From Bacillota bacterium (GTDB lineage: Bacteria > Bacillota_I > Bacilli_A > Acholeplasmatales > Acholeplasmataceae): a DNA stretch of 64,000 nucleotides. Below the pieces are notes generated by a model, which saw nothing but the letters and a program-made list of their open reading frames with translations, did not search any database and was not told where the DNA came from. How positions within the stretch are numbered: position 1 is the first letter of the stretch; each line of letters begins with the position of its first letter. Made by a program: the position numbers and the translations under genes. Positions 1 through 64,000 of this stretch are shown here, piece after piece. The stretch spans positions 1 through 64,000 of the forward strand of contig JAHISX010000058.1 in assembly GCA_018817915.1 (NCBI GenBank). The letters are read 5' to 3'.

Positions 1-34
1 ATTACAATTTAATCATATCATAATTGAATAAAAA

Positions 35-244
35 AACAACTAATTTTCGCCCTGCAATATAAGAAATCTCATGATACGCTGCTTATATTGACAAAATAAC
101 AATTAATGATCAAAGCGAAAGTTTATTTATCAAGCAAGGAACAACTAATTTTCGCCCTGCAATATAAGAAATCTCATGATACGCTGCTTATATTGACAAA
201 ATAACAATTAATGATCAAAGCGAAAGTTTATTTATCAAGCAAGG
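35..244. repeat. Perfect 105-bp tandem duplication with internal hairpins
   Basis: Bases 35-139 are repeated exactly at 140-244 (period 105, two copies). Each copy holds a perfect 9-bp inverted repeat (CAATATAAG at 55-63 with CTTATATTG at 82-90) and a weaker outer pair (TTTCGC at 45-50 with GCGAAA at 115-120), so a transcript could fold into nested stems. The duplication lies beyond the terminator of the sugar kinase, outside any convincing gene. Bases 1-34 are AT-rich and show nothing recognisable. A short plus-strand frame starting in the second copy has no ribosome site and is not called. Confidence 0.95.
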
Positions 245-245
245 T

Positions 246-281
246 AAAAAAAAGGAGTCAACGTTTCTTTGTTTTCTCCTT
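246..281 (-). terminator. Terminator of the PfkB sugar kinase gene
   Basis: On the minus strand AAGGAG and CTCCTT form a stem, with a small inner AAC/GTT pairing, followed directly by a run of eight T. It sits just after the kinase stop codon. Confidence 0.65.
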
Positions 282-302
282 CGTACTTTTAGATCAAAAA
301 TT

Positions 303-1256
303 TTATTTAGAAATGAGTTCATTGATCTCCAAAAGACTTGGTAAAGCGCTGATCGCCCCAAATTTAGTTGTCGTTAATGCAGCTGCTGCGTTTGCGAATT
401 TTAAATATTGAATATACTTTTCATCTTGATTATCTTTTGTAATTTCATCTTTTGATAATTGGTAAAGGAATGCTCCAATGAAAGCATCCCCTGCTCCTGT
501 TGTATCTTTTACATCAACTTTAACACCAGGAACATAATAATGATTTGTCTTCGTAAAGCATTCAACACCTTGAGAACCTTTGGTTAAAATAATCGATTTT
601 ACATCACCAATAAATAAGGATTGAATTGCTTTGCTAGGATCTTTGATTCCTGTAATAAATTCAAGTTCATCATCAGAAATTTTTAGTAAATCGGCATAAG
701 GGATAACCGTTTTAATAACTTCTTTATATGCTTGGTGATCCTTGAATAAAGACAATCTAATATTCGGATCAAAACTAACAAACCCACCTTGTTTTTTAAC
801 AATATGGATTGCATCAAGATGTGCTTGTTTGACTGGATGCTCGGATAGGCTGACTGAGCAAAAATGGAAAATGACATGATCTAAAGCTTCTGGATTAAGT
901 TGAGCTGAAGTGAAAAGTTGATCAGCACTAGGCTCACGATAAAAAATGAATTCCCTTTGACCATCCAGCTTAAGTGATACAAATGCTAAAGCAGTTTTTG
1001 CTAGATCTGATTGATATAAAAATGTTGTATCAACATTCACTTTATTGAGGGTGTCAATCAAGAAATCACCAAATGCATCCTTGCCTACTTGGCCTATAAA
1101 ACCACTATGACCCCCTAGTTTAGAGACCGTAGCAACGACATTTGCTGGAGCACCACCAGGCATTCTCGTAAATTCAGTTACATCCGATAAAGAAACACCT
1201 TTTTGTTTAGGTATAAAATCAATGAGTAGTTCACCCATCGCTACAACTTTTTTCAT
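303..1256 (-). CDS. PfkB-family carbohydrate kinase, probable fructokinase
   Basis: A 317-residue cytosolic ribokinase-fold kinase, expected to phosphorylate a free sugar, most likely fructose, with ATP. The N-terminal glycine motif GGAPANVV lies near residues 34-41 and the anion-hole/catalytic signature DTTGAGDAF near 251-259. Both are intact and the length is normal for the family. The start is placed at the third in-frame candidate, where GGAG lies 9 bases upstream; earlier TTG and ATG codons have no ribosome site. It has its own promoter behind the terminator of the binding-protein gene, so it is a separate unit beside the sugar operon. The substrate could also be another hexose or 2-keto-3-deoxygluconate, because sequence alone does not separate PfkB subfamilies well. 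Confidence 0.85.
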   Translation of the reverse strand: MKKVVAMGELLIDFIPKQKGVSLSDVTEFTRMPGGAPANVVATVSKLGGHSGFIGQVGKDAFGDFLIDTLNKVNVDTTFLYQSDLAKTALAFVSLKLDGQREFIFYREPSADQLFTSAQLNPEALDHVIFHFCSVSLSEHPVKQAHLDAIHIVKKQGGFVSFDPNIRLSLFKDHQAYKEVIKTVIPYADLLKISDDELEFITGIKDPSKAIQSLFIGDVKSIILTKGSQGVECFTKTNHYYVPGVKVDVKDTTGAGDAFIGAFLYQLSKDEITKDNQDEKYIQYLKFANAAAALTTTKFGAISALPSLLEINELISK

Positions 1257-1322
1257 TTTGTCACACTCCATCTTTTTCAAAAAAAGATCAATTTTATATT
1301 TTTAATATAACCTATTATAATC

Positions 1323-1351
1323 ATTATCCTAAGAAACCTAACTTTTGTCAA
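1323..1351 (-). promoter_or_regulatory. Promoter of the PfkB kinase gene
   Basis: On the minus strand TTGACA (1346-1351) and GATAAT (1323-1328) are separated by 17 bases, about 70 bases upstream of the kinase start. Confidence 0.75.
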
Positions 1352-1360
1352 GAGCAAACA

Positions 1361-1392
1361 AAAAGAGGGTGTAAAAATACACCCTCAATTTT
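1361..1392 (-). terminator. Terminator of the ABC transporter operon
   Basis: GAGGGTGT (1365-1372) pairs with ACACCCTC (1379-1386), followed on the minus strand by a T-rich tract. It closes the operon after the binding-protein gene. Confidence 0.8.
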
Positions 1393-1412
1393 ATACTTTT
1401 AATTCTTTTTTC

Positions 1413-2681
1413 TTAAGCTAATCCTTCGATTTCATCAGTAATCTGTTGTACGAATTCTGCTCTTGTTGAAGTTCCAGCTGCATATAAGGAATAGATTGGT
1501 CCTAAGACTTCCATACCAAATCCGCTAGGAAGATCATTTTGCCACCAAGCATAAGCTTTACCAGCTTGATTCCATTCCATAACTGCTGCACTAAGTGGAG
1601 TAGATGGAACTAAAGTTACGCTATTGAAAGCAGGAACCATGTGTGCTTGATTAACCATGTAATCGTGACCTTCAGCTGATGATGCTAAGTCATTTAAGAA
1701 TTGTTTAGCTTCTACAGTCATATTTGAGTCTTTATTAACGACATAATATGAAGGTGCGCCGATGAAAATGGAATCATTTTCGCCAGCTGCTGATGCATGA
1801 GGTAAATAACCCATGTCAAATGTTGAATCAGCATATGAACTATCAGTCCAGTTACCTTGATGTAAGAAAGCAGCTTCGCCAATAGCAAATTTGCCAACTT
1901 GTTCGTCATAACCACCAGTAGTAAGAATTGTTTGATCAGCATATTCAAATAATAAATCAACCCAATCCACATAAGTATCAAGACGTGTAGCATCTACGAT
2001 ACCTGCATTGACATCGTCAATAACTGAATTGTCTGAATAAGCAAGACCTGCTGATAGATAACCATTGAAGTTATGAAGACCAGTAACCCATTCCATACCA
2101 GCACCAGCTGCCATAGAAACGACTGCATAATCGCCCATCGTACTAGCATTAGCATCATAATAAGCTTGAACTACTGCAAATACTTCTGCATATTCTGCTT
2201 GTGATACACTCTTTAGGCTGTCAATTGTACGTCCATCGCCTTCAAGTGCGAATGCTGCAGTTAGAATATCTTCATTATAAGCCATACCCCAACCTTCAAC
2301 TGCTACTGGGAAACCATAAGTAACGCCGTCAGCTTTGAATTCAAGATCTGTATCAGCTGCCCATGCTTCGCCTGTTAAATCTAAAATCTTGTCTGCATAG
2401 ACATTGTATCCGCCCATACCTTCAATAACGAAGATATCAGGTTGTTTATCTGCTTGGAATTCAGCAAGAATTTGAGTACCATAAGCGCAAGTGTCGCCGC
2501 CGCAAGTTTTAACTTCTACTGGAATACCAGTTTCGTCTGACCAAGCCTGTGCATAAGTGTTCAACACTTCATCAATTTCCACTTTATTTTGGAATATGAC
2601 TAGTGCTTCTGCCTCTGGTGTACATGAAGCTAATGATAAAGCTACAATACCAGCTGCTAGTAAAAATACTAATTTTTTCAA
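1413..2681 (-). CDS. Extracellular sugar-binding lipoprotein of an ABC transporter (family 1)
   Basis: A 422-residue lipoprotein expected to capture a sugar, probably an oligosaccharide, at the outer membrane face and deliver it to the two permeases encoded upstream. The signal peptide ends in the lipobox LASC with the lipidated Cys at residue 20. The mature part has the size and layout of MalE-type binding proteins, with many aromatic residues in the C-terminal lobe. The start codon is TTG, set by AAAGGAGGAG with a 6-base spacer; no nearby ATG fits. It is the last gene of the operon and is followed by a strong terminator. Placing the binding protein last after the enzyme gene is unusual but not unique. 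Substrate identity is inferred only from the neighbouring phosphorylase. Confidence 0.88.
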   Translation of the reverse strand: MKKLVFLLAAGIVALSLASCTPEAEALVIFQNKVEIDEVLNTYAQAWSDETGIPVEVKTCGGDTCAYGTQILAEFQADKQPDIFVIEGMGGYNVYADKILDLTGEAWAADTDLEFKADGVTYGFPVAVEGWGMAYNEDILTAAFALEGDGRTIDSLKSVSQAEYAEVFAVVQAYYDANASTMGDYAVVSMAAGAGMEWVTGLHNFNGYLSAGLAYSDNSVIDDVNAGIVDATRLDTYVDWVDLLFEYADQTILTTGGYDEQVGKFAIGEAAFLHQGNWTDSSYADSTFDMGYLPHASAAGENDSIFIGAPSYYVVNKDSNMTVEAKQFLNDLASSAEGHDYMVNQAHMVPAFNSVTLVPSTPLSAAVMEWNQAGKAYAWWQNDLPSGFGMEVLGPIYSLYAAGTSTRAEFVQQITDEIEGLA

Positions 2682-2728
2682 TTTTTTCTCCTCCTTTTAT
2701 TTGTAAAAAATTGAACTCTTCTATATAG

Positions 2729-4978
2729 TCAAATTTTGACTCCAATTTCATATACCTTATCAACCGTTATCATTTCTCCATAAACCTTGAGTTTAATGGG
2801 TAAATCGGTTACAAGGTGCAATACTTGATTCTTTAAACTTAAATGTATCTTTGATCCTTGATAATTGATTGATATTTCTGCTTGTTTGATCTGGCTTTGA
2901 GAGGCGGGATTAATTGTTAATACCTCATCCATTCTAATACCAAATAAACCATATGCTAACATCAGGTAACTACCACCAAGATTCGCAGCATGAAGCCCAT
3001 GTTGCGTATGTCTTTGATAGTTTTCTAAATCTAGTAAAGCGACCTTTTTGAAATATTGATACGCCAATTCATCTTGGCCTAAATGATAGGCAGCTATACC
3101 ATAAATACACTTTGATAGACTTGAATCATGTGTTGTTCTTTTTAGATAGTACTCAAAGGTATTACGATATATTTCCAGATCACTCTCACCAAGAAATACC
3201 ATTGATAAGACTGCATCCGCTTGCTTAAGTACTTGATGTTTATAAATGTATAACGGATGATAATTGAGCAATAACGGAAAGTGATTTTTAGGTATTGATT
3301 CAATATCCAATTCAGCTTTTTCCATGAAGGTTGCATCTTGTTTAATGATTTTTTTATGCTCATCAATAAGTAAGGTCATACCTTTTGCTGCTAATTTAAG
3401 ATTTTCTAATGTTTGATGATCAATTTCTAGTTTATTCAATAAGTTTTGTAGTTCTTCTTGATGCTCAATGACGTAATCATGAGTAAATTGAAAATGTTTT
3501 TTAGCCATTGAATTTGTATAATAATTGTCATTGACGATTGCTGTATATTCATCTGGACCAGTTACTGAATCCAGGTGAAACTTGCCTTCTTTAAAATGAC
3601 CATAATCTAAGAGAAACACTGCTGTTTCTAAAAGCATCTCTATACCGTAATCTTTCATGAACTGATCATCTAATGTTGCATAATAGTAATTCATAATTGC
3701 TAAAGCAATATCACTATTAATATGGATTTGAGCACTCCCAGCTGGAAAATAAGGGGAAGACTCATTACCATTGATGGTTCTCCAAGCTATTTTAGCTCCT
3801 CGATTCACACCTAGATTTCTTGCTTCTAGTCTTGATTCATTGAGTGTGTCATAACGATAAAGCAGTAAATCTTTTGCTTTTTTAGGTTGTGTCAAAATGA
3901 AATACGGTAACATATACGCTTCTGTATCCCAAAAATAATGACCTTCATAACCTTCTCCACTAATGCCTTTTGCTGAAATATGCATCTTCCGATTGAGACC
4001 AGCACTTTGATTGAGTTGGTATGTGTTATAAAGTAATGCTCTTTCTAAATCTTTATCTGATATTTGAATGTCTCCCTGTTGCCAAAAACGTTCTCGAATC
4101 AAAATTTCATCCACTAAATATTCATCAAATGAAACAACTGTATCTAACATGTCATCCATCGATTGACCTAAGTCAGCATCTGTCAATGTTGTTGTGTAGA
4201 TCTGATATTTAGAAAATGTTAAAGGTTGTTCTTTTGATATAAAATTTTGGAATGTTCCAATGGCACTTTGATCGCCATCTTTGTATACAAATGGAATATC
4301 ATGAGTCATTGCTGCTTGTACAAAAAGCTGAGTTTTAGTTGTCTTAGCTCTTAGAATTGCACAATCATCTCTAATTTCAGTATCAATAAAATCTAAATGT
4401 TTTCTGACTTGTGGCAGTCTTGGATCTTTAACCTCTTTCAAACTGCTAGGTGGCATTCTAAGATATGAAGTAAGTTTGATATTCCCAGAGTAATTCGTTG
4501 TTTCAATCGTTAATCTAACAACAATGATCTGTCTTTTGCTTACAACTAATTTATCTTCATGAATGGTGAACTCATATCCCAAAGGTGTTCTATAAAGTGC
4601 TTTTCTTTGCGAAAAGCCCTTTTTCATGTCATAAGTTCTTTCCAAATCAATCAATTCACAATGGTTTAAATCAATTGCTTCCTGATCAGTTTCTATTTTT
4701 ACATAGGAAGCATCAGGTATTAAAACAATAGTTTGTCCTTCTTGAGGAAATTGTTTATAGTTCTCTTCATACTTGAACGGATATATATTATAAAATCCAT
4801 TTTGAAGCGTCTGTGGATAATCATCAATCCCATATCCTTCAGTAAAATGACCTCTTGTTCCCAAAATACCATTTGCTAAAGAAAAGATGGTTTCATCGGT
4901 ATGTAAATCATCCAAAGATGTTCTGCCATTTCTTTTAAGTATGTAATTGTCTTGTTTATTAAAAACAGATTGATTCAT
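2729..4978 (-). CDS. Glycoside hydrolase family 65 phosphorylase (kojibiose/maltose/trehalose phosphorylase type)
   Basis: A 749-residue cytosolic enzyme expected to split an alpha-glucoside with phosphate, giving beta-glucose 1-phosphate and a free sugar. The catalytic acid lies in the GPDEY motif (Glu near residue 477). The downstream KQAD segment and the THDSSLS segment match the phosphate-binding region of the family. A beta-sandwich N-terminal domain precedes the alpha/alpha barrel, and the length is typical. The chosen ATG has GAGGTG just upstream; an earlier ATG-ATG pair has no ribosome site. It sits between the permease and binding-protein genes, so it probably processes the imported sugar. 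No beta-phosphoglucomutase gene is seen in the window. The family is clear, but the exact linkage specificity cannot be read from sequence. Confidence 0.9.
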   Translation of the reverse strand: MNQSVFNKQDNYILKRNGRTSLDDLHTDETIFSLANGILGTRGHFTEGYGIDDYPQTLQNGFYNIYPFKYEENYKQFPQEGQTIVLIPDASYVKIETDQEAIDLNHCELIDLERTYDMKKGFSQRKALYRTPLGYEFTIHEDKLVVSKRQIIVVRLTIETTNYSGNIKLTSYLRMPPSSLKEVKDPRLPQVRKHLDFIDTEIRDDCAILRAKTTKTQLFVQAAMTHDIPFVYKDGDQSAIGTFQNFISKEQPLTFSKYQIYTTTLTDADLGQSMDDMLDTVVSFDEYLVDEILIRERFWQQGDIQISDKDLERALLYNTYQLNQSAGLNRKMHISAKGISGEGYEGHYFWDTEAYMLPYFILTQPKKAKDLLLYRYDTLNESRLEARNLGVNRGAKIAWRTINGNESSPYFPAGSAQIHINSDIALAIMNYYYATLDDQFMKDYGIEMLLETAVFLLDYGHFKEGKFHLDSVTGPDEYTAIVNDNYYTNSMAKKHFQFTHDYVIEHQEELQNLLNKLEIDHQTLENLKLAAKGMTLLIDEHKKIIKQDATFMEKAELDIESIPKNHFPLLLNYHPLYIYKHQVLKQADAVLSMVFLGESDLEIYRNTFEYYLKRTTHDSSLSKCIYGIAAYHLGQDELAYQYFKKVALLDLENYQRHTQHGLHAANLGGSYLMLAYGLFGIRMDEVLTINPASQSQIKQAEISINYQGSKIHLSLKNQVLHLVTDLPIKLKVYGEMITVDKVYEIGVKI

Positions 4979-5011
4979 ACACACCTCTACGTTGTCATCA
5001 CTCATCAAATG

Positions 5012-5869
5012 TTATTTAATAGCTCCTGATGTCATACCCTTAATGATATGCTTTTGAGCGAAGAAGAATAAAATTAAGACTGGAAGTGCTGCCATGAGCA
5101 CTGCTGTTAAGATGAGACCCCATTCCTTGTCGTAGAATCCAGCAAGATTTGCTACAGCAAGTGGTAATGTCTTCGTGTCTCCACCTAAACCAATAACAAG
5201 AACTGGTAGTAAATAGTCATTCCAAATCCACATACCATTCAAGACTAATAGTGTTACAAAGATTGGTTTTAAAATTGGAAGAACAACTCTAAAGAATACT
5301 TGAGCTTTTGTACATCCATCAATAATTGCAGCTTCTTCGATATCAATTGGAATTGACTTAATAAATCCATGAAATAAGAAGACACTGAGTGGTGCTCCAA
5401 ATCCAATATAAGCAAGAACAACCCCATAATATGTATCTTTAAATGGAATACCTGTGACATTTCGCATAATCTGTAATAATCTTACAAGTGGTAACATGAC
5501 AACCTGAAATGGAATAACCATGCCAGCTAAGAACAACATGAAAATCCAATATGAATATCTAGCTTTTGTTCTAACTAGTACCCAAGCAGCCATGGCACTG
5601 AAAACGCCAATTGCTAGTAAACTTGTTGTAGTAATAACAATTGAATTAAAGAATGATCTAAAATAATCAATATTTCTTCTTGTTAGAATTTCAACAATGT
5701 TATACCAAAGGTTAACCCAGTTTTGTGGTAATGAAAGCGGAGTAAGAATGATTTCAGCTTGTGGTTTTGCTGAGTTTAAGATGACCATAAGAAATGGGAA
5801 GAAAAATAAAGCAAGTAATAGAATTGCAAATATTTCTAGAAGAATAAGTCCAAAACGACGTCTTTCCAT
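5012..5869 (-). CDS. Sugar ABC transporter permease, MalG type
   Basis: A 285-residue membrane protein with about six transmembrane helices, forming half of the transport channel with the upstream MalF-type protein. The cytoplasmic coupling loop is clear: an EAA motif at about residues 179-181 with the conserved DG six residues on and LP at the end. The start overlaps the stop of the preceding gene as TAATG, with GGGAGG upstream, which implies translational coupling. Length and C-terminal layout are typical of CUT1 permeases. No ATP-binding subunit is encoded in the cluster, so a shared MsiK/MalK-like ATPase elsewhere in the genome is inferred. Confidence 0.92.
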   Translation of the reverse strand: MERRRFGLILLEIFAILLLALFFFPFLMVILNSAKPQAEIILTPLSLPQNWVNLWYNIVEILTRRNIDYFRSFFNSIVITTTSLLAIGVFSAMAAWVLVRTKARYSYWIFMLFLAGMVIPFQVVMLPLVRLLQIMRNVTGIPFKDTYYGVVLAYIGFGAPLSVFLFHGFIKSIPIDIEEAAIIDGCTKAQVFFRVVLPILKPIFVTLLVLNGMWIWNDYLLPVLVIGLGGDTKTLPLAVANLAGFYDKEWGLILTAVLMAALPVLILFFFAQKHIIKGMTSGAIK

Positions 5870-7002
5870 TATAGTTCTACCTCCCGCTTCTTGTTAAAAT
5901 AAACCTGAACCATGGAGATAATCAGCAAGAATGCAAAGAACACAATCGCTTTTGCTTGTCCGATACCTAATTCATAGCTACTAAATGCCGTATTGTAGAT
6001 GTTAATAGAGACCAGATTGGTCGATTGCACGACCGGAAGTGAGTCGAGCCCTAACAAACTACCAAACCATGATGGTAATTCCAAAGATGGTCCACCTTGT
6101 GTTAAACTGACAACTGTATCAAATTGTTTAAACGATGTAATTAATGTTAAAAACATTGCAACAGTAAATGCTTGAGCAACAAGAGGCATAGTTATTGCTC
6201 TTAATCTTTGAATTGCATTTGCACCATCAATTGTTGCTGCTTCTACTAGATCTTGTGGAATGTTTTGTATTGCTGCAATATAGATCATCATAATATACCC
6301 AGCATATTGCCATGTAACAACAATGAGCAATCCATAAAGAGCCGATTGTCCACCTAATAAGATACTTGTTTCAAATGCTCCACCAAGACTTACGATTGCT
6401 TTGTTATAGATAAACTGCCAAATATAACCAAGAACTAAACCACCAATAAGATTAGGTAGGAAGAAACCAGCACGGTAAACATTTTTACCTTTTAAATTTT
6501 GTGTGACTAACAATGCAAGACCAAATGCAACTAAATTAATTGCGATGATGTTGAGAACAGAATATATGATTGTTCTCCAGAAAGAGAATAAAAATCTTGT
6601 CTCAGAAAAAATTTCTTTATAATTATCTAATCCTAGAAATGTTTCATGCCCGGTATTGAGTCCATTCCAGTCAGTAAATGAAAGATATACCCCTTGAACA
6701 AAAGGTACGATTACAAATAATAGGAAAGCACCTAATGATGGAAACAAGAAATATACAAAAACGCGATGATTTTGTGCCTGCTCATTTGGTCCTAACCATT
6801 GATAAACTATAAAATCAAGAAAATAGTTCTTTTTCTTATAATTCTTAAATGTCATAAAATCCTTTTCAATGAGACGTCCAAATAATTGAATGACAAAAAT
6901 CAAAGGTAAAGTAACGACGATGATGAATGATATGACTGTTAGCGTGAAACCTTTGATTATTTTTATTAAATAATCATCAAATTTTCTTTGGGACTCTTGC
7001 AT
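5869..7002 (-). CDS. Sugar ABC transporter permease, MalF type
   Basis: A 377-residue membrane protein, the first gene of the sugar operon and partner of the MalG-type permease. The EAA coupling loop is at about residues 254-256, followed by the DG and MPL signatures. It carries an N-terminal extension of about 75 residues with an extra hydrophobic helix (about residues 18-42) before the usual first membrane segment, as in longer MalF proteins. The start has AGAGGTG just upstream. Transcription begins from a consensus promoter flanked by operator sequences about 115 bases upstream, which indicates repression by the adjacent LacI protein and probably catabolite control. Confidence 0.9.
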   Translation of the reverse strand: MQESQRKFDDYLIKIIKGFTLTVISFIIVVTLPLIFVIQLFGRLIEKDFMTFKNYKKKNYFLDFIVYQWLGPNEQAQNHRVFVYFLFPSLGAFLLFVIVPFVQGVYLSFTDWNGLNTGHETFLGLDNYKEIFSETRFLFSFWRTIIYSVLNIIAINLVAFGLALLVTQNLKGKNVYRAGFFLPNLIGGLVLGYIWQFIYNKAIVSLGGAFETSILLGGQSALYGLLIVVTWQYAGYIMMIYIAAIQNIPQDLVEAATIDGANAIQRLRAITMPLVAQAFTVAMFLTLITSFKQFDTVVSLTQGGPSLELPSWFGSLLGLDSLPVVQSTNLVSINIYNTAFSSYELGIGQAKAIVFFAFLLIISMVQVYFNKKREVEL

Positions 7003-7024
7003 AGATTCACCTCTTTATTATTTT

Positions 7025-7040
7025 ATGGAAAGGTTTCCAT
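7025..7040. promoter_or_regulatory. LacI-type operator, proximal to the permease operon
   Basis: ATGGAAAGGTTTCCAT is a palindrome with two perfect 7-bp arms around a 2-bp centre. It lies in the untranslated leader, just before the ribosome site of the first permease gene. Confidence 0.75.
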
Positions 7041-7091
7041 ATAGATATATAACAAAATCGTCTAATAGCTATAGGAGAAAGAGTGAGGTTA

Positions 7092-7105
7092 TGAAAACCT
7101 TTCCA
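7092..7105. promoter_or_regulatory. LacI-type operator near the transcription start
   Basis: TGAAAACCTTTCCA matches the proximal operator at 7025-7040 except for one arm base. It lies about 10-20 bases downstream of the expected transcription start, where a bound repressor would block initiation. Confidence 0.7.
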
Positions 7106-7120
7106 CTTGTTGTTAACATG

Positions 7121-7149
7121 ATTATATCATTACTTGAAAGCGCTGTCAA
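7121..7149 (-). promoter_or_regulatory. Consensus promoter of the sugar transport operon
   Basis: On the minus strand TTGACA (7144-7149) and TATAAT (7121-7126) are both perfect sigma-A elements with a 17-base spacer. This drives the permease, phosphorylase and binding-protein genes. Confidence 0.9.
7134..7149. promoter_or_regulatory. cre-like catabolite control site over the -35 element
   Basis: TTGAAAGCGCTGTCAA contains a 13/14 match to the CcpA consensus TGWAARCGYTWNCW and overlaps the -35 hexamer, a classic repressing position. The binding protein could be CcpA or another LacI-family protein. Confidence 0.65.
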
Positions 7150-7180
7150 TATGGTTTTACTGATAAAAAGCAAAAAAGTG

Positions 7181-8161
7181 TTAAGCAGTATCTCCATCTT
7201 CAAAGTAAACCGGTACCACAATATTTTTGACATCTGTTTTATTGTAAAAATTTTGTATAATTTCCCTTAGTGCTTCTGCAATTAACTTCGGAGATTGTCC
7301 TATTGAAGTGATTCTTTTACCTAAGTTGATAAAGCTTCTTCCACCATCAAATCCAATGACCTTCACATCTTCAGGTACTTTTCTTCCATGTTTTTCTAGA
7401 TTTCTGATCACTTCAGCAGCTACCGAATCACTCACGCAAAAAATACCATCAACTTCAGGATGTGATTGGATTATTTCATGTATATAGTCGGGTATATAGA
7501 TATAATTTCCCAATGGATATTCAATATTGATGCCATCATTAAACCCGTGTTTTTTGAGTTCATCAAAAAATGCAATTCTCCGCTTAGTCACTTCTGTTGT
7601 AACTCTGGTATGTGTACCTTGAGCATCATCACCAATGTACATCATCCGCTTACATCCTTTTTTAATTAAATGTTGAGCAGCTAGTTTTCCACCAGTAGCA
7701 TTATCAGATGTAACATATGGAAGCCCTTGAAAAGTTCTATCAAAGGATATAATTGGTAGTTTCTTATCCAAATATTCTTCAACATCATTATTTGTTAGCA
7801 AAATAATAGCATCGACCCTATTTTTTTTAAGTAAATTGATATATGCTATTTCTTTTTCTTTTTTCATGCTTGAATTACATACCATGAGTTTATAACCATA
7901 ATCAAATAATTCTTCTTCAACATAATAAAGCAACTCACCAAAAAATAGATGTGTACTGTTGGGCAAAATGAAAGCAACAATGTTATTCTTTTGAAGTGTC
8001 ATACTTCGTGCAATTTCATTTGGGACGTAGCCAACTTCTTTGATAATTTCTTCTATCTTTTCACGTGTTTCTTTTTTAACGTAACCAGAATTATTAATGA
8101 CTCTAGAAACAGTTGCAATTCCTACACCTGCTCTTCTAGCAACTTCAATAATACTTGCCAT
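7181..8161 (-). CDS. LacI-family transcriptional repressor of the sugar operon
   Basis: A 326-residue DNA-binding regulator. The N-terminal helix-turn-helix and hinge (residues 1-55, with ATVSRVINNSG) are followed by a periplasmic-binding-protein-like sugar-sensing domain ending near TSIGQSP. The start is set at the ATG directly before ASIIEVARRAG, since all family members begin here; a longer frame upstream would run through its own promoter. The ribosome site is weak. It lies directly upstream of the permease operon in the same orientation, and near-palindromic operators are found in that operon's leader, so control of the operon is strongly inferred. The inducer is probably the transported sugar or a product of it. 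Confidence 0.9.
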   Translation of the reverse strand: MASIIEVARRAGVGIATVSRVINNSGYVKKETREKIEEIIKEVGYVPNEIARSMTLQKNNIVAFILPNSTHLFFGELLYYVEEELFDYGYKLMVCNSSMKKEKEIAYINLLKKNRVDAIILLTNNDVEEYLDKKLPIISFDRTFQGLPYVTSDNATGGKLAAQHLIKKGCKRMMYIGDDAQGTHTRVTTEVTKRRIAFFDELKKHGFNDGINIEYPLGNYIYIPDYIHEIIQSHPEVDGIFCVSDSVAAEVIRNLEKHGRKVPEDVKVIGFDGGRSFINLGKRITSIGQSPKLIAEALREIIQNFYNKTDVKNIVVPVYFEDGDTA

Positions 8162-8185
8162 AATGATCACACTACTTTCAAACTT

Positions 8186-8214
8186 ATTATATATCAGCAA
8201 TGTGGAAACTACAA
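8186..8214 (-). promoter_or_regulatory. Promoter of the first LacI gene
   Basis: On the minus strand TTGTAG (8209-8214) and TATAAT (8186-8191) are 17 bases apart, about 25 bases upstream of the start codon. Confidence 0.65.
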
Positions 8215-8222
8215 GTTTTCCA
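8203..8222. promoter_or_regulatory. Inverted repeat over the lacI promoter, possible autoregulatory site
   Basis: TGGAAA and TTTCCA half sites match those of the operon operators but are 8 bases apart instead of 2. The repeat covers the -35 box. The different spacing makes binding by the same dimer uncertain. Confidence 0.4.
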
Positions 8223-8239
8223 TATGAAAATGAGAGTAA

Positions 8240-8262
8240 AAAAAAGGACCTACGGTCCAATT
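8240..8262 (-). terminator. Terminator of the DedA/VTT-like gene
   Basis: GGACC (8246-8250) and GGTCC (8254-8258) form a stem extended by A-T pairs, followed on the minus strand by eight T. Confidence 0.75.
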
Positions 8263-8263
8263 A

Positions 8264-8959
8264 CTAGCCAAATATAGAAGTAAGCAAATTTTGTCCTAAT
8301 TCAATCAGATTAATACCGAATACTCTTAGGAATAATGCGATTGCAGAATACTTAACTAATCTGCCAGCAGCAACTGCAGTTAAGAACCATTTCCTATGTA
8401 ATCTCACAGCACCAGCTGTATAGATTGCAAGTGTAAAAGGTAGTGGTGTACAAGAAAAGAAAAACATACCTAAATTTCCATATTTTTGAAGTTTTTCATT
8501 TGATTTTTGAATATCGCTCTTTTTAGCTTTTCGAGCAAATAATCTTCTGAGTGTTTTCGTGAAACGATAGCCTATAAAAGCAAATAATGTGTCTGAAAAA
8601 ACAGCAAACAGTATTACAAAGACAACATACCAATTCGTATATAGATCAATCGATGAGAATATACGAATTAACTCAATATCAAAAACTGAAACGGGTAAAA
8701 TGAGCAATGTTGCTACTGCAGATAAACCCATCCAAGCAACAAGTCTTCTTAAAAAAACCATGATATTAGGTATCATGTCATCAAATATAGATGTTGGGAA
8801 TATGATAATCATTGAAAACAAAAATATCACAAATAAAACCAAAAGAGGTTTATAAAGTGATTCTTCTTTTAAAGTGATTTGCTTTAAGTTATCTTTTTTA
8901 CTTGATGATAAGTATCTTGGATATCTCAATCTTTTATTTCTATATTTATTTTTTTCCAA
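8264..8959 (-). CDS. DedA/VTT (YqaA-like) family membrane protein
   Basis: A 231-residue integral membrane protein. A basic, cytosolic N-terminal stretch of about 35 residues is followed by about five hydrophobic segments. The C-terminal half shows the VTT/SNARE-associated pattern, including a small-residue segment with conserved Arg (AAGRLVKY). DedA-type proteins are linked to lipid flipping and membrane homeostasis; no substrate is implied here. The start is TTG, chosen because AGGAGGGG lies 7 bases upstream; a longer frame would overlap the divergent regulator gene. It is divergent from the second LacI gene and ends in its own terminator, so it appears monocistronic. Family placement is moderate, from topology and C-terminal motif. 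Confidence 0.7.
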   Translation of the reverse strand: MEKNKYRNKRLRYPRYLSSSKKDNLKQITLKEESLYKPLLVLFVIFLFSMIIIFPTSIFDDMIPNIMVFLRRLVAWMGLSAVATLLILPVSVFDIELIRIFSSIDLYTNWYVVFVILFAVFSDTLFAFIGYRFTKTLRRLFARKAKKSDIQKSNEKLQKYGNLGMFFFSCTPLPFTLAIYTAGAVRLHRKWFLTAVAAGRLVKYSAIALFLRVFGINLIELGQNLLTSIFG

Positions 8960-9008
8960 TAAAACCCCTCCTATATACATATATACCGCTAATATTATAC
9001 AACAAAAA

Positions 9009-9036
9009 TTGTGAATATTTAAATGTATTGTATAAT
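9009..9036 (+). promoter_or_regulatory. Promoter of the second LacI gene
   Basis: TTGTGA (9009-9014) and TATAAT (9031-9036) are 16 bases apart, just upstream of the GTG start. Confidence 0.6.
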
Positions 9037-9053
9037 GTATATGAGGTAAATTT

Positions 9054-10070
9054 GTGAAAAAGAAAATCGTTGATATTGCTAGAGATTTAAACCTATCTCC
9101 GAGCACAATCTCAAAAATAGTAAATAATAAAGGCCGAATTAGTTCTGAAACCAGGGAACGCGTTTTAAAATATGTCAAAGAATGCGGTTATTTAGCTATG
9201 TCAAATGCACGTATTTTAAGTTCTAAAAAGAGTTGGACCATTGGTATCATCTATTCGGATATATCACTCATAGGATTTGAACATCCTTTTTTCTCGCGTA
9301 TTTTTCAATCTTTCAAAGATTATGTAGCCCAAAGAGGTTATGATGTAGTGATGATCGTGAGTAAATTAGGCTATAATGAACTCACTTATTTAGAATGGTG
9401 TGAAAATAAAAAAGTTGATGGCATTCTCATTGTTATGGGAAACATCAATAACCCAAATATCATTGAAGTCGTAAACAGCTCTTTTCCCTGCATATCCACA
9501 GATATTGTCATGCCAAATCTTCATTCCGTCATTTGTGATGATAAGCAAGGTGTAATTTTAGCTATCGATTATGCTATCAAATTAGGTTTTTCAAAAATCA
9601 TGATGGTCACTGGACCAAAAACTGCAAGATCTTTTTATGTCAGAACCGAATTTTTTGAAGAAGAAATGAAGAAAAGAAATATTTCATACAATGAAGGAGA
9701 CATCATCACTACAGATGGATTCGGTTTTTCGAGTGGTTTCAATGCTGGACAAGAAATTGCCAAAAGAAAAAATCTTCCTGAACTCATTATTGTTAATAGT
9801 GATGTTATCGCATATGGTGTCATACGCGGTCTAAATAGCATGGATCTTGATGTACCAAATGACATTTCAGTTATCGGTTATGACGATATTGAATTTTCTC
9901 AAAATTTTACACCTTCATTAACTACCATTTTGCAAGATACCAAACTCATTGGAGAAAAAGCAGCCGAAGCTCTTTTACTCGCAATCAATCAAAAACTTCA
10001 AAAAAAGCAAAAAATAACATATCTCCCGGTATCGCTTATTGAGCGTGAATCAACAAAGAAAAAAAATTAA
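9054..10070 (+). CDS. LacI-family transcriptional regulator
   Basis: A 338-residue regulator with an N-terminal helix-turn-helix (residues 1-50, including LSPSTISKIVNNKG) and a sugar-binding effector domain with the usual DDIEFS and LTTILQD motifs near the C-terminus. The GTG start has GAGG seven bases upstream. The gene ends 11 bases before a perfect promoter carrying a cre-like site and two copies of a second operator-like sequence. It is therefore the most likely controller of the surface GDPD and multi-domain lipoprotein genes that follow. Its recognition helix differs from that of the other LacI protein, consistent with the different operator core. Confidence 0.9.
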   Translation: MKKKIVDIARDLNLSPSTISKIVNNKGRISSETRERVLKYVKECGYLAMSNARILSSKKSWTIGIIYSDISLIGFEHPFFSRIFQSFKDYVAQRGYDVVMIVSKLGYNELTYLEWCENKKVDGILIVMGNINNPNIIEVVNSSFPCISTDIVMPNLHSVICDDKQGVILAIDYAIKLGFSKIMMVTGPKTARSFYVRTEFFEEEMKKRNISYNEGDIITTDGFGFSSGFNAGQEIAKRKNLPELIIVNSDVIAYGVIRGLNSMDLDVPNDISVIGYDDIEFSQNFTPSLTTILQDTKLIGEKAAEALLLAINQKLQKKQKITYLPVSLIERESTKKKN

Positions 10071-10080
10071 TACTAAGTGT

Positions 10081-10109
10081 TTGACATTCAATTCTAAAAA
10101 AGATATAAT
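10081..10109 (+). promoter_or_regulatory. Perfect sigma-A promoter of the surface GDPD-lipoprotein operon
   Basis: TTGACA (10081-10086) and TATAAT (10104-10109) are separated by exactly 17 bases. The expected start near 10116 leaves a leader of about 170 bases. Confidence 0.92.
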
Positions 10110-10113
10110 TGCT

Positions 10114-10129
10114 ATGTAAACGCATACAT
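10114..10129. promoter_or_regulatory. cre-like operator over the transcription start
   Basis: ATGTAAACGCATACAT contains a 13/14 match to TGWAARCGYTWNCW and covers the expected start point. It fits catabolite repression by CcpA or binding by the adjacent LacI protein. Confidence 0.6.
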
Positions 10130-10189
10130 CAAATGCATGCATGAGCAGTGTTTAAGGAGAATGACCAAAAACACTTATTTTTATAAAAC

Positions 10190-10266
10190 TTTAGGAAACC
10201 GTTTTCTCAAACAGAACCATTGCTTTCCTTTATTTTTTCTCAATTTTAGGAAACCGTTTTCTCAAA
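10190..10266. promoter_or_regulatory. Two identical 22-bp operator-like repeats in the leader
   Basis: Bases 10190-10211 and 10245-10266 are identical; both contain the near-palindrome GGAAACCGTTTTC with the central CG typical of LacI-family operators. Their 55-bp spacing is about five helical turns, so two repressor dimers could lie on the same DNA face. They fall between the promoter and the ribosome site. Confidence 0.75.
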
Positions 10267-10283
10267 TAACGCAGGAGGCGAAA

Positions 10284-13040
10284 ATGTTTAAAAAGGGATT
10301 TGTTTTATTCTTTATTATTTTATTAGTAACAATTTTTGGAAATTGGGGTATGATGCAAAATATTTCAGCAGACACTGTGCATCAAGCAATCACAAGTGAA
10401 AGAAATCATGTTCTTGCTGATGTCAATGAAGCCATTGACTTAACTACTCTTAAAGTGAGGGGTGTATTTGGAGAAATCTTTTTAGAAGATGCTACGATTT
10501 CAAGTGCAAATCCTAGTGTAACCATTACAGACACTACTTTAATAATTAATGAAGTTGGGGTATTTCCTGTCTCATTCAACTATCAAAGCACTCAAATGAC
10601 TATTTATTTCATAACAAAATTAGCTGAAGATACAGAATATGTCATCTTTGAAGAAGATTTTTCAGGTTTATCAAACGGAGCATTACCCGCTGGATATAAT
10701 CTATATAATAATCTTGGAGCAGGTGGAGGTTCAGCAGCAATCAGTGATGAACGTTTGATGTTAAGTCCTGCTACGATTGTCTTATTCCCTGATTATTTAT
10801 CAGGATTTACCAATTATGTCATTGATACTGACATGCGCATGACTGCGGCAACGAATACAGCTAGATGGACTTCAGTTTTATTTAGATATACGACTGAGAA
10901 CTATTTCCAAATGGCAATACGTAACGATGCATCAGCTGCAAATGGCGTGGAATTTGCAAAACGTATTGGTGGTGCATGGAATGTACCTGTCACTGCTGCT
11001 TATACTGAAGCACTTGATACAGCAACAACTTATCATTTGAATGTCGATGTTAAAGATACAACAATAATTGAATCCATCAATGATAACGTTTTGGTTACTT
11101 ATGATTCTGCTTTTGAATTCACACATGGACGTATAGGTGTGCAGGCAGATAACGTAACTGTTTATTATGATAACGTTAGAATTACACTTCCGGAAACATA
11201 TGTTGAAGGTGAAACATATGATTTCGTTTCAATTCCAGATGTCTATCAACCTGAAACTGGTTTAGTTGCTCCTGCTACTGTCTTAACATGGTTTAATTCA
11301 GCAGATCAATTAACTGAAATTGAAGGCACTGTAAGACCTGCAACTTTTATTTTTACAATAAATTCTGATTTAGATATTATTGCTACAGATGGCACAGTCA
11401 TCATGTCACTATTTGATACACTTACTGCTATAAATGGTAAAGTCATACCTGCTTTTTATACTAATGATGTAGCGACAGCAACATTATTAGGTGAAAGTTT
11501 GAAAATGTATAGAATCTTTGATAGCGTCATCATGTCCGATTCTGGTGAAGTCATTTTAGCAGCAAGAGCAGCACATAGTCTCATGCGTGGTGTTCTTAAT
11601 TTCCCAATGACTGGTATTGAATCTTTAAGTCAAGATGATTTGATGGATGTTAGAAGAGCAACCAATACAGCACAAGCAGTAGCATCCATTATCCCAAGTC
11701 ATTTGCTTAACCAAGATTTAGTATTTTATATGCAACAAAGATTAATGACTGTTTGGGTTTCTTCTGCAGATGATGCAATGAGTCAATATCAAGCAATCTT
11801 AAGTGGAGCAAATGGTATCGTGACTCAAAATTATCAAGGATTATATGATAAATATGCTGAATTTGGTCCAAATACACACATTAGACGTCCTTTAGTCATC
11901 GCGCATCGCGGACTATATGATGGAGCAAATAGCCTATACCCTGAAAATACAATTGAAGGTGGACTTGAATCCTTACAAAGAGGTGCAGATGTTTTAGAAC
12001 TTGATGTTCATTTAACAATTGACTGGGAAATCGTTGTTATACATGACAATACAACCATTAGAACTGCCCCTGATTATCCAAGTTTAACAATTGCTAATTC
12101 TAGTTTTGATGACATTATGTCGCTTACCCTATATGATGCAGTTGGTGGTAGAACTGACTTACATATCCCATCATTTAGAGAATATATTCAAACATTTAAA
12201 GATACTGGTATTGTCATTTTCGTTGAAATCAAACCTACTCAGCCGTTACTCATTCAAGCATTAGCTGATATTATCAATGAAGAAGATATGTATGATCAAA
12301 TCGTTATCATTACTTTTGGAGCAGCAAACATTATTGAAATGAATACTGTAATGCCTGAAATGGCAAATGGTCATTTAACCAGTTCAGTCCTCAATGCACA
12401 AAATGATACAACTTCAATGACAAACACTATAACCGATGTTGTGCCTATCAATTCAACTTTAAATCCATCTTATGGTCCACTTACTGGAAGTTTCATACAA
12501 GATTTAGTACATCGTGGTATTACTGTTTGGCCTTGGACAGTTGATGATCATAATCAATTTATTCAATATTACAATTATGGTGTTGGTGGTTTAACGACTA
12601 ACTATATGGATTATTTAACAGATACATTCAACCGAATCAATTTTGATAATTACTCATATGAATATATCATTGACGAAACAGTTGGCAACCAAATCAAGGG
12701 TACTATCGATACTCAGTCAGGTGTCTCTTATCCATTATTGCCTAATTTCACTGTGATTGATGATGGAGATACAGGTATAACATTTGATGATCATGGTAAT
12801 ATCACTGCTGTTTCTTCTACAGGTACCGCATACGTATATACGACATTTACTTCGACGATGCCAAATGGGGTAAGCTTCATTGTTGCTAGTGATATCATTG
12901 AAATCAATATTGTAGCAGCTCCTCAAACAATGAGTACAACAGCAATCGTTTTAATATCTCTAGGTGGTGTCTCGGCTTTAAGTGTTGGTGCTTTCTTCGG
13001 TTTCAGATGGTTTAAATTAAGAAAAATAGTAAAAATTTGA
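10284..13040 (+). CDS. Surface-anchored glycerophosphodiester phosphodiesterase with lectin-like domain
   Basis: A 918-residue exported protein. An N-terminal signal peptide (about residues 1-30) is followed by a LamG/concanavalin-like beta-sandwich (about 116-303), an unassigned region (about 305-510), a GDPD barrel (about 533-790) and a C-terminal membrane helix with a basic tail. The GDPD active-site residues are all visible: HRG near 541, ENT near 554, ELD near 572-574, IHD near 587 and FVEIK near 648. It should hydrolyse glycerophosphodiesters outside the cell, perhaps deacylated lipids or teichoic-type polymers. The start follows GCAGGAGGCG; an upstream in-frame ATG would run through the operator repeats and bury the signal peptide. 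Next in the transcript is the multi-domain lipoprotein. Confidence 0.85.
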   Translation: MFKKGFVLFFIILLVTIFGNWGMMQNISADTVHQAITSERNHVLADVNEAIDLTTLKVRGVFGEIFLEDATISSANPSVTITDTTLIINEVGVFPVSFNYQSTQMTIYFITKLAEDTEYVIFEEDFSGLSNGALPAGYNLYNNLGAGGGSAAISDERLMLSPATIVLFPDYLSGFTNYVIDTDMRMTAATNTARWTSVLFRYTTENYFQMAIRNDASAANGVEFAKRIGGAWNVPVTAAYTEALDTATTYHLNVDVKDTTIIESINDNVLVTYDSAFEFTHGRIGVQADNVTVYYDNVRITLPETYVEGETYDFVSIPDVYQPETGLVAPATVLTWFNSADQLTEIEGTVRPATFIFTINSDLDIIATDGTVIMSLFDTLTAINGKVIPAFYTNDVATATLLGESLKMYRIFDSVIMSDSGEVILAARAAHSLMRGVLNFPMTGIESLSQDDLMDVRRATNTAQAVASIIPSHLLNQDLVFYMQQRLMTVWVSSADDAMSQYQAILSGANGIVTQNYQGLYDKYAEFGPNTHIRRPLVIAHRGLYDGANSLYPENTIEGGLESLQRGADVLELDVHLTIDWEIVVIHDNTTIRTAPDYPSLTIANSSFDDIMSLTLYDAVGGRTDLHIPSFREYIQTFKDTGIVIFVEIKPTQPLLIQALADIINEEDMYDQIVIITFGAANIIEMNTVMPEMANGHLTSSVLNAQNDTTSMTNTITDVVPINSTLNPSYGPLTGSFIQDLVHRGITVWPWTVDDHNQFIQYYNYGVGGLTTNYMDYLTDTFNRINFDNYSYEYIIDETVGNQIKGTIDTQSGVSYPLLPNFTVIDDGDTGITFDDHGNITAVSSTGTAYVYTTFTSTMPNGVSFIVASDIIEINIVAAPQTMSTTAIVLISLGGVSALSVGAFFGFRWFKLRKIVKI

Positions 13041-13079
13041 ACGCGAAATGCGTAAAAATAAATAAACGGAGGAAATAAT

Positions 13080-16000
13080 ATGAAAAAACTGTTTTATATC
13101 TTTATCGTTTTCTTTCTTGCTATCTCTTTGGTAGCTTGTAAAGATGAACCTGTAATTGAAGATCCAGTTGATACAGTTGCCCCACTGCTATTTGGTGTTG
13201 CTGATACTGTTATTGACGTAGGTTCTGAATTTGATCCACTAGATGGCGTTTCTGCAATGGATGATGTTGATGGAAATATCACGAGTGCTATCGTTGTTAC
13301 TGGTACTTATGATGTCGATACAGCTGGCATCTATACCATCAACTTTTCAGTTGAAGATGCTGCGGGAAATGAAGCAACTGACAGTATGCAGTTGATCGTT
13401 AGAATCCCACCAGAAAGTGAACTTTTCATTACTAATGGTGATTTCTCAGAACCACTTGATGGCACATGGACTCATTGGGCTGGAGAAGGTGGAGCTAGTA
13501 CAGCAACAATCGTTGATGGCGTTTTAGAATATGACATCACTGCTGCTGGTGTTCAGTGGTGGAGTAATCAATTCTCTCAACCTGGCTTAACTGTCCCTCA
13601 AGGCGTTGGTTTCATTCTTGAATTTGAAGCTAAAGCTGACGAAGCAAGACCATTGGTAGTTAAAATTGAAAACGCACAATATGTAGGTTATATTGATGAA
13701 AGTGTTAGTTTGACAACCGAATGGGCTACTTATCAAATCGAATTCTTTATAACTGCACCTACAATCACTGATGGCAAATTAATCTTTGGTGCGGGTACAA
13801 TGATGGGCTATAATTCCATTGTTGGTGAACTAACAACCATTTATTTAGACAACATTAGATTTATTGAATTAGATGAAGTCGAAGATACAGAGGCACCACA
13901 AATCATCGGAATACTAGACAAGACTATTAGTCTTAACGAAGCATTTGATCCTCTTCAAGGTATCACTGTTGATGATAATATGGATATTGACTTGACTGTT
14001 GATGATATCGTTATCACAGGTACCGTAGATAATACAACTATTGGTGAATATGTCTTAACTTATACTTTAACTGATGCATCTGGCAATGAGACAGTTGTTA
14101 CAAGAACAATTACTGTTGTTTCAGGTATCGCTCCATCAAGTTGGTTAATCGTTAATGGCGATTTTGAAGAAGAACAATTAACACCACTTCCACAACCAGC
14201 TGAAACAGGTTGGGGTTGGCATGGTACTGGTGTGTTTACAGCATCCATCCAAGGTGGTATGGCAATTATTGATGTTACTGCTTTAGGAACTGTTCCTTAT
14301 GGTGTTCAATTCTATGAACAAAATAGAGTGATTGAACAAGGTAGAATCTACCAAATCACATTTGATGCAAAAGCAGATATTGCTCGCCCAATCCAAATTG
14401 CACTTGAAGAAGGAACTTCTCGTCGTTTTGATACAATTGTTGACTTAACAACTGAATGGGCTACTTATACTGTTATTATTGATCACATCCTACCTGGTTA
14501 TACAACTGGTAAATTCGCATTCTTCATGGGCCTTGTTGGCTCAACAAGTGTTCCTACTACAATTTATCTTGATAATGTTGCTGTAGAAACAATCGGTGAA
14601 GTTGTCGATTCTGAAGCTCCAGTATTAACTGGTCTTGGCGAATATAATGTTGTTCAAGATTTCGTCTTTAATCCTTTACAAAATGTTAAGGTATTTGATG
14701 CACTTGATAAGGATTTGACTATTGATGATATTGTTGTTACTGGTGCAGTAGATACAGCTGTTGTTGGTGATTATGTTATAACTTATACAATTACTGATGC
14801 GAGTGCTAATGTAGCAACTTATGAAAGAACAATTCACGTTCTAGCTGCTATTGATATGCTTCCATCAACTTTAGTTGTTGTCAATGGTGACTTCTCTGTT
14901 GATCAAGCAACTCCATATGCTCAACCCGCTATGGATGGCTGGGGCTGGCATGGTGCAGGCGTATTTACAGTAGACATCAGTGGTGGCATCATGACTCAAG
15001 TTGTTACGAATGTTGGCACTGTTCCACATGGTACTCAATTCTATCAACAAAATCTAATCGCTGAAACTGAAGCTACATATCGTGTCACATTTAGAGCAAA
15101 AGTTGATTTAGAACGTGCAATTCGTTTCTCATTTGAATCAGGTACAACATTAAAGAATTATGAAATATTTGATGTTACAACTGACTGGGCAGATTATGAA
15201 ATAGTCTTCACAGTTCCAGATGCTGGCTTTAACAATGCTAAGTTTGCATTCTTTGCAGGACTAGTTGAATCCGATAGCCCAGCTACTACATTCTATCTTG
15301 ATGATATTGAAATTGAACTTGTCGGTTATCTCGTAGATAATGATGCACCAATGATGTTTGGTGTTGAAGATAAAGTCATTGAACAAGGTTTAGAATTTGA
15401 TGCTGTTGCTGGTGTTTCTGTCTTTGATTTAGTGGATAAATCATTAACTCCACAAAGTATTGTAATTACTGGCACTGTAGATTATATGACTCCTGGTTAT
15501 TACACACTTACTTATACACTTACTGACCGTCAAGGTAATGAAACTATTGCTGAAAGATTAATCACTGTTTCTGAATCTGGTGGTGGACTTCCTTCTACAC
15601 TTAAGATTATCAATGGTGACTTTGCAATTGATCAAAGTGCACCTGCTGCAACCGGAACTGGTTGGGGCTGGCATGGTAGTGGTAAGTTTATGGTTAACAT
15701 CGCTGAAGGCGTTGCAAAGATTTCCGTTTATGAAAACTGGACATTATTCTATGGCGTTCAATTCTACATTTTAAATCGTGAAGTTATTCAAGGTCATACA
15801 TATCAAATTACTTTTAGAGCTAAAGCTGACGATGCTCGTGCAATCCAATTAAATCTAGAATCAAGTGGAGCTAAATTTACTGCTTACTTTGATTTAACAA
15901 CTGATTGGGCTGAATATACATATGAGTATACCCATACAACTGCAAGCATAGTCAATGCTAAATTCTCATTCTTCGTTGGTAACATTCATGGCTTATCAAC

Positions 16001-17096
16001 TTCTACAAGTGTTTACTTTGATGATGTTGTTGTTACCCGCATTGAAGAACCATCAGCTGATACAGTAGCTCCTCAAATTTGGGGTACTGAAGCTATTTAC
16101 TGGGTATTAGGCAATACATTTGATCCAATGAATGATATTCGTGTTTATGATCATGTTGATAAATTATTAACAGTTGATGATGTATCTGTTACAGGTACAG
16201 TTAATACTGATGTTGTTGGTGATTATGATTTAGTTTACACATTAACTGATGCTTCAGGTAATGTAGCAACTTACACAAAAGTTGTCAGTGTAATTAATCA
16301 AGTTGATGCAATTGATAGTAGAGCAATCATTCTTGATGGTGATTTCGCACTAGAAAGTGCAATTACAAATCTTGATACAAATGTTGGTTGGACTTTGAAA
16401 CCAGGTTCTGTTCCTGGAACATATGATACTCCTACATTCGTTGATGGCGCTGTAAGAATTAATGTTTTAACTGTTGGTACCCTACCTCATAGTATTCAAT
16501 TCTTCCAAAGAAATAGCTATGTAGCTGAAGCAGGTGGCGTCTATGTCTTATCATTTAAGGCTAAAGCAGATGCAGCTCGTGATATTCGCGTATCATTTGA
16601 AGAAGCTAAGAACTGGCAAGTACTTGATTTTGAAATCGTTGGACTTACTACTGATTGGGTTACATACAATGTTGTTCTATCGAATAGATCCAATGGTTAT
16701 TTAGATGTTAAATTTGGATTATTCTTAGGATTAATTGATCCTGAACATCCAGAAAATAGTGCAGCAACAGCAATTTATTTTGATGATGTATCCATTAAAC
16801 TTATTGGTTACTTCAAAGATGATGTTGCTCCAATGGTTTATGGTGCTGATGTCAGCGTTGAACAAAATGTTGCTTTCACTCCACTGACAGGTTTATATTA
16901 TGGTGATGCTGCTCAACAATTAAATATCGTTGTTTCAAGCGATACTGTTGGACTTGTAACTGAAGCTGCTGGTGTTTACACAATTGACACATCCGTTGTA
17001 GGCGTCTATGTATTAACTTATACTGTTACAGATATTTATGGTAATCAAACAGTATTTGCTCGTAACTTTACTGTTACCGCTCCTGTAACTCCTTAA
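13080..17096 (+). CDS. Large surface lipoprotein with alternating Ig-like and carbohydrate-binding-like modules
   Basis: A 1338-residue lipoprotein; the lipobox LVAC places the lipidated Cys at residue 20. Six Ig-like (DUF5011-type) modules, each opening with a D-x-x-AP motif near residues 30, 269, 509, 752, 993 and 1246, alternate with five beta-sandwich modules opening with an NGDF-like motif near 119, 357, 601, 844 and 1084. The latter resemble CBM4/9-type carbohydrate-binding domains; three share the segment GWGWHG. No catalytic domain is seen. It probably binds polysaccharide at the cell surface and presents it to the upstream GDPD or to other enzymes. It lies 39 bases after the GDPD gene with its own strong ribosome site (GGAGG). 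Adhesion is an alternative role. Confidence 0.82.
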   Translation: MKKLFYIFIVFFLAISLVACKDEPVIEDPVDTVAPLLFGVADTVIDVGSEFDPLDGVSAMDDVDGNITSAIVVTGTYDVDTAGIYTINFSVEDAAGNEATDSMQLIVRIPPESELFITNGDFSEPLDGTWTHWAGEGGASTATIVDGVLEYDITAAGVQWWSNQFSQPGLTVPQGVGFILEFEAKADEARPLVVKIENAQYVGYIDESVSLTTEWATYQIEFFITAPTITDGKLIFGAGTMMGYNSIVGELTTIYLDNIRFIELDEVEDTEAPQIIGILDKTISLNEAFDPLQGITVDDNMDIDLTVDDIVITGTVDNTTIGEYVLTYTLTDASGNETVVTRTITVVSGIAPSSWLIVNGDFEEEQLTPLPQPAETGWGWHGTGVFTASIQGGMAIIDVTALGTVPYGVQFYEQNRVIEQGRIYQITFDAKADIARPIQIALEEGTSRRFDTIVDLTTEWATYTVIIDHILPGYTTGKFAFFMGLVGSTSVPTTIYLDNVAVETIGEVVDSEAPVLTGLGEYNVVQDFVFNPLQNVKVFDALDKDLTIDDIVVTGAVDTAVVGDYVITYTITDASANVATYERTIHVLAAIDMLPSTLVVVNGDFSVDQATPYAQPAMDGWGWHGAGVFTVDISGGIMTQVVTNVGTVPHGTQFYQQNLIAETEATYRVTFRAKVDLERAIRFSFESGTTLKNYEIFDVTTDWADYEIVFTVPDAGFNNAKFAFFAGLVESDSPATTFYLDDIEIELVGYLVDNDAPMMFGVEDKVIEQGLEFDAVAGVSVFDLVDKSLTPQSIVITGTVDYMTPGYYTLTYTLTDRQGNETIAERLITVSESGGGLPSTLKIINGDFAIDQSAPAATGTGWGWHGSGKFMVNIAEGVAKISVYENWTLFYGVQFYILNREVIQGHTYQITFRAKADDARAIQLNLESSGAKFTAYFDLTTDWAEYTYEYTHTTASIVNAKFSFFVGNIHGLSTSTSVYFDDVVVTRIEEPSADTVAPQIWGTEAIYWVLGNTFDPMNDIRVYDHVDKLLTVDDVSVTGTVNTDVVGDYDLVYTLTDASGNVATYTKVVSVINQVDAIDSRAIILDGDFALESAITNLDTNVGWTLKPGSVPGTYDTPTFVDGAVRINVLTVGTLPHSIQFFQRNSYVAEAGGVYVLSFKAKADAARDIRVSFEEAKNWQVLDFEIVGLTTDWVTYNVVLSNRSNGYLDVKFGLFLGLIDPEHPENSAATAIYFDDVSIKLIGYFKDDVAPMVYGADVSVEQNVAFTPLTGLYYGDAAQQLNIVVSSDTVGLVTEAAGVYTIDTSVVGVYVLTYTVTDIYGNQTVFARNFTVTAPVTP

Positions 17097-17124
17097 TCAA
17101 TTTTTTCCGCCTCATTATATAGAA

Positions 17125-17163
17125 GGAAAAGGGTGATTCGCCAAATCATCCTTTTTCTTTTTA
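17125..17163 (+). terminator. Terminator of the surface GDPD-lipoprotein operon
   Basis: A 12-bp stem (17127-17138 with 17144-17155, one G-T pair) is followed by a T-rich tract. Confidence 0.85.
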
Positions 17164-17249
17164 TCTGCGGTTTTTCCAATTTGAGATATCTTTCTTACCA
17201 TTATTTGATATACTATTCATGAACATAAATATAGATGGGGGTATACCTT

Positions 17250-18059
17250 GTGAAACAAAACAAACTCGTATTATTTTTGCTTTTTATTATATCAGTATTG
17301 ATGTTATCTGCATGTAGTGCAAATGATGAAGTTTTCTTATCAGAATCTAATAATAATAATGATGATGTGGTTCAATTAGATGTAACAACACCTGATCGAA
17401 AGATTATCTATTCTGCTGAGGCAACGCTTTATGTTAATGACATTGAACAAACCGTAGATGAGATTAGATTGTTATTAGAAGCTGATGAATGGTTTGATTC
17501 AGAAAATGTTTCCGAATATTCAGGATACTTAACTGTACGTGTTAAAACAGAAAATCTAGATGATGTCATTGCAGCAATTAAGAGCACTTACGATGTAACC
17601 AACTATAGCAAATCAGCAACTGATATTTCATTGGAATATCAATCTACAGAACACAAGATTGAATCTTATCAAGCTGAAAGAGCTCAACTGGTCATCCTTT
17701 ATGCTGGTGCTTCTTTGTCCGATATGATTACAATCAATAGCAGAATTGCAGAAATCGATTTAGAACTTGGTGAATTAGAAGGCACATTGAGTTCTTTTGA
17801 TAGCCTTGTTGACTATTCAAAAATTACTCTTAGCATCAGATTAGATAACGTCGTATCCAGATTACCTTTTGGAACAAGAATCGTTGATGGATTTGTAAAT
17901 GGATTTAATGGTCTTATATCATTCTTTGATGGTTTAATTATTATCATTGTAACGCTCATTCCATTTGCTGTTGTCTTTATTCCTGGTGGATATGGTATCT
18001 ACCGTTGGTATAAGCATTATACAAACAAGAAAAAATCAAAAAACCATCCTATTGAATAA
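17250..18059 (+). CDS. DUF4349-domain lipoprotein
   Basis: A 269-residue lipoprotein with lipobox LSAC near residue 21, an extracellular DUF4349-type region (about residues 45-205: a ferredoxin-like strand pattern around a charged coiled coil) and a C-terminal membrane helix followed by a lysine-rich tail. DUF4349 proteins are widespread in Gram-positive bacteria with no settled function. The GTG start is preferred because GGGGG lies about 8 bases upstream; an ATG five codons earlier would overlap that site. The gene is monocistronic between two terminators. Confidence 0.75.
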   Translation: MKQNKLVLFLLFIISVLMLSACSANDEVFLSESNNNNDDVVQLDVTTPDRKIIYSAEATLYVNDIEQTVDEIRLLLEADEWFDSENVSEYSGYLTVRVKTENLDDVIAAIKSTYDVTNYSKSATDISLEYQSTEHKIESYQAERAQLVILYAGASLSDMITINSRIAEIDLELGELEGTLSSFDSLVDYSKITLSIRLDNVVSRLPFGTRIVDGFVNGFNGLISFFDGLIIIIVTLIPFAVVFIPGGYGIYRWYKHYTNKKKSKNHPIE

Positions 18060-18065
18060 ATTTGC

Positions 18066-18100
18066 AAAAACAGAATCTAGTCCATGATTCTGTTTTTTTT
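18066..18100 (+). terminator. Terminator of the DUF4349 gene
   Basis: A perfect 10-bp stem (AAACAGAATC at 18068-18077 with its complement at 18086-18095) ends in a run of T. Confidence 0.88.
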
Positions 18101-18197
18101 ATTTATTCTCTTCTTCTATCAAATACATTCATAAAATATACTCTTTTTATGTTAAAATACCATTGTGTTTAATTCATTAAACAATGGAGGTATATCA

Positions 18198-19001
18198 ATG
18201 GAAAAATTGAAATTATATGGATTTAATAACTTAACTAAGACATTAAGTTTTAACATCTATGATGTTTGTTATACAAAAACCGAAGATGAAAGAAAAGCAT
18301 ATATCACCTATATTGATGAACAATATAATTCTGAACGTTTGACAAGAATATTGACTGAAGTGACTAAAATAATTGATGCCAATGTTTTAAATATTGCTAA
18401 ACAAGACTATGATCCTCAAGGTGCGAGTGTAACAATTCTTATTTCTGAAGAAAAAGTTGATGAAGAATGTTTGGATGCTTCTTGTAATAACGGTCTAGAC
18501 ATCCATAAGCAGAGCATTGTAGGGCATTTAGACAAAAGTCACCTCACAGTTCACACTTATCCTGAAAGTCACCCTGAACAGGATATTTCTACGTTTAGAG
18601 TTGATATTGACGTGTCTACTTGTGGCAAGATCTCACCAATCAAGGCTCTCAATCATCTCATACAGTCTTTTGATTCAGATGTTATCATCATGGATTATCG
18701 AATCAGAGGTTTCACAAGAGATGTGAATGGTATCAAGCATTACAATGATCATGAAATCAGTTCAATTCAAGATCATATCGATCCAGAAATTTTAGATAAA
18801 TATACAACAATTGACATTAATCTCGATCAATCAAATATATTCCATACGAAAATGATGTTAAATCAATTCGTCATTGATAATTATATTTTCAACAAAACAA
18901 GTGCAGAATTATCTCAAGATGAAATTCATGACATCCATACTAAAATCAATTTAGAGATTGCAGAAATATTTTATGGGATGAATATCCCTTATATGAAATA
19001 G
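18198..19001 (+). CDS. speD: S-adenosylmethionine decarboxylase proenzyme
   Basis: A 267-residue pyruvoyl enzyme that makes decarboxylated AdoMet, the aminopropyl donor for spermidine. The self-cleavage site is visible in LDKSHLTVHTYPE: cleavage between Lys113 and Ser114 would turn Ser114 into the pyruvoyl group. Length and sequence follow the longer E. coli SpeD class, not the short Bacillus SpeH class. The start has GGAGG seven bases upstream; a longer frame begins at a GTG without a ribosome site. It is followed 10 bases later by speE, forming a two-gene operon. No ornithine or arginine decarboxylase gene is in the window, so putrescine must come from elsewhere. Confidence 0.93.
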   Translation: MEKLKLYGFNNLTKTLSFNIYDVCYTKTEDERKAYITYIDEQYNSERLTRILTEVTKIIDANVLNIAKQDYDPQGASVTILISEEKVDEECLDASCNNGLDIHKQSIVGHLDKSHLTVHTYPESHPEQDISTFRVDIDVSTCGKISPIKALNHLIQSFDSDVIIMDYRIRGFTRDVNGIKHYNDHEISSIQDHIDPEILDKYTTIDINLDQSNIFHTKMMLNQFVIDNYIFNKTSAELSQDEIHDIHTKINLEIAEIFYGMNIPYMK

Positions 19002-19011
19002 GAGGAATCAT

Positions 19012-19860
19012 ATGTGGTTTACCGAAAAATGGACACCAAATATTCACTTTTCAGTTAAAGTCAAAGAGCATCTTTTAAGTGAAAAAACACCATTTCAACA
19101 AATGGATTTTTATGATTCTTTTGATCTTGGCCGCTTCTTCACTTTAGATGGTATTATGATGGCTAATCAAAAAGATGAGTTTATCTATCATGAAATGATT
19201 ATCCATACCCCAATGTCTATTCATCCAAAAGTTGAGCATGTATTAGTGATTGGTGGTGGTGATGGCGGTAGCGTCAGAGAACTCACTAAATATTCTAGTA
19301 TCAAATCGATAGACTTGGTTGAAATTGATGAGCGTGTCGTTCGAGCGTGTCAAGTCTATCTACCACAAATGACCATAGGGTTCAATGACCCACGTGTTAA
19401 CCTCTATTTTGAGGATGGTCTATTATATGTAAAAAATTCGAAGAAGCACTATGATTTAATCATCGTTGACTCAACAGATCCTATTGGCCCCGGTGAAGGA
19501 CTATTCACTCATGAATTTTATCAAAATTGTTTCCGTATTCTAAACGATGATGGCATCTTGATTAACCAGCATGAAAGTCCTTATTTTGAAAAAGAAAAAC
19601 TTGAGATGCAAAGAGCACATCAAAAAATCAAAGATTTATTCCCGATAGCTTCTGTTTATCAAGCATTTATTCCTACATATCCTTCTGGACACTGGTTATT
19701 TGGATTTGCATCTAAAAAATGGCATCCAACTAAAGATTTTAAAAGAACGTTATGCAGTGTATTAGATATTAAAACCAAATACTATAATCACGATGTTCAC
19801 TTGGGCTCATTTGCCTTACCAAATTATGTTAAGCAAGAACTGGGCATCAACTTAAAATAG
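19012..19860 (+). CDS. speE: Spermidine synthase
   Basis: A 282-residue aminopropyltransferase that joins decarboxylated AdoMet to putrescine. The cofactor-binding GGGDGG is at residues 81-86, a DLVEIDERVV segment follows, and the catalytic DSTDPIGPGEGLF segment is intact. It starts after AGGAGG and follows speD directly. The downstream hairpin is weak. Polyamine synthesis from this pair fits a small-genome bacterium with few other amino acid pathways. Confidence 0.95.
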   Translation: MWFTEKWTPNIHFSVKVKEHLLSEKTPFQQMDFYDSFDLGRFFTLDGIMMANQKDEFIYHEMIIHTPMSIHPKVEHVLVIGGGDGGSVRELTKYSSIKSIDLVEIDERVVRACQVYLPQMTIGFNDPRVNLYFEDGLLYVKNSKKHYDLIIVDSTDPIGPGEGLFTHEFYQNCFRILNDDGILINQHESPYFEKEKLEMQRAHQKIKDLFPIASVYQAFIPTYPSGHWLFGFASKKWHPTKDFKRTLCSVLDIKTKYYNHDVHLGSFALPNYVKQELGINLK

Positions 19861-19864
19861 ACAA

Positions 19865-19895
19865 ATAAAAAAGCTCTGCTAGAACTTTTTTTGAT
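19865..19895 (+). terminator. Probable terminator of speDE
   Basis: AAAAG and TCT pair with AGA and CTTTT around one mismatch, followed by seven T. The hairpin is short and imperfect. Confidence 0.5.
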
Positions 19896-19921
19896 ATTAT
19901 TTAGATAATTATACTCAAAAA

Positions 19922-20920
19922 TTATTTTAGGTATTGAGTAAAGTCTATATCAACAAATAAATCTTTATTGATAATGTGATCTCTATGTCTTATGATATAT
20001 TTGGAAGCAAAACTATCTACGGTCATATCAACACTTCTGAAAAAGACAATATACAAAACCAATTCTCTTAATTTTAAGAAGTTATGTACTGTTTTCATAT
20101 CATCTAGACTTAAATTATTTTCACTCAAATAACCTTTCATAAAATGAGCCATAAAGTAATCAGTATTTTCTTTAAATTTCATTTCATCTCTTATGGAAAA
20201 TTCTAAAAAATAAAATAAAGCAATTGCAATATCAGAAGCAAACCACATATAGGAACAATCATCAAAGTCAAAAACGGTCAGTTTTTTTTCGTTAATAAAG
20301 AAATTGCCCATATGAATATCTGTATGTATTAATCCATAATGATCTGAATCAATTTTTAACTGATTCAACTCTTCAATCAATTCTACAAATCTTGTATAAA
20401 TAATTTCATCCGAGTCAGGTAAATAGGACCTTGCATTGATAAACAAAGGGTCATCATCCCACTTGAAACGCTTGATCACACCATTACTGGGTTGGTATTT
20501 TTTTGTTAATCGATGAAATTGGCCAATTGTCTTGCCATAATTATGAAAGAAAGTATCATCGAAATGAGCTTTACTCGGTCTTTCTCCTTCAGCTTTGATA
20601 TAAGATGAAACAGTAAAATATGAGTCTTTTAATTCAACTTTTTCAATCAAATTGTGATCAACAGATAGAACAGGTATTGAGACATTTGCGTGATTTTCAG
20701 CTAAAAAATGAACGAAATCAAGTTCAGATAAGAGCTGTTCATATGTTCTGTGAGATGCGTGGGAAATTCTTAAAATAAATTCTTCTTCCTCTTTTTTATA
20801 ACCATATATAAAATTCTCGAATCCACCGACTTCATAAAGTTCTTCAATTTTTACACCAAACTTCTTGCCTGCTTCTTTTAATATTTCTTGACTAAATAAT
20901 TTTCTAATATGTGCTTCCAT
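19922..20920 (-). CDS. Phosphotransferase (APH/choline-kinase fold) of unknown substrate
   Basis: A 332-residue kinase-fold protein of the aminoglycoside phosphotransferase superfamily. The catalytic loop HTDIHMGNF (about residues 195-203) and the metal-binding DFDDCSYMWF are intact, and an N-terminal small lobe with conserved Lys/Arg residues is present. Homologues include homoserine, methylthioribose and aminoglycoside kinases; this sequence has no feature that picks one. It is the last gene of a run that starts with a GDPD gene and a deoxynucleoside kinase gene. GGAGG precedes the ATG at a good distance. Antibiotic resistance is possible but not supported by context. Confidence 0.75.
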   Translation of the reverse strand: MEAHIRKLFSQEILKEAGKKFGVKIEELYEVGGFENFIYGYKKEEEEFILRISHASHRTYEQLLSELDFVHFLAENHANVSIPVLSVDHNLIEKVELKDSYFTVSSYIKAEGERPSKAHFDDTFFHNYGKTIGQFHRLTKKYQPSNGVIKRFKWDDDPLFINARSYLPDSDEIIYTRFVELIEELNQLKIDSDHYGLIHTDIHMGNFFINEKKLTVFDFDDCSYMWFASDIAIALFYFLEFSIRDEMKFKENTDYFMAHFMKGYLSENNLSLDDMKTVHNFLKLRELVLYIVFFRSVDMTVDSFASKYIIRHRDHIINKDLFVDIDFTQYLK

Positions 20921-20961
20921 TTATTCCTCCAAAATACTAGAATATGAAAAAATAAGTAGTA

Positions 20962-20983
20962 AAGACCTCCTAAATGAGGTCTT
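20962..20983 (-). terminator. Hairpin overlapping the deoxynucleoside kinase stop codon
   Basis: AAGACCTC and GAGGTCTT form a perfect 8-bp stem whose loop holds the TAG stop codon. On the minus strand a T-rich tract follows only after about 8 bases, so it may be a partial terminator or an RNA-stability element between two genes. Confidence 0.45.
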
Positions 20984-21605
20984 TTGTTTCATAAGATACG
21001 ATGTTTTGTGTCTTTTTTATATGCATTAAAGATTCTTCAAATACTTCGTCTTCAGATTTGCCACTTGTGTTGATAATGACATAAGGAATATCATAGATAG
21101 AGCATTGCGCAGCAATTTTTGTTACATAATCTTCCAGTAGACTCGAAAAATATGTTTTATTTTGAGCGAAATTATCTATTTCTTGCTCTCTACCTCTTGC
21201 TAAAACACGTTCTTCGAAATTTTTCCAGTCAACATCCAAAATAATATAAAGATTTGGTTTAGTAATTTGATTCATATAGGAATGAAAAACTCCATTGTAC
21301 ATATTCATAATTGTTGGCATGCTTTTTAGATTATGTTGAGCAAATAACCAATGCTCAACTAAATCTCTATCCACAATAAAGTGATTTTTATATTTTTGTT
21401 GATTTAACCAATGATTGTGAATGAAATAGATTTGTAGCAACATTTCAACATTAGATTTTTGTTCATACAACCATTTAAGAAGTGTATTGAAGACTTCATC
21501 ATCTTTTTCAAATTCTTCCATAACGGGTAAATCTAATGCATCTCCTAATCTTTTAACCAATGTTGACTTACCTGATGCAATCATACCACCTACTGATATT
21601 TTCAT
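20970..21605 (-). CDS. Deoxynucleoside kinase (dAdo/dGuo kinase family)
   Basis: A 211-residue cytosolic kinase that salvages deoxynucleosides to their monophosphates. The P-loop GGMIASGKST is at residues 6-15, the DRDLVEHW segment matches the substrate-site DRS/DRD motif, and an Arg-rich lid (ARGREQE) follows. The length fits the dNK/dGK family of Gram-positive bacteria and mycoplasmas, which depend on nucleoside salvage. AGAGGAG precedes the start. It lies 15 bases after the GDPD gene, and its stop codon sits inside a hairpin. Confidence 0.85.
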   Translation of the reverse strand: MKISVGGMIASGKSTLVKRLGDALDLPVMEEFEKDDEVFNTLLKWLYEQKSNVEMLLQIYFIHNHWLNQQKYKNHFIVDRDLVEHWLFAQHNLKSMPTIMNMYNGVFHSYMNQITKPNLYIILDVDWKNFEERVLARGREQEIDNFAQNKTYFSSLLEDYVTKIAAQCSIYDIPYVIINTSGKSEDEVFEESLMHIKKTQNIVSYETKDLI

Positions 21606-21620
21606 ATATTCTCCTCTACT

Positions 21621-22304
21621 CTACAATCTATCAGACGTGATATAATCAACGCCTATTTTTTTATAGTTATCTGCTTGTCTTTGATCATCAACAGTCCAAA
21701 CAGCTATCTTAAATCCTTCTTTTTTTAATCGTTTAATCAGAGTTTTATTAATTAGTTTTTTATCAAGTGATAAATCAAACTGATTCGCTCTACTATCATA
21801 GATGATATCTTCACTAATCGTTGATACTAAAAGTTGCAGAGGTGCGTTCGATATAGCTCGGATAAATTTTAAGTAATTTAAATCAAATGAAATAAACATA
21901 ACATCTAAACCTGCATATGCTTCCATTAAACTTAGCAACGGTATGATTTGAGTTATATCGTTTAGTTTTTTAATCTCGACAACTGCTGCTTTATTAGCAT
22001 TTGAGCATATATCTAAAAATGCTTTAAGTGTTGGTATTTCTAAATCTTCATACTTTTTAATATTTTTCCCTGTTTTTAAATGGATTTTCTTGAGTTCATC
22101 ATATGTAAGATTAGATATCAAAACATCTTTTCTTGTCATTCTTTTTAAATTATCATCATGAAAAACCACAAATTCGCCATCTTTTGTCTGATGAACATCA
22201 CACTCTATTCCAAAATGAGCTTCACTAAGTGCGGCTAATTGGAATGCAGGTATTGAATTTTCAGGGGCTTTTGAGGAAAATCCTCTGTGTGCAATATATT
22301 TCAT
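21621..22304 (-). CDS. Cytosolic glycerophosphodiester phosphodiesterase
   Basis: A 227-residue single-domain GDPD that releases glycerol 3-phosphate from deacylated phospholipids. The active site is complete: HRG at 6-8, EN near 15, ECD near 34-36, FHDD near 48-51 and VEIK near 113-116. There is no signal peptide, in contrast to the large exported GDPD of this window. It opens a run with the deoxynucleoside kinase and the APH-type kinase, from a recognisable promoter. Together the two GDPDs suggest that extracellular and internal glycerophosphodiesters are both used. Confidence 0.88.
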   Translation of the reverse strand: MKYIAHRGFSSKAPENSIPAFQLAALSEAHFGIECDVHQTKDGEFVVFHDDNLKRMTRKDVLISNLTYDELKKIHLKTGKNIKKYEDLEIPTLKAFLDICSNANKAAVVEIKKLNDITQIIPLLSLMEAYAGLDVMFISFDLNYLKFIRAISNAPLQLLVSTISEDIIYDSRANQFDLSLDKKLINKTLIKRLKKEGFKIAVWTVDDQRQADNYKKIGVDYITSDRL

Positions 22305-22333
22305 ATATTCCTCATCATAAATATGCTAATTCT

Positions 22334-22362
22334 ATTGTAATATAAATGAACTGAATGTGCAA
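22334..22362 (-). promoter_or_regulatory. Promoter of the GDPD-dNK-APH run
   Basis: On the minus strand TTGCAC (22357-22362) and TACAAT (22334-22339) are 17 bases apart, about 30 bases upstream of the start. The rest of the 235-bp gap to the cupin gene shows only the cupin terminator. Confidence 0.65.
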
Positions 22363-22504
22363 TATAATAAACAAATAGTTAATCATCTACTTTTTTTATT
22401 AATAAATCAAGCCATTTGTTTGAAGATGAAATAATGTTTTAAGGTGTACGGTTTTTACATGTTTTTCTCTATTATTTTAATAACCCATGATAAAACATTA
22501 TAGT

Positions 22505-22537
22505 ACATAATAAAAAAAGTGGAGACCACTTTTTTTA
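22505..22537 (-). terminator. Terminator of the cupin gene
   Basis: An 11-bp stem (AAAAAAAGTGG and complement) with a 3-base loop and T tract in both directions. Confidence 0.85.
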
Positions 22538-22540
22538 TTG

Positions 22541-22891
22541 TTAGTATATATGTCCTTCTTCCGGTACGATGCATATGAATTTAAATACACCTTTTCCAGC
22601 GTTTCTAAATTGGTGTAGCGCATTTCCTGGAACAAATGCATAAGAACCACCAGAAACATGATGAACAACCTCATCAATCCATAGTTCTCCCTCACCTTCC
22701 AACATATAATTGATATGTGGCCAAGGATGCTTATGCTTAGGTGTATATCCATCTTCAAGGACTTCTACGACACGCATGACATAACCTTCCCAGCCTTCCT
22801 TAGGTGAAACTAAGACCTTCATCGCTGAATTGGATGCTGGTGGACTACTCACAACTTTATTTTTTAAATCTTTAACATGACCTACTGGCAT
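22541..22891 (-). CDS. Small cupin-domain protein
   Basis: A 116-residue single-domain cupin. The metal-binding pattern is visible as HKHPWPHINYMLEGEGE and the later PGNALHQFRNAG. Such proteins act as metal-dependent enzymes or as sugar or effector sensors; nothing here selects one. AAAGGAG precedes the start and a strong terminator follows, so it is a single-gene unit. Confidence 0.8.
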   Translation of the reverse strand: MPVGHVKDLKNKVVSSPPASNSAMKVLVSPKEGWEGYVMRVVEVLEDGYTPKHKHPWPHINYMLEGEGELWIDEVVHHVSGGSYAFVPGNALHQFRNAGKGVFKFICIVPEEGHIY

Positions 22892-22922
22892 TAGATAGAC
22901 TCCTTTTTTTTATTATTGATGA

Positions 22923-23654
22923 TTATGAAAGTAAAAATTCAAGTATTTTACTTATGACTATATTTTGTTCTTCTAACGTAGAAATCTCGGCATCACCATC
23001 ACCTTTTTGAGGGCCATACCAACCAAATTGAGCATGATTTCCACCATCAATATTGAAGATGATATTCTCGTTATTGACATATTTTAAACTATCATCAAAT
23101 TTATCTTGATCCATTGCAATATCATGCTCAGCAGTAATAATCAAAGACAATTTATTTGATATATCTTGAATTGGATAACTACCTAACATAACAACTTTAG
23201 AAACATCATCATTTTTGGATGCTACCATACTTGCGACAACACCACCTAAAGAATGACCTATAACAACATTATCTAAATTGGAATCAATAAACTTATTCGC
23301 ACTATTTGGTGTTAAGATTGCTAGATTAAACATGACTTTTATAATTGTTACATTGTATCCTTCTTTAGCTAATCCAGCAGCTAAATATTTATAGCTATCA
23401 GGGGAAACTAAACCACCCGGAATAAATACAATATTCATCAAAGGATTTGCTACTTCATATGTGATTGAGCTGCGGTCTTCACTCAAGGTGACTTGGCTTA
23501 AGTCTAACGTAGCAATTGCATCATCCATTTCAGGAAGTGCTTGATAAGAACCACTTGAATAAATAGCAAGTCCTGCAAATAGTAAAACAAAAATAGATAC
23601 GAGTGTTATAAGCGTAATTTTAATAATTTTAAACAATCTAGAATGCTTTTTCAT
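22923..23654 (-). CDS. Membrane-anchored alpha/beta hydrolase
   Basis: A 243-residue protein with an N-terminal membrane helix (about residues 8-30) and an extracellular alpha/beta hydrolase domain of the dienelactone hydrolase/PF12695 type. The nucleophile elbow is GHSLGG, an Asp lies in TAEHD, and a C-terminal His lies in GGNHAQFGWYG. The substrate is unknown; esters or lipids are likely. The ATG with AGAGG upstream is preferred to an earlier TTG. Confidence 0.8.
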   Translation of the reverse strand: MKKHSRLFKIIKITLITLVSIFVLLFAGLAIYSSGSYQALPEMDDAIATLDLSQVTLSEDRSSITYEVANPLMNIVFIPGGLVSPDSYKYLAAGLAKEGYNVTIIKVMFNLAILTPNSANKFIDSNLDNVVIGHSLGGVVASMVASKNDDVSKVVMLGSYPIQDISNKLSLIITAEHDIAMDQDKFDDSLKYVNNENIIFNIDGGNHAQFGWYGPQKGDGDAEISTLEEQNIVISKILEFLLS

Positions 23655-23787
23655 ATGAACCTCTGTATTATAGTTTATCAACTACATTCTAATATAGCCT
23701 AATTCAATTTAATCTTAACATAAAACAATCAAATTTATTCATAAAATGAATTGTATCCTTTACAAGCCAAAAATCGTATAGAGAGTA

Positions 23788-23822
23788 TATAAAAAATCCC
23801 CAAAAATATGAGGATTTTTTTT
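23788..23822 (-). terminator. Terminator of the large Ig/GLUG lipoprotein gene
   Basis: AAAAAATCC (23791-23799) pairs with GGATTTTTT (23812-23820) just after the stop codon. The minus strand ends in T6. Confidence 0.75.
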
Positions 23823-23841
23823 AGCTGTTTTTAAATAAGAA

Positions 23842-26800
23842 TTAATTCATTCTAGGGAACTCATCATTTGCCATGTTAATGAATGTGAAATCAAAATAAT
23901 ATGGATTTAGTCCAACAATGTCTGTATAAAAGTCTTGATCACTAAATTGAACCATACCTGCAGCTCTTAAGTGCCAGACATCATAATTCATATCCCAAGT
24001 ACCCACACCAGAAACGCCATTTTTAGTGACAACAATATCGCCATAATAGTAATTATTGAAATAGTTATATTCAGTCAGATAACTTTGATTGCCTCCAATA
24101 TAACCAACATAATCACTTGTAACTGTTAGATCTCCTAAAGCAAATGAATTATAAATTTTACCTGTATTAAAACCTACTAAACCACCTGTGTTACCGTATG
24201 AGGAATTCCCAAGGTTTGTAATATCTACATTCGCAAAGCTATTGTAAATAAAATTATAACTTGATGTACTTCCATCATTTTCAATCGTACCAATAAGTCC
24301 GCCCACATGTGTTTCATCAGCAAGTCCAACATCAATAAGACCTGTTGCACTTGAATGATAGATATCAAGAAAATTTGCTACACCAATTAATCCACCTACA
24401 ACTAGATATCCTGTTGCAGCACCTAAGTAGTCAGGCAAAATTGAAATCGATACATTGACATTAAGATCTTTAATATAACCACTTTGCACATATCCTAACA
24501 TGCCACCAAAATATCCACCTTTTACACCAGATACATGGACACTTGATGAACCGATGATATCCGAGTTTATGACCATACCAAACCCGCCTAGATAACCAAC
24601 TAAAATACCTGCCATTACTGAATTATTGCTATCTGTTGAAGTAATATAAATATCAGCATTTTCAATCGTTAAGTCTGCAATAAACCCACCGTCTACAAAT
24701 CCAAAGACGCCAACATAACTTTGTGCAGCAGATTCTCCTAAACTCTCAGATATATTAAAATTGGAAACAGTGTGTCCATTACCATCGAAGAATCCTGTAA
24801 ACCCATTGCCTAATACGCCGACAGGGCTAATAAACGCACCTTCAAGATCTAGATCATTTAAGAGTACATATTTACCCGTTGGAACCATCGTAGCAAATTC
24901 TCCTACGCTTGTGATGAATACGATATCTGGATCAGTTACATTGAATCCATAAAAATATGTTTGGAAATGATGACGATCCGCAGCATATGTACATGTTTCA
25001 ACAACCCCATTTTTTTCAAATGAATAATCAAGAACATAAACTGAATTATTTCCTCTTGAAATTTCAATAGGAAGTACCAATTGGTTAAGGTTATAAGGAT
25101 CAAGATTATCTGCATCAAAATTACTATAAACCAATGTATATCCATTAACTGATAGTCTAACGGTAGTGATGATTAAGTCATATGGATTATCAAAATGGAA
25201 ATAGAAATCACTGATGACTGTTGTATCACTGTCTGGTATTGAAATAAACGTATGACTCACTGTTTCGTTTGATGTGATATCTAGTAATTCCATCGTTGCA
25301 TCCTGTGGATCAACTTCATTATCTAAATAGACATGAACAGTAATATCTGAATTAAACGTGTATGTATAAGGTTCATCGTTAACTGTAACTGTCACACTGG
25401 TTAATGAGAAATTATAATCGCCACTTGGATGTGCACCCATATTGAGATAGATGACATGATTATCACTTAAGTATTCAAATTCATCGAATGGTACATAACT
25501 TAATGAAACAAAATCAATATCATAATTTTCAGGATTATTTAAATTAATTTCTAGTACAAGATCATCTAAAGAAAAGAACATCTGTGATCCATCAAAAGTA
25601 TCTAAACTAATATCAGGAGGTGTCATAAATGTAGTTGAATAGACTTTTTGTCCCATCCAATCAAATGTTGCCCATATTTCAATTGTATAACCATAATTAT
25701 CTTCGATTTCTGTATCAAACACAAACGTATTGTGTCCAGCAACGACATCTAATTTAGCAACTTGTGACAAGCCTTTCATTAAGCGAATGTAAACTTCTGA
25801 TGATACTAAGTAATCATCAATATAATCGAATGAAATACCAATTTCATGTGGTTGATAATTATGAATGACAGTTTCAACTGATGGTTCACTATTAACAACA
25901 GACACTGTACGTGTGACTTCAAACGTATGATTCCCACTAGAATCTGTTGCATTATAAGTTATGATATAATCTCCTAATGTATCCGTGTCAACAACATCCC
26001 CACCAATGATAACTGTGCCGTCTTGGTCATAATTATCATAAAAATTAGCACCTGGTTCCGTGTAAGAGTTACCCAAATTGACATAAATAATATAATCGCC
26101 TTCTAATTCAATTGTAGGTCCTGTCGTATCTTCTACGATGACTGTTCTTGTGACTACAGTTGCGACATTATCATGAGTATCAGTAAAACGATAGGTTACG
26201 GTATTACTACCTAAAGTAAGTAAATCTACAACACCTGTAATATTTGTTACACTGCCAGATGCATCATAATTATCTGTATATTCAGCACTCAATTCAACAT
26301 AATCTTCTCCATATTCTACATAAACAGTAGCTTCACCATTCAATGTAATCACTGGTTTAGTTAAATCAGTAACGATAATTGTTCTTGTAAGTTGAATTGC
26401 TGCATTCCCACTTGAATCAACAGCATCATATGTAACATAATATGAGCCTAGAATGCTGGTATCAACTGTATCTCCTCCAACAACTACTGATCCATCTGAA
26501 TCATAATTATCAGAAAAATTAGCAGTAGCTTCTAAATAAACTGTTTGATAATCATAAAACAAGGTATTATATCCAACCAATGTAAGTATAGGAGCTACTG
26601 TATCTTCAACAATGACAGTTCTAGTCATTTCATTTGCTTGATTTTCTTGACTATCTGCAACATTATAAGTAACTGTATATGTTCCTAAAACATTGACATC
26701 AACTGTATCCCCACCAACAATGATTGTTCCTGTCGTGTCATAATTATCAGCAAACGTTGCTGATAACTCATCATACGTTTCACCATATTCAACATGAATT

Positions 26801-27396
26801 GTATCATCACCATTTAAAGTAATGACAGGTGATGTTGTATCTTGAACAATAACATTTCTTTCAATTTGTAACGAAACATTCCCACTTGAATCTGTTGCTT
26901 GATATGTCACAACATAAGTACCAAGTGCACTTGTATCAACTGTATCCCCACCAACGATAACCGTTCCTACTAAATCCAAGTTATCAGAAAATTCAGCACC
27001 AAGATCTGTATATATTGCACCATACTCAAGATATACTGTAGCATTACCATTTAATGTAACAACTGGAATGACTATATCATCTTCCACTTCAGAATTGATA
27101 ATCACAATGACTGTGCGTGTTGCACTGATTGTTTCATCTAAATATGTAACACTATAAGTCACATGATATGTGCCTGGTGTTGTATTATCTACATCTGAAA
27201 CAGTTTCAATAGTAAGTCCATAATCTTGAGTTAATGTAGCACCTAACTCAACATATTCTTCATCAACATAAATTGTAATTTCTGCATCACCATTCATGGT
27301 AATTTCTGGTAAAACAACTATTGGATCATCGGGATTGCATCCCGCTAAATAAAAAAGACCAGCTATAATTATAAAAATTAGCATTAGCTTCTTCAA
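23842..27396 (-). CDS. Large surface lipoprotein with Ig-like repeats and a GLUG-type beta-helix
   Basis: A 1184-residue lipoprotein; the lipobox LAGC puts the lipidated Cys at residue 20. Six Ig-like modules of the DUF5011 type fill about residues 30-545, each with a T-L-N-G opening and a GGDTVD-like centre in most. A middle region of about 300 residues is beta-rich. The C-terminal part (about 850-1130) carries GLUG-type repeats such as VGGLIG and TGGLVGFNTG, which form a beta-helix in other surface proteins. Adhesion or polysaccharide binding is likely; no catalytic motif is seen. The start is TTG with GGAGGG eight bases upstream. The 283-bp gap upstream is very AT-rich and shows no clear gene. 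Confidence 0.82.
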   Translation of the reverse strand: MKKLMLIFIIIAGLFYLAGCNPDDPIVVLPEITMNGDAEITIYVDEEYVELGATLTQDYGLTIETVSDVDNTTPGTYHVTYSVTYLDETISATRTVIVIINSEVEDDIVIPVVTLNGNATVYLEYGAIYTDLGAEFSDNLDLVGTVIVGGDTVDTSALGTYVVTYQATDSSGNVSLQIERNVIVQDTTSPVITLNGDDTIHVEYGETYDELSATFADNYDTTGTIIVGGDTVDVNVLGTYTVTYNVADSQENQANEMTRTVIVEDTVAPILTLVGYNTLFYDYQTVYLEATANFSDNYDSDGSVVVGGDTVDTSILGSYYVTYDAVDSSGNAAIQLTRTIIVTDLTKPVITLNGEATVYVEYGEDYVELSAEYTDNYDASGSVTNITGVVDLLTLGSNTVTYRFTDTHDNVATVVTRTVIVEDTTGPTIELEGDYIIYVNLGNSYTEPGANFYDNYDQDGTVIIGGDVVDTDTLGDYIITYNATDSSGNHTFEVTRTVSVVNSEPSVETVIHNYQPHEIGISFDYIDDYLVSSEVYIRLMKGLSQVAKLDVVAGHNTFVFDTEIEDNYGYTIEIWATFDWMGQKVYSTTFMTPPDISLDTFDGSQMFFSLDDLVLEINLNNPENYDIDFVSLSYVPFDEFEYLSDNHVIYLNMGAHPSGDYNFSLTSVTVTVNDEPYTYTFNSDITVHVYLDNEVDPQDATMELLDITSNETVSHTFISIPDSDTTVISDFYFHFDNPYDLIITTVRLSVNGYTLVYSNFDADNLDPYNLNQLVLPIEISRGNNSVYVLDYSFEKNGVVETCTYAADRHHFQTYFYGFNVTDPDIVFITSVGEFATMVPTGKYVLLNDLDLEGAFISPVGVLGNGFTGFFDGNGHTVSNFNISESLGESAAQSYVGVFGFVDGGFIADLTIENADIYITSTDSNNSVMAGILVGYLGGFGMVINSDIIGSSSVHVSGVKGGYFGGMLGYVQSGYIKDLNVNVSISILPDYLGAATGYLVVGGLIGVANFLDIYHSSATGLIDVGLADETHVGGLIGTIENDGSTSSYNFIYNSFANVDITNLGNSSYGNTGGLVGFNTGKIYNSFALGDLTVTSDYVGYIGGNQSYLTEYNYFNNYYYGDIVVTKNGVSGVGTWDMNYDVWHLRAAGMVQFSDQDFYTDIVGLNPYYFDFTFINMANDEFPRMN

Positions 27397-27679
27397 AGTA
27401 AAAACCCTCCATTTTTCTTTTTTTTTGAGTGAACTTAATATAATTGTAACAAATAAATCGCTTTTTTTAAAAAAAAGTTTATTTTTTTTACTAATTTAAT
27501 ATTTTATACCCGAATTGGCATGGTCTTTTTATCATATATTTAACAAATATAAATTATATATAATTTATGTTTATGATATTTCTGTTGATTATGATGTTGT
27601 TAAAATAAATATTAAAAAACACAAATTAGTAAATAAACTAACTTGCGTTTATAAGATTTCATCTCTTAATTTTAGTTTT

Positions 27680-28852
27680 TCAATTATCTTTAATAAATGT
27701 TTCAGCACACAAATATTTTGAGAACTTCATTAAGGCTTTATCAAATGCAATTTCAAATTCTTTTGATTGATTGAAATAATCTTCATACCAAATATTTTTT
27801 ATTCTTAGTGGATTAGAATTCCTCTGTTGTTCAAATTCAATCCTACCTATGAATTGAGTACCATAAAGAATTGGTAAAACATAATACCCAAATCTTTGCT
27901 TGCTTTTGGGTGTGTAAACCTCCCAAGTATATTCATAATCAAACAAATCTTTGAGAATGCTTCTATCCCAAATCATATTATCTAGTGGTGCAATAAAGGA
28001 GACACTTTTAATGACTTTACTTGAGGATTTTAAATAATCAGTTAGTACATAATACTTACCTTTCAACTCTTCAATTTCTATTTCAGCAACAATTTCTTTT
28101 TGAATAAGCTTTTTAAGATATTTTGTTCTTATCTCTTTATTATTTATGAATAGACCACTGAAATGAACACCGTTTTTATTAGATACAAGCCCCATAGATT
28201 TAATACGTCTAAGTAAATAATACTCTATAAAAGCATCTTCATCTTGAAACCCAACTTTAAATTCGCAGTTATCAATTAGTCTTTCTATAAGATCATATTG
28301 TTTCATCGTATTTTTCTTATTAAAAACTCCAATTTTACCAATCTGAAATAAATAATCTAGTGTAGCACTCGAGGGTTTGGTTTGACCCCATTGATGTTTA
28401 ATAGATTCTCCTATATTGATATCTTTTGCATAAAGTGGTCCTTTGTCACGAATTTCTTTAAGCACTATTTCAATATATTCTAATGCATCAAGCTGCAGTC
28501 TATGTTTTAATGTATGGATTTCTAATTCTCCACGATGATTTCTTATCTTTTCTAACAATGGAAAATCTTTTGTTTGATAAACACACATTTGTTTATCCCA
28601 TGCATCAATTAAAAACCTTTCTTGATATAGTGCTTGGTTTAATAACTTTTTATTAAATTTCGAGATACGCGATTGCAAAACTAGTTCTAGATTTGTCCCG
28701 ACGACATTTAAGGGATCATATTGTATGGATAGCAGACGATCAAAAACAGCATGAACTCCATCCATGCCTTCTAGATGATCATTTGTATTAATCATATGAT
28801 AACTCATCATATATTCTCTAGCTTCTTGCTTTGTTAAACGAATAGATTCCAT
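27680..28852 (-). CDS. YcaQ/AlkX-type winged-helix DNA glycosylase
   Basis: A 390-residue protein of the HTH_42 family, whose members excise bulky or cross-linked alkylated bases from DNA. The active-site motif Q-aromatic-D is present as SIQYDPLNVV near residues 43-52. Winged-helix domains follow, and the C-terminal beta-barrel region ends with the conserved RIKNIWYE segment. Length matches the family. The ribosome site is weak (AAGG about 13 bases from the ATG). The SDR gene lies just downstream with an 18-bp gap. Confidence 0.8.
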   Translation of the reverse strand: MESIRLTKQEAREYMMSYHMINTNDHLEGMDGVHAVFDRLLSIQYDPLNVVGTNLELVLQSRISKFNKKLLNQALYQERFLIDAWDKQMCVYQTKDFPLLEKIRNHRGELEIHTLKHRLQLDALEYIEIVLKEIRDKGPLYAKDINIGESIKHQWGQTKPSSATLDYLFQIGKIGVFNKKNTMKQYDLIERLIDNCEFKVGFQDEDAFIEYYLLRRIKSMGLVSNKNGVHFSGLFINNKEIRTKYLKKLIQKEIVAEIEIEELKGKYYVLTDYLKSSSKVIKSVSFIAPLDNMIWDRSILKDLFDYEYTWEVYTPKSKQRFGYYVLPILYGTQFIGRIEFEQQRNSNPLRIKNIWYEDYFNQSKEFEIAFDKALMKFSKYLCAETFIKDN

Positions 28853-28870
28853 GAAATCACTATACCTTTT

Positions 28871-29602
28871 TTATTTTTTTAGAAATGAAAACGTAAATTT
28901 TCTCATAACTTTTAAATTTGTCAACCACACAACTCTTTTTTTATTTTTTAACATCTTTTTCACTAGCCATGGTGTAACTTCTTCGACTTGACTACCAAGA
29001 ATTTTTGCTATTTTCATACCATCTTCTCCCATATCGTGAAGAAGTAAATCGGTGAAAACCATACCTGGTGATAATGTACCAACCCACACATTCTTGAACT
29101 GCTTCAATTCCTTATTACACCCTTTACTAAAATAAGATAATAAATGTTTAGATGAACCATAAATGAGTGTTTTTGGAATAGCTAAATTATTGCTTCCTAA
29201 GCCTTCCATGTTATAAACATGACCGTATCCTTGTTTTTTCATTTGTGATAGTGCAACACTTGTTCCAAGCATCATACCCACGATATTGATGTCAACAACT
29301 CTTTTGATTTCATCTTCTGATAATTCTGAAACGTCTAGACGATTCTGATCTACGCCAGCATTATTTATCCATATATCGATTTTTCCATATGTTTTTATAG
29401 AAATATCTTTTGCTTGTTCTATTTGTTCTTTATGTCTAACATCACAAACAACACCTAAAAAATCTCCTGTTAATTTTGAAGTTGCTCCTTGGATACTTTC
29501 TTTACTTGTGCCTGTAAATGTGACACGATGATTCAGTTTTAGGAACTCATTGACAAGACCAAAGCCTATACCCCTAGTGCCACCGGTAATAAAAATATTC
29601 AT
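28871..29602 (-). CDS. Short-chain dehydrogenase/reductase
   Basis: A 243-residue NAD(P)-dependent oxidoreductase. The cofactor motif TGGTRGIG is at residues 7-14, NNAG is near 88-91, and the catalytic YGSSK follows. The usual Ser lies upstream of that Tyr in a less typical context (NMEGLGSNN). The C-terminus is short and basic. GAGGTG precedes the ATG. The substrate is unknown. Confidence 0.85.
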   Translation of the reverse strand: MNIFITGGTRGIGFGLVNEFLKLNHRVTFTGTSKESIQGATSKLTGDFLGVVCDVRHKEQIEQAKDISIKTYGKIDIWINNAGVDQNRLDVSELSEDEIKRVVDINIVGMMLGTSVALSQMKKQGYGHVYNMEGLGSNNLAIPKTLIYGSSKHLLSYFSKGCNKELKQFKNVWVGTLSPGMVFTDLLLHDMGEDGMKIAKILGSQVEEVTPWLVKKMLKNKKRVVWLTNLKVMRKFTFSFLKK

Positions 29603-29680
29603 AACTCACCTCAAATGTTCAAATATAGATCATGATATTTTATAGTTCCATTATATATGATTAATCAAAGAATGAGAATT

Positions 29681-29706
29681 AAAAAATGCCCTGTGACAGG
29701 GCATTT
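29681..29706 (-). terminator. Terminator of the metNIQ operon
   Basis: AATGCCCTGT (29685-29694) pairs with ACAGGGCATT (29696-29705), a perfect 10-bp stem followed by T-rich sequence on the minus strand. Confidence 0.9.
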
Positions 29707-29718
29707 CTATCTATTCTT

Positions 29719-30528
29719 TTATTCAAATACTGGTAGAACCAATCCATTATACTGTTCTAAGATAAACGCACTAACTGCATCAGATTGTAAAACTTCGAGT
29801 AATGCAACAATTGCAGGTGAATCTTCTGTTCCTTCACGAACTGCAATTATATTTGCATAAAGTAATGCGCCAACTGAATCACTTGATTCAGATGATAACA
29901 ACTTATCAACTACATCTGCGCTGAGTGCATAATTACCATTAATCACTCCAAAATCAACATCTGCTAATCTAGCTGGAATACCTGCTGCTTCAAGTTCAAC
30001 AATATCGATATGATAAGGATTACTTGTAATATCTAAAACTGTTGCTGATAAACCTGCATCTGGATCTAGTGTTATGAATTCAAGTGACTCAAGTAAGAGT
30101 AATGCTCTTGCACGGTTAGTTGAATCATTAGGAATGGCTATGCTTGCTCCATCTTCAATTGATTCTAGTGAAGTAGCAGTACCAGCATAAATACCAAGAG
30201 GTTCAAAGTGAACTGTACCTGCCGAGACAATTGTTGTTCCATTTTCTTCATTAAAATAATCTAAATATGGAATATGTTGAAAGAAATTCGCGTCTAATTC
30301 ACCATTGTCTAATGCTAGATTTGGTAAAACATAATCTGTAAATTCAACAATTTCTAATGTGTACCCTTTTTCTAATAAAGCATCTCTAACAAATTCTAGT
30401 ATTTCTGCATGAGGAACAGGTGAAGCGCCAACTTTAATCACTTTATCATCTATTGATTCTTCAGATGAACATGCTGCTAATGCCAATATAAATATCAATG
30501 TTACAACGTATAATAAACCTTTTTTCAT
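29719..30528 (-). CDS. metQ: Methionine-binding lipoprotein of the MetNIQ importer
   Basis: A 269-residue NlpA-family lipoprotein with lipobox LAAC (Cys20) that captures methionine for the importer. The family pattern is clear: VGASPVPHAEIL near the start of the mature domain, the DANFFQHIPYLD segment, and the late NGNYAL segment. AGGAG precedes the start. It is the last gene of metN-metI-metQ and is followed by a strong terminator. Confidence 0.93.
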   Translation of the reverse strand: MKKGLLYVVTLIFILALAACSSEESIDDKVIKVGASPVPHAEILEFVRDALLEKGYTLEIVEFTDYVLPNLALDNGELDANFFQHIPYLDYFNEENGTTIVSAGTVHFEPLGIYAGTATSLESIEDGASIAIPNDSTNRARALLLLESLEFITLDPDAGLSATVLDITSNPYHIDIVELEAAGIPARLADVDFGVINGNYALSADVVDKLLSSESSDSVGALLYANIIAVREGTEDSPAIVALLEVLQSDAVSAFILEQYNGLVLPVFE

Positions 30529-30538
30529 TTTTCTTCTC

Positions 30539-31192
30539 CTATAGTCTTTTATCTATTTTTTTTGATAATCCCGTAAATGAAACTTGAATAATTTGTACTA
30601 AAACAATAATGATGATGATTGTCCATAACATCATTTGTGTATCATAATTGTAATAACCATACCTGATGGCTATATCTCCTAATCCTCCGCCACCAGTCGC
30701 ACCAGCCATTGCAGAATAGCCTATTAAAGCGATTGCAACAATAGGAATGTTTCTAATCAAAGAGGGAATTGATTCCTTTATATAAACATGAATGACAATT
30801 TGATAAATTGATGCTCCCATGACTTCAATAGCTGAAATGGTATGTTGATCTATTTCTTCTAAAGAGGTTTCTATCATTCTTGCAACAAACGGTGTTGCAG
30901 AAATAAATAGTGGAATGATGGTACCAAAGACACCAATTGAAGTACCTGTAACCCATCTTGTAAATGGTATTAAAACTACCATTAAAATAATGAAGGGAAG
31001 GCTTCGCATGACATTAATGATAGAACCAAGTATCAAATGTAATTTAGGGCGTTCCATGAGTCCGCTCTTTTTGGTAAGTACAAGAATGATTCCTAATGGT
31101 AATCCAAACAAGTAGGCCAAAAAAAGCGATAATATAACCATGATTAATGTGTCTAAAGTTCCTTCTAGTAGTAAGTTGACAATTGGGTTCAT
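30539..31192 (-). CDS. metI: Methionine ABC transporter permease
   Basis: A 217-residue integral membrane protein with about five helices, forming the homodimeric channel of the MetNIQ importer. The family signatures include PLGIILVLT, RSLPFIILMV and the coupling segment near AIEVMGAS, plus GATGGGGLGD. The start overlaps the metN stop as ATGA, with AAGGAGGTG upstream, so the two are translationally coupled. Confidence 0.94.
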   Translation of the reverse strand: MNPIVNLLLEGTLDTLIMVILSLFLAYLFGLPLGIILVLTKKSGLMERPKLHLILGSIINVMRSLPFIILMVVLIPFTRWVTGTSIGVFGTIIPLFISATPFVARMIETSLEEIDQHTISAIEVMGASIYQIVIHVYIKESIPSLIRNIPIVAIALIGYSAMAGATGGGGLGDIAIRYGYYNYDTQMMLWTIIIIIVLVQIIQVSFTGLSKKIDKRL

Positions 31193-31932
31193 GGCTGCAC
31201 CTCCTTTCCAAGTAATAGTTTAGCTATTTCACTTTCAGGGTTTAAAAAGATATCTTCAGTATTTTTAAGTTCAATAAACCTACCCTGATCAATGACTAAG
31301 ACTTTATTTGTTAAAATCCTAGCCACATTAATTTCATGTGTGATGAGTAACATCGTGACTTTTTCTTCTTTATGTATATGTTGTAAAAGGCGAATGATTT
31401 CTTTAGTTGTTAATGAATCTAAAGCTGATGTTGGTTCATCAAGCAAAAGTAATCTTGGTTTATTGACTAAAGCTCTCGCAATAGCAACCCTTTGTTTTTG
31501 TCCTCCGGACAATTTAGCTGGATATACGTTTTCTTTACCCACAAGACCAACTTTAATGATGAGCTCATCTACTGTTTGTTTAATTTCCTCTTCGTTCTTC
31601 TTTTGAATGCGAAGGGGGAACGCAATATTTTCATAAACAGTCTTTTGCATTAAAAGATGATAGCCTTGAAAAACAAATCCAATCTTTTTTCTAAGTTCCT
31701 TTAATCTTTTTTCATCTTCATAATCAAAAATTTCACCATCAATTAATATTTCACCTTGATTCGGTTTTATTAGACCAGAAATTACATTAAGTAACGTGGA
31801 TTTCCCTGCACCACTCATTCCAATAATTCCAAATAAGTCCCCATCTTCAACAGTAAAAGATATGTCCTCAAGGGCATTAAATGTGTTTTCTTGTGTTACA
31901 TAAGATTTGGTTAAGTTTCTAATTTCTATCAT
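31189..31932 (-). CDS. metN: Methionine ABC transporter ATP-binding protein, short form
   Basis: A 247-residue ATPase that powers methionine import. Walker A is GMSGAGKST, the signature is LSGGQKQR, Walker B is LLLLDEPTSAL, and the H-loop LITHE is present. It ends soon after the nucleotide-binding domain, so it lacks the C-terminal NIL/ACT methionine-sensing domain of E. coli MetN (about 340 residues). Feedback inhibition by internal methionine should therefore be absent, and control may rest on the upstream leader. The start is the ATG with GGAGG just before it; a longer frame reads through the leader terminator. Confidence 0.92.
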   Translation of the reverse strand: MIEIRNLTKSYVTQENTFNALEDISFTVEDGDLFGIIGMSGAGKSTLLNVISGLIKPNQGEILIDGEIFDYEDEKRLKELRKKIGFVFQGYHLLMQKTVYENIAFPLRIQKKNEEEIKQTVDELIIKVGLVGKENVYPAKLSGGQKQRVAIARALVNKPRLLLLDEPTSALDSLTTKEIIRLLQHIHKEEKVTMLLITHEINVARILTNKVLVIDQGRFIELKNTEDIFLNPESEIAKLLLGKEVQP

Positions 31933-31945
31933 AGCTTCCTCCATA

Positions 31946-32211
31946 TAAAAAAAGGCAATCGACAAATCGAGCACCTTTTATGCATAAAAATAAGATTTTT
32001 TATCAAATAAAAAAAATCGAGTTCAAGTACGCCGGAAAGGTGGTTATACTCTATTGCTTTAACGGGCAATCCCGATGTCTTCTACTATTATTTCGCAGAC
32101 ACTACTCCAAGACCATTACTTGTCAATATACGCTTTACCTGCTTCCACCTAACCAGGCTCTCTATGAAAGATTTCTTGACAATCTCTTCTTATCAATGTA
32201 TTTATTCTATT
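31946..32211 (-). promoter_or_regulatory. T-box-like leader of metNIQ with methionine specifier
   Basis: The transcript of about 280 bases between the promoter and metN has T-box features. A Stem I helix TGTCAA (32176-32181) / TTGACA (32121-32126) has AGAGAG and GGTTAGGTGGAA in its distal part. A specifier-loop segment AGTAATGG carries ATG at 32114-32116 followed by a purine and TCTTGGAG. The Stem III hairpin CGGGATTGCCCG (32063-32074) is followed by TTA. The expected antiterminator box near 32039-32053 reads TAGAGTATAACCACC, which aligns with the conserved T-box but has TATA where TGGN should pair with the tRNA end. A hairpin with T8 (31946-31979) directly before the ribosome site is the likely terminator. 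The 437-bp gap between metN and the next gene also holds the promoter and a cre-like site. Confidence 0.7.
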
Positions 32212-32217
32212 AAATGT

Positions 32218-32245
32218 ATTATAGCAAAGAAATAAAATAAAGCAA
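32218..32245 (-). promoter_or_regulatory. Promoter of the metNIQ leader
   Basis: On the minus strand TTGCTT (32240-32245) and TATAAT (32218-32223) are 16 bases apart. Confidence 0.65.
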
Positions 32246-32278
32246 TGTTAATTTTCCAAATAGCATAGGAATGCTCAA

Positions 32279-32292
32279 TGATTACGCTTTCA
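32279..32292. promoter_or_regulatory. cre-like sequence upstream of the metNIQ promoter
   Basis: The minus strand reads TGAAAGCGTAATCA, a 13/14 match to TGWAARCGYTWNCW. It lies about 35 bases upstream of the -35 box, next to an AGCAT/ATGCT inverted repeat (about 32262-32275). A single match could be chance. Confidence 0.3.
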
Positions 32293-32327
32293 TTTTATAC
32301 ATTGAACTGATTCATTTTAAATAAAGC

Positions 32328-32366
32328 ATAAAAAAAACAAATTTAAGCATTACTTAAATTTGTTTA
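32328..32366 (-). terminator. Terminator of the 93-residue membrane protein gene
   Basis: A perfect 13-bp stem (32335-32347 with 32353-32365) with a 5-base loop and T7 on the minus strand. Confidence 0.9.
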
Positions 32367-32369
32367 TGA

Positions 32370-32651
32370 TCATATTGTATAATATTTTCTAACATCCAAG
32401 TAAAATCGAATCCAATTAAAAATCAATGAGAAACAAGAGATTGTATAAAATAAAATAATGATGTTATTACTTCCAAATACTTCCACAAAACTTGTATTCT
32501 TTGTTGTAATAGCAAGAATAGAAGCGAGCACACCAACAACAACAGGCGGAATCAAGATATACCCAAATTTTATTTTACGTAACATAAACCCAGTTAAGAT
32601 TGTTGCTACAGTTCCTAGTATACTAAGCGTCCAAAATAATAGATCTGTCAT
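32370..32651 (-). CDS. Small three-helix membrane protein of unknown function
   Basis: A 93-residue protein with about three hydrophobic helices and charged ends; no family was recognised. The ATG preceded by AAGGAG is chosen over an upstream codon 14 residues earlier. It is a single-gene unit closed by a very strong terminator. Confidence 0.65.
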   Translation of the reverse strand: MTDLLFWTLSILGTVATILTGFMLRKIKFGYILIPPVVVGVLASILAITTKNTSFVEVFGSNNIIILFYTISCFSLIFNWIRFYLDVRKYYTI

Positions 32652-32754
32652 GTTGAGCTCCTTGGAATGATGCTTAAAATCAAATTCAATCACATTGACA
32701 ACATTGTACCATGCTTTCTATTGATTACTAAGACAATTAAATTCAACTTAGAGA

Positions 32755-33213
32755 TTAGTCATTTTGTTTTCCAGTAATATGTTCAATTTCAATTTCTATA
32801 ATTGAAGTATGATGATAATCTTGTTCAATACTTTCCTTACTTTCATCTAGTACATTTTTTGCATACTTTTTCACAAGTTCAAATAGTATTTCTTTATTGC
32901 CTGGTATAACCTTCGCTTTTCCAAATAAGGTAACACTCTTATATTGCGAAGTTAATTTTGCTTCGATGATTGATTCTTCTCCAACAACTGTAAATGATAC
33001 TTTTTCATTTGTTTGAATATTATCAATTTTATGTCCTATTTTAGCACTATGGAAATAAATTTTATTATTTAAATATACAAAATTTAAGGGTATTGTATAT
33101 GGATAACCATTATCTGATAAAGTTCCTAAAACACCAAATCTTCCATTTTTCAATATTTGAAAGCTCTCTTGATCATTCAATTGATTTTGTTTTCTTGTCA
33201 TCTTTCTGAACAT
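32755..33213 (-). CDS. Pyridoxamine 5'-phosphate oxidase-like flavin-binding protein
   Basis: A 152-residue split-barrel protein of the PNPOx-like superfamily, close to the NimA/5-nitroimidazole reductase type. The opening NGRFGVLGTL and the YTIPLNFVY and IYFHSAKIGHK segments are typical of FMN or cofactor F binding in this group. The substrate is unknown. AAAGGAG precedes the ATG. Confidence 0.78.
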   Translation of the reverse strand: MFRKMTRKQNQLNDQESFQILKNGRFGVLGTLSDNGYPYTIPLNFVYLNNKIYFHSAKIGHKIDNIQTNEKVSFTVVGEESIIEAKLTSQYKSVTLFGKAKVIPGNKEILFELVKKYAKNVLDESKESIEQDYHHTSIIEIEIEHITGKQND

Positions 33214-33252
33214 AATTAAGTCTCCTTTATCTTTGATAAATTTAGTTTATCC

Positions 33253-33642
33253 TTAAGTGGGGAAAAAATATTCCATGATGCTTGAAATTGAAACAAATAG
33301 ATAAAATGTGATGGAAATCATACCTATGATAGTTGAGATGATATAAATAGGTTGTTTGTTCAACCTTCTTTGAAGAATAATCAAGCGTATACCATAATAG
33401 GAAATTAATAATCCAAATAGTATAGCGATACATCGCATGATGATTTGAATCACTATGAAAAAAGTAGATTCAGTAGTAATAGAACTACCGATGAAGAAAA
33501 AAGTGTAAATGATAAATAATAAAAAGATTGTAAGACTTAAGCTACCAAACTTTATATTTTTATCTTTTTCTTCTAAATCATTTTCTATTCTTTGATATTC
33601 AGCTTGTAAACCTTTACCTAACAATCGATCAATCAATCTCAT
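33253..33642 (-). CDS. Small membrane protein of unknown function
   Basis: A 129-residue protein with a charged, coiled-coil-like N-terminal 40 residues and three or four hydrophobic helices. The ATG with AAAGGTG upstream lies just after the stop of the preceding gene. It forms a pair with the gene at 33656-34147, which has a similar soluble-then-membrane layout. No family was recognised. Confidence 0.65.
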   Translation of the reverse strand: MRLIDRLLGKGLQAEYQRIENDLEEKDKNIKFGSLSLTIFLLFIIYTFFFIGSSITTESTFFIVIQIIMRCIAILFGLLISYYGIRLIILQRRLNKQPIYIISTIIGMISITFYLFVSISSIMEYFFPT

Positions 33643-33655
33643 GTTTTCACCTTTT

Positions 33656-34147
33656 CTATGACTTATTTGAAGCCTGATGGCGTAATAGTTCACTAACGTC
33701 CATTATTAATCTACCTAAAGCAAGATATAAAGTACCAACGAGTAATGCTCCTATTATGGCAAACGGAGCTGCTTCTGGTTCAAATATAATGCTGACAAAA
33801 CCTAAAATATAGATCAAATACCCAATGATGGTTGTCCCCGAAATTGAAGTTTTATCTCGTGATGATGTGATTAAAGTACTTTGATATTTATTGGCTTGAA
33901 CAAGATTAAAAAGTTTGTTTACTTCATCTTCAGTTAAATCTTCGTAAACACGTTTATAACTAACAAATCCACCACGATCAGTATTAAACTCCCTATATGG
34001 ATAGTCTTCAATTGGTGACACATCATCATAATATTCCTCATGAAATAGTTCTAGGATATCCATCTTTTGTTTTAAATCGGCCTTTTTTATTTCTATGGCT
34101 TTACTTTCTTCTTCTAAAAGAAGCTTCTCATATTTTTCTCTGCTCAT
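33656..34147 (-). CDS. Membrane protein with soluble N-terminal domain, unknown function
   Basis: A 163-residue protein with an acidic and basic helical N-terminal part (about 95 residues) followed by two hydrophobic helices. The ribosome site is GGGGG upstream of ATG. It is transcribed together with the next small membrane protein. No known family was recognised. Confidence 0.65.
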   Translation of the reverse strand: MSREKYEKLLLEEESKAIEIKKADLKQKMDILELFHEEYYDDVSPIEDYPYREFNTDRGGFVSYKRVYEDLTEDEVNKLFNLVQANKYQSTLITSSRDKTSISGTTIIGYLIYILGFVSIIFEPEAAPFAIIGALLVGTLYLALGRLIMDVSELLRHQASNKS

Positions 34148-34224
34148 TTTATTACCCCCAAAGTGTATTAATTATCGTTGCTCCTAGTATATCACAATCA
34201 ATATTTCAATGATTATATTTATTA

Positions 34225-34255
34225 AGAAAAAAGCAATGCATTTTGCGTTGCTTAA
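34225..34255 (-). terminator. Terminator of the PadR/HAAS operon
   Basis: AAGCAATGC (34231-34239) pairs with GCGTTGCTT (34245-34253), followed by six T on the minus strand. Confidence 0.8.
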
Positions 34256-34271
34256 ATTTCTTGTACTTTAT

Positions 34272-34955
34272 CTAATTAAACCAATGCCATGTTTCCCAAA
34301 ATTGTGGATTATTTGTCATACTAAATCCAACAATGTATGTAATGATAAATAATAAAATAAATGCAAGACCACTCCACAAACTGATTCTTTTCATTATTTT
34401 AGATTGATTGACTGAGATAAACTGATGCAAGTATTGACCTTTAAGTATTTGCTTATGCCACAACCCAAGTCTTTTCATCAATATATTTAAATACTTGAAT
34501 AGCATCGCTGATAATCCGAACGATGCAAAAGTTAATGCTAAGAAAGCTAATCCCACAACAAGAGAGAATGGAAAAATTAGATTTGGAATTAGATTAAAAA
34601 AATTCATAGAAAACATTGTATACATACTAAGTAACAAGCTTGATAAAGCTAGTTGGAGTAATGCTAGATTAACAATATATAAAGATAACATTCCGAGGTA
34701 GATAAAAATATCAGACAAAATGACAGAGTATGTGTTCATTAATTTTCTTTGCTTTTTAATTTCGTTTTCAGGACTAAAATCAATCAATATATCATCAATT
34801 CTACCTAATGCTTTTGAGATTTCTTCTTCTGTTCTTCCTTTTAATAATTCATTTTCAAAGTGTGCTTCATAATCTTTAATGATTTCTTCAGTATCTATAA
34901 TTCCTAGTTTTTTTAATCCATCTGTTAATTGTTTAATAAATGTTATTTTATTCAT
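34272..34955 (-). CDS. HAAS-domain (DUF1700-like) membrane protein
   Basis: A 227-residue protein whose first 60 residues form the alpha-helical HAAS module (KLGIIDTEEIIKDYEAHF), followed by several hydrophobic helices. HAAS proteins are usually encoded beside PadR regulators and are thought to link PadR to membrane proteins. Here the start overlaps the padR-like gene by 8 bases, matching that pattern. The molecular role is unknown. Confidence 0.8.
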   Translation of the reverse strand: MNKITFIKQLTDGLKKLGIIDTEEIIKDYEAHFENELLKGRTEEEISKALGRIDDILIDFSPENEIKKQRKLMNTYSVILSDIFIYLGMLSLYIVNLALLQLALSSLLLSMYTMFSMNFFNLIPNLIFPFSLVVGLAFLALTFASFGLSAMLFKYLNILMKRLGLWHKQILKGQYLHQFISVNQSKIMKRISLWSGLAFILLFIITYIVGFSMTNNPQFWETWHWFN

Positions 34956-35268
34956 TTGATTTAACCTCCAAAATTTCTAATGTCATTGAGACAAACTCAA
35001 TCCATTCTTCTTTTGATTCGAGCAACTTTTGTTTCCCACTTTGAGTTAACTTATAATATTTTCTTGCTGGTCCACCACTAGTCTCTGATAGATAGGTTGT
35101 AACATAACCATCATCCTTAAGTTTTCTTAAGATGGGATAAACAGTTCCTGGCGATAAACTAATTTTTTCACTCAATGTATCTGATATATCATATCCATAT
35201 TGATCTTTTTTATCCAACATAGATAAGACAAGTAAATCTAAAACACCTTTTTTATATTGTATGTTCAT
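34948..35268 (-). CDS. PadR-family transcriptional regulator
   Basis: A 106-residue winged-helix regulator with the family signature GVLDLLVLSMLDKKDQYGYDI in the N-terminal helices (positions about 7-27), the SPGTVYPILRKLKDDG recognition region and the GPARKYYKLT wing. The ATG with AGAGG about 9 bases upstream is preferred over a TTG three codons earlier. The gene overlaps both its neighbours, so all three genes form one coupled operon, probably autoregulated. Confidence 0.88.
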   Translation of the reverse strand: MNIQYKKGVLDLLVLSMLDKKDQYGYDISDTLSEKISLSPGTVYPILRKLKDDGYVTTYLSETSGGPARKYYKLTQSGKQKLLESKEEWIEFVSMTLEILEVKSNE

Positions 35269-35995
35269 GTTTGACAACCTCTTTTCTATATCTGATTGTT
35301 TCTGTCTGATGATAAAGTTTGTACATTCTCGTGTTCACTTTATAGAAGATTGATATCATTCCAAGATAGATTGAAACGATCAAAAGATTGTAAGGAAGAA
35401 AAACTAAGCCATTGATATCAACATTTTCAAATAATGCATATAGTATTCTACCATCTAATAACATATAGATAAATAGGTATTTACCTTCAAAATTGATGAG
35501 ATAATGCATTGAAATCGAATATGCAATAAATAGTAAAGTACAGATGAGAATAGATTTTCTGCTTTCTATTGAATAGAATAAGTTTTTCATTACCAATAGA
35601 CTTCCGATATAAAGCATACTGTGGTTCAATAGAGCAAACAAGGTTGTTGTTAAGCCGTTACCCTCAATAAAAGCTGAACCTAAAAATGGAAAGGTCACGA
35701 GATATCCTAATCCTGATAAAAAGGCTGCGAAAGTAACAAATGGTTTTAAAGCTTTGATATTAAATAAGAAGGTTATTGAAAATAGAATATAAGTTATTGC
35801 TGAATATTCTACAGGCATTTTAGTAAAGTCGCCTTGACTCCAATGAAGACTGTACTCTATCAATTTGTATGAAAGTAATATAAGTGAGATTATTTTAACA
35901 ATAAGCATAGAATTTGATCGATTTAATTTTAAACCACTTCTCAAAACGATATGAATCACAATGATCCATAAAATACCATAGATGATAATTTGCAT
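35252..35995 (-). CDS. Polytopic membrane protein coupled to the PadR regulator
   Basis: A 247-residue protein with about seven hydrophobic helices and a basic tail, resembling the TIGR02206/YwaF-like group (HSMLYIGSL in helix 4 and the general spacing), though this is tentative. AAGGAGG precedes the ATG. Its end overlaps the padR-like start by 17 bases. It may be the membrane partner or target of the PadR-HAAS pair. Confidence 0.6.
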   Translation of the reverse strand: MQIIIYGILWIIVIHIVLRSGLKLNRSNSMLIVKIISLILLSYKLIEYSLHWSQGDFTKMPVEYSAITYILFSITFLFNIKALKPFVTFAAFLSGLGYLVTFPFLGSAFIEGNGLTTTLFALLNHSMLYIGSLLVMKNLFYSIESRKSILICTLLFIAYSISMHYLINFEGKYLFIYMLLDGRILYALFENVDINGLVFLPYNLLIVSIYLGMISIFYKVNTRMYKLYHQTETIRYRKEVVKHEHTI

Positions 35996-36043
35996 GAGAT
36001 ACCTCCTTATCTGACAAGTGTAATATGATGTCTACTACTATTC

Positions 36044-36072
36044 ATTGTATAATAGTTAAAATCAAAAGTCAA
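36044..36072 (-). promoter_or_regulatory. Promoter of the PadR operon
   Basis: On the minus strand TTGACT (36067-36072) and TACAAT (36044-36049) are 17 bases apart. An imperfect ATGA/TCAT inverted repeat just downstream (about 36026-36045) could be the PadR operator. Confidence 0.72.
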
Positions 36073-36114
36073 TACTAATAATCCATATTTCTTTGATGAA
36101 ATCATAAATGCGAA

Positions 36115-36142
36115 TAAAAAGAAGGCCAGTCCTTGACCTTCA
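36115..36142 (-). terminator. Terminator of namA-queH
   Basis: GAAGG and CCTTC (36121-36125 and 36137-36141) form a stem extended past one mismatch, followed by five T on the minus strand. Confidence 0.7.
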
Positions 36143-36173
36143 TTCAAACTTTTAACACTTAATGCTTTTTTTA

Positions 36174-36713
36174 CTAAATCTCTTGTTTCAATTCATTGAT
36201 TCTTTCTTTCAAGGACAAAATGCAACCACAATATCTTTGACAATAAATATCTAACTCTTTAGCTTCTTTTATACCTTCACGATACCCAACTCTAAAATCT
36301 TCATAATAAAAAGGAAGATCATAAAGCTTTGAATATTCATTTCCTATGTTTGCAATTAACTCATGCTTTTGATATGGACTCGCTAATAATGATGTTGTTA
36401 CAGCATCAAATCCATGTTCTTTTCCATATTCAAAAGTTCTCTTTAATCGCATTTCATAACACATCTTACACCGCTGTTGGTCACTTGCTTCGATCTGCTG
36501 CCATTTTTCTTCTTGAAAATCTGTTAAATAATGAACAAAAAAATCTTCAATATCTGCAAGCTTTTCAACATTTTCTTTTCTTTTCTCGAATTCTTCAATA
36601 GGATGGATATTGGGATTAAAAAACAATCCTTCAATTTCTATCCCTTTTTCTTTCATCACTTGTACTGGATATACTGAACAAGGTGCACAGCACATATGCA
36701 TTAAAACCTTCAT
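36174..36713 (-). CDS. queH: Epoxyqueuosine reductase QueH
   Basis: A 179-residue DUF208 enzyme that performs the last step of queuosine formation in tRNA, reducing epoxyqueuosine. The metal and cluster ligands are visible: CCAPC at residues 8-12, CKMC mid-protein and YCQRYCGC near the C-terminus. Length is normal. It overlaps the upstream namA gene as ATGA. No other queuosine gene is in the window, so the precursor is probably salvaged or made elsewhere. Confidence 0.92.
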   Translation of the reverse strand: MKVLMHMCCAPCSVYPVQVMKEKGIEIEGLFFNPNIHPIEEFEKRKENVEKLADIEDFFVHYLTDFQEEKWQQIEASDQQRCKMCYEMRLKRTFEYGKEHGFDAVTTSLLASPYQKHELIANIGNEYSKLYDLPFYYEDFRVGYREGIKEAKELDIYCQRYCGCILSLKERINELKQEI

Positions 36714-37708
36714 TTTTTCCCTCTAATATAAGGTTCAGGATATTTGATTTCATATCCTAAATCGCTTGCATGATTGATGAACAAATAAGGATCTCTTAAA
36801 AGTACTCTACCAAAATAGACCATATCACATTGTTTTGATCCAATAGCATTTGATGCCAATGTCAACTCTGTGATAAGTCCTCCACCAATTACTGGTAATC
36901 CGGTGAGTTCTTTAACTTGTTTAGCTAAATCCAATTGATATCCAGGGAAAGCCTTTATCTTAACTAAAACATTACCACCAGAACTTACATCAATCAAATC
37001 TAATCCTAAGTCTTTAACATAATTAATTGCTTCTGATATTGATTCTGGAGTGACACCACCTTCAATATATTCATAAGATGATACACGAAGTGCTAAGATC
37101 TTTTCTTTTGGCCATACGCTTGATACAGCTTCCATAACTTCTCTTAAGAAAACTTTACCATCTTTATATTGATCTTTTCTTTGATTCGAAAGTGGAGATA
37201 AGAACTCAAAGATCAAATATCCATGTGCTCCATGAATTTCTAAGACATCATAACCAGCTTCATCTGCACGTCTAGCAGCCTCTTTAAACGCTTTTACAAC
37301 ATCTTTGATATCTTTAACCGTCATTTCTTTTGGCATCTTGTAATCGCCACCATATGTGATTGCTGACGGTCCAATCGGATGATCTACTTTTGCTTTTCTT
37401 CCGGCATGATTGATTTGAATGCCGGCAACAGAACCATTTGCATGCATCACATCAACAATATGTTTTAATCCTTTGACATGCTCATCACTCCAAATGCCTA
37501 AATCATTGACAGTAATTCTTCCGTCGGGATCGACTGCAGTAGCTTCTTGAATGATTAACCCTACACCACCAAGCGCTCTGGTACCATAATGTATCATATG
37601 AAAATCATTAGCAAAACCTAATTCATTTGCGCTATACATGCACATTGGTGGCATGACAGCTCTATTTTTAAATTCTGTTTCTTTAATTTTAATTGGATTG
37701 AATAACAT
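36710..37708 (-). CDS. namA: Old yellow enzyme family NADPH dehydrogenase
   Basis: A 332-residue FMN oxidoreductase of the YqjM class that reduces activated C=C bonds. The YqjM-type Cys lies in PPMCMYS (Cys23), the active-site pair is in INHAGRK, and the substrate-side GAHGYLI and GGG-like phosphate loop near the C-terminus (VIGGGLI) are present. AAGGAGG precedes the start. It is coupled by a 4-base overlap to queH, a pairing with no obvious shared pathway. Confidence 0.9.
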   Translation of the reverse strand: MLFNPIKIKETEFKNRAVMPPMCMYSANELGFANDFHMIHYGTRALGGVGLIIQEATAVDPDGRITVNDLGIWSDEHVKGLKHIVDVMHANGSVAGIQINHAGRKAKVDHPIGPSAITYGGDYKMPKEMTVKDIKDVVKAFKEAARRADEAGYDVLEIHGAHGYLIFEFLSPLSNQRKDQYKDGKVFLREVMEAVSSVWPKEKILALRVSSYEYIEGGVTPESISEAINYVKDLGLDLIDVSSGGNVLVKIKAFPGYQLDLAKQVKELTGLPVIGGGLITELTLASNAIGSKQCDMVYFGRVLLRDPYLFINHASDLGYEIKYPEPYIRGKK

Positions 37709-37783
37709 GGTAATACCTCCTTAAATCGTCATATCTATATCTATTTTAACACGATAATCACTGGTTTAAATAGTTATTTAAGA

Positions 37784-37812
37784 TTAAAAAAAGCCACAAA
37801 TGTGACTTTTTA
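37784..37812 (-). terminator. Terminator downstream of the 215-residue anchored protein gene
   Basis: AAAAAAG and CACA pair with TGTG and CTTTTT around one mismatch. The minus strand ends in T7. Confidence 0.75.
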
Positions 37813-37835
37813 ATCATTTCGCTTTCTCTTTATAA

Positions 37836-38483
37836 TTAATCTAGCATTGAAACAGTAAACGTGTACAGATCAAGATCTAGTACACCATAGGTGATACTAT
37901 CTTCGATTGAAGCCTTATCTAACTTGGTGAAAATATAGTCTAGAATCTTAAATGATAAATTTTGATCTGCAATTCGATACTCAACTAAAGTTAGAACAAC
38001 ACTAACATTAAGAGGTTCAATTTGAATATCAATGTCAAACGTTAAATAAATTGCAGAATGCATCGTTAAGATACGATCGGAACCAAAACTGACACAAACA
38101 ACCATCTGATTGGTATCATTAAGTTCTGCATAAACATAATCGATATAATAATTTGTTTCATATACGATATAATTTGCTTCATTGGTATCAAGTGTTCCTA
38201 ATGGATCATAGGCTGTATTGATATTTGTTTGAATTGAATCTAGAATAACTAAATTTAAGAATTCTTCAAAAATTGTATAACGATCTGCTTCATCGGCTAA
38301 AAATAATTCTAATAAATCATTTTGAGCAACAACCAATAAATCTCCGTTTTCAGTATAAACATCTTGTGGTAAATCTGAGTCTGTAACTTCAACAGCAATG
38401 GATTTGACAAAAAAGAATAATCCACCAACAATCACGATGACGATCACGAGAATAAAAATGAGCAACCTTTTTAGCATTTTCAA
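37836..38483 (-). CDS. Membrane-anchored extracellular protein of unknown function
   Basis: A protein of about 215 residues with one N-terminal membrane helix and an acidic extracellular domain rich in Asp, Thr and Ile/Val, with beta-strand character. No family was recognised. The start is uncertain: AAAGGAG is directly followed by an ATG, with TTG three codons and ATG five codons further on; the TTG has the best spacing and is used here. It stands between the zinc-ribbon gene and namA, closed by a terminator. Confidence 0.6.
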   Translation of the reverse strand: MKMLKRLLIFILVIVIVIVGGLFFFVKSIAVEVTDSDLPQDVYTENGDLLVVAQNDLLELFLADEADRYTIFEEFLNLVILDSIQTNINTAYDPLGTLDTNEANYIVYETNYYIDYVYAELNDTNQMVVCVSFGSDRILTMHSAIYLTFDIDIQIEPLNVSVVLTLVEYRIADQNLSFKILDYIFTKLDKASIEDSITYGVLDLDLYTFTVSMLD

Positions 38484-38527
38484 ACCATTCATCTCCTTTA
38501 AAAATTAATTAATTTGATAAAACAATG

Positions 38528-39055
38528 TTAATCATTCACCTCATATTTATTTTCCTTATAAGGCAATATGGTTAATATCATAACAATTAAACTTCCAGCT
38601 CCTGGAATAAATGTAAATAAGTAAAGAAACCCAGTTAAATTAGCATCATGTAGTCTTCTGACGGTTAACGCAATGATTGGGATAATAGAAACAACTAAAT
38701 AAAGAGCTGTTAGATCTACAATGATAGCTTGGTTATAAGTCAAAGTTATCAATTCAGGATCAACTCCCATATAAATTGAAATAAATGGTAATAAAATAAT
38801 AACTAAAAGTAATTGAACTGACCAATATTCCCCTCTGCCTGTTGTTCCAGAAAAATCAAAATATCTTTTATACATATTTAAAAAAGCGCGGAAAAAATAT
38901 TTTTGTTCTGTTTTTTCATGTTTCACATCATTGTATTCCTGATTTTCTTCTGCTGTCACCATTTCTTTTTGTACCATCATTGGATTGGGATGACCACAAT
39001 ATGGACAGGTTTTTTCATCATCTTCATATCTTAATCTACATTGACTACAAATCAT
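38528..39055 (-). CDS. Zinc-ribbon and DUF805 membrane protein
   Basis: A 175-residue protein. An N-terminal zinc ribbon (CSQC at about 3-6 and CPYC at about 17-20) is joined by a charged linker to a DUF805 membrane domain with about four helices, including the GRGEYW and VRRLHD motifs that mark this family. DUF805 has no firm function. GGGGG lies about 9 bases upstream of the ATG. Confidence 0.82.
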   Translation of the reverse strand: MICSQCRLRYEDDEKTCPYCGHPNPMMVQKEMVTAEENQEYNDVKHEKTEQKYFFRAFLNMYKRYFDFSGTTGRGEYWSVQLLLVIILLPFISIYMGVDPELITLTYNQAIIVDLTALYLVVSIIPIIALTVRRLHDANLTGFLYLFTFIPGAGSLIVMILTILPYKENKYEVND

Positions 39056-39100
39056 ATAAAATACCCCCTTGACTCATTTATTACTATTTTACCACGTAAT

Positions 39101-39122
39101 AAAAAAGAAGGATATATCCTTC
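39101..39122 (-). terminator. Terminator abutting the 112-residue membrane protein gene
   Basis: GAAGGATATATCCTTC (39107-39122) is a perfect palindrome followed by T6 on the minus strand, directly next to the stop codon. Confidence 0.8.
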
Positions 39123-39461
39123 CTATTTTTTCGTATTGAGTTCTTTCCATTTAAGCTTAATTGAGATCTTATTTGATTTATCCATTAAGATATATCTTTG
39201 AATAATGAATGCTGTTACTAAAATTAAAGGGATAACAGGAGTTCCTGGACCAAACCAAAAGAGCATGACAGCGGTACCTATACCTAGAAACCAAGCATTA
39301 CCGGTTATTAATCCAATGACAAAAAATGTCAATGCCCAACCATGAAAGATCATATAAGCAATAAAAAGAGAAATGAGTCCTCGAACAGATCTCATACTCT
39401 TAATGATTTCCCAAACCATGATGAAAAAGTGTTTCCAAAATAATATAAATTTCTTAATCAT
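39123..39461 (-). CDS. Small membrane protein of unknown function
   Basis: A 112-residue protein with about three hydrophobic helices and a basic C-terminal tail. The ATG is chosen because the longer frame would begin inside the terminator of the preceding gene; the ribosome site is only moderate (AGGTAGAG). No family was recognised. Confidence 0.6.
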   Translation of the reverse strand: MIKKFILFWKHFFIMVWEIIKSMRSVRGLISLFIAYMIFHGWALTFFVIGLITGNAWFLGIGTAVMLFWFGPGTPVIPLILVTAFIIQRYILMDKSNKISIKLKWKELNTKK

Positions 39462-39472
39462 GTCTCTACCTA

Positions 39473-39496
39473 AAAAAAGAAACACTAAAAGTGTTT
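39473..39496 (-). terminator. Terminator of the 65-residue protein gene
   Basis: AAACACT (39480-39486) pairs with AGTGTTT (39490-39496), followed by T7 on the minus strand. The stem overlaps the stop codon. Confidence 0.78.
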
Positions 39497-39692
39497 ATCT
39501 TTTTGTTACTTCTGGTTTAAGTTTTCCTTGATCTAATGCTTCAGGATAAGGGTAAGCTTCTTCTCTCATTCTCTTGTAGAGAACATAAATGAGTCCACGT
39601 TCTTTATCAATACGTGTAATAACACCCATTCCTTTTTCACCTTCAACCTTAGTTTTTTCACCGATTAGATATGTTTCATTGCTCCAAGCCAT
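39495..39692 (-). CDS. Small SH3/Tudor-like protein with YPYP motif
   Basis: A 65-residue soluble protein. The sequence GMGVITRIDKERGLIYVLYK and the following YPYPEAL look like a small beta-barrel of the SH3, Tudor or CarD-like kind that binds nucleic acid or protein, but no family is firmly assigned. GAGGTGG precedes the chosen ATG. It lies just downstream of the HEPN-like gene and ends in its own terminator. Confidence 0.6.
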   Translation of the reverse strand: MAWSNETYLIGEKTKVEGEKGMGVITRIDKERGLIYVLYKRMREEAYPYPEALDQGKLKPEVTKR

Positions 39693-39736
39693 AATTTCCA
39701 CCTCAAATATTATTATACCATATCTTTTATTTTTAG

Positions 39737-40801
39737 TTATCTTTTTGGTCGATATGCTTTCATGGTTGAACCAATCAAATAAACTTTGTCTCCATCCTTA
39801 GTATCCTTTAACAATCTTAAGAGTTTCATGGCTTCTCTACTAGGGTTTAGAGCCATGAGTGCTACAAGATCTCTTTGAAAATAAGGATGCTTGATATCAT
39901 TTAAATTTTGTAATAATGGGTACGCAATTCTTTCATTTTTTCTTATGAATTTATAGAATGAAGCAAGCATAGGAGGTGTACTAAAAAATAAATCTTGATA
40001 CTTCCTATTTTCTAAATCCATTGCAATCTCATAAAGCTTTGCAGCTTGAACTTTGCTCATATAAAGGATGAATTCTTTTAGATCAGGATCTGTAACCTCC
40101 CAATGAATTAAGGTTTCTACTAGTTTTAGTCGCCATAAAAATCTATTACTAGAACTTTCATTTAATTTATATTCTTTAACAAATGATATCTTAATCTCTT
40201 CTAAAACATCATCATTGACCGTTTCAAAGAGAGCATAAATTTTTTCTGGAATATCAGTTTTTGTTTCTTCTCTTTGGAGATAAGTATAGATTTCACTTAA
40301 TATTTTATCTTTTTCAATCTTATATGCTGAAATCAAAGGTGCAAATAAAACATCTTTGGTTACTATGTTAAACTTATTTTTCTCATAAATATATGTATTA
40401 TAAGAAATGCCTTCTTTAGAGAAACGATCCATAGAAAGAATTGAAAAGCCAGTTCCACCATCTTCATATGTACGATGTGTAGGATGTCCAACAATATCGT
40501 TTCTGATGAACTTGAGCTCATGAAGTGTATCATTAGAGTTTACATTAACGTGATATTTATATTGAGTAAGTCCAATAGCTAAGTCATATAAAGCATCAAT
40601 TGCAACAAAGAATCCTTGGAGCAGACCAAAAACGTCTAAAAGAATTGCACCTGGTTCAGTTTGCTTTTCACTTACATATCTTTCAATCATCAAGTCTACA
40701 TTTTCAAGCATCTTAAAAGCTGCAGTCGCACGAGAGCCACTACTACTCTTTTCATCCTTTTCAGATGCTGAAACATATTGTTTTAATTGGTTTAAACTCA
40801 T
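39737..40801 (-). CDS. Helical protein with HEPN-like R-x5-H motif, unknown function
   Basis: A 354-residue, mostly helical soluble protein. Residues 94-110 read HELKFIRNDIVGHPTHR, where Arg100 and His106 match the R-x4-6-H motif of HEPN nucleases within a long helix. The C-terminal third is helical-repeat-like. It starts by a 4-base ATGA overlap with the large GGDEF/EAL-type gene upstream, so the two are translated together and may form one system. Assignment to HEPN rests on this single motif and context. Confidence 0.5.
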   Translation of the reverse strand: MSLNQLKQYVSASEKDEKSSSGSRATAAFKMLENVDLMIERYVSEKQTEPGAILLDVFGLLQGFFVAIDALYDLAIGLTQYKYHVNVNSNDTLHELKFIRNDIVGHPTHRTYEDGGTGFSILSMDRFSKEGISYNTYIYEKNKFNIVTKDVLFAPLISAYKIEKDKILSEIYTYLQREETKTDIPEKIYALFETVNDDVLEEIKISFVKEYKLNESSSNRFLWRLKLVETLIHWEVTDPDLKEFILYMSKVQAAKLYEIAMDLENRKYQDLFFSTPPMLASFYKFIRKNERIAYPLLQNLNDIKHPYFQRDLVALMALNPSREAMKLLRLLKDTKDGDKVYLIGSTMKAYRPKR

Positions 40802-43785
40802 AGTGACTCCTTAATTTTTTGAATCAAAGTTGGCGCAGGTAATTGTTTGTATATGCTACCTTCCATATACATAACGCCTAATCTTTCAAGTGCTTCCTTT
40901 TGATCTTTTGTTTTGACACCTCGTACAACTAATGCCATTTGGAAGCCTTCAAGTAGTTCCTTCATTTTGTGGAGATAGCTATTCCACTTGATATTTTCTT
41001 TTTTTAAGTCAACATGTAATGCATTAAATGGATATGAAAGTGCCATTTCTAAAGATGTTGTATCTAAAGAAATGCCATGATCGATTAACTCTTGAATCTG
41101 ATTTGAGTAATGATTAGCTCTAAGTTCCATATCACATTTTAATCTCACGAATTCATAGGGCACACCATATTGTTTAAATAAACCTAAAACATATGGATTA
41201 AATGTTGGATCTAAGAATGTTTCTCTAGAAACAGGAATCGTTAATTTGATCAATCGCTCAGTTTGTTTTTCTAATTCCACTAAAAATTCACAAACTTTCT
41301 TAATATGGAATCGTTCCAAATCTGCCAAGCGATTTCTTTTTTTAGCTATGGTTAACAAGTATTTATTATCGATTGCTAAATTAAACATAACAAGTTCACT
41401 TTCATATTGCCAAACACGATTTTTCTTAATGTCCGTAATCTGGTTGAAAATTAGTCCTAAATTTTGATTTTCAATTGCAACATTCAAATGATCAATAACT
41501 TGTTGTTCAAATAATTCGTCTTCATAATCACGAAAAACGAAAAATTCATATTTCTCTTCTCTTTCTCTTTTTGCTTTCTCTAATGCGATATCTAAATATC
41601 TAAAAAGTTTATCCATTTGTTTTTCAACTGTTACAACAGGATATCTTAAGATACCCATATTGACATTAAACTTTTCAAATTTAAGAATTTTAGATTCGTA
41701 GATTTCAAGATATTTGATGTAATCTTTAACTGTTTTAGTAACACTTCTAATATCGTTATATGGGATAATCACGAAAATTTGATTAAAGTCATATCGATAA
41801 GTCGTTCCATCACTAAAAAACTTCTTCGTGTGTTGAGCAAATTCTTTAAAATACTGGTTAATCTTTTCACTACCATAAATATGCTTCAAGTTTTGATCGA
41901 GCTCAATTAAAACTAAGCTTGCTTTATCCTTTAATAAATCCTCTAGCTCGAGTGACAATGCATAATCATTAGATAACCCTGTTTCATGATCAAGTGTGGC
42001 TTTATCCACTAACTCTTTGGCTTGACCAACTTCTTTTGTTTGATCAAAGAATATACTCATAACAATATGTTCATCTCCTATCTTTAAACTATAGAGCTTT
42101 TCTAGGATGTGCTTTTCTTGATATCTATAATAAAGTTCTTTTATTTCTCCAGACTTATTAAGTAATCTTTGGATGGTTTCTTTATAGGTATGAACATGTT
42201 CATAAGATACATCCCTTAAAAATAATTCCATATGAAAATGTTTTTCGATGCGAAACAATGCTTGAGCAGCATCATTATATGTCGATCTGTTTTCTGTATG
42301 CTCTCTATAGGCTAAAATTGGACTATTTAATACATTCGAATAAAATCTATTTTCTTTTTTAATTTTACTTAATTTCTTTTCATCTAATACATGAGCATAA
42401 AGAATTGCACTCATCAGCTTGAATAAATCATAATATTTGCCTGGATCATTAATTTCTTCATCCATGTAGATTGCGAATACACCTTCATCTCCTAAAGGGT
42501 ACGTGTAAATGAATTTAATGTCTTCTTCATATTCTTTTTGAGTGATGATGTTCTTTGGCCAACGCAATGTCTTTGTTTCTTCGAATATTTCTTCGCCTGT
42601 TTTTTGGACACGATCAATCACAGTTTCTTCTACAAAACCTTCGATGATTGTCTTATCATAAAGACGTTCTTTTTTATAGTGAAATAAATTAGGTGATTCC
42701 CCGTGAAGATAAACTACCATTTCTTTTGTTTTAATGTATGTATCAACTTGAATGAAAAAGACTCTTAGATAATCTCTAAGGAGTAATTTGTCATCAATCA
42801 TATGTGAAAACTGAATCAATTGATAACTTATATCTAAGTGTTCTAAGATGTTACCATGTTTAACCGTCTTAGCTTCTGCTTTTTCAATGACGACTATTTC
42901 AGGTTTTTCTGCTTCAACAACTTTTACTTTTTTCTCTAGAACACGTAATAAACTCTTATTTTTCTTTTGATACAAATCCAAAGAAGGTTTATTATCTAAC
43001 TTTTTATAAAGGCTAATGATAAGTTCATAAGCAGCTTTTTTAAATTCATCATCTTGCTTATCAATCAACTCTTCATATTCTGCTTCAAGCGTTGATGCCT
43101 TATGATAATCTTCTTTGTTGATATAAACCTCAAGTAATATTAAAACTGCTTCTGCATGATCTCTATTTAATCTAAGTGCTTTCATTGCCTTTAAGATGAC
43201 ATCATCATATCTTTTAAGTGAGACTAAAAGCTTCAGTTCATCGATAAAATACTGTGATTCAAGATCAAATCCATAAAGCTCATAAAGGCTATTTAAAGCC
43301 ATTTCATACTGATGGTCATCTCTGTAAATTGCAAACATTTCTTGTAGGCAATAGATCTTAACAGGATCTGGAATAATATCTTTTAAAACTCTCATCAAGT
43401 CCTCAAGATATGGTAAGCCAAGCGCTTTTTTATAATCGATTTCATCTAGAACAGAAAGGTATTGTTTGAGGATTGGTAGTATTTGTCTTCTTTGATCAAT
43501 GTACAATTTAGCTTTCTCAAAATGATCTAGATGTATGGATGCTTGAATTAAGTGTTTCAATATTTTCTCAAAATAAGGGGAGTCAGTTTGGGTTGAAATT
43601 TCTTTTAAAACTTTTTCTCCTTCTTCAAATACAAGTTGATATAATTCAAGTTCAATTGCTATTTCGAAGTAATAACTAAAAGCCGCCTGATAGTCAAGAT
43701 GACTTAGCGGTTGCTCAAGGAAATCCTTGATAATGGAAAGACTATGTGGTTGTTTTGGTAGTTTTAAGACATCGCTTAAGCGCAT
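40798..43785 (-). CDS. Large TPR protein with degenerate GGDEF and EAL domains
   Basis: A 995-residue soluble protein. TPR-like helical repeats fill about residues 1-280, a charged linker follows, and a GAF-like sensory region lies at about 320-590. A GGDEF-type domain begins at about 599 with DHETGLSN but has YDFNQ at 665-669 in place of GGDEF. An EAL-type domain follows from about 775, with ESE at 795-797 where EAL should be and no DDFG-type metal site. Neither cyclic-di-GMP synthesis nor breakdown is expected, so it is probably a scaffold or sensor of nucleotides. AAAGGA precedes the ATG. It overlaps the HEPN-like gene by four bases. Confidence 0.75.
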   Translation of the reverse strand: MRLSDVLKLPKQPHSLSIIKDFLEQPLSHLDYQAAFSYYFEIAIELELYQLVFEEGEKVLKEISTQTDSPYFEKILKHLIQASIHLDHFEKAKLYIDQRRQILPILKQYLSVLDEIDYKKALGLPYLEDLMRVLKDIIPDPVKIYCLQEMFAIYRDDHQYEMALNSLYELYGFDLESQYFIDELKLLVSLKRYDDVILKAMKALRLNRDHAEAVLILLEVYINKEDYHKASTLEAEYEELIDKQDDEFKKAAYELIISLYKKLDNKPSLDLYQKKNKSLLRVLEKKVKVVEAEKPEIVVIEKAEAKTVKHGNILEHLDISYQLIQFSHMIDDKLLLRDYLRVFFIQVDTYIKTKEMVVYLHGESPNLFHYKKERLYDKTIIEGFVEETVIDRVQKTGEEIFEETKTLRWPKNIITQKEYEEDIKFIYTYPLGDEGVFAIYMDEEINDPGKYYDLFKLMSAILYAHVLDEKKLSKIKKENRFYSNVLNSPILAYREHTENRSTYNDAAQALFRIEKHFHMELFLRDVSYEHVHTYKETIQRLLNKSGEIKELYYRYQEKHILEKLYSLKIGDEHIVMSIFFDQTKEVGQAKELVDKATLDHETGLSNDYALSLELEDLLKDKASLVLIELDQNLKHIYGSEKINQYFKEFAQHTKKFFSDGTTYRYDFNQIFVIIPYNDIRSVTKTVKDYIKYLEIYESKILKFEKFNVNMGILRYPVVTVEKQMDKLFRYLDIALEKAKREREEKYEFFVFRDYEDELFEQQVIDHLNVAIENQNLGLIFNQITDIKKNRVWQYESELVMFNLAIDNKYLLTIAKKRNRLADLERFHIKKVCEFLVELEKQTERLIKLTIPVSRETFLDPTFNPYVLGLFKQYGVPYEFVRLKCDMELRANHYSNQIQELIDHGISLDTTSLEMALSYPFNALHVDLKKENIKWNSYLHKMKELLEGFQMALVVRGVKTKDQKEALERLGVMYMEGSIYKQLPAPTLIQKIKESL

Positions 43786-43789
43786 ATAA

Positions 43790-44661
43790 TCATCCTTTAA
43801 TCTCGTGATATAGTTGATTTGCTAAATCTAAAAATTTGACAGCATATGACTTGAAGTCAATATTTAAAATTGGCGATAATCCAATCATTTCTTTTCTGAG
43901 TGCCACTTGATGCCATTGCAGTGCTTGATACATTCTATAGAAACGAACATTATTTTGTTCATCTCTTGTAGCCTTACGGTCTAAATATATATCTAATAAT
44001 TCAAGAGCATCTTCAAATCTAATATTGCCAAAACTTGCGATATCATAATAAAATTCATTTGCTCCAGCATATTCCCAATCCAAGAGGTAAAGGTGATCTT
44101 TAGCAACAATCATATTGGATCTTTGAGCATCATTATGGCACAATACTTTTGGCATGTGCTCATGATCAATCTTGTATATTTGAACCCATTGCTCTTTTAA
44201 CTCTTGATACAATAAAGATTTAACTTGAGTGTATGATTCATATAGATCCAATCTTTGAATTAAGCCATAATCATTATATGGTTTTATTCCAGAAAAATGT
44301 AGTTTTTTTAATGTTTCAGAAACATCTTCTAAATACAATTTATAATCTAAAGATGAAAGGATAACACCTTCAATATACTTAGCAACTTTGTCCCCTGATA
44401 TCTGATCAAAATAGACAGTTTCATTATTGATATTTAGAAACTCAACAGCTTTTAGATTTTCATATTCAGCTTTTCTGTCAACAAATAAGTTTCCTTCTGT
44501 GCCAATGATTCTGTATGTATATTCAATCTGATTGACTTCAATCAAATAAGTAAATGACTTAAGCCTCCTAAAAAACGTTTTTTAATTAGGATTTCATCTT
44601 CGTTGACATGAAACACTTTTGCTGCATGTGATTGAATTAATTTTTCATTATCGTTATTCAT
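43790..44661 (-). pseudogene. Choline/ethanolamine kinase-like gene with a frameshift near its 5' end
   Basis: A LicA/choline-kinase-like gene split over two frames. The first 39 codons start at an ATG overlapping the upstream phosphoesterase stop (ATGA) and reach the conserved GGLS motif before a TGA. The -1 frame continues directly with FTYLIEV and the full catalytic core: HNDAQRSNM and LLDWEYAGANEFYYDIA. One extra T in the run at about 44552-44554 would restore GGLSHFTYLIEV, so a 1-base loss or a homopolymer read error is likeliest. A slippery T-TTT-TTA heptamer followed by AGGAGG lies at 44569-44575 and could allow some -1 shifting. The intact product would phosphorylate choline or a similar amino alcohol. 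It sits in the run rdgB-phosphoesterase-kinase-GGDEF/EAL. Confidence 0.75.
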
Positions 44662-45098
44662 AAGTTATAAAATGCGACTTGCTGATTTTCATAAATAGCA
44701 TAACTTTTATGATAGTCACCTAATGAACCAGGATTAAGAAATAATATACCTTCATCAACCATCATGTATCTTTCATGTGTATGTCCAAAAATAACAAGAT
44801 GAACATTATTCGCTTTTGCTTTTGATTTGAGTCTATCTAGACCAAACTTAACATGTTCAATATGACCATGTGTCAAAAGAACACGTGTCCCATCTAAATC
44901 AAGGATTCTCATATAAGGTAGATCACTACCAAAATCATTATTTCCTTTAACGGAAACTATATGATGTCTTTCCCATTTCACAGGATCTAAACACATATCA
45001 CCAGCATTGACATGGTAATCGATATCCTTATGTATCTTGATAACTTCAAGCAGTGAAACATCATCGCCATGAATATCACTTGTAATTAATAATTTCAT
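44658..45098 (-). CDS. YfcE/MJ0936-type metallophosphoesterase
   Basis: A 146-residue calcineurin-fold phosphodiesterase. The metal ligands are in SDIHGD (7-12), GDMC, GNND, THGH and GHTH. The length is typical of the YfcE group, which cleaves small phosphodiesters in vitro. The start lies within the end of rdgB (23-base overlap) and the stop overlaps the next gene as ATGA, so it is tightly coupled on both sides. In Bacillota this gene is often paired with rdgB. Confidence 0.88.
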   Translation of the reverse strand: MKLLITSDIHGDDVSLLEVIKIHKDIDYHVNAGDMCLDPVKWERHHIVSVKGNNDFGSDLPYMRILDLDGTRVLLTHGHIEHVKFGLDRLKSKAKANNVHLVIFGHTHERYMMVDEGILFLNPGSLGDYHKSYAIYENQQVAFYNL

Positions 45099-45666
45099 TG
45101 ATGTCCTCCTTGAGTTTATTTAAGGCATTTGCACGATGTGAAATCTGGTTTTTTATCTTTGAATCCAATTCTGCAAAATGCTTTTGGAATTGAGGAAAGT
45201 AAAAGATGGAATCATAACCAAATCCATTCTTTCCTTTTTCTTCATAGGCAATTAAACCATCAACTCTACCTTCGTAGCTTTTAGATACACCATTAGGATA
45301 ACATAAAACGATCACAGATACGAAGTATGCGTTCCTTTTTACATGATGCTCCATCTCTTTTAAGATTTTTTTATTATTTTGGTGATCATCTCCACCAGAA
45401 TAACGTGCTGAATAAATACCTGGTCTACCATCTAAAATAGGAATCACTAAGCCTGAATCATCAGAAATAGTTAACTTGCCATATTTTTTAGCAAAGTAGC
45501 TAGCTTTAATTTGGGCATTTTCTATAAAAGAATGACCATATTCAATCACTTGATCATGATCATCTAAATCCTTTAAAGAAATTAAACGAACATCCTGATG
45601 ATTAAAAATAGCACTCATTTCTTGTATTTTATGATGATTTTGGCTGGCAATGATAATCTCAGTCAT
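45076..45666 (-). CDS. rdgB: XTP/dITP pyrophosphatase (non-canonical NTPase)
   Basis: A 196-residue HAM1-family enzyme that removes dITP and XTP from the nucleotide pool. The opening IIASQNHHKIQEM, the catalytic SDDSGLVI and the C-terminal GFGYDSIFY and SHRANA segments are all intact. AAAGGA precedes the ATG. It is the first gene of a coupled minus-strand run. Confidence 0.94.
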   Translation of the reverse strand: MTEIIIASQNHHKIQEMSAIFNHQDVRLISLKDLDDHDQVIEYGHSFIENAQIKASYFAKKYGKLTISDDSGLVIPILDGRPGIYSARYSGGDDHQNNKKILKEMEHHVKRNAYFVSVIVLCYPNGVSKSYEGRVDGLIAYEEKGKNGFGYDSIFYFPQFQKHFAELDSKIKNQISHRANALNKLKEDINEIINYK

Positions 45667-45776
45667 ATCAGATGTCCTTTACTTGTTTAGTATTTTCTAT
45701 TCTATATTATCACATTTTTGCTTGAGGATGTATTATTTCAGGTTGAATTAAGTTATAATAAAACAAGGTGATAAAA

Positions 45777-46934
45777 ATGAATCAAGAAAAAGAAATTATT
45801 GAGTTTGAGGATTTGTTTAAAACTGATAGACCTCAACAAAAACCTAATGTAGAACGTCCTGATCAAAAGAAAAAGTATACACAAAGTATTTTAGCTTACC
45901 TCTTAGTCATGCTTTTAGGAGCAAGTTTTTTAATCTTGCTTTTGGGAAATGTCTCAGCATTACAAAAAACTTATACTGAAAACGAACTCATACTAGAAAA
46001 CATTGCTTACGATGTTAATGGTATAGCTATTTTGAATGAGGCACAATACCTTGAGATTCATGATCCTTATGATGATTTTGTTATTGGTGTTGATACTTAT
46101 TTAGGTTATGTCATTTTAGTTAATTCTGGAAATACATATTATGAGTCTGTCTTGTTTATGACAGATGATCTGACCGGAGAAACAATTTTAAATGTGGATG
46201 TAATCACTGGTATTTTTACTGATGCATCTATAACAACATGGGATAATAATAGCCTTGAAATTAATATTTACGCAGGAAAATCACAAATTCTTCCCTTATT
46301 CTTTGCAGCAGACTACTATGAAGTTGAAGGACCTATTACTGATTTCTCAGATTTTGGCACATCACTTTTGAATTTCTTAGTTTATCTCATGCTACTTCCA
46401 ATCATTGTTATTCTATTGAAAATAGATTTTGTTGGAGACTTCAATGATTTCAAAGTAAAGAAAGATCAGTGGTTACCAATTATAGCAATAGGCTATGTTT
46501 ATATATTACTTGGTAATGTGATATCGAATTATGCATCAGGATTTCTTGGTGACCTTTTAGGATTAGCACCAGCTGAGGCTATCAATCAAATGGTCATCAT
46601 AAGAGCACTGAATTCTTCTGGTGTCATCTTCATGGTGCTATCAGCAGTTATTATGGGTCCAATTGTTGAAGAATTAGTTTTCAGAAAGTCAATTTTCGGA
46701 CTAATAAAAAGCGACAAAATAGCGCTCATAGTTTCTGCCATCTTATTTGGATCAATCCATTTAATAGGTGAAGACTCAATCGTTGTTGCACTCATCAATG
46801 GTATAAGTTACTTTGTGATGGGATTTGTATTTGGTTATATCTATTTAAAAAACAATAAGAATATCATCGCACCAATGGCAGTTCATATCCTATCTAATCT
46901 CATATCCATTGTTGCATTATTATTCTTTTACTAA
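45777..46934 (+). CDS. CPBP-family intramembrane metalloprotease
   Basis: A 385-residue membrane protein. An N-terminal cytosolic stretch, one membrane helix and an extracellular beta-rich domain (about 60-190) precede the six-helix CPBP/Abi core. The three active-site motifs are present: EELVFRK, FGSIH and HILSN. CPBP proteases act on prenylated or secreted peptides in other bacteria; the target here is unknown. The ATG with AAGGTG seven bases upstream is chosen over a GTG. The GH17-like gene follows after 14 bases. Confidence 0.85.
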   Translation: MNQEKEIIEFEDLFKTDRPQQKPNVERPDQKKKYTQSILAYLLVMLLGASFLILLLGNVSALQKTYTENELILENIAYDVNGIAILNEAQYLEIHDPYDDFVIGVDTYLGYVILVNSGNTYYESVLFMTDDLTGETILNVDVITGIFTDASITTWDNNSLEINIYAGKSQILPLFFAADYYEVEGPITDFSDFGTSLLNFLVYLMLLPIIVILLKIDFVGDFNDFKVKKDQWLPIIAIGYVYILLGNVISNYASGFLGDLLGLAPAEAINQMVIIRALNSSGVIFMVLSAVIMGPIVEELVFRKSIFGLIKSDKIALIVSAILFGSIHLIGEDSIVVALINGISYFVMGFVFGYIYLKNNKNIIAPMAVHILSNLISIVALLFFY

Positions 46935-46948
46935 TAAGGAGAGTTTAT

Positions 46949-47854
46949 ATGATACCATTTGGTAGAGCTGTCTGTTATTCAGGATACAGGGAAAATCAAA
47001 GTCCTCAAACACAAGTTTATCCCAGTTATGAAGAAGTTTTATTTGATTTAACATTACTATCGAAAAATTTCGATTATATTAGAATGTACGATCCTTATCA
47101 TCATGTACAAACAGTATTACAAGTGATTGAAGAAAATCATTTGTCTTTAAAAGTCATGGTTGGTGTGGAACCAGGTGGAGAGATATCAAATCCTAATTGC
47201 CCTTGGGGCGGTCTTCATACTGATGAAGAAATTGCTATAAATAAAGTTAAGAATTATGAACAATTAGATTTATTAGCAAACCTTGTTAATCGGTATCCAA
47301 ATATCGTTCTTGCTGCATCAGTGGGTAATGAATGCACATCTGATTGGCATCACAACTTGATTGCTCCTTCGACAGTTGCAGCCCATGTTAAATATTTAAA
47401 ATCTAAAGTGAGTTGTCCAGTAACTTTTTGTGAGGGCTCAGTTTATTGGTTAAAAAATGGTAAGGATATTGCTAAAGAAGTTGATTTCATCAGCATTCAC
47501 TCCTATCCTTTATGGATTAAAGTACCTTTAGATCACGCACTTGAAGCAACAATTTCTGATTACGACAAAAATAAATTAGAATATCCAGATAAACAAATTA
47601 TTTTTACTGAATATGGATGGGCAACCAATGCAAATGAAAAAATGAATAAAGCTGATGCTACTGAGGATGCACAAGATCAATACTTGACACAAGTCTTCGA
47701 TTGGAGTCAAAAGAATCAAATCACAATGTTTGTCTTTGAAGCTTTTGATGAACCATGGAAAGGATCAGATATACCAGATGAACCAGAAAAACATTGGGGC
47801 ATTATGGATGTAAAAAGAAAGCCAAAGCAATTTTTCAAAAAATACTTTAAATAG
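46949..47854 (+). CDS. Glycoside hydrolase family 17-like beta-glucanase, cytosolic
   Basis: A 301-residue TIM-barrel hydrolase resembling GH17 exo- or endo-beta-1,3-glucanases. The putative acid/base Glu lies in VGNE, the nucleophile Glu in FTEYGWAT, and FEAFDEPWKG is a typical late barrel motif. There is no signal peptide or membrane helix, so it should act on imported or internal glucosides. AAGGAG precedes the start. It forms a two-gene unit with the CPBP protease, ending at a long hairpin shared with the convergent ankyrin gene. Confidence 0.8.
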   Translation: MIPFGRAVCYSGYRENQSPQTQVYPSYEEVLFDLTLLSKNFDYIRMYDPYHHVQTVLQVIEENHLSLKVMVGVEPGGEISNPNCPWGGLHTDEEIAINKVKNYEQLDLLANLVNRYPNIVLAASVGNECTSDWHHNLIAPSTVAAHVKYLKSKVSCPVTFCEGSVYWLKNGKDIAKEVDFISIHSYPLWIKVPLDHALEATISDYDKNKLEYPDKQIIFTEYGWATNANEKMNKADATEDAQDQYLTQVFDWSQKNQITMFVFEAFDEPWKGSDIPDEPEKHWGIMDVKRKPKQFFKKYFK

Positions 47855-47860
47855 TCATTA

Positions 47861-47900
47861 AAAAAAGCATTCATCTTAAATAGATCAATGCTTTATTTTT
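47861..47900. terminator. Bidirectional terminator between the GH17-like and ankyrin genes
   Basis: AAAGCATT (47864-47871) pairs with AATGCTTT (47887-47894), and ATCT with AGAT inside, with a C-C mismatch between. T-rich tracts flank both ends. Confidence 0.8.
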
Positions 47901-47920
47901 TTTGCTCTTGATTGTTTTAA

Positions 47921-48883
47921 TTAATTGCCATTAACTTCTATGTCTCTAAGTAATCCAATGCAAAGTGATAGATTATATTCTTTTGCATAATCCATAGCAG
48001 TTTTTTGTAAGCGATCTTTCTTCATCGGAATATCTCTTTCAATTAACTTGCGTAAATAGACATGGTCTCTATTTAGGACTGCTAATGCTAATGCTTGTTT
48101 TTGAACTAATCTCTCATACTTAGGTGTAATCATATATTCTTGTAAATATTTTAGGATATCTTCTTTATCAAAAATCATAGCTGTATCAATAGGAGATTCA
48201 AATCTTCTATTGTGGATGTCAATATATGCATCACTAGCTAATAATAATCTCAAAGTTTCAACTGTTCCAAATCTGACTGCGTTAAAAATTGGAGTTTCAA
48301 ACTGATCATTTAACGCATTAGGATCAAGGTTTTGATTCAGTAGCATTTCTAAAACATGGACACTTGAAGTTTTAGTTGCATGATGCATCAATGAGTTACC
48401 ATAACTATCTTTAATGAACCATGATTGCTTACTTTCTTTGAGTAAGAATGGAATGATGTCAACTCGTCCACCTGCTATTGCATAATGAACAGGAAGTTTG
48501 TCCTCCATAGTTTTCTTATTCAAGTATGATCCAGATTCAATAAGGAGTTTGATCATATCAAGATCACCTTTGTGAGATGCTAGATGAATAGGAAGTTCGC
48601 CTTGTCTATTTTCAACATTTACAGAAGCAAATCTTGTAATCAAGAGTTTTGCGATTTCAAGTTTACCTTTGCGTGCACAGTCAAAAAGCGGCGTTTCACC
48701 GTGTTGGTCTGTCATATTGACATTAATATCCTGGTCTAACAAATAATGAATTACATCCATTGCACTGCCTAATACTGCATAGTGGAGAAGACTTTTCTTT
48801 TTTTCATCTACCATTTCTAAATGGGTAAAATGAAGTTTTACATATTCTAAGTCGTTTTCAGTAGCTTTCAAGAAAATGCTCAT
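47921..48883 (-). CDS. Ankyrin-repeat protein
   Basis: A 320-residue soluble protein made almost wholly of about seven ankyrin repeats, recognisable as repeated G-x-TPL / A-x-x-G-x-x-x-I-x-x-LL patterns from about residue 25 to 245, with a helical C-terminal tail. There is no signal peptide. It probably binds another cytosolic protein; partner unknown. The ATG about 8 bases after GGTGGTGA is preferred over a GTG placed directly in that site. Confidence 0.8.
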   Translation of the reverse strand: MSIFLKATENDLEYVKLHFTHLEMVDEKKKSLLHYAVLGSAMDVIHYLLDQDINVNMTDQHGETPLFDCARKGKLEIAKLLITRFASVNVENRQGELPIHLASHKGDLDMIKLLIESGSYLNKKTMEDKLPVHYAIAGGRVDIIPFLLKESKQSWFIKDSYGNSLMHHATKTSSVHVLEMLLNQNLDPNALNDQFETPIFNAVRFGTVETLRLLLASDAYIDIHNRRFESPIDTAMIFDKEDILKYLQEYMITPKYERLVQKQALALAVLNRDHVYLRKLIERDIPMKKDRLQKTAMDYAKEYNLSLCIGLLRDIEVNGN

Positions 48884-48951
48884 CTCATTAATCACCACCT
48901 TCTATCTTAATATTATCATAAGAAAAAGAATTACTTTTCCACAATATTTGT

Positions 48952-48985
48952 GGGAAAAAAAAGCACTTATCCATTGGATAAGTGT
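48952..48985 (-). terminator. Terminator of the HU gene
   Basis: CACTTATCC (48964-48972) pairs with GGATAAGTG (48976-48984) around a 3-base loop, followed by T8 on the minus strand. Confidence 0.9.
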
Positions 48986-48995
48986 CATTTTCTTA

Positions 48996-49271
48996 TTATT
49001 TTACAGCTTCTTTGAGTAATTTACCGGCTCTAAATGCAGGTGATTTTTGTTCAGGAACTGTGATTAACTCACCTGTTCTTGGGTTCTTACCAGTTCTCTT
49101 CACACGATTTCTAACTTCGAATGTGCCAAATCCAGTAACAACTACTTTTTCACCACGTCTACCTAAAGTTTCAGATACTGTGTCCGTAAAAGATTTAAGA
49201 ACGTCTTCTGCAACTTTTTGAGTTACTTGAGCTCTGTTTGCAACGATTGCGATTAATTCTGTTTTGTTCAT
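48996..49271 (-). CDS. hup: HU-family DNA-binding protein
   Basis: A 91-residue histone-like protein that bends and compacts DNA. The dimerisation helices are followed by the beta-arm signature GFGTFEVRNR and the RTGKNPRTGE arm tip; all family residues are in place. AAAGGAGG precedes the ATG. It has its own promoter and terminator. The position after gpsA follows the Bacillota order. Confidence 0.96.
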   Translation of the reverse strand: MNKTELIAIVANRAQVTQKVAEDVLKSFTDTVSETLGRRGEKVVVTGFGTFEVRNRVKRTGKNPRTGELITVPEQKSPAFRAGKLLKEAVK

Positions 49272-49296
49272 TTAATTACCTCCTTTAAGTGATTAT

Positions 49297-49325
49297 ATTA
49301 TATCAAATAAATGCATTTATTACAA
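49297..49325 (-). promoter_or_regulatory. Promoter of the HU gene
   Basis: On the minus strand TTGTAA (49320-49325) and TATAAT (49297-49302) are 17 bases apart, about 25 bases before the start codon. Confidence 0.75.
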
Positions 49326-49374
49326 TAAATAAGGTGATAATAAAGTTATTTGTTGGCTTAATAAAGCATTTTTG

Positions 49375-50370
49375 TTAAAAATCTTCCGACTTTAAGTCTC
49401 TTGATAACAATTTTGGAAGTGCATCTTCGACTGATAACTTATTTTGAATGATCTCATATGCGACATTGATCATTGGTAAATCGATATGATAGACCTGAGA
49501 TAAATGGTGTAATGCTTCGATGGTTCTTATACCTTCTATTGTTTGTTTTTGTTCAGCATAAATCTGCTCAATTGAGATACCTTGACCTATTTTTTTTCCT
49601 GCAGAAAAGTTTCTTGAGTTTTCAGATGATGCAGTAACAATTAAGTCACCAATACCTGTTAAACCGAAGGCAGTATCTCTTTTTCCACCCATTAATTCTA
49701 CAACTCGTACAATTTCAATAATACCTCTTGTAATAACAGCAGCTCTTGCGTTTTCACCCAATCCTAATCCTGTACATGCACCTGAAATGACTGCAATTGC
49801 ATTTTTAACAGCACCGCCAAACTCGCAACCTATCAAATCTGTTGAGGTATAAACCCGTAAATATTGATCATTAGAAAAAATCATTTGCACTTCTTTTGCT
49901 AATTCAATACTTTTACTTGAAGAAACAAGAAGTGTTAGTTTTCTTAAAATAACTTCTTCTGCATGAGATGGTCCTGTTAAAACTACAAAACCGTTTAAAT
50001 GATCTGTTGAAATTTCTTCTTCGACAATTTCACTAACACGCTTTAAAGTTTCTGGTTCAATACCTTTTGAAACATTGATAAATGTTACTTTTTTATTTAA
50101 TAGCAAATTCATCTCTTTCAAAACAAAACGAACAGCTTTAGTAGGTACGCTCAATATAAAATATTCTGCAAAATCAATCACTTCTTTTAAATCGGTTGTT
50201 GCTTTCTCAGAATCAGGTAATATTGTATCAAAAAAAGGATGACGATGCTGATTAATCTTTTCAACAGCTTGAATGTTAATATCATAAATGAGGACTTCAT
50301 GTCCATTATCTATTAGTGTTTGACCTAATGTAGTTCCCCAAGCTCCACCACCAATGATGCCAATTTTCAT
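49375..50370 (-). CDS. gpsA: Glycerol-3-phosphate dehydrogenase [NAD(P)+]
   Basis: A 331-residue cytosolic enzyme that makes glycerol 3-phosphate from dihydroxyacetone phosphate for phospholipid synthesis. The Rossmann motif GGGAWGTTLG is at about 7-16, the catalytic Lys lies in GGAVKNAIA, and the C-terminal domain has the conserved GLTGIGDLIVT. It starts one base after the der stop with AAGG as the ribosome site. Confidence 0.96.
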   Translation of the reverse strand: MKIGIIGGGAWGTTLGQTLIDNGHEVLIYDINIQAVEKINQHRHPFFDTILPDSEKATTDLKEVIDFAEYFILSVPTKAVRFVLKEMNLLLNKKVTFINVSKGIEPETLKRVSEIVEEEISTDHLNGFVVLTGPSHAEEVILRKLTLLVSSSKSIELAKEVQMIFSNDQYLRVYTSTDLIGCEFGGAVKNAIAVISGACTGLGLGENARAAVITRGIIEIVRVVELMGGKRDTAFGLTGIGDLIVTASSENSRNFSAGKKIGQGISIEQIYAEQKQTIEGIRTIEALHHLSQVYHIDLPMINVAYEIIQNKLSVEDALPKLLSRDLKSEDF

Positions 50371-50371
50371 A

Positions 50372-51676
50372 TTATGCCTTCTTTCTTAATAGTAATTTAA
50401 TAGGTGTTCCTGTAAAATCGATAGCCTCTCTCACTTGATTATTCAAGTATCTTAAATATGAGAAATGAACAAAATCTGGATTATTGACAAATAATGCAAA
50501 TGTAGGTGGCTTTGTAGCGACCTGAGTGACATAATTAAATTGTGCTTTACCATGATTAAAAATAGGTGTAGGATTCATAGCAACTGCATCTTGAATTAAA
50601 TCATTAATGATACTTGTCTGTACTTGCTTATGATAATTTTCATAAGCTAGATCTATTGCTGGAAAAATTGTATGAACTCTTTCGTTATATTTAGCTGAGA
50701 TAAAGACAACTTGAGCATAATCTAAAAATTTGAACTCATCTCGAATTTTATCTTCCATTTTTTTCATTGTTTTATCATCTTTTTCGATGGCATCCCATTT
50801 ATTGACAACAATCACGACTGCCTTATGATAATCAGCAATATATCCAGCCACATGCTTATCTTGTTCAATAAATCCTTCTTCACCATCAAGAATTAATAAG
50901 GCAACATCAGATCTTTCCAATGCTGATAAGGCTCTTAAAACACTATATTTATCCGTGTTTTCATAAATTTTTCCGCGTTTCTTGATACCCGCAGTATCAA
51001 TAACGACATATTGTTTTTTATCTTTTTTAAATTGAGTATCGATTGAATCTCTGGTTGTTCCTGAAATTTCAGAAACAATGACTCGTTCTTCTCCTAAAAT
51101 TGTATTAACAAGTGATGATTTACCAACGTTTGGTCTACCGACCACACAAAATGAAGTCACATCCTCGTCATAAGGCACATCATCTTCGGTCATGTGTTCA
51201 ATAATTTTATCAAGTAAATCACCAATACCAATGCCATGATGGCTACTAATTGCTATTGGATCACCTAATCCTAATGCATAAAATTCATAGGTGTTTTGAA
51301 CTTGATTGATATCATCAACTTTGTTGACTGCAAGTAAAACTGGTTTATCTGATTTGTAAAGTAATTTAGCAATATAGTAATCGCTATCTACAAGTCCAGT
51401 TTTGCCATCAACGACAAAAACGATAACATCTGCTTCGTCCATCGCTATTTGTGCTTGCGCTTTAATTTGATTTAAAAAAGGAGCATCGCCAATGTCGATG
51501 CCCCCAGTATCTATGACTCTGAAGTTCTTCGTCAACCATTCGGCTTTTGCATAGAGACGATCTCTCGTCACTCCTGCTTCATCATCGGTAATCGATAGTC
51601 TGGCTCCAACAAGTCGGTTGAACAGGCTAGACTTCCCAACATTGGGACGGCCGACAATTGCCACTTTATAAGGCAT
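50372..51676 (-). CDS. der: Ribosome biogenesis GTPase Der (EngA)
   Basis: A 434-residue protein with two tandem GTPase domains and a KH-like C-terminal domain, needed for 50S subunit assembly. Two P-loops GRPNVGKSS (near residues 8 and 183), two DTAG/DTGG motifs and NKVD/NKWD motifs are all present. It lies between the S1-domain gene and gpsA, the usual Bacillota order. Confidence 0.97.
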   Translation of the reverse strand: MPYKVAIVGRPNVGKSSLFNRLVGARLSITDDEAGVTRDRLYAKAEWLTKNFRVIDTGGIDIGDAPFLNQIKAQAQIAMDEADVIVFVVDGKTGLVDSDYYIAKLLYKSDKPVLLAVNKVDDINQVQNTYEFYALGLGDPIAISSHHGIGIGDLLDKIIEHMTEDDVPYDEDVTSFCVVGRPNVGKSSLVNTILGEERVIVSEISGTTRDSIDTQFKKDKKQYVVIDTAGIKKRGKIYENTDKYSVLRALSALERSDVALLILDGEEGFIEQDKHVAGYIADYHKAVVIVVNKWDAIEKDDKTMKKMEDKIRDEFKFLDYAQVVFISAKYNERVHTIFPAIDLAYENYHKQVQTSIINDLIQDAVAMNPTPIFNHGKAQFNYVTQVATKPPTFALFVNNPDFVHFSYLRYLNNQVREAIDFTGTPIKLLLRKKA

Positions 51677-51694
51677 AATAAAACCTACTTTTTT

Positions 51695-53080
51695 TTATTT
51701 TTTTACTTTAAAATCGTTTGCGAATAAGTCTCCAATAGTTGGATTCTTTTCTGTATCTTCATCTTCTAAGTATTGTTCAAATGATTGACGTTCAGCTTTT
51801 TCAAGCACGCGACGAATCGAAAGCTTAAGTGACCATTGATCTTTATTTGCTTCAGTAACAACAGCATTTACTGTGTCACCAACGGCAAAATAATCTTCAG
51901 GTTTCCCAATTTTTTCATTGGATAAGTCTTTGGAGTCAATATCACCTAAAACACCTTGAACCATAACTACTAAACCTTCTTTAGAAACACTTTGAACAAC
52001 TGCATCAACAACATCACCACGTTTAATGGTTACATTTTTCCATGGGTTATCTTCAGATGCTTTCTTAGAAAGTGCAATACGTTCTTTTTTAGGATCTAAT
52101 TGGATAATTGATAAAGTTACTTCATCACCAATCTTGACACAAGATTCATAATTATCATTGGGATTCCATGAGAATTCATTCTTATGTAATAATCCTCTGA
52201 CATCTTTAGCTACTTCGACAATAATTCCAAATGGAAGCTTTTGAAAAACAGTACCAGTAATTTGATCGCCTACCTTATGAGCATCGTAGAATTCTTCATA
52301 AGGAGTTTTTTGTAATGCTTTAATGGATAAATCAAGACGATTGCCTTCTTTTTTGATAATCTTGACATCAATTTCTTGACCAAGCGATAAGACATCCTCA
52401 ATTTTATCAATACGATAATGACTTACTTGTGAGATGCGAAGTAATCCAACAACATGATCGAAACGAATGGTTGCTGCATGAACTTCAATCTTATCAACAA
52501 TACCCTTTAATACATCACCAGTGTTTAATTGATCAAGTTCAACTTGTCTAGCTTGAAGACGAGTTTCATAAGCTTCTTGTCTTTCTTTTTCGAAAATAGC
52601 TTTTCTTGATGCAACCACTCTCTTGCTTCTGCCTTTGACAGTTGCTTCAATGATTTGTATTTCTAAAGTCTTGCCTTTAAGGGATTCTTTATCCTTAACT
52701 AAATCATAGTCTAAAAGACTATAAGGCAAGAACACTTCATTTTCCATATAATATAAAACTAATCCTTTGTCTAGGACTTGTCTAACTTTTGCTTTTACAA
52801 TTTCGCCTGTTTCAACTAATGCTTGAATTTTCTCAAATTTTTCTTCAACCAATAACGGTAGACGAGATAATAGGATTTGAGCAGGATCATCAGTAATCTT
52901 TTGAACTCTTGCTTTTACCAATTGGCCTTCTTTGACTAAGCCAAAAAACGATTCAGGTGCTGGTTTATCGTAATTGTCCAGATGAATCTTACCTTCTGTG
53001 GTGTATTGTACGTCAATATAAATTGTATTTTCTTCTACTTTGATGACGGTACCCTCTACGATTTGGCCCACCTTCAACAT
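51695..53080 (-). CDS. S1-domain RNA-binding protein (RpsA/YpfD-like)
   Basis: A 461-residue protein with about five S1 repeats, each opening with a G-x-x-V/I-x-G/A-x-V pattern (near residues 5, 88, 185, 270 and 355), and an acidic tail. It matches the short Bacillota form of ribosomal protein S1, found next to cmk. It may help mRNA binding to the ribosome or stabilise RNA. The start at the second ATG has GGAG six bases upstream and avoids overlap with cmk. Confidence 0.88.
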   Translation of the reverse strand: MLKVGQIVEGTVIKVEENTIYIDVQYTTEGKIHLDNYDKPAPESFFGLVKEGQLVKARVQKITDDPAQILLSRLPLLVEEKFEKIQALVETGEIVKAKVRQVLDKGLVLYYMENEVFLPYSLLDYDLVKDKESLKGKTLEIQIIEATVKGRSKRVVASRKAIFEKERQEAYETRLQARQVELDQLNTGDVLKGIVDKIEVHAATIRFDHVVGLLRISQVSHYRIDKIEDVLSLGQEIDVKIIKKEGNRLDLSIKALQKTPYEEFYDAHKVGDQITGTVFQKLPFGIIVEVAKDVRGLLHKNEFSWNPNDNYESCVKIGDEVTLSIIQLDPKKERIALSKKASEDNPWKNVTIKRGDVVDAVVQSVSKEGLVVMVQGVLGDIDSKDLSNEKIGKPEDYFAVGDTVNAVVTEANKDQWSLKLSIRRVLEKAERQSFEQYLEDEDTEKNPTIGDLFANDFKVKK

Positions 53081-53081
53081 T

Positions 53082-53750
53082 TTAAACTCCATGATTGATC
53101 TCCTTTTTGTCGGTCAGTTCTATAATTTTATTAACCACTTGATCAATGGTTAAGAAAGTCGTATCTAATTCAACAGCATCACTTGCTTTACGCAAGGGTG
53201 ACTCTTTTCTTGTAGAGTCTTTTTGATCCCTAATGACAATGTCTTCTATCACTTGTGAAATATGAGCTTGTTTTCCCTTTTTCACATTTTCTTTATACCG
53301 TCTTTGTGCACGTTCTTCAACGTTAGCGGTTAAGAATATTTTTAAATCTGCATGAGGTAGAACAACAGTACCTATATCTCTTCCATCCATCACAATATTG
53401 CCATTTTCAGCTGCAATTTGTTGCAGTTCAACTAACTTTTGACGCACATAAGGAAAGCTTGAAGCTAATGAAACATTTTGTGTAACAGCTTCAGTTCTTA
53501 TGGCTTCTGTGACATCTCTATCGTTAATATAAATACGATTATTGTCATAATGGATTTGTACGGATTCTAAAAAACGGTATGACGCTTCATCATTTAAATC
53601 TATATGGAATTCAATGGCTAGCAGTGTAACTGCTCGATACATCGCTCCAGTATCAATGTGCGTCCACCCTAACTTTTTAGCGATTATAGAACTGATTGTG
53701 CTTTTTCCTGATCCTGCGGGTCCGTCTATAGCTAATTTGTATCCAGGCAT
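53082..53750 (-). CDS. cmk: Cytidylate kinase
   Basis: A 222-residue nucleotide kinase that phosphorylates CMP and dCMP. The P-loop GPAGSGKST is at about 9-17, followed by HIDTGAMYRA and MDGRDIGTVV, with the Arg-rich lid (ERAQRRYKE). GGAGG precedes the ATG. It is directly followed by the S1-domain gene. Confidence 0.96.
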   Translation of the reverse strand: MPGYKLAIDGPAGSGKSTISSIIAKKLGWTHIDTGAMYRAVTLLAIEFHIDLNDEASYRFLESVQIHYDNNRIYINDRDVTEAIRTEAVTQNVSLASSFPYVRQKLVELQQIAAENGNIVMDGRDIGTVVLPHADLKIFLTANVEERAQRRYKENVKKGKQAHISQVIEDIVIRDQKDSTRKESPLRKASDAVELDTTFLTIDQVVNKIIELTDKKEINHGV

Positions 53751-53808
53751 GTTTTTCCTCCGTACAACAATAATTATACCATGATTTTACACTATAAATA
53801 GTGCTTTT

Positions 53809-54543
53809 TTATTTTTTTGGCTGTGAATGTGCATATAATTTTTTAACTTCGTGAATTTTAAGAAAACGATAACTTCCTCGTTCCACACCTTCAAGTGTTA
53901 AAAAATCATATCTAACTCTTGTGAGTTTCTTGACTGGATGTCCAATTGCATCCATCATTTTTCTAACTTGCTTATTTTTACCTTCAGCTAATGTAATTGA
54001 AATGAGTGTCGTCTGAAATGCCTTATCTAATTCTAATAATCTAACTTCCTTTGGAATTGCAAGATAACCATCATCTATGATGACACCATTTCTTAATTGA
54101 ACAATTTGTTTTCTAATGACAATACCTTCAACACGGCAAAGATATTCTTTTTCAATTTCATGTTCAGGATGAGTCATGAGATTTGTGAACTCACCATCAT
54201 TAGTTAATAGCAAAATGCCTGCTGTATCAAAATCAAGTCGACCTACTGGATATAGTCTAATATCTTTAAATTCTTTTCCTAAAAGGTCTAAAACTGTCTT
54301 TCTATTTTTTTCATCTGATGTTGTTGAAACGTAACCTGTTGGTTTATTTAACAAAAAATAAAGATGCTGTGCCATCTCAATTAGTTTTCCATCTACTTCA
54401 ATTTTATCGTTTTTATCAACTTTAAACCCTAATTCAGTGACAACCACACCATTAACTTTAACTCTACCTTCAGAGATTATCTCTTCTGATTTGCGTCTTG
54501 AAGCAATGTTAGCATGTGCCAATATTTTCTGTAATCGTTCCAT
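53809..54543 (-). CDS. rluB: RluB-type 23S rRNA pseudouridine synthase
   Basis: A 244-residue enzyme with an N-terminal S4 RNA-binding domain (about 1-60) and a pseudouridine synthase domain with the catalytic Asp in GRLDFDTAGILLLTNDG. The RluB/RsuA group is clear from the LLNKPTGYVST and KNKQVRKMM motifs; the exact target base is inferred. AGGTG precedes the ATG. Confidence 0.88.
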   Translation of the reverse strand: MERLQKILAHANIASRRKSEEIISEGRVKVNGVVVTELGFKVDKNDKIEVDGKLIEMAQHLYFLLNKPTGYVSTTSDEKNRKTVLDLLGKEFKDIRLYPVGRLDFDTAGILLLTNDGEFTNLMTHPEHEIEKEYLCRVEGIVIRKQIVQLRNGVIIDDGYLAIPKEVRLLELDKAFQTTLISITLAEGKNKQVRKMMDAIGHPVKKLTRVRYDFLTLEGVERGSYRFLKIHEVKKLYAHSQPKK

Positions 54544-54630
54544 ATATTCACCTGTTTTATTATAGCATACTTTATTTAAAAGTAGAGCCAGGAGTTCCTA
54601 TTTAAAATAGTAAACTGTCATTCAATCATA

Positions 54631-54652
54631 AAAAAACCACGATTGCTCGTGG
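54631..54652 (-). terminator. Terminator of efp
   Basis: CCACGA and TCGTGG (54637-54642 and 54647-54652) form a tight stem followed by T7 on the minus strand. Confidence 0.88.
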
Positions 54653-54658
54653 ATTTGA

Positions 54659-55222
54659 TTATTTGTCTCTTGAAACGTAGGACCCATCATTGGTGTTGAC
54701 GATGATTTTTTCGCCTTCTTCAATGAACATTGGTACTTTGACTAATAATCCTGTTTGCATAATTGCATCTTTGAGTGCATTGGTCTTTGTATCACCTTTG
54801 ACGCCTGGAACCGTTTCAACAACTGTTAATACGACCTTATCTGTTAAAGATACTCCGAGAATCTCAACGTTGTTATAGAACATAACTTCCACTGATTCAC
54901 CTTCGTAGATGTATTTAAGTTCATTTTGGATTTGACTTGCTGGAATTTCGATTTGCTCGTATGTTTCATTATCCATAAAAATGTGCTTCTCGCCATCTGC
55001 ATAAAGATACTGCATCATGTTTTTGTCAATTTGTGCACGTTCAACTTTTGTTCCTGCATTAAACGTATAATCTGTAACTGAACCTGATCGTAAATTTCTA
55101 AGTTTTGTTCTAACAAAAGCTGCACCTTTACCTGGTTTAACATGCATGAATTCTATGACTGAATAAATATTACCATCGTAGACAATTGTTTGTCCTGTTT
55201 TAAACTCGTTTGTACTAATCAT
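54659..55222 (-). CDS. efp: Elongation factor P
   Basis: A 187-residue three-domain factor that relieves ribosome stalling at proline runs. The loop VKPGKGAAFVRTK near residue 30 carries the modifiable Lys in its usual place, and the C-terminal OB domain ends with the VNTNDGSYVSR signature. AAGGAG precedes the start. No EF-P-modifying gene is seen nearby. Confidence 0.97.
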   Translation of the reverse strand: MISTNEFKTGQTIVYDGNIYSVIEFMHVKPGKGAAFVRTKLRNLRSGSVTDYTFNAGTKVERAQIDKNMMQYLYADGEKHIFMDNETYEQIEIPASQIQNELKYIYEGESVEVMFYNNVEILGVSLTDKVVLTVVETVPGVKGDTKTNALKDAIMQTGLLVKVPMFIEEGEKIIVNTNDGSYVSRDK

Positions 55223-55275
55223 ATATTTTACTCCTTAAAGTTTTTGCCGTTTCTATTATACACGATTCAAATGCA

Positions 55276-55707
55276 TTAAACAACGGTTTTATTTAGTAAA
55301 TAATCAACAGCTTCAATATAACTATCTAATTTCTTTCCCATAAAACATTTGTCGACGACTTCTTTAATATAATCTACTTTTCTGTAAGCTTCTCTTTCAT
55401 TAATGTTTGTCAAATGAACTTCCACTTTTGGAATTTCTAGTATTTCTAATGCGTCACGTAAGCCAATACTTGTATGTGTTAGTGCACCTGGATTAATGAT
55501 AAGAGCGTCATAATCTTCATCTAAAACGCTATGAATAACACCGATAAGCTCACCCTCATAATTTGATTGATAAAAAACAAATTGTATATCTTTGAAATGA
55601 TCATCGATTGCTTCAAATAGTTCATCTTGAGTCATCGACCCATAAAGTTCTGGATTTCTTCTGCCTAACATGTTTAAATTGGGACCATGCATTACTAAAA
55701 TGTTCAT
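55276..55707 (-). CDS. aroQ: 3-dehydroquinate dehydratase, type II
   Basis: A 143-residue shikimate-pathway enzyme. The signature MHGPNLNMLGRRNPELYG lies at about 5-22, INPGALTHTS at about 71-80 and VHLTNINEREAYR near 97-109. It overlaps aroK by four bases (ATGA). Placement beside efp matches Bacillota. Other shikimate genes are not in the window. Confidence 0.94.
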   Translation of the reverse strand: MNILVMHGPNLNMLGRRNPELYGSMTQDELFEAIDDHFKDIQFVFYQSNYEGELIGVIHSVLDEDYDALIINPGALTHTSIGLRDALEILEIPKVEVHLTNINEREAYRKVDYIKEVVDKCFMGKKLDSYIEAVDYLLNKTVV

Positions 55708-56195
55708 GAATTCACCTCGTGTTTTAAATAGTTTTCAATCACTTTGACGGTTGTTTCTACGTCATAGTTATTGGATATAACTGCATCAGCAAAATCCTGA
55801 TATTTAAAATATCTTTCATCAAATAATTGCTCTAATGTTGTTTGTTTAAGTAATGGTCTTTGATAATCCGATTCAAGTCTTTTGCGAATCACTTCAATAT
55901 CTGTATCTAAATAGAACTTAATACCATCCATTAAATCTTTGTTTTCTTTGACCGTAACTACACCACCACCACATGCAACGACTAGATTACCTTCAGGTAG
56001 TTGTAAGATTGCTTCTGTTTCAAGTTGTCTGAATTTCTTTTCACCATATCGTTCAAAGATTTCTTCTATGAACATATGTGCATCCCTTTCAATCATACCA
56101 TCTAAATCAACATAGGTATACCCTATATGTTTAGCTAATTTGCTTGCAATGGTTGTTTTACCAGATCCTGGCATGCCAATTAAGAAAATTTTCAT
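55704..56195 (-). CDS. aroK: Shikimate kinase
   Basis: A 163-residue P-loop kinase acting on shikimate. GMPGSGKTT at about 7-15, the DLDGMIE substrate motif and the GGGVV segment are typical, and the RPLL lid is present. AAAGGAG precedes the ATG. It lies in miaA-aroK-aroQ, with a 4-base overlap to aroQ. Confidence 0.93.
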   Translation of the reverse strand: MKIFLIGMPGSGKTTIASKLAKHIGYTYVDLDGMIERDAHMFIEEIFERYGEKKFRQLETEAILQLPEGNLVVACGGGVVTVKENKDLMDGIKFYLDTDIEVIRKRLESDYQRPLLKQTTLEQLFDERYFKYQDFADAVISNNYDVETTVKVIENYLKHEVNS

Positions 56196-56196
56196 C

Positions 56197-57069
56197 TTAT
56201 ATCTCCTTTAAAAATGATTGAATGGCAAAGAATGCATCTTCAAATAATGTAGGGCTGAGTGCATCTAAAATGGCTGGATGCATTTGGTTTTTAAACCATG
56301 TCTTTTGTTTTTTTGCCAATCTTTTACTCGACTTGATGATTGCCTCTTTGGCTTCATCAAGCGTATATTGTCCATCCAAATATTGGTCTAGTTCTTTGTA
56401 GCCTATCGCTTGGATGTGAATATTTTTTTCTCTGAGTTTTTGAACTTCTTCTATGAAGCCTTCTTCCAATTGGTTTTCTAGTCTTGTATAAAGTCTTTGT
56501 TCTAATATGGGGCGATCCAAATCTAAATATAAGATTAAAGCATCATAAAGTAGCGTATCTTTGTTCTTTTTTTGTGATCTTGGTTCGCCAAGCAGTGCTT
56601 GTTCATATGCTCTAAGTAATCTTCTGCGATTATTGATTTCAATTTTAATTTCTGGATCAAGTTCAACTAATTTTTGATAAATCAATGCATTGGATTCTTG
56701 TTCATGACTTTCTTCAAAATCTTTATCTCTGCTGGATTCAATAAACTCATAATCATAGAGTGCTGCTTGAATATATAATCCTGTTCCACCAACAATCATT
56801 GGTAAATCAATGGTTTCAATTTTTTTTCTAACGTCTTTTTGAAAATGATAAACACTATAATCTTCATCAACAGAAACAACATCCAGCAAATGATGCTTAA
56901 TATTTTGTTTTTCTTGAGGTTTGATTTTGGCAGAGCCAATATCAAGCCCTTGATAAACTTGAACAGAGTCTCCATTGATGATTTCAGCATGAAAATGTTG
57001 AGCTAATTTGACTGATAATCCTGTCTTACCTGACCCGGTTGGACCAACGATGACAATAACCTTCTTCAT
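56197..57069 (-). CDS. miaA: tRNA dimethylallyltransferase
   Basis: A 290-residue enzyme that isopentenylates A37 of tRNAs reading U-starting codons. The P-loop GPTGSGKT, the NGDSVQVYQGLDIGSAK motif and the GGTGLYIQA segment are intact. It overlaps mutL by one base (TAATG). The partner MiaB is encoded further upstream on the same strand. Confidence 0.95.
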   Translation of the reverse strand: MKKVIVIVGPTGSGKTGLSVKLAQHFHAEIINGDSVQVYQGLDIGSAKIKPQEKQNIKHHLLDVVSVDEDYSVYHFQKDVRKKIETIDLPMIVGGTGLYIQAALYDYEFIESSRDKDFEESHEQESNALIYQKLVELDPEIKIEINNRRRLLRAYEQALLGEPRSQKKNKDTLLYDALILYLDLDRPILEQRLYTRLENQLEEGFIEEVQKLREKNIHIQAIGYKELDQYLDGQYTLDEAKEAIIKSSKRLAKKQKTWFKNQMHPAILDALSPTLFEDAFFAIQSFLKEI

Positions 57070-58763
57070 TATACCACCCGCTTAAACATGCGCTCTATAT
57101 CATGATGAGAAAGCTTAATCAGTGTCGGTCTTCCATGTGGACATGTATATGGATTTTCGCATGCTCTAAGATTTTTTACGATAGAATTAATTTCACTTAA
57201 ACTTAATGCTTTATTCGCTTTTATTGCACCTTTACAGCTAATGTCTTTAGCCAGTTTATCTCTTAAGATTGCTAAATCTATCGCATCCTTTTCAACAATC
57301 ATTGAGACCATTGCTTCTATTGCTATTTCAACTTCAGAATCATTGAGCCAAATAGGAAGACCCACAAGATCGTTTTGCTCATTAAAATAAAACCCAACAG
57401 CGTTCATCTTTTTAGGATGATTTGAAATCACACTGATATCATCTGATGTGAGTTGAAGATGGTGCGGAAACAATAAATGTTTCACTGCAGGATTAGGATG
57501 TGCAAGCGAATTAAAATAATGTTCGTATCTGATTCTTTCAGCTGCTGCATGTTGATCCATTAAATATAGTCCTTCTTCGTTTTGAAAAAGAATATAAGTT
57601 CCAGAGAAAATGCCAACAAATTCTAAATCAGGAAGTTTCGGTGTTTTTTCGGTATTTTGAGTTTCATAAACTGGTTTTGATTCAGAAATGACTGCTTCTC
57701 CAAAGTTGAGATTTAAAGGTATATATGTTTCATCAAGACCTTTACTTATATTTTTTAGAGTTTCAGGTATTTGATGTGTCTGCTTTAACAAAGCTTCTTT
57801 GACATATGTTTCAATATAATAAGCCAAAATCGATTCGTTGACAAACTTAACTTCATATTTTTGAGGATGAACATTCACATCTAGTAAAGAAGGGTCTATT
57901 TCTAAATGGATGAGAGCAATTGGATATTTGCCTACCATCATAAAACTATGGTATCCATCGATGACTGCTTGAACTAACTTATAATTTTTAATGTATCTGC
58001 CATTAACAAAAACAGAGATATCTTTTTTTCTTGAACGTGCAATTTGAGGGGAGAGCAAATAACCAGTGATGTGTATTTTTTGAACTGTTTGTTCAAAAAT
58101 TGTCATACCATTTGTCATTTTCGATCCATAAATTTGATCAATTAAACTATAAAAATCATTGGTTCCATAGGTTGATTTGATTGTCTTATTATCCATAACC
58201 AAAGTTAAACGGATATTGGGATGTGCCAGAGCAAGTCGATCAAATATATCAATAATCGCTTGTCTTTCAGCTAAATCTGATTTGATATATTTAAAGCGTG
58301 CTGGTGTATTATAGAACAAGTCGCTAATTTCAACAACTGTTCCTTGGTTAAGCGTTGATGTTCCATCTTTAACAAAAATACCACCATGATAAATAACTTC
58401 AATACCTTCGGTATTTTCTTGTCTTGTTTTTAAGGTGACCTTAGATACAGATGCTATCGCTGCTAATGCTTCACCTCTAAAACCTAATGTCATGATATGA
58501 CCTAAATCACTTTCATCCATAATCTTACTTGTTGCGTGTCTGTCAAATGCCAAATGAGCGTCTAAAAAATCCATCCCCATACCATTATCAGTGACGATGA
58601 TAGATCCCATACCCATATCTATAACTTCAATCATTATATTTGTGGCTTTGGCATCGATAGAATTTTCAACAAGCTCTTTAACGACGGATGCTGGGCGATC
58701 AACAACTTCACCAGCGGCAATCATATTAGCAAGCTTGCTATTCATTTGTTGAATGATAGACAT
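57069..58763 (-). CDS. mutL: DNA mismatch repair protein MutL
   Basis: A 564-residue protein with an N-terminal GHKL ATPase (IAAGEVV, DNGMGM, GFRGEAL, TLNQGT) and a C-terminal dimerisation domain. The C-terminal motif DQHAAAERIRYE fits the DQHA-x2-E-x4-E metal motif of nicking-type MutL, and CPHGRPT near the end is the second conserved metal motif. It is therefore expected to act as the strand-nicking endonuclease without MutH. It follows mutS by eight bases. Confidence 0.96.
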   Translation of the reverse strand: MSIIQQMNSKLANMIAAGEVVDRPASVVKELVENSIDAKATNIMIEVIDMGMGSIIVTDNGMGMDFLDAHLAFDRHATSKIMDESDLGHIMTLGFRGEALAAIASVSKVTLKTRQENTEGIEVIYHGGIFVKDGTSTLNQGTVVEISDLFYNTPARFKYIKSDLAERQAIIDIFDRLALAHPNIRLTLVMDNKTIKSTYGTNDFYSLIDQIYGSKMTNGMTIFEQTVQKIHITGYLLSPQIARSRKKDISVFVNGRYIKNYKLVQAVIDGYHSFMMVGKYPIALIHLEIDPSLLDVNVHPQKYEVKFVNESILAYYIETYVKEALLKQTHQIPETLKNISKGLDETYIPLNLNFGEAVISESKPVYETQNTEKTPKLPDLEFVGIFSGTYILFQNEEGLYLMDQHAAAERIRYEHYFNSLAHPNPAVKHLLFPHHLQLTSDDISVISNHPKKMNAVGFYFNEQNDLVGLPIWLNDSEVEIAIEAMVSMIVEKDAIDLAILRDKLAKDISCKGAIKANKALSLSEINSIVKNLRACENPYTCPHGRPTLIKLSHHDIERMFKRVV

Positions 58764-58771
58764 ATTTTTAC

Positions 58772-61288
58772 CTATTTCTTAATTAAGGATTGTAAATGTT
58801 TAATGATCAGTAGAGCCTCTATTGGTGTAATATTGTCTGGATTAATCTTTTCAATTTCATCTAGAACTGCGACTTTATCAGCATCAATCATTTGTTCATT
58901 TTCTTCTTCAAATTTTTCATAGTTAAACAAATCAAGAACGACTTTATTTTCTTTTTGTTCTAGTTTTTCTAAGATTTGCTTGCTACGTATAATTAAACTC
59001 TTTGGTAGATGAGCAAGTGATGCTACTTGAATACCATATGATTTATCAGTTGTTCCTCGTTCAACATGGTGTAGAAAAACCATGGTATCATGCTCTTCTT
59101 TTGCTTTTACACAAAGATTTGTTAATCTTTCAAGACTATTTTCTAAAACTGTGAGTTCATGGTAATGCGTAGAAAATAACGTTTGAGCTTTAATCTTTTC
59201 GTGGATATATTCGATCATGCCTTGAGCTAGTGCCATACCATCATAAGTTGCTGTTCCACGACCAATCTCATCAAATAAAATTAGACTCTTTTGAGTTGCT
59301 TTGGTTAAAGCTTCATTGGATTCAACCATTTCAACCATAAATGTTGATTTGCCACCGCTTAAATCATCAGATGATCCAATACGAGTGAATATCGCATCAT
59401 AAATGGGTAGAACTGCTTTATCAGCAGGTACAAAACATCCAATTTGAGCCATATATACAATGATCGCAAACATGCGCATATAAGTAGATTTGCCACTCAT
59501 ATTTGGACCAGTAATTAAAAAGATTTCTCCTTCATCCATGATGACGTCATTAGCAACAAATTTTGTAAATCTTTCAACAACTGGATGTCTGCCTTTTAAT
59601 ATTTCTACATTGCGATTGTGATGTAGTTCTGGTCTAATAAAGTTATATTTTTCAGATATAATTGATAGATTTAAGAAAACATCAATTAAAGCAATTTTTG
59701 TGGAAAGTTCTTGCAAAGAAAAAGTGAATTCTTCTGTATATGTTCTAATTTCTTTAAATAGATCATACTCAAGCGTCATACTTCTTTCTTTAGCATGTAA
59801 TAGATCATCTTCTTTTGATTTTAGAGCTGGTGTGATATAACGTTCGCTATTCGCCAAAGTCTGTTTTCTTTCATATTCGAATTCATCCTTTACTAGAGCT
59901 GCATTACCTTTGGAGACTTCGATATAATATCCAAACACACGATTATATCCAACACGAAGATTTCTTATTCCGGTCTTTTCTCTTTCAAATGTCTCAAATT
60001 CCGCAAGCCATTGCTGACCATTTAAATCAATATTTCTAAGTTCATCAAGCTTTTCATCAAAACCTTCTTTAATAATTCCACCATCTTTAAGTGTCATGGG
60101 AGGCTCAGGATGTATTGCTTTTTCCAAAAATTCATATAAAGCTTGGTGATCATCCATTTGTTCAATCATCAAATCTAATTTTGGATTCTTATATAATTTT
60201 AGTGCTTCTTTTAAATCAGGAACTTGTTTAAGGGTTTCTTTGAGTTGATATAAATCTCTCGCATTGACAGTGTTAAATGCAACTCTACCTACGATTCTAT
60301 TGATGTCATAAATATATCTCAAATGATCAATGACGCGCTCTCTTGGTTGATATGGTTTAAATGCTTCAATCAAATCATATCGTTCATTTAAGGCTTTAAC
60401 ATCATAAAGTGGGTGATTAAGCATTGACTTAAGCATGCGTGAACCCATGGCAGTTTGACAATCATTCATCCAATGAATAAGTGTTGTCTGAGATTGATTC
60501 ACAAGCGATTCATCAATTTCTAAGTGCTTTTTAACGCGATAATCAATATGCATATGACCAATTCGTTCAACGACCTTAAAAGGCATTAAATGATTAATCA
60601 TTTGTTTTTGTGTATTGACTAAATAATTGAGTAAATGAGATGCTGCTCTTTTTTGATCTCTTTCAAGATGTTTCGTATATTTTTGTTCAACAATTTGATA
60701 ATCATCATTATATGATACCAATCGATCATTTTCTTTCAAACTTGAAATAAATGATTCATCAAAACGAAGAGGTAAAACGACCTCTCTGATATCTAGGCTT
60801 TGTATCAAATCGAGCACTTGTTTCTTTTCGAGTCCGTCCGTAATGAAGGATTCGCCAGTTGAAATATCTACGTAAGTCAGTGCATATCCTTTTTCTGTGA
60901 GCAAGACACTTGCTATAAAATTGTTGGATCTTGCATCCAAGATACCATCTTCTAAAACAGTTCCTGGTGTGACTAATCGAATAACTTCACGTTTAACTAA
61001 ACCTTTACCAGGTTCTGTCGTTTGCTCAACAATTGCAATCTTAAATCCTTTTTCAATGAGCTTTTGGACATAAGGTTTGACTGCATGATGGGGAACACCA
61101 CACATGGGTACCTTTGCCCCTGCATCTCTAGACGTTAAAGCAATTTCTAATACTTTTGATGCCAAAATAGCATCATCAAAAAACATCTCATAAAAATCGC
61201 CTAATCTAAAAAAGACTATCGCATCTGCGTAGTCTTCTTTAATTTCAAGATATTGTTGCATCATTGGGGTATATTTTTGCTTATCCAT
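58772..61288 (-). CDS. mutS: DNA mismatch repair protein MutS
   Basis: An 838-residue MutS1-type protein. The mismatch-reading motif GDFYEMFFDD (Phe-x-Glu) is near residue 30, the Walker A GPNMSGKST near 608, and the signature and Walker B segments LFDEIGRGT and STHYHELT are intact. GAGGGGG precedes the ATG. It forms an operon with mutL and miaA. Confidence 0.97.
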   Translation of the reverse strand: MDKQKYTPMMQQYLEIKEDYADAIVFFRLGDFYEMFFDDAILASKVLEIALTSRDAGAKVPMCGVPHHAVKPYVQKLIEKGFKIAIVEQTTEPGKGLVKREVIRLVTPGTVLEDGILDARSNNFIASVLLTEKGYALTYVDISTGESFITDGLEKKQVLDLIQSLDIREVVLPLRFDESFISSLKENDRLVSYNDDYQIVEQKYTKHLERDQKRAASHLLNYLVNTQKQMINHLMPFKVVERIGHMHIDYRVKKHLEIDESLVNQSQTTLIHWMNDCQTAMGSRMLKSMLNHPLYDVKALNERYDLIEAFKPYQPRERVIDHLRYIYDINRIVGRVAFNTVNARDLYQLKETLKQVPDLKEALKLYKNPKLDLMIEQMDDHQALYEFLEKAIHPEPPMTLKDGGIIKEGFDEKLDELRNIDLNGQQWLAEFETFEREKTGIRNLRVGYNRVFGYYIEVSKGNAALVKDEFEYERKQTLANSERYITPALKSKEDDLLHAKERSMTLEYDLFKEIRTYTEEFTFSLQELSTKIALIDVFLNLSIISEKYNFIRPELHHNRNVEILKGRHPVVERFTKFVANDVIMDEGEIFLITGPNMSGKSTYMRMFAIIVYMAQIGCFVPADKAVLPIYDAIFTRIGSSDDLSGGKSTFMVEMVESNEALTKATQKSLILFDEIGRGTATYDGMALAQGMIEYIHEKIKAQTLFSTHYHELTVLENSLERLTNLCVKAKEEHDTMVFLHHVERGTTDKSYGIQVASLAHLPKSLIIRSKQILEKLEQKENKVVLDLFNYEKFEEENEQMIDADKVAVLDEIEKINPDNITPIEALLIIKHLQSLIKK

Positions 61289-61316
61289 GTTGCCCCCTCA
61301 TTCTATTTATTTAATA

Positions 61317-62963
61317 TCAAACTGTCCAACCGAGTATACCATTAATTCTGTCAACGATGCCTGAACCTAGGAAGTTATTCAAGAATGTAATAACACCATC
61401 AAGTAATGTAAGTGATGGGACGTAATGTTTAAGTGCTGCAATACCTACGATCAGTACCAATGCGATAATTGCAGCAATAATAGCAAACTTGAGTAAGAAT
61501 TTTAATAACTTCCACAATATTTTGCCTAAACCTTTAAACATTTTGCCTAAGAATTTAATTTCACCAGGTGTTTCATCAACTCCATCATCAGTCTTTCCAG
61601 TACCTATAGATGAGTCTGCTTTCTTTTCTTCAATAAATTTTTCTCTTTCAGCAGCTTCATCATTCTTAATTACTTTTTTAAGTGATTTAGAATTGCCATA
61701 AAATTCAGCGGAATTAATGACTACTGGTTGAATTTCAGGAATATTTGATTGCGTATTATTCACTTGAATTGCGTTAAATCTTTCTTCTTCTTTTTCTGCA
61801 TTTAGAACCTTTTGCGACAATAAAGCAACTTCGAAGGTTTCTCTTAATTTTTTAATTTCGTTGACGAGTTCGCTAATATCAATTGCACTTTGTACAACTT
61901 GAACTTGTGGCTTTTCAGCAACTTTTTGTACTTGAGTTTCTTCAACTTTTTCTTCTTCAACGGGAGCTTCAACTTTTTCTTCTTCAACGGGAGCTTCAAC
62001 TTCCGGTTCAGAAACAGGAATAACGACCGGTTCTTCTTCAACAGGAACTTCAACGATTGGTACAGGTATTTGAATTTCATCTAAATCTTCAGCAACTTCT
62101 TCAACTTCTTTATCATAAACTGACTGTGATTCAGGTACGAAATATGTTTCTTTAGTTTCTTTAGCGTTTGCCAAAATATATTCAATAATTTCTTCTTTTT
62201 TCAATTCTGTAGAAGCCTTAATATCATGATCGATAGCAAATCTCTGCATGACTAAAACAGACATACTTCTAATTTCGCCTTCTAGTTTATCTGTATGTTG
62301 ACCTCGATCTTTTAATTCCTTAATAATGATGTCAGCAAGTTCGGTTTTCTTAAGTCTTCTTGGAACATCTACTTCATATTTTGTTCCTAGTTCTCTAATT
62401 TCAGATAAAGTGGAACTCTTATATAAAACTGGTCTGAATTTAGCTGGCGCTAAGCCATCAATGCGACCAAAACTATCAAAGAACAAATCCTTTAAATCGC
62501 GGTTGTAAGTCTTCATATCTGGAAGTTCTAGGCCATGCTTCTTAACAAAGGTAATACTATCATCAAGTAATGTTTTTAAATGTTTAGATGAAACTTCTTT
62601 TTCTACTAAATAAGAGATGAGGTCGGTCCAAAAATCTTCTAAGAATTCTCTTTCAATTTTAGGGTCTTCAAAAAAGACAAGAAGATTTTCTAATTGTGAT
62701 TCAGTAAATTCAGTGTACCAAGATAAACGGTAATTTAATTCATCTGCAAGTGTCAGTCTTGATTTTCTAGTCTCAATAACTTTTTCTCTGAGTGTCTCTC
62801 TTAGGACAAACATTCTAAGCTCCCGAGGAATCTTTAGACCGATCTGAATGAAAAATGTTTTGATCTGATCCGCAGGTAAATAAATGATCGTTTTCAGCAA
62901 TTCATCGATCTTATATTCCTTAGTTCCAACGGTAACGCTACTCTCACGTGTCAATCTTGCCAT
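61317..62963 (-). CDS. Membrane protein with SAP/Rho_N-like helices and acidic repeat linker, unknown function
   Basis: A 548-residue protein. The N-terminal 280 residues are helical and contain two SAP/Rho_N-like segments (around EIRELGTKYEVDVPRRLKK and later DHDIKASTELKKEEI) that could bind nucleic acid. A linker of Pro, Glu and Val follows, then a coiled-coil-like stretch, and a C-terminal region with a strong membrane helix and an amphipathic tail. It could tether DNA or RNA to the membrane. The ATG with AGGAGG upstream is chosen over an earlier frame start. It lies between ylbF and mutS, where Bacillus has cotE. Confidence 0.65.
   Translation of the reverse strand: MARLTRESSVTVGTKEYKIDELLKTIIYLPADQIKTFFIQIGLKIPRELRMFVLRETLREKVIETRKSRLTLADELNYRLSWYTEFTESQLENLLVFFEDPKIEREFLEDFWTDLISYLVEKEVSSKHLKTLLDDSITFVKKHGLELPDMKTYNRDLKDLFFDSFGRIDGLAPAKFRPVLYKSSTLSEIRELGTKYEVDVPRRLKKTELADIIIKELKDRGQHTDKLEGEIRSMSVLVMQRFAIDHDIKASTELKKEEIIEYILANAKETKETYFVPESQSVYDKEVEEVAEDLDEIQIPVPIVEVPVEEEPVVIPVSEPEVEAPVEEEKVEAPVEEEKVEETQVQKVAEKPQVQVVQSAIDISELVNEIKKLRETFEVALLSQKVLNAEKEEERFNAIQVNNTQSNIPEIQPVVINSAEFYGNSKSLKKVIKNDEAAEREKFIEEKKADSSIGTGKTDDGVDETPGEIKFLGKMFKGLGKILWKLLKFLLKFAIIAAIIALVLIVGIAALKHYVPSLTLLDGVITFLNNFLGSGIVDRINGILGWTV
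61941..61994. repeat. 27-bp perfect tandem repeat in the acidic linker
   Basis: Two adjacent identical 27-bp units (61941-61967 and 61968-61994) encode the nine-residue repeat of the PVEEEKVEA type. Partial units flank them, so copy number could vary by slippage without breaking the frame. Confidence 0.9.
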
Positions 62964-63042
62964 GGTAATCCTCCTACTAATCTCTTTGTATTCATAATAC
63001 AATGATTTGCCTTTTTTATCAAGTTATTTGGTTATTTTTTAT

Positions 63043-63067
63043 ATAAAAACGGCCATTATGGACCGTT
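63043..63067 (-). terminator. Terminator of the miaB-ylbF pair
   Basis: AACGG/CCGTT and CCAT/ATGG form a 9-bp stem with a single bulged base, followed by a T tract on the minus strand. Confidence 0.75.
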
Positions 63068-63068
63068 C

Positions 63069-63398
63069 TCATTCAAAATCTTTTTCTATGCCTTCTTCTA
63101 TGATGGATTGAATGGATTGTATCATTTCGTTAATGTCGCCTTGTAAAGCCAAATAATCCGACATCAGTGGGTACTCCTCAATCTCATTATAAAGCACTTG
63201 ATATCTACTTTCAAACTCAGCAATTGCTTGTGTTTTTCCAACTTGTTTTGCATTGATTAACTGCTTCTGAAGTGCCTTTAATTGATTAACTTTTGCTTTA
63301 AGTTTTTTATTGTTATTGATGATGTTCTCTATTCTCTTATATCTTTGAATCTCTTCATTTTCTTGAATCATCTGAATGAGCTTTTCTTTTTCTGTCAT
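63069..63398 (-). CDS. YlbF/YmcA family regulator (RicA/RicF-like)
   Basis: A 109-residue, all-helical protein of the Com_YlbF family. The paired helices with EIQRYKRIENIINNNKKL and the later ESRYQVLYNEIEEYPL are typical. In Bacillus, YmcA and YlbF act with YaaT on RNase Y and mRNA processing, and ymcA lies directly after miaB, as here. It overlaps miaB by four bases. Confidence 0.85.
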   Translation of the reverse strand: MTEKEKLIQMIQENEEIQRYKRIENIINNNKKLKAKVNQLKALQKQLINAKQVGKTQAIAEFESRYQVLYNEIEEYPLMSDYLALQGDINEMIQSIQSIIEEGIEKDFE

Positions 63399-64000
63399 AA
63401 TAAATCACCTAATAAAAACCAAGTTTTAGCAACAGAAATTTTAACTTCAACAATTTGTCCAATCAAACTTTTATCGCCTTTGAAATTCACTAATTTATTA
63501 TGCTCGCTATATCCAGCAAGTACATCATCATTGTTTTTAGAAACACCATCAACAAGAACTTTGACTGTTTGACCTAGAAATCTTTGATTCCCTTTTAAAT
63601 AGCCTGCATTGGTTCGATCGTTTAATAAATATAGTCTTTCTTTCTTGGTTTCTTCTTTTGTGTCATCAACAAATTTAGCAGCAGGTGTACCTTCTCTTTT
63701 TGAAAAGACAAAAGTAAATGCGCCTTCGAATTGTGCCTTTTCTACTAGGTCAAGTGTTTCCAGAAAATCAGCATCTGTTTCTCCAGGAAAGCCAACGATG
63801 ATATCCGTCGTTACTGCGATACCTGGGACCGTTTCTTTCAATTCATTTAAAACCTTAAGATAAGATTCCTTCGTATAATGTCGATTCATCTTTTTGAGTA
63901 CTTCGTTACTTCCAGATTGAACAGGAAGATGGAAGAAAGGCATAATATGTTTAGAATCCTTCATTGCTCTCATTGTCTTTTGATCTAAATCATGTGGATG
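63395..64000 (-). CDS. miaB: tRNA-2-methylthio-N6-dimethylallyladenosine synthase, C-terminal part
   Basis: The last 202 codons of MiaB, the radical-SAM enzyme that adds the methylthio group to the A37 base made by MiaA. The frame is open to the window end, so the cluster-binding N-terminal part lies outside. Visible motifs are HPHDL at the edge, FHLPVQSGSNEVLKKMNR, TDIIVGFPGET and the C-terminal TRAM domain. It overlaps ylbF by four bases. Confidence 0.93.
   Translation of the reverse strand, partial: HPHDLDQKTMRAMKDSKHIMPFFHLPVQSGSNEVLKKMNRHYTKESYLKVLNELKETVPGIAVTTDIIVGFPGETDADFLETLDLVEKAQFEGAFTFVFSKREGTPAAKFVDDTKEETKKERLYLLNDRTNAGYLKGNQRFLGQTVKVLVDGVSKNNDDVLAGYSEHNKLVNFKGDKSLIGQIVEVKISVAKTWFLLGDLL

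Follow-up and report, generated by a model that had tools for sequence, protein, structure and literature searches.

Results

The metNIQ operon and its upstream region

The window, that is the whole stretch of 64,000 nucleotides analysed here, carries on its minus strand the genes metN (31189..31932), metI (30539..31192) and metQ (29719..30528). The top NCBIfam matches of these genes are the expected families (TIGR02314 for metN, NF008049 for metI, and NF008285/TIGR00363 for metQ), yet the scores lie under the curated cut-offs, which for metN is the equivalog cut-off. We place the start of metN at the ATG at 31932, which is favoured by a Shine-Dalgarno (SD) sequence, GGAGG, at 31938-31942. The frame is open 5' of this codon (window:31930-31980, minus strand), and the start listed by the program is a GTG at 31974, inside the hairpin referred to below as T2. 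Directly 5' of the leader a promoter-like stretch, TTGCTT ... TATAAT (32213..32245, minus strand), was recognized by eye only; a consensus promoter/terminator scan listed neither this stretch nor T2, which probably escaped it owing to a mismatch in the stem. On the same strand, positions 32755-33213 hold a gene resembling the Nim-type 5-nitroimidazole reductases (NF000261, 138.6 bits, the cut-off of 260 not being reached), and downstream of the met operon (23842-27396) a protein of 1184 amino acids with a lipoprotein-like start is encoded, which has many repeats of the type VITLNGDxxIxVxxGxxYxExGAxxxDN and looks like an Ig-like surface protein.

The leader retains the decoding half of a Met T-box

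A sequence-only reading of this region had proposed a T-box-like leader 5' of metNIQ, with Stem I and an ATG specifier in the right context, and these proposals are borne out. The covariance model RF00230 matches positions 31949-32205 of the minus strand with 75.6 bits (E = 1.4e-16); the match itself is clear, but it lies under the gathering score of 93 bits, and at that threshold the leader gives no match. In the RF00230 alignment, Stem I (32109..32194, minus strand) comprises an AAGA:UCUU base, a UUGUCAA:UUGACAA helix and an AGAGA/GGUGGAAG tip, in which the interdigitated T-loops AGAGAGCC / GGUGGAAG can be recognized; the AG-rich bulge and the GGUG tip that form the elbow-binding T-loops are thus present in the leader. 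The Met specifier ATG (32114..32116) is followed by a purine and then UCUU, as in its relatives, and agrees with the pathway, given that it precedes metNIQ. Stem II, with an S-turn-like GAA/AGUA (32075..32102), is supported by the same alignment and by the covariation of the relatives, and it is followed by the Stem IIA/B pseudoknot (32053..32074), of sequence CGGGAUUGCCCGUUAAAGCAAU, which includes the F-box CCGTTA and whose loop AUUGC pairs with GCAAU. The element previously taken for Stem III is this pseudoknot.

The conservation of these helices was evaluated in an alignment (A3) of 98 distinct sequences. Stem II (helix 1) is paired in 95% of them, with changes on both sides at 6 of 6 pairs, and the four pairs of the IIA/B pseudoknot are paired in 97% and covary strongly. 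Folding-energy z-scores of the leader and of Stem I were uninformative.

A hairpin lies between Stem IIA/B and the expected position of Stem III

The sequence-only reading had aligned TATA with the TGGN of other T-boxes. In the window, this TATA (32045-32048) is located within a hairpin, GAGUAUAACC..GGCGUACUUGA (helix 4; 32023..32051, minus strand), that we refer to as the inter-domain hairpin. In the canonical metN leaders L084, L086, L089 and L093, a hairpin GAGUAUG..UACUUGA lies between IIA/B and Stem III with the AAGGTGGTACC antiterminator, and its counterpart in the window is AGAGTATAACCACC..GGCGTACTTGA; the TATA is therefore not a mutated TGGN but the 5' strand of the inter-domain hairpin, and its assignment to the antiterminator bulge was a misalignment. 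The same hairpin stands 5' of a normal TGGN box in 118 other Met T-boxes.

In alignment A3 the hairpin is paired in 100% of the sequences. In both the hairpin and the IIA/B pseudoknot, each pair has changes on its two sides, at a level far beyond that of column shuffles and slid controls. The model used to fit the alignment includes the hairpin, which favours this element, and the pairs of the pseudoknot lie outside that model. Of 395 genomes in the class, 132 contain sequences that match a covariance model extending from the specifier to the hairpin (R1). Across the Met T-boxes of the class the hairpin GAGUAU..GUACUUGA is kept between Stem IIA/B and Stem III, and the U 3' of the helix is conserved in 99%. 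The literature searched gave no description of this hairpin, which might bear on the reported preference of the Staphylococcus aureus Met T-box for the initiator tRNA.

The discriminator is absent from three leaders

The discriminator of known T-boxes is made up of Stem III and the antiterminator; it senses the free end of the tRNA and has UGGN invariably at the edge of its bulge (PMC7583486). The TGGN bulge of the antiterminator was found in 118 of 121 Met leaders; a few of these have a box that differs slightly (e.g. TGGTACACG) and escaped the regular expression, and it was confirmed by eye. The remaining 3 of 121 are those of the window, of genome G214 (L082/L118) and of genome G361 (L083/L115), in which both Stem III and the antiterminator with its UGGN bulge are absent. 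In the window there is no TGGN between the F-box and the SD region of metN, as had been noticed before; the claim of an altered tRNA-end-binding part thus holds as a loss and fails as a four-base change, given that the whole discriminator is gone. A single-strain mutation or a read error is refuted by the shared architecture of G214 and G361. As a separate observation, the box of some Met T-boxes is longer by one T (AAGGTTGGTACC), which shifts UGGN relative to helix A1 (L156, L160, L175, L179, L180, L187, L189, L192, L195, L196 and L205).

The three variants all precede metN and retain the ATG specifier, the AGAGA/GGUG tip, Stem II, the IIA/B pseudoknot and a core, GCAATAGAGTATAACCA, that is identical letter for letter; as judged by reading the sequences, Stem I can be folded in each of them with different sequences. 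The S-turn of Stem I (AGUA/GAA) is found in 0 of the 3 variants versus 96 of the 97 other Met T-boxes in the alignment. RF00230 scores the variants, all devoid of the T-box sequence, with 75.6 (window), 62.2 (L083) and 44.6 bits (L082).

Without the parts of the discriminator the leader cannot work in the canonical manner; it is either a remnant or a device that reads tRNA-Met by docking alone. If it were a vestigial T-box, tRNA would be irrelevant, metNIQ would be expressed by partial readthrough of T2 or under other control, and the hairpin and the pseudoknot would be slowly eroding remnants. That the three leaders lost the S-turn of Stem I along with the discriminator favours this view, as do the RF00230 scores under the cut-off and the Lactococcus lactis Met-transporter T-box, in which deletion of UGGU lowers expression and antitermination is abolished (PMC7058034). 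Nonetheless, the core is identical in the three leaders although the MetN proteins of L082 and L083 are only 55% and 50% identical to that of the window, the helices of Stem I have been re-paired by new sequences, and the complementarity between GAGUAU and the T2 arm described below is present in 3 of 3. The sequence-only reading had left open whether the element decays or reads tRNA in another way; the identity of the core and the maintained pairing of Stem I despite the divergence of MetN disfavour simple decay, leaving another way of reading as the most likely outcome, and we regard a vestigial element as somewhat unlikely.

Other T-boxes of the genome and the tRNA 3' end

The genome contains about a dozen (12) other T-boxes, each of which carries the usual box, GGTGG[T/C]ACC, including a Met T-box (L003) before metS, which encodes methionyl-tRNA synthetase. 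L003 has an ATG specifier and the usual box, so that tRNA-Met is presumably read normally elsewhere in the cell, and a changed tRNA 3' end as the cause of the loss is unlikely given that these T-boxes keep TGGN. The assembly, which is 95% complete, yielded 24 tRNAs, none of them a tRNA-Met.

It is also conceivable that charge sensing was kept, with the ACCA end of the tRNA pairing with another segment that replaces UGGN. UGGC is present in the inter-domain hairpin of L082 and L083, and in the window an antiterminator formed by GAG and CACCUUU would leave in its 5' strand a 6-nt bulge, UAUAAC, outwardly like that of a T-box. However, the window has CGGC instead of UGGC, UGGU (needed for A73) occurs in 0 of 3 linkers, the UAUAAC bulge is not conserved, and Stem III, on which charge sensing depends in known T-boxes (PMC7583486), is absent. 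We consider this explanation very unlikely.

Terminators and a candidate antiterminator

In the three variants CUUGAA is followed by an eight-U tract and then by a new hairpin region. The window shows here a possible early terminator, T1 (CUCGA plus the U8 tract; 32009..32021, minus strand), whose AUCGGG:CUCGAU fold is exclusive with Stem IIA, and a U-rich/A-rich hairpin, GAUUUUUU..AAAAAAUC (31994..32018), which is the core of an extended hairpin around which the antiterminator pairing closes. Directly 5' of the metN SD lies the terminator T2, AAAAGGUGCUCGA UUUG UCGAUUGCCUUUU plus a U tract (31947..31979, minus strand), with a stability of -9.6 kcal/mol on its own; a hairpin of this type with a U tract precedes the SD region of metN in each variant (-9.5 to -9.8 kcal/mol).

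When helices of at least 6 bp with at least 2 G-C pairs were sought 3' of the F-box, a single one was common to all three variants, formed by GAGUAU of the inter-domain hairpin with the 5' arm of T2 (GUGCUC, AUGCUC and AUACUC). In the window this candidate antiterminator pairing, P1, joins 32046-32051 with GUGCUC at 31969..31974 (minus strand). When the three arms were shuffled, 2 of 20,000 trials gave any conserved hexamer able to pair with each of the arms, and pairing of GAGUAU with the terminator arm was seen in 4 of 89 canonical Met T-boxes; the three leaders being related, both figures overstate independence. GAGUAU is invariant and P1 therefore shows no true covariation, and its internal loop differs between the variants. 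The window has an alternative to P1, in which GAG plus CACCUUU pair with AAAGGUG plus CUC. The state with the inter-domain hairpin and T2 is predicted at -18.6 kcal/mol for the window, -25.7 for L082 and -20.4 for L083, and the antiterminator state at -13.7 (-16.9 in the bulged form), -26.3 and -16.8 kcal/mol, respectively. On paper the two states are mutually exclusive and close in energy, with helices that are not canonical.

The pseudoknot itself could be the switch: without tRNA, the IIA/B strands would form T1 (AUCGGG:CUCGAU in the window), docking of the tRNA would hold IIA/B so that the polymerase passes, and T2 would be secondary. The minimum free energy folds of all three leaders close a stem directly before U8 with strands of IIA or IIB, and other T-boxes need IIA/B in order to bind the tRNA (PMC7583486). 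Against this, shuffles of the T1 spacer often reach the observed stability (fractions of 0.30, 0.14 and 0.15), which is weak support for the stem, and the pairing partner differs in L083; we judge this explanation unlikely. On the strength of the same shuffles, T1 as the sole platform was rejected. Control of translation, or attenuation by a leader peptide, in place of transcription termination could be argued from the position of T2, which abuts the SD, and from its U tract, which can pair weakly with the SD. However, no upstream open reading frame with an SD common to the three leaders was found by reading the sequences, and each leader has a hairpin with a U tract, as is usual for intrinsic terminators, which makes this alternative hardly probable at all.

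Distribution of the variant

Within its own family the metNIQ operon of the window lacks close orthologues, and its nearest MetI relatives belong to other families of the class. In a MetN+MetI tree the window, L082 and L083 group with the canonical L084 (UFBoot 96), and the three variants alone form an inner group with weak support (UFBoot 57). This is consistent with one ancient loss of the discriminator followed by long retention as the simplest reading. The variant is missing from the other members of the window's genus and family, which suggests acquisition of the operon by transfer.

A search with an exact pattern in the window's own order (160 genomes), in the family of G214 (34) and in the order of G442 (279) gave no fourth member, and a search with R1 in the order of G214 (90) and in the class sample (395) gave none beyond the three. 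A direct DNA similarity search within the family returned short matches only, mostly to the T-rich linker. A first MetN scan of genome contigs recovered distant relatives only; one of them, L072, from a Clostridia MAG and with a MetN 49% identical, has a SAM-I riboswitch (RF00162; L072:2356-2453) in the place of the T-box.

Discussion

The leader of metNIQ keeps Stem I with its AUG and tip, Stem II and IIA/B, and it has lost Stem III, the UGGN bulge and helices A1/A2. The reading that we prefer, with a probability of roughly 0.45, is that it is a discriminator-less Met T-box with a rebuilt terminator/antiterminator platform, which would read the occupancy by tRNA-Met rather than its 3' end. 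The conservation of the core and the retained complementarity of GAGUAU with the T2 arm favour reading of occupancy over decay. Somewhat more tentatively, the three leaders may represent a class of functional tRNA riboswitches that derive from T-boxes and lack any aminoacylation-sensing domain; these would read the occupancy by tRNA-Met through Stem I/II/IIA-B and would act through an antiterminator rebuilt from the Met-specific inter-domain hairpin.

According to this proposal, the inter-domain hairpin, which in Met T-boxes lies between IIA/B and Stem III, would have been recruited as the new expression platform. With the hairpin GAGUAU..GUACUU closed, T2 would form before metN and metNIQ would be off; when the extended hairpin downstream takes the 3' strand of the inter-domain hairpin, GAGUAU could pair with GUGCUC in the 5' arm of T2, and this pairing would act as an antiterminator and allow transcription of the operon. 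What we infer from this arrangement is that tRNA binds, which way control runs and that the leader switches: tRNA-Met docked on Stem I/II/IIA-B would bias the choice of state, possibly by blocking the early terminator T1, which is incompatible with IIA/B, and if so, the occupancy by free tRNA-Met would be sensed without base pairing to the tRNA 3' end. Counting against this proposal, the loss of the S-turn in all three leaders may weaken the docking of the anticodon, and expression from the L. lactis Met-transporter T-box falls when UGGU is deleted (PMC7058034).

If the docking half was kept over deep divergence after the discriminator had been dropped, the halves of a T-box can be uncoupled, and these leaders are a natural case in which to ask whether occupancy by tRNA is enough to control transcription. 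A search among open-licence papers gave no account of a T-box that lacks the discriminator. The analysis also brought to light a conserved hairpin of Met T-boxes.

The closest known system is the canonical class I Met T-box located 5' of metNIQ (RF00230; L084, L086, L093, and the met operon of L. lactis, PMC7058034), with which the leader shares the gene context, the Met specifier, the Stem I tip, Stem II, IIA/B, the terminator before metN and the inter-domain hairpin (seen in L084, L086 and L093). In contrast, the leader of the window has no Stem III, UGGN bulge, A1/A2 or Stem I S-turn, and its terminator arm is complementary to the inter-domain hairpin instead. L003, in front of metS, belongs to the same organism and has the same ATG specifier and expected tRNA family, but it has the GGTGGTACC antiterminator box and a GAA before the specifier. 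The class II translational T-boxes of ileS also dock the tRNA by Stem I/II/IIA-B; however, they keep the UGGN discriminator and control access to the SD, and the leader studied here does neither, as far as is visible. In the Met T-box of S. aureus metICFE, a change of the specifier has no effect on tRNA binding whereas the T-box motif is needed (PMC3771891); it is thus another Met leader in which contacts beyond the specifier matter, but one that keeps the motif that the window has lost.
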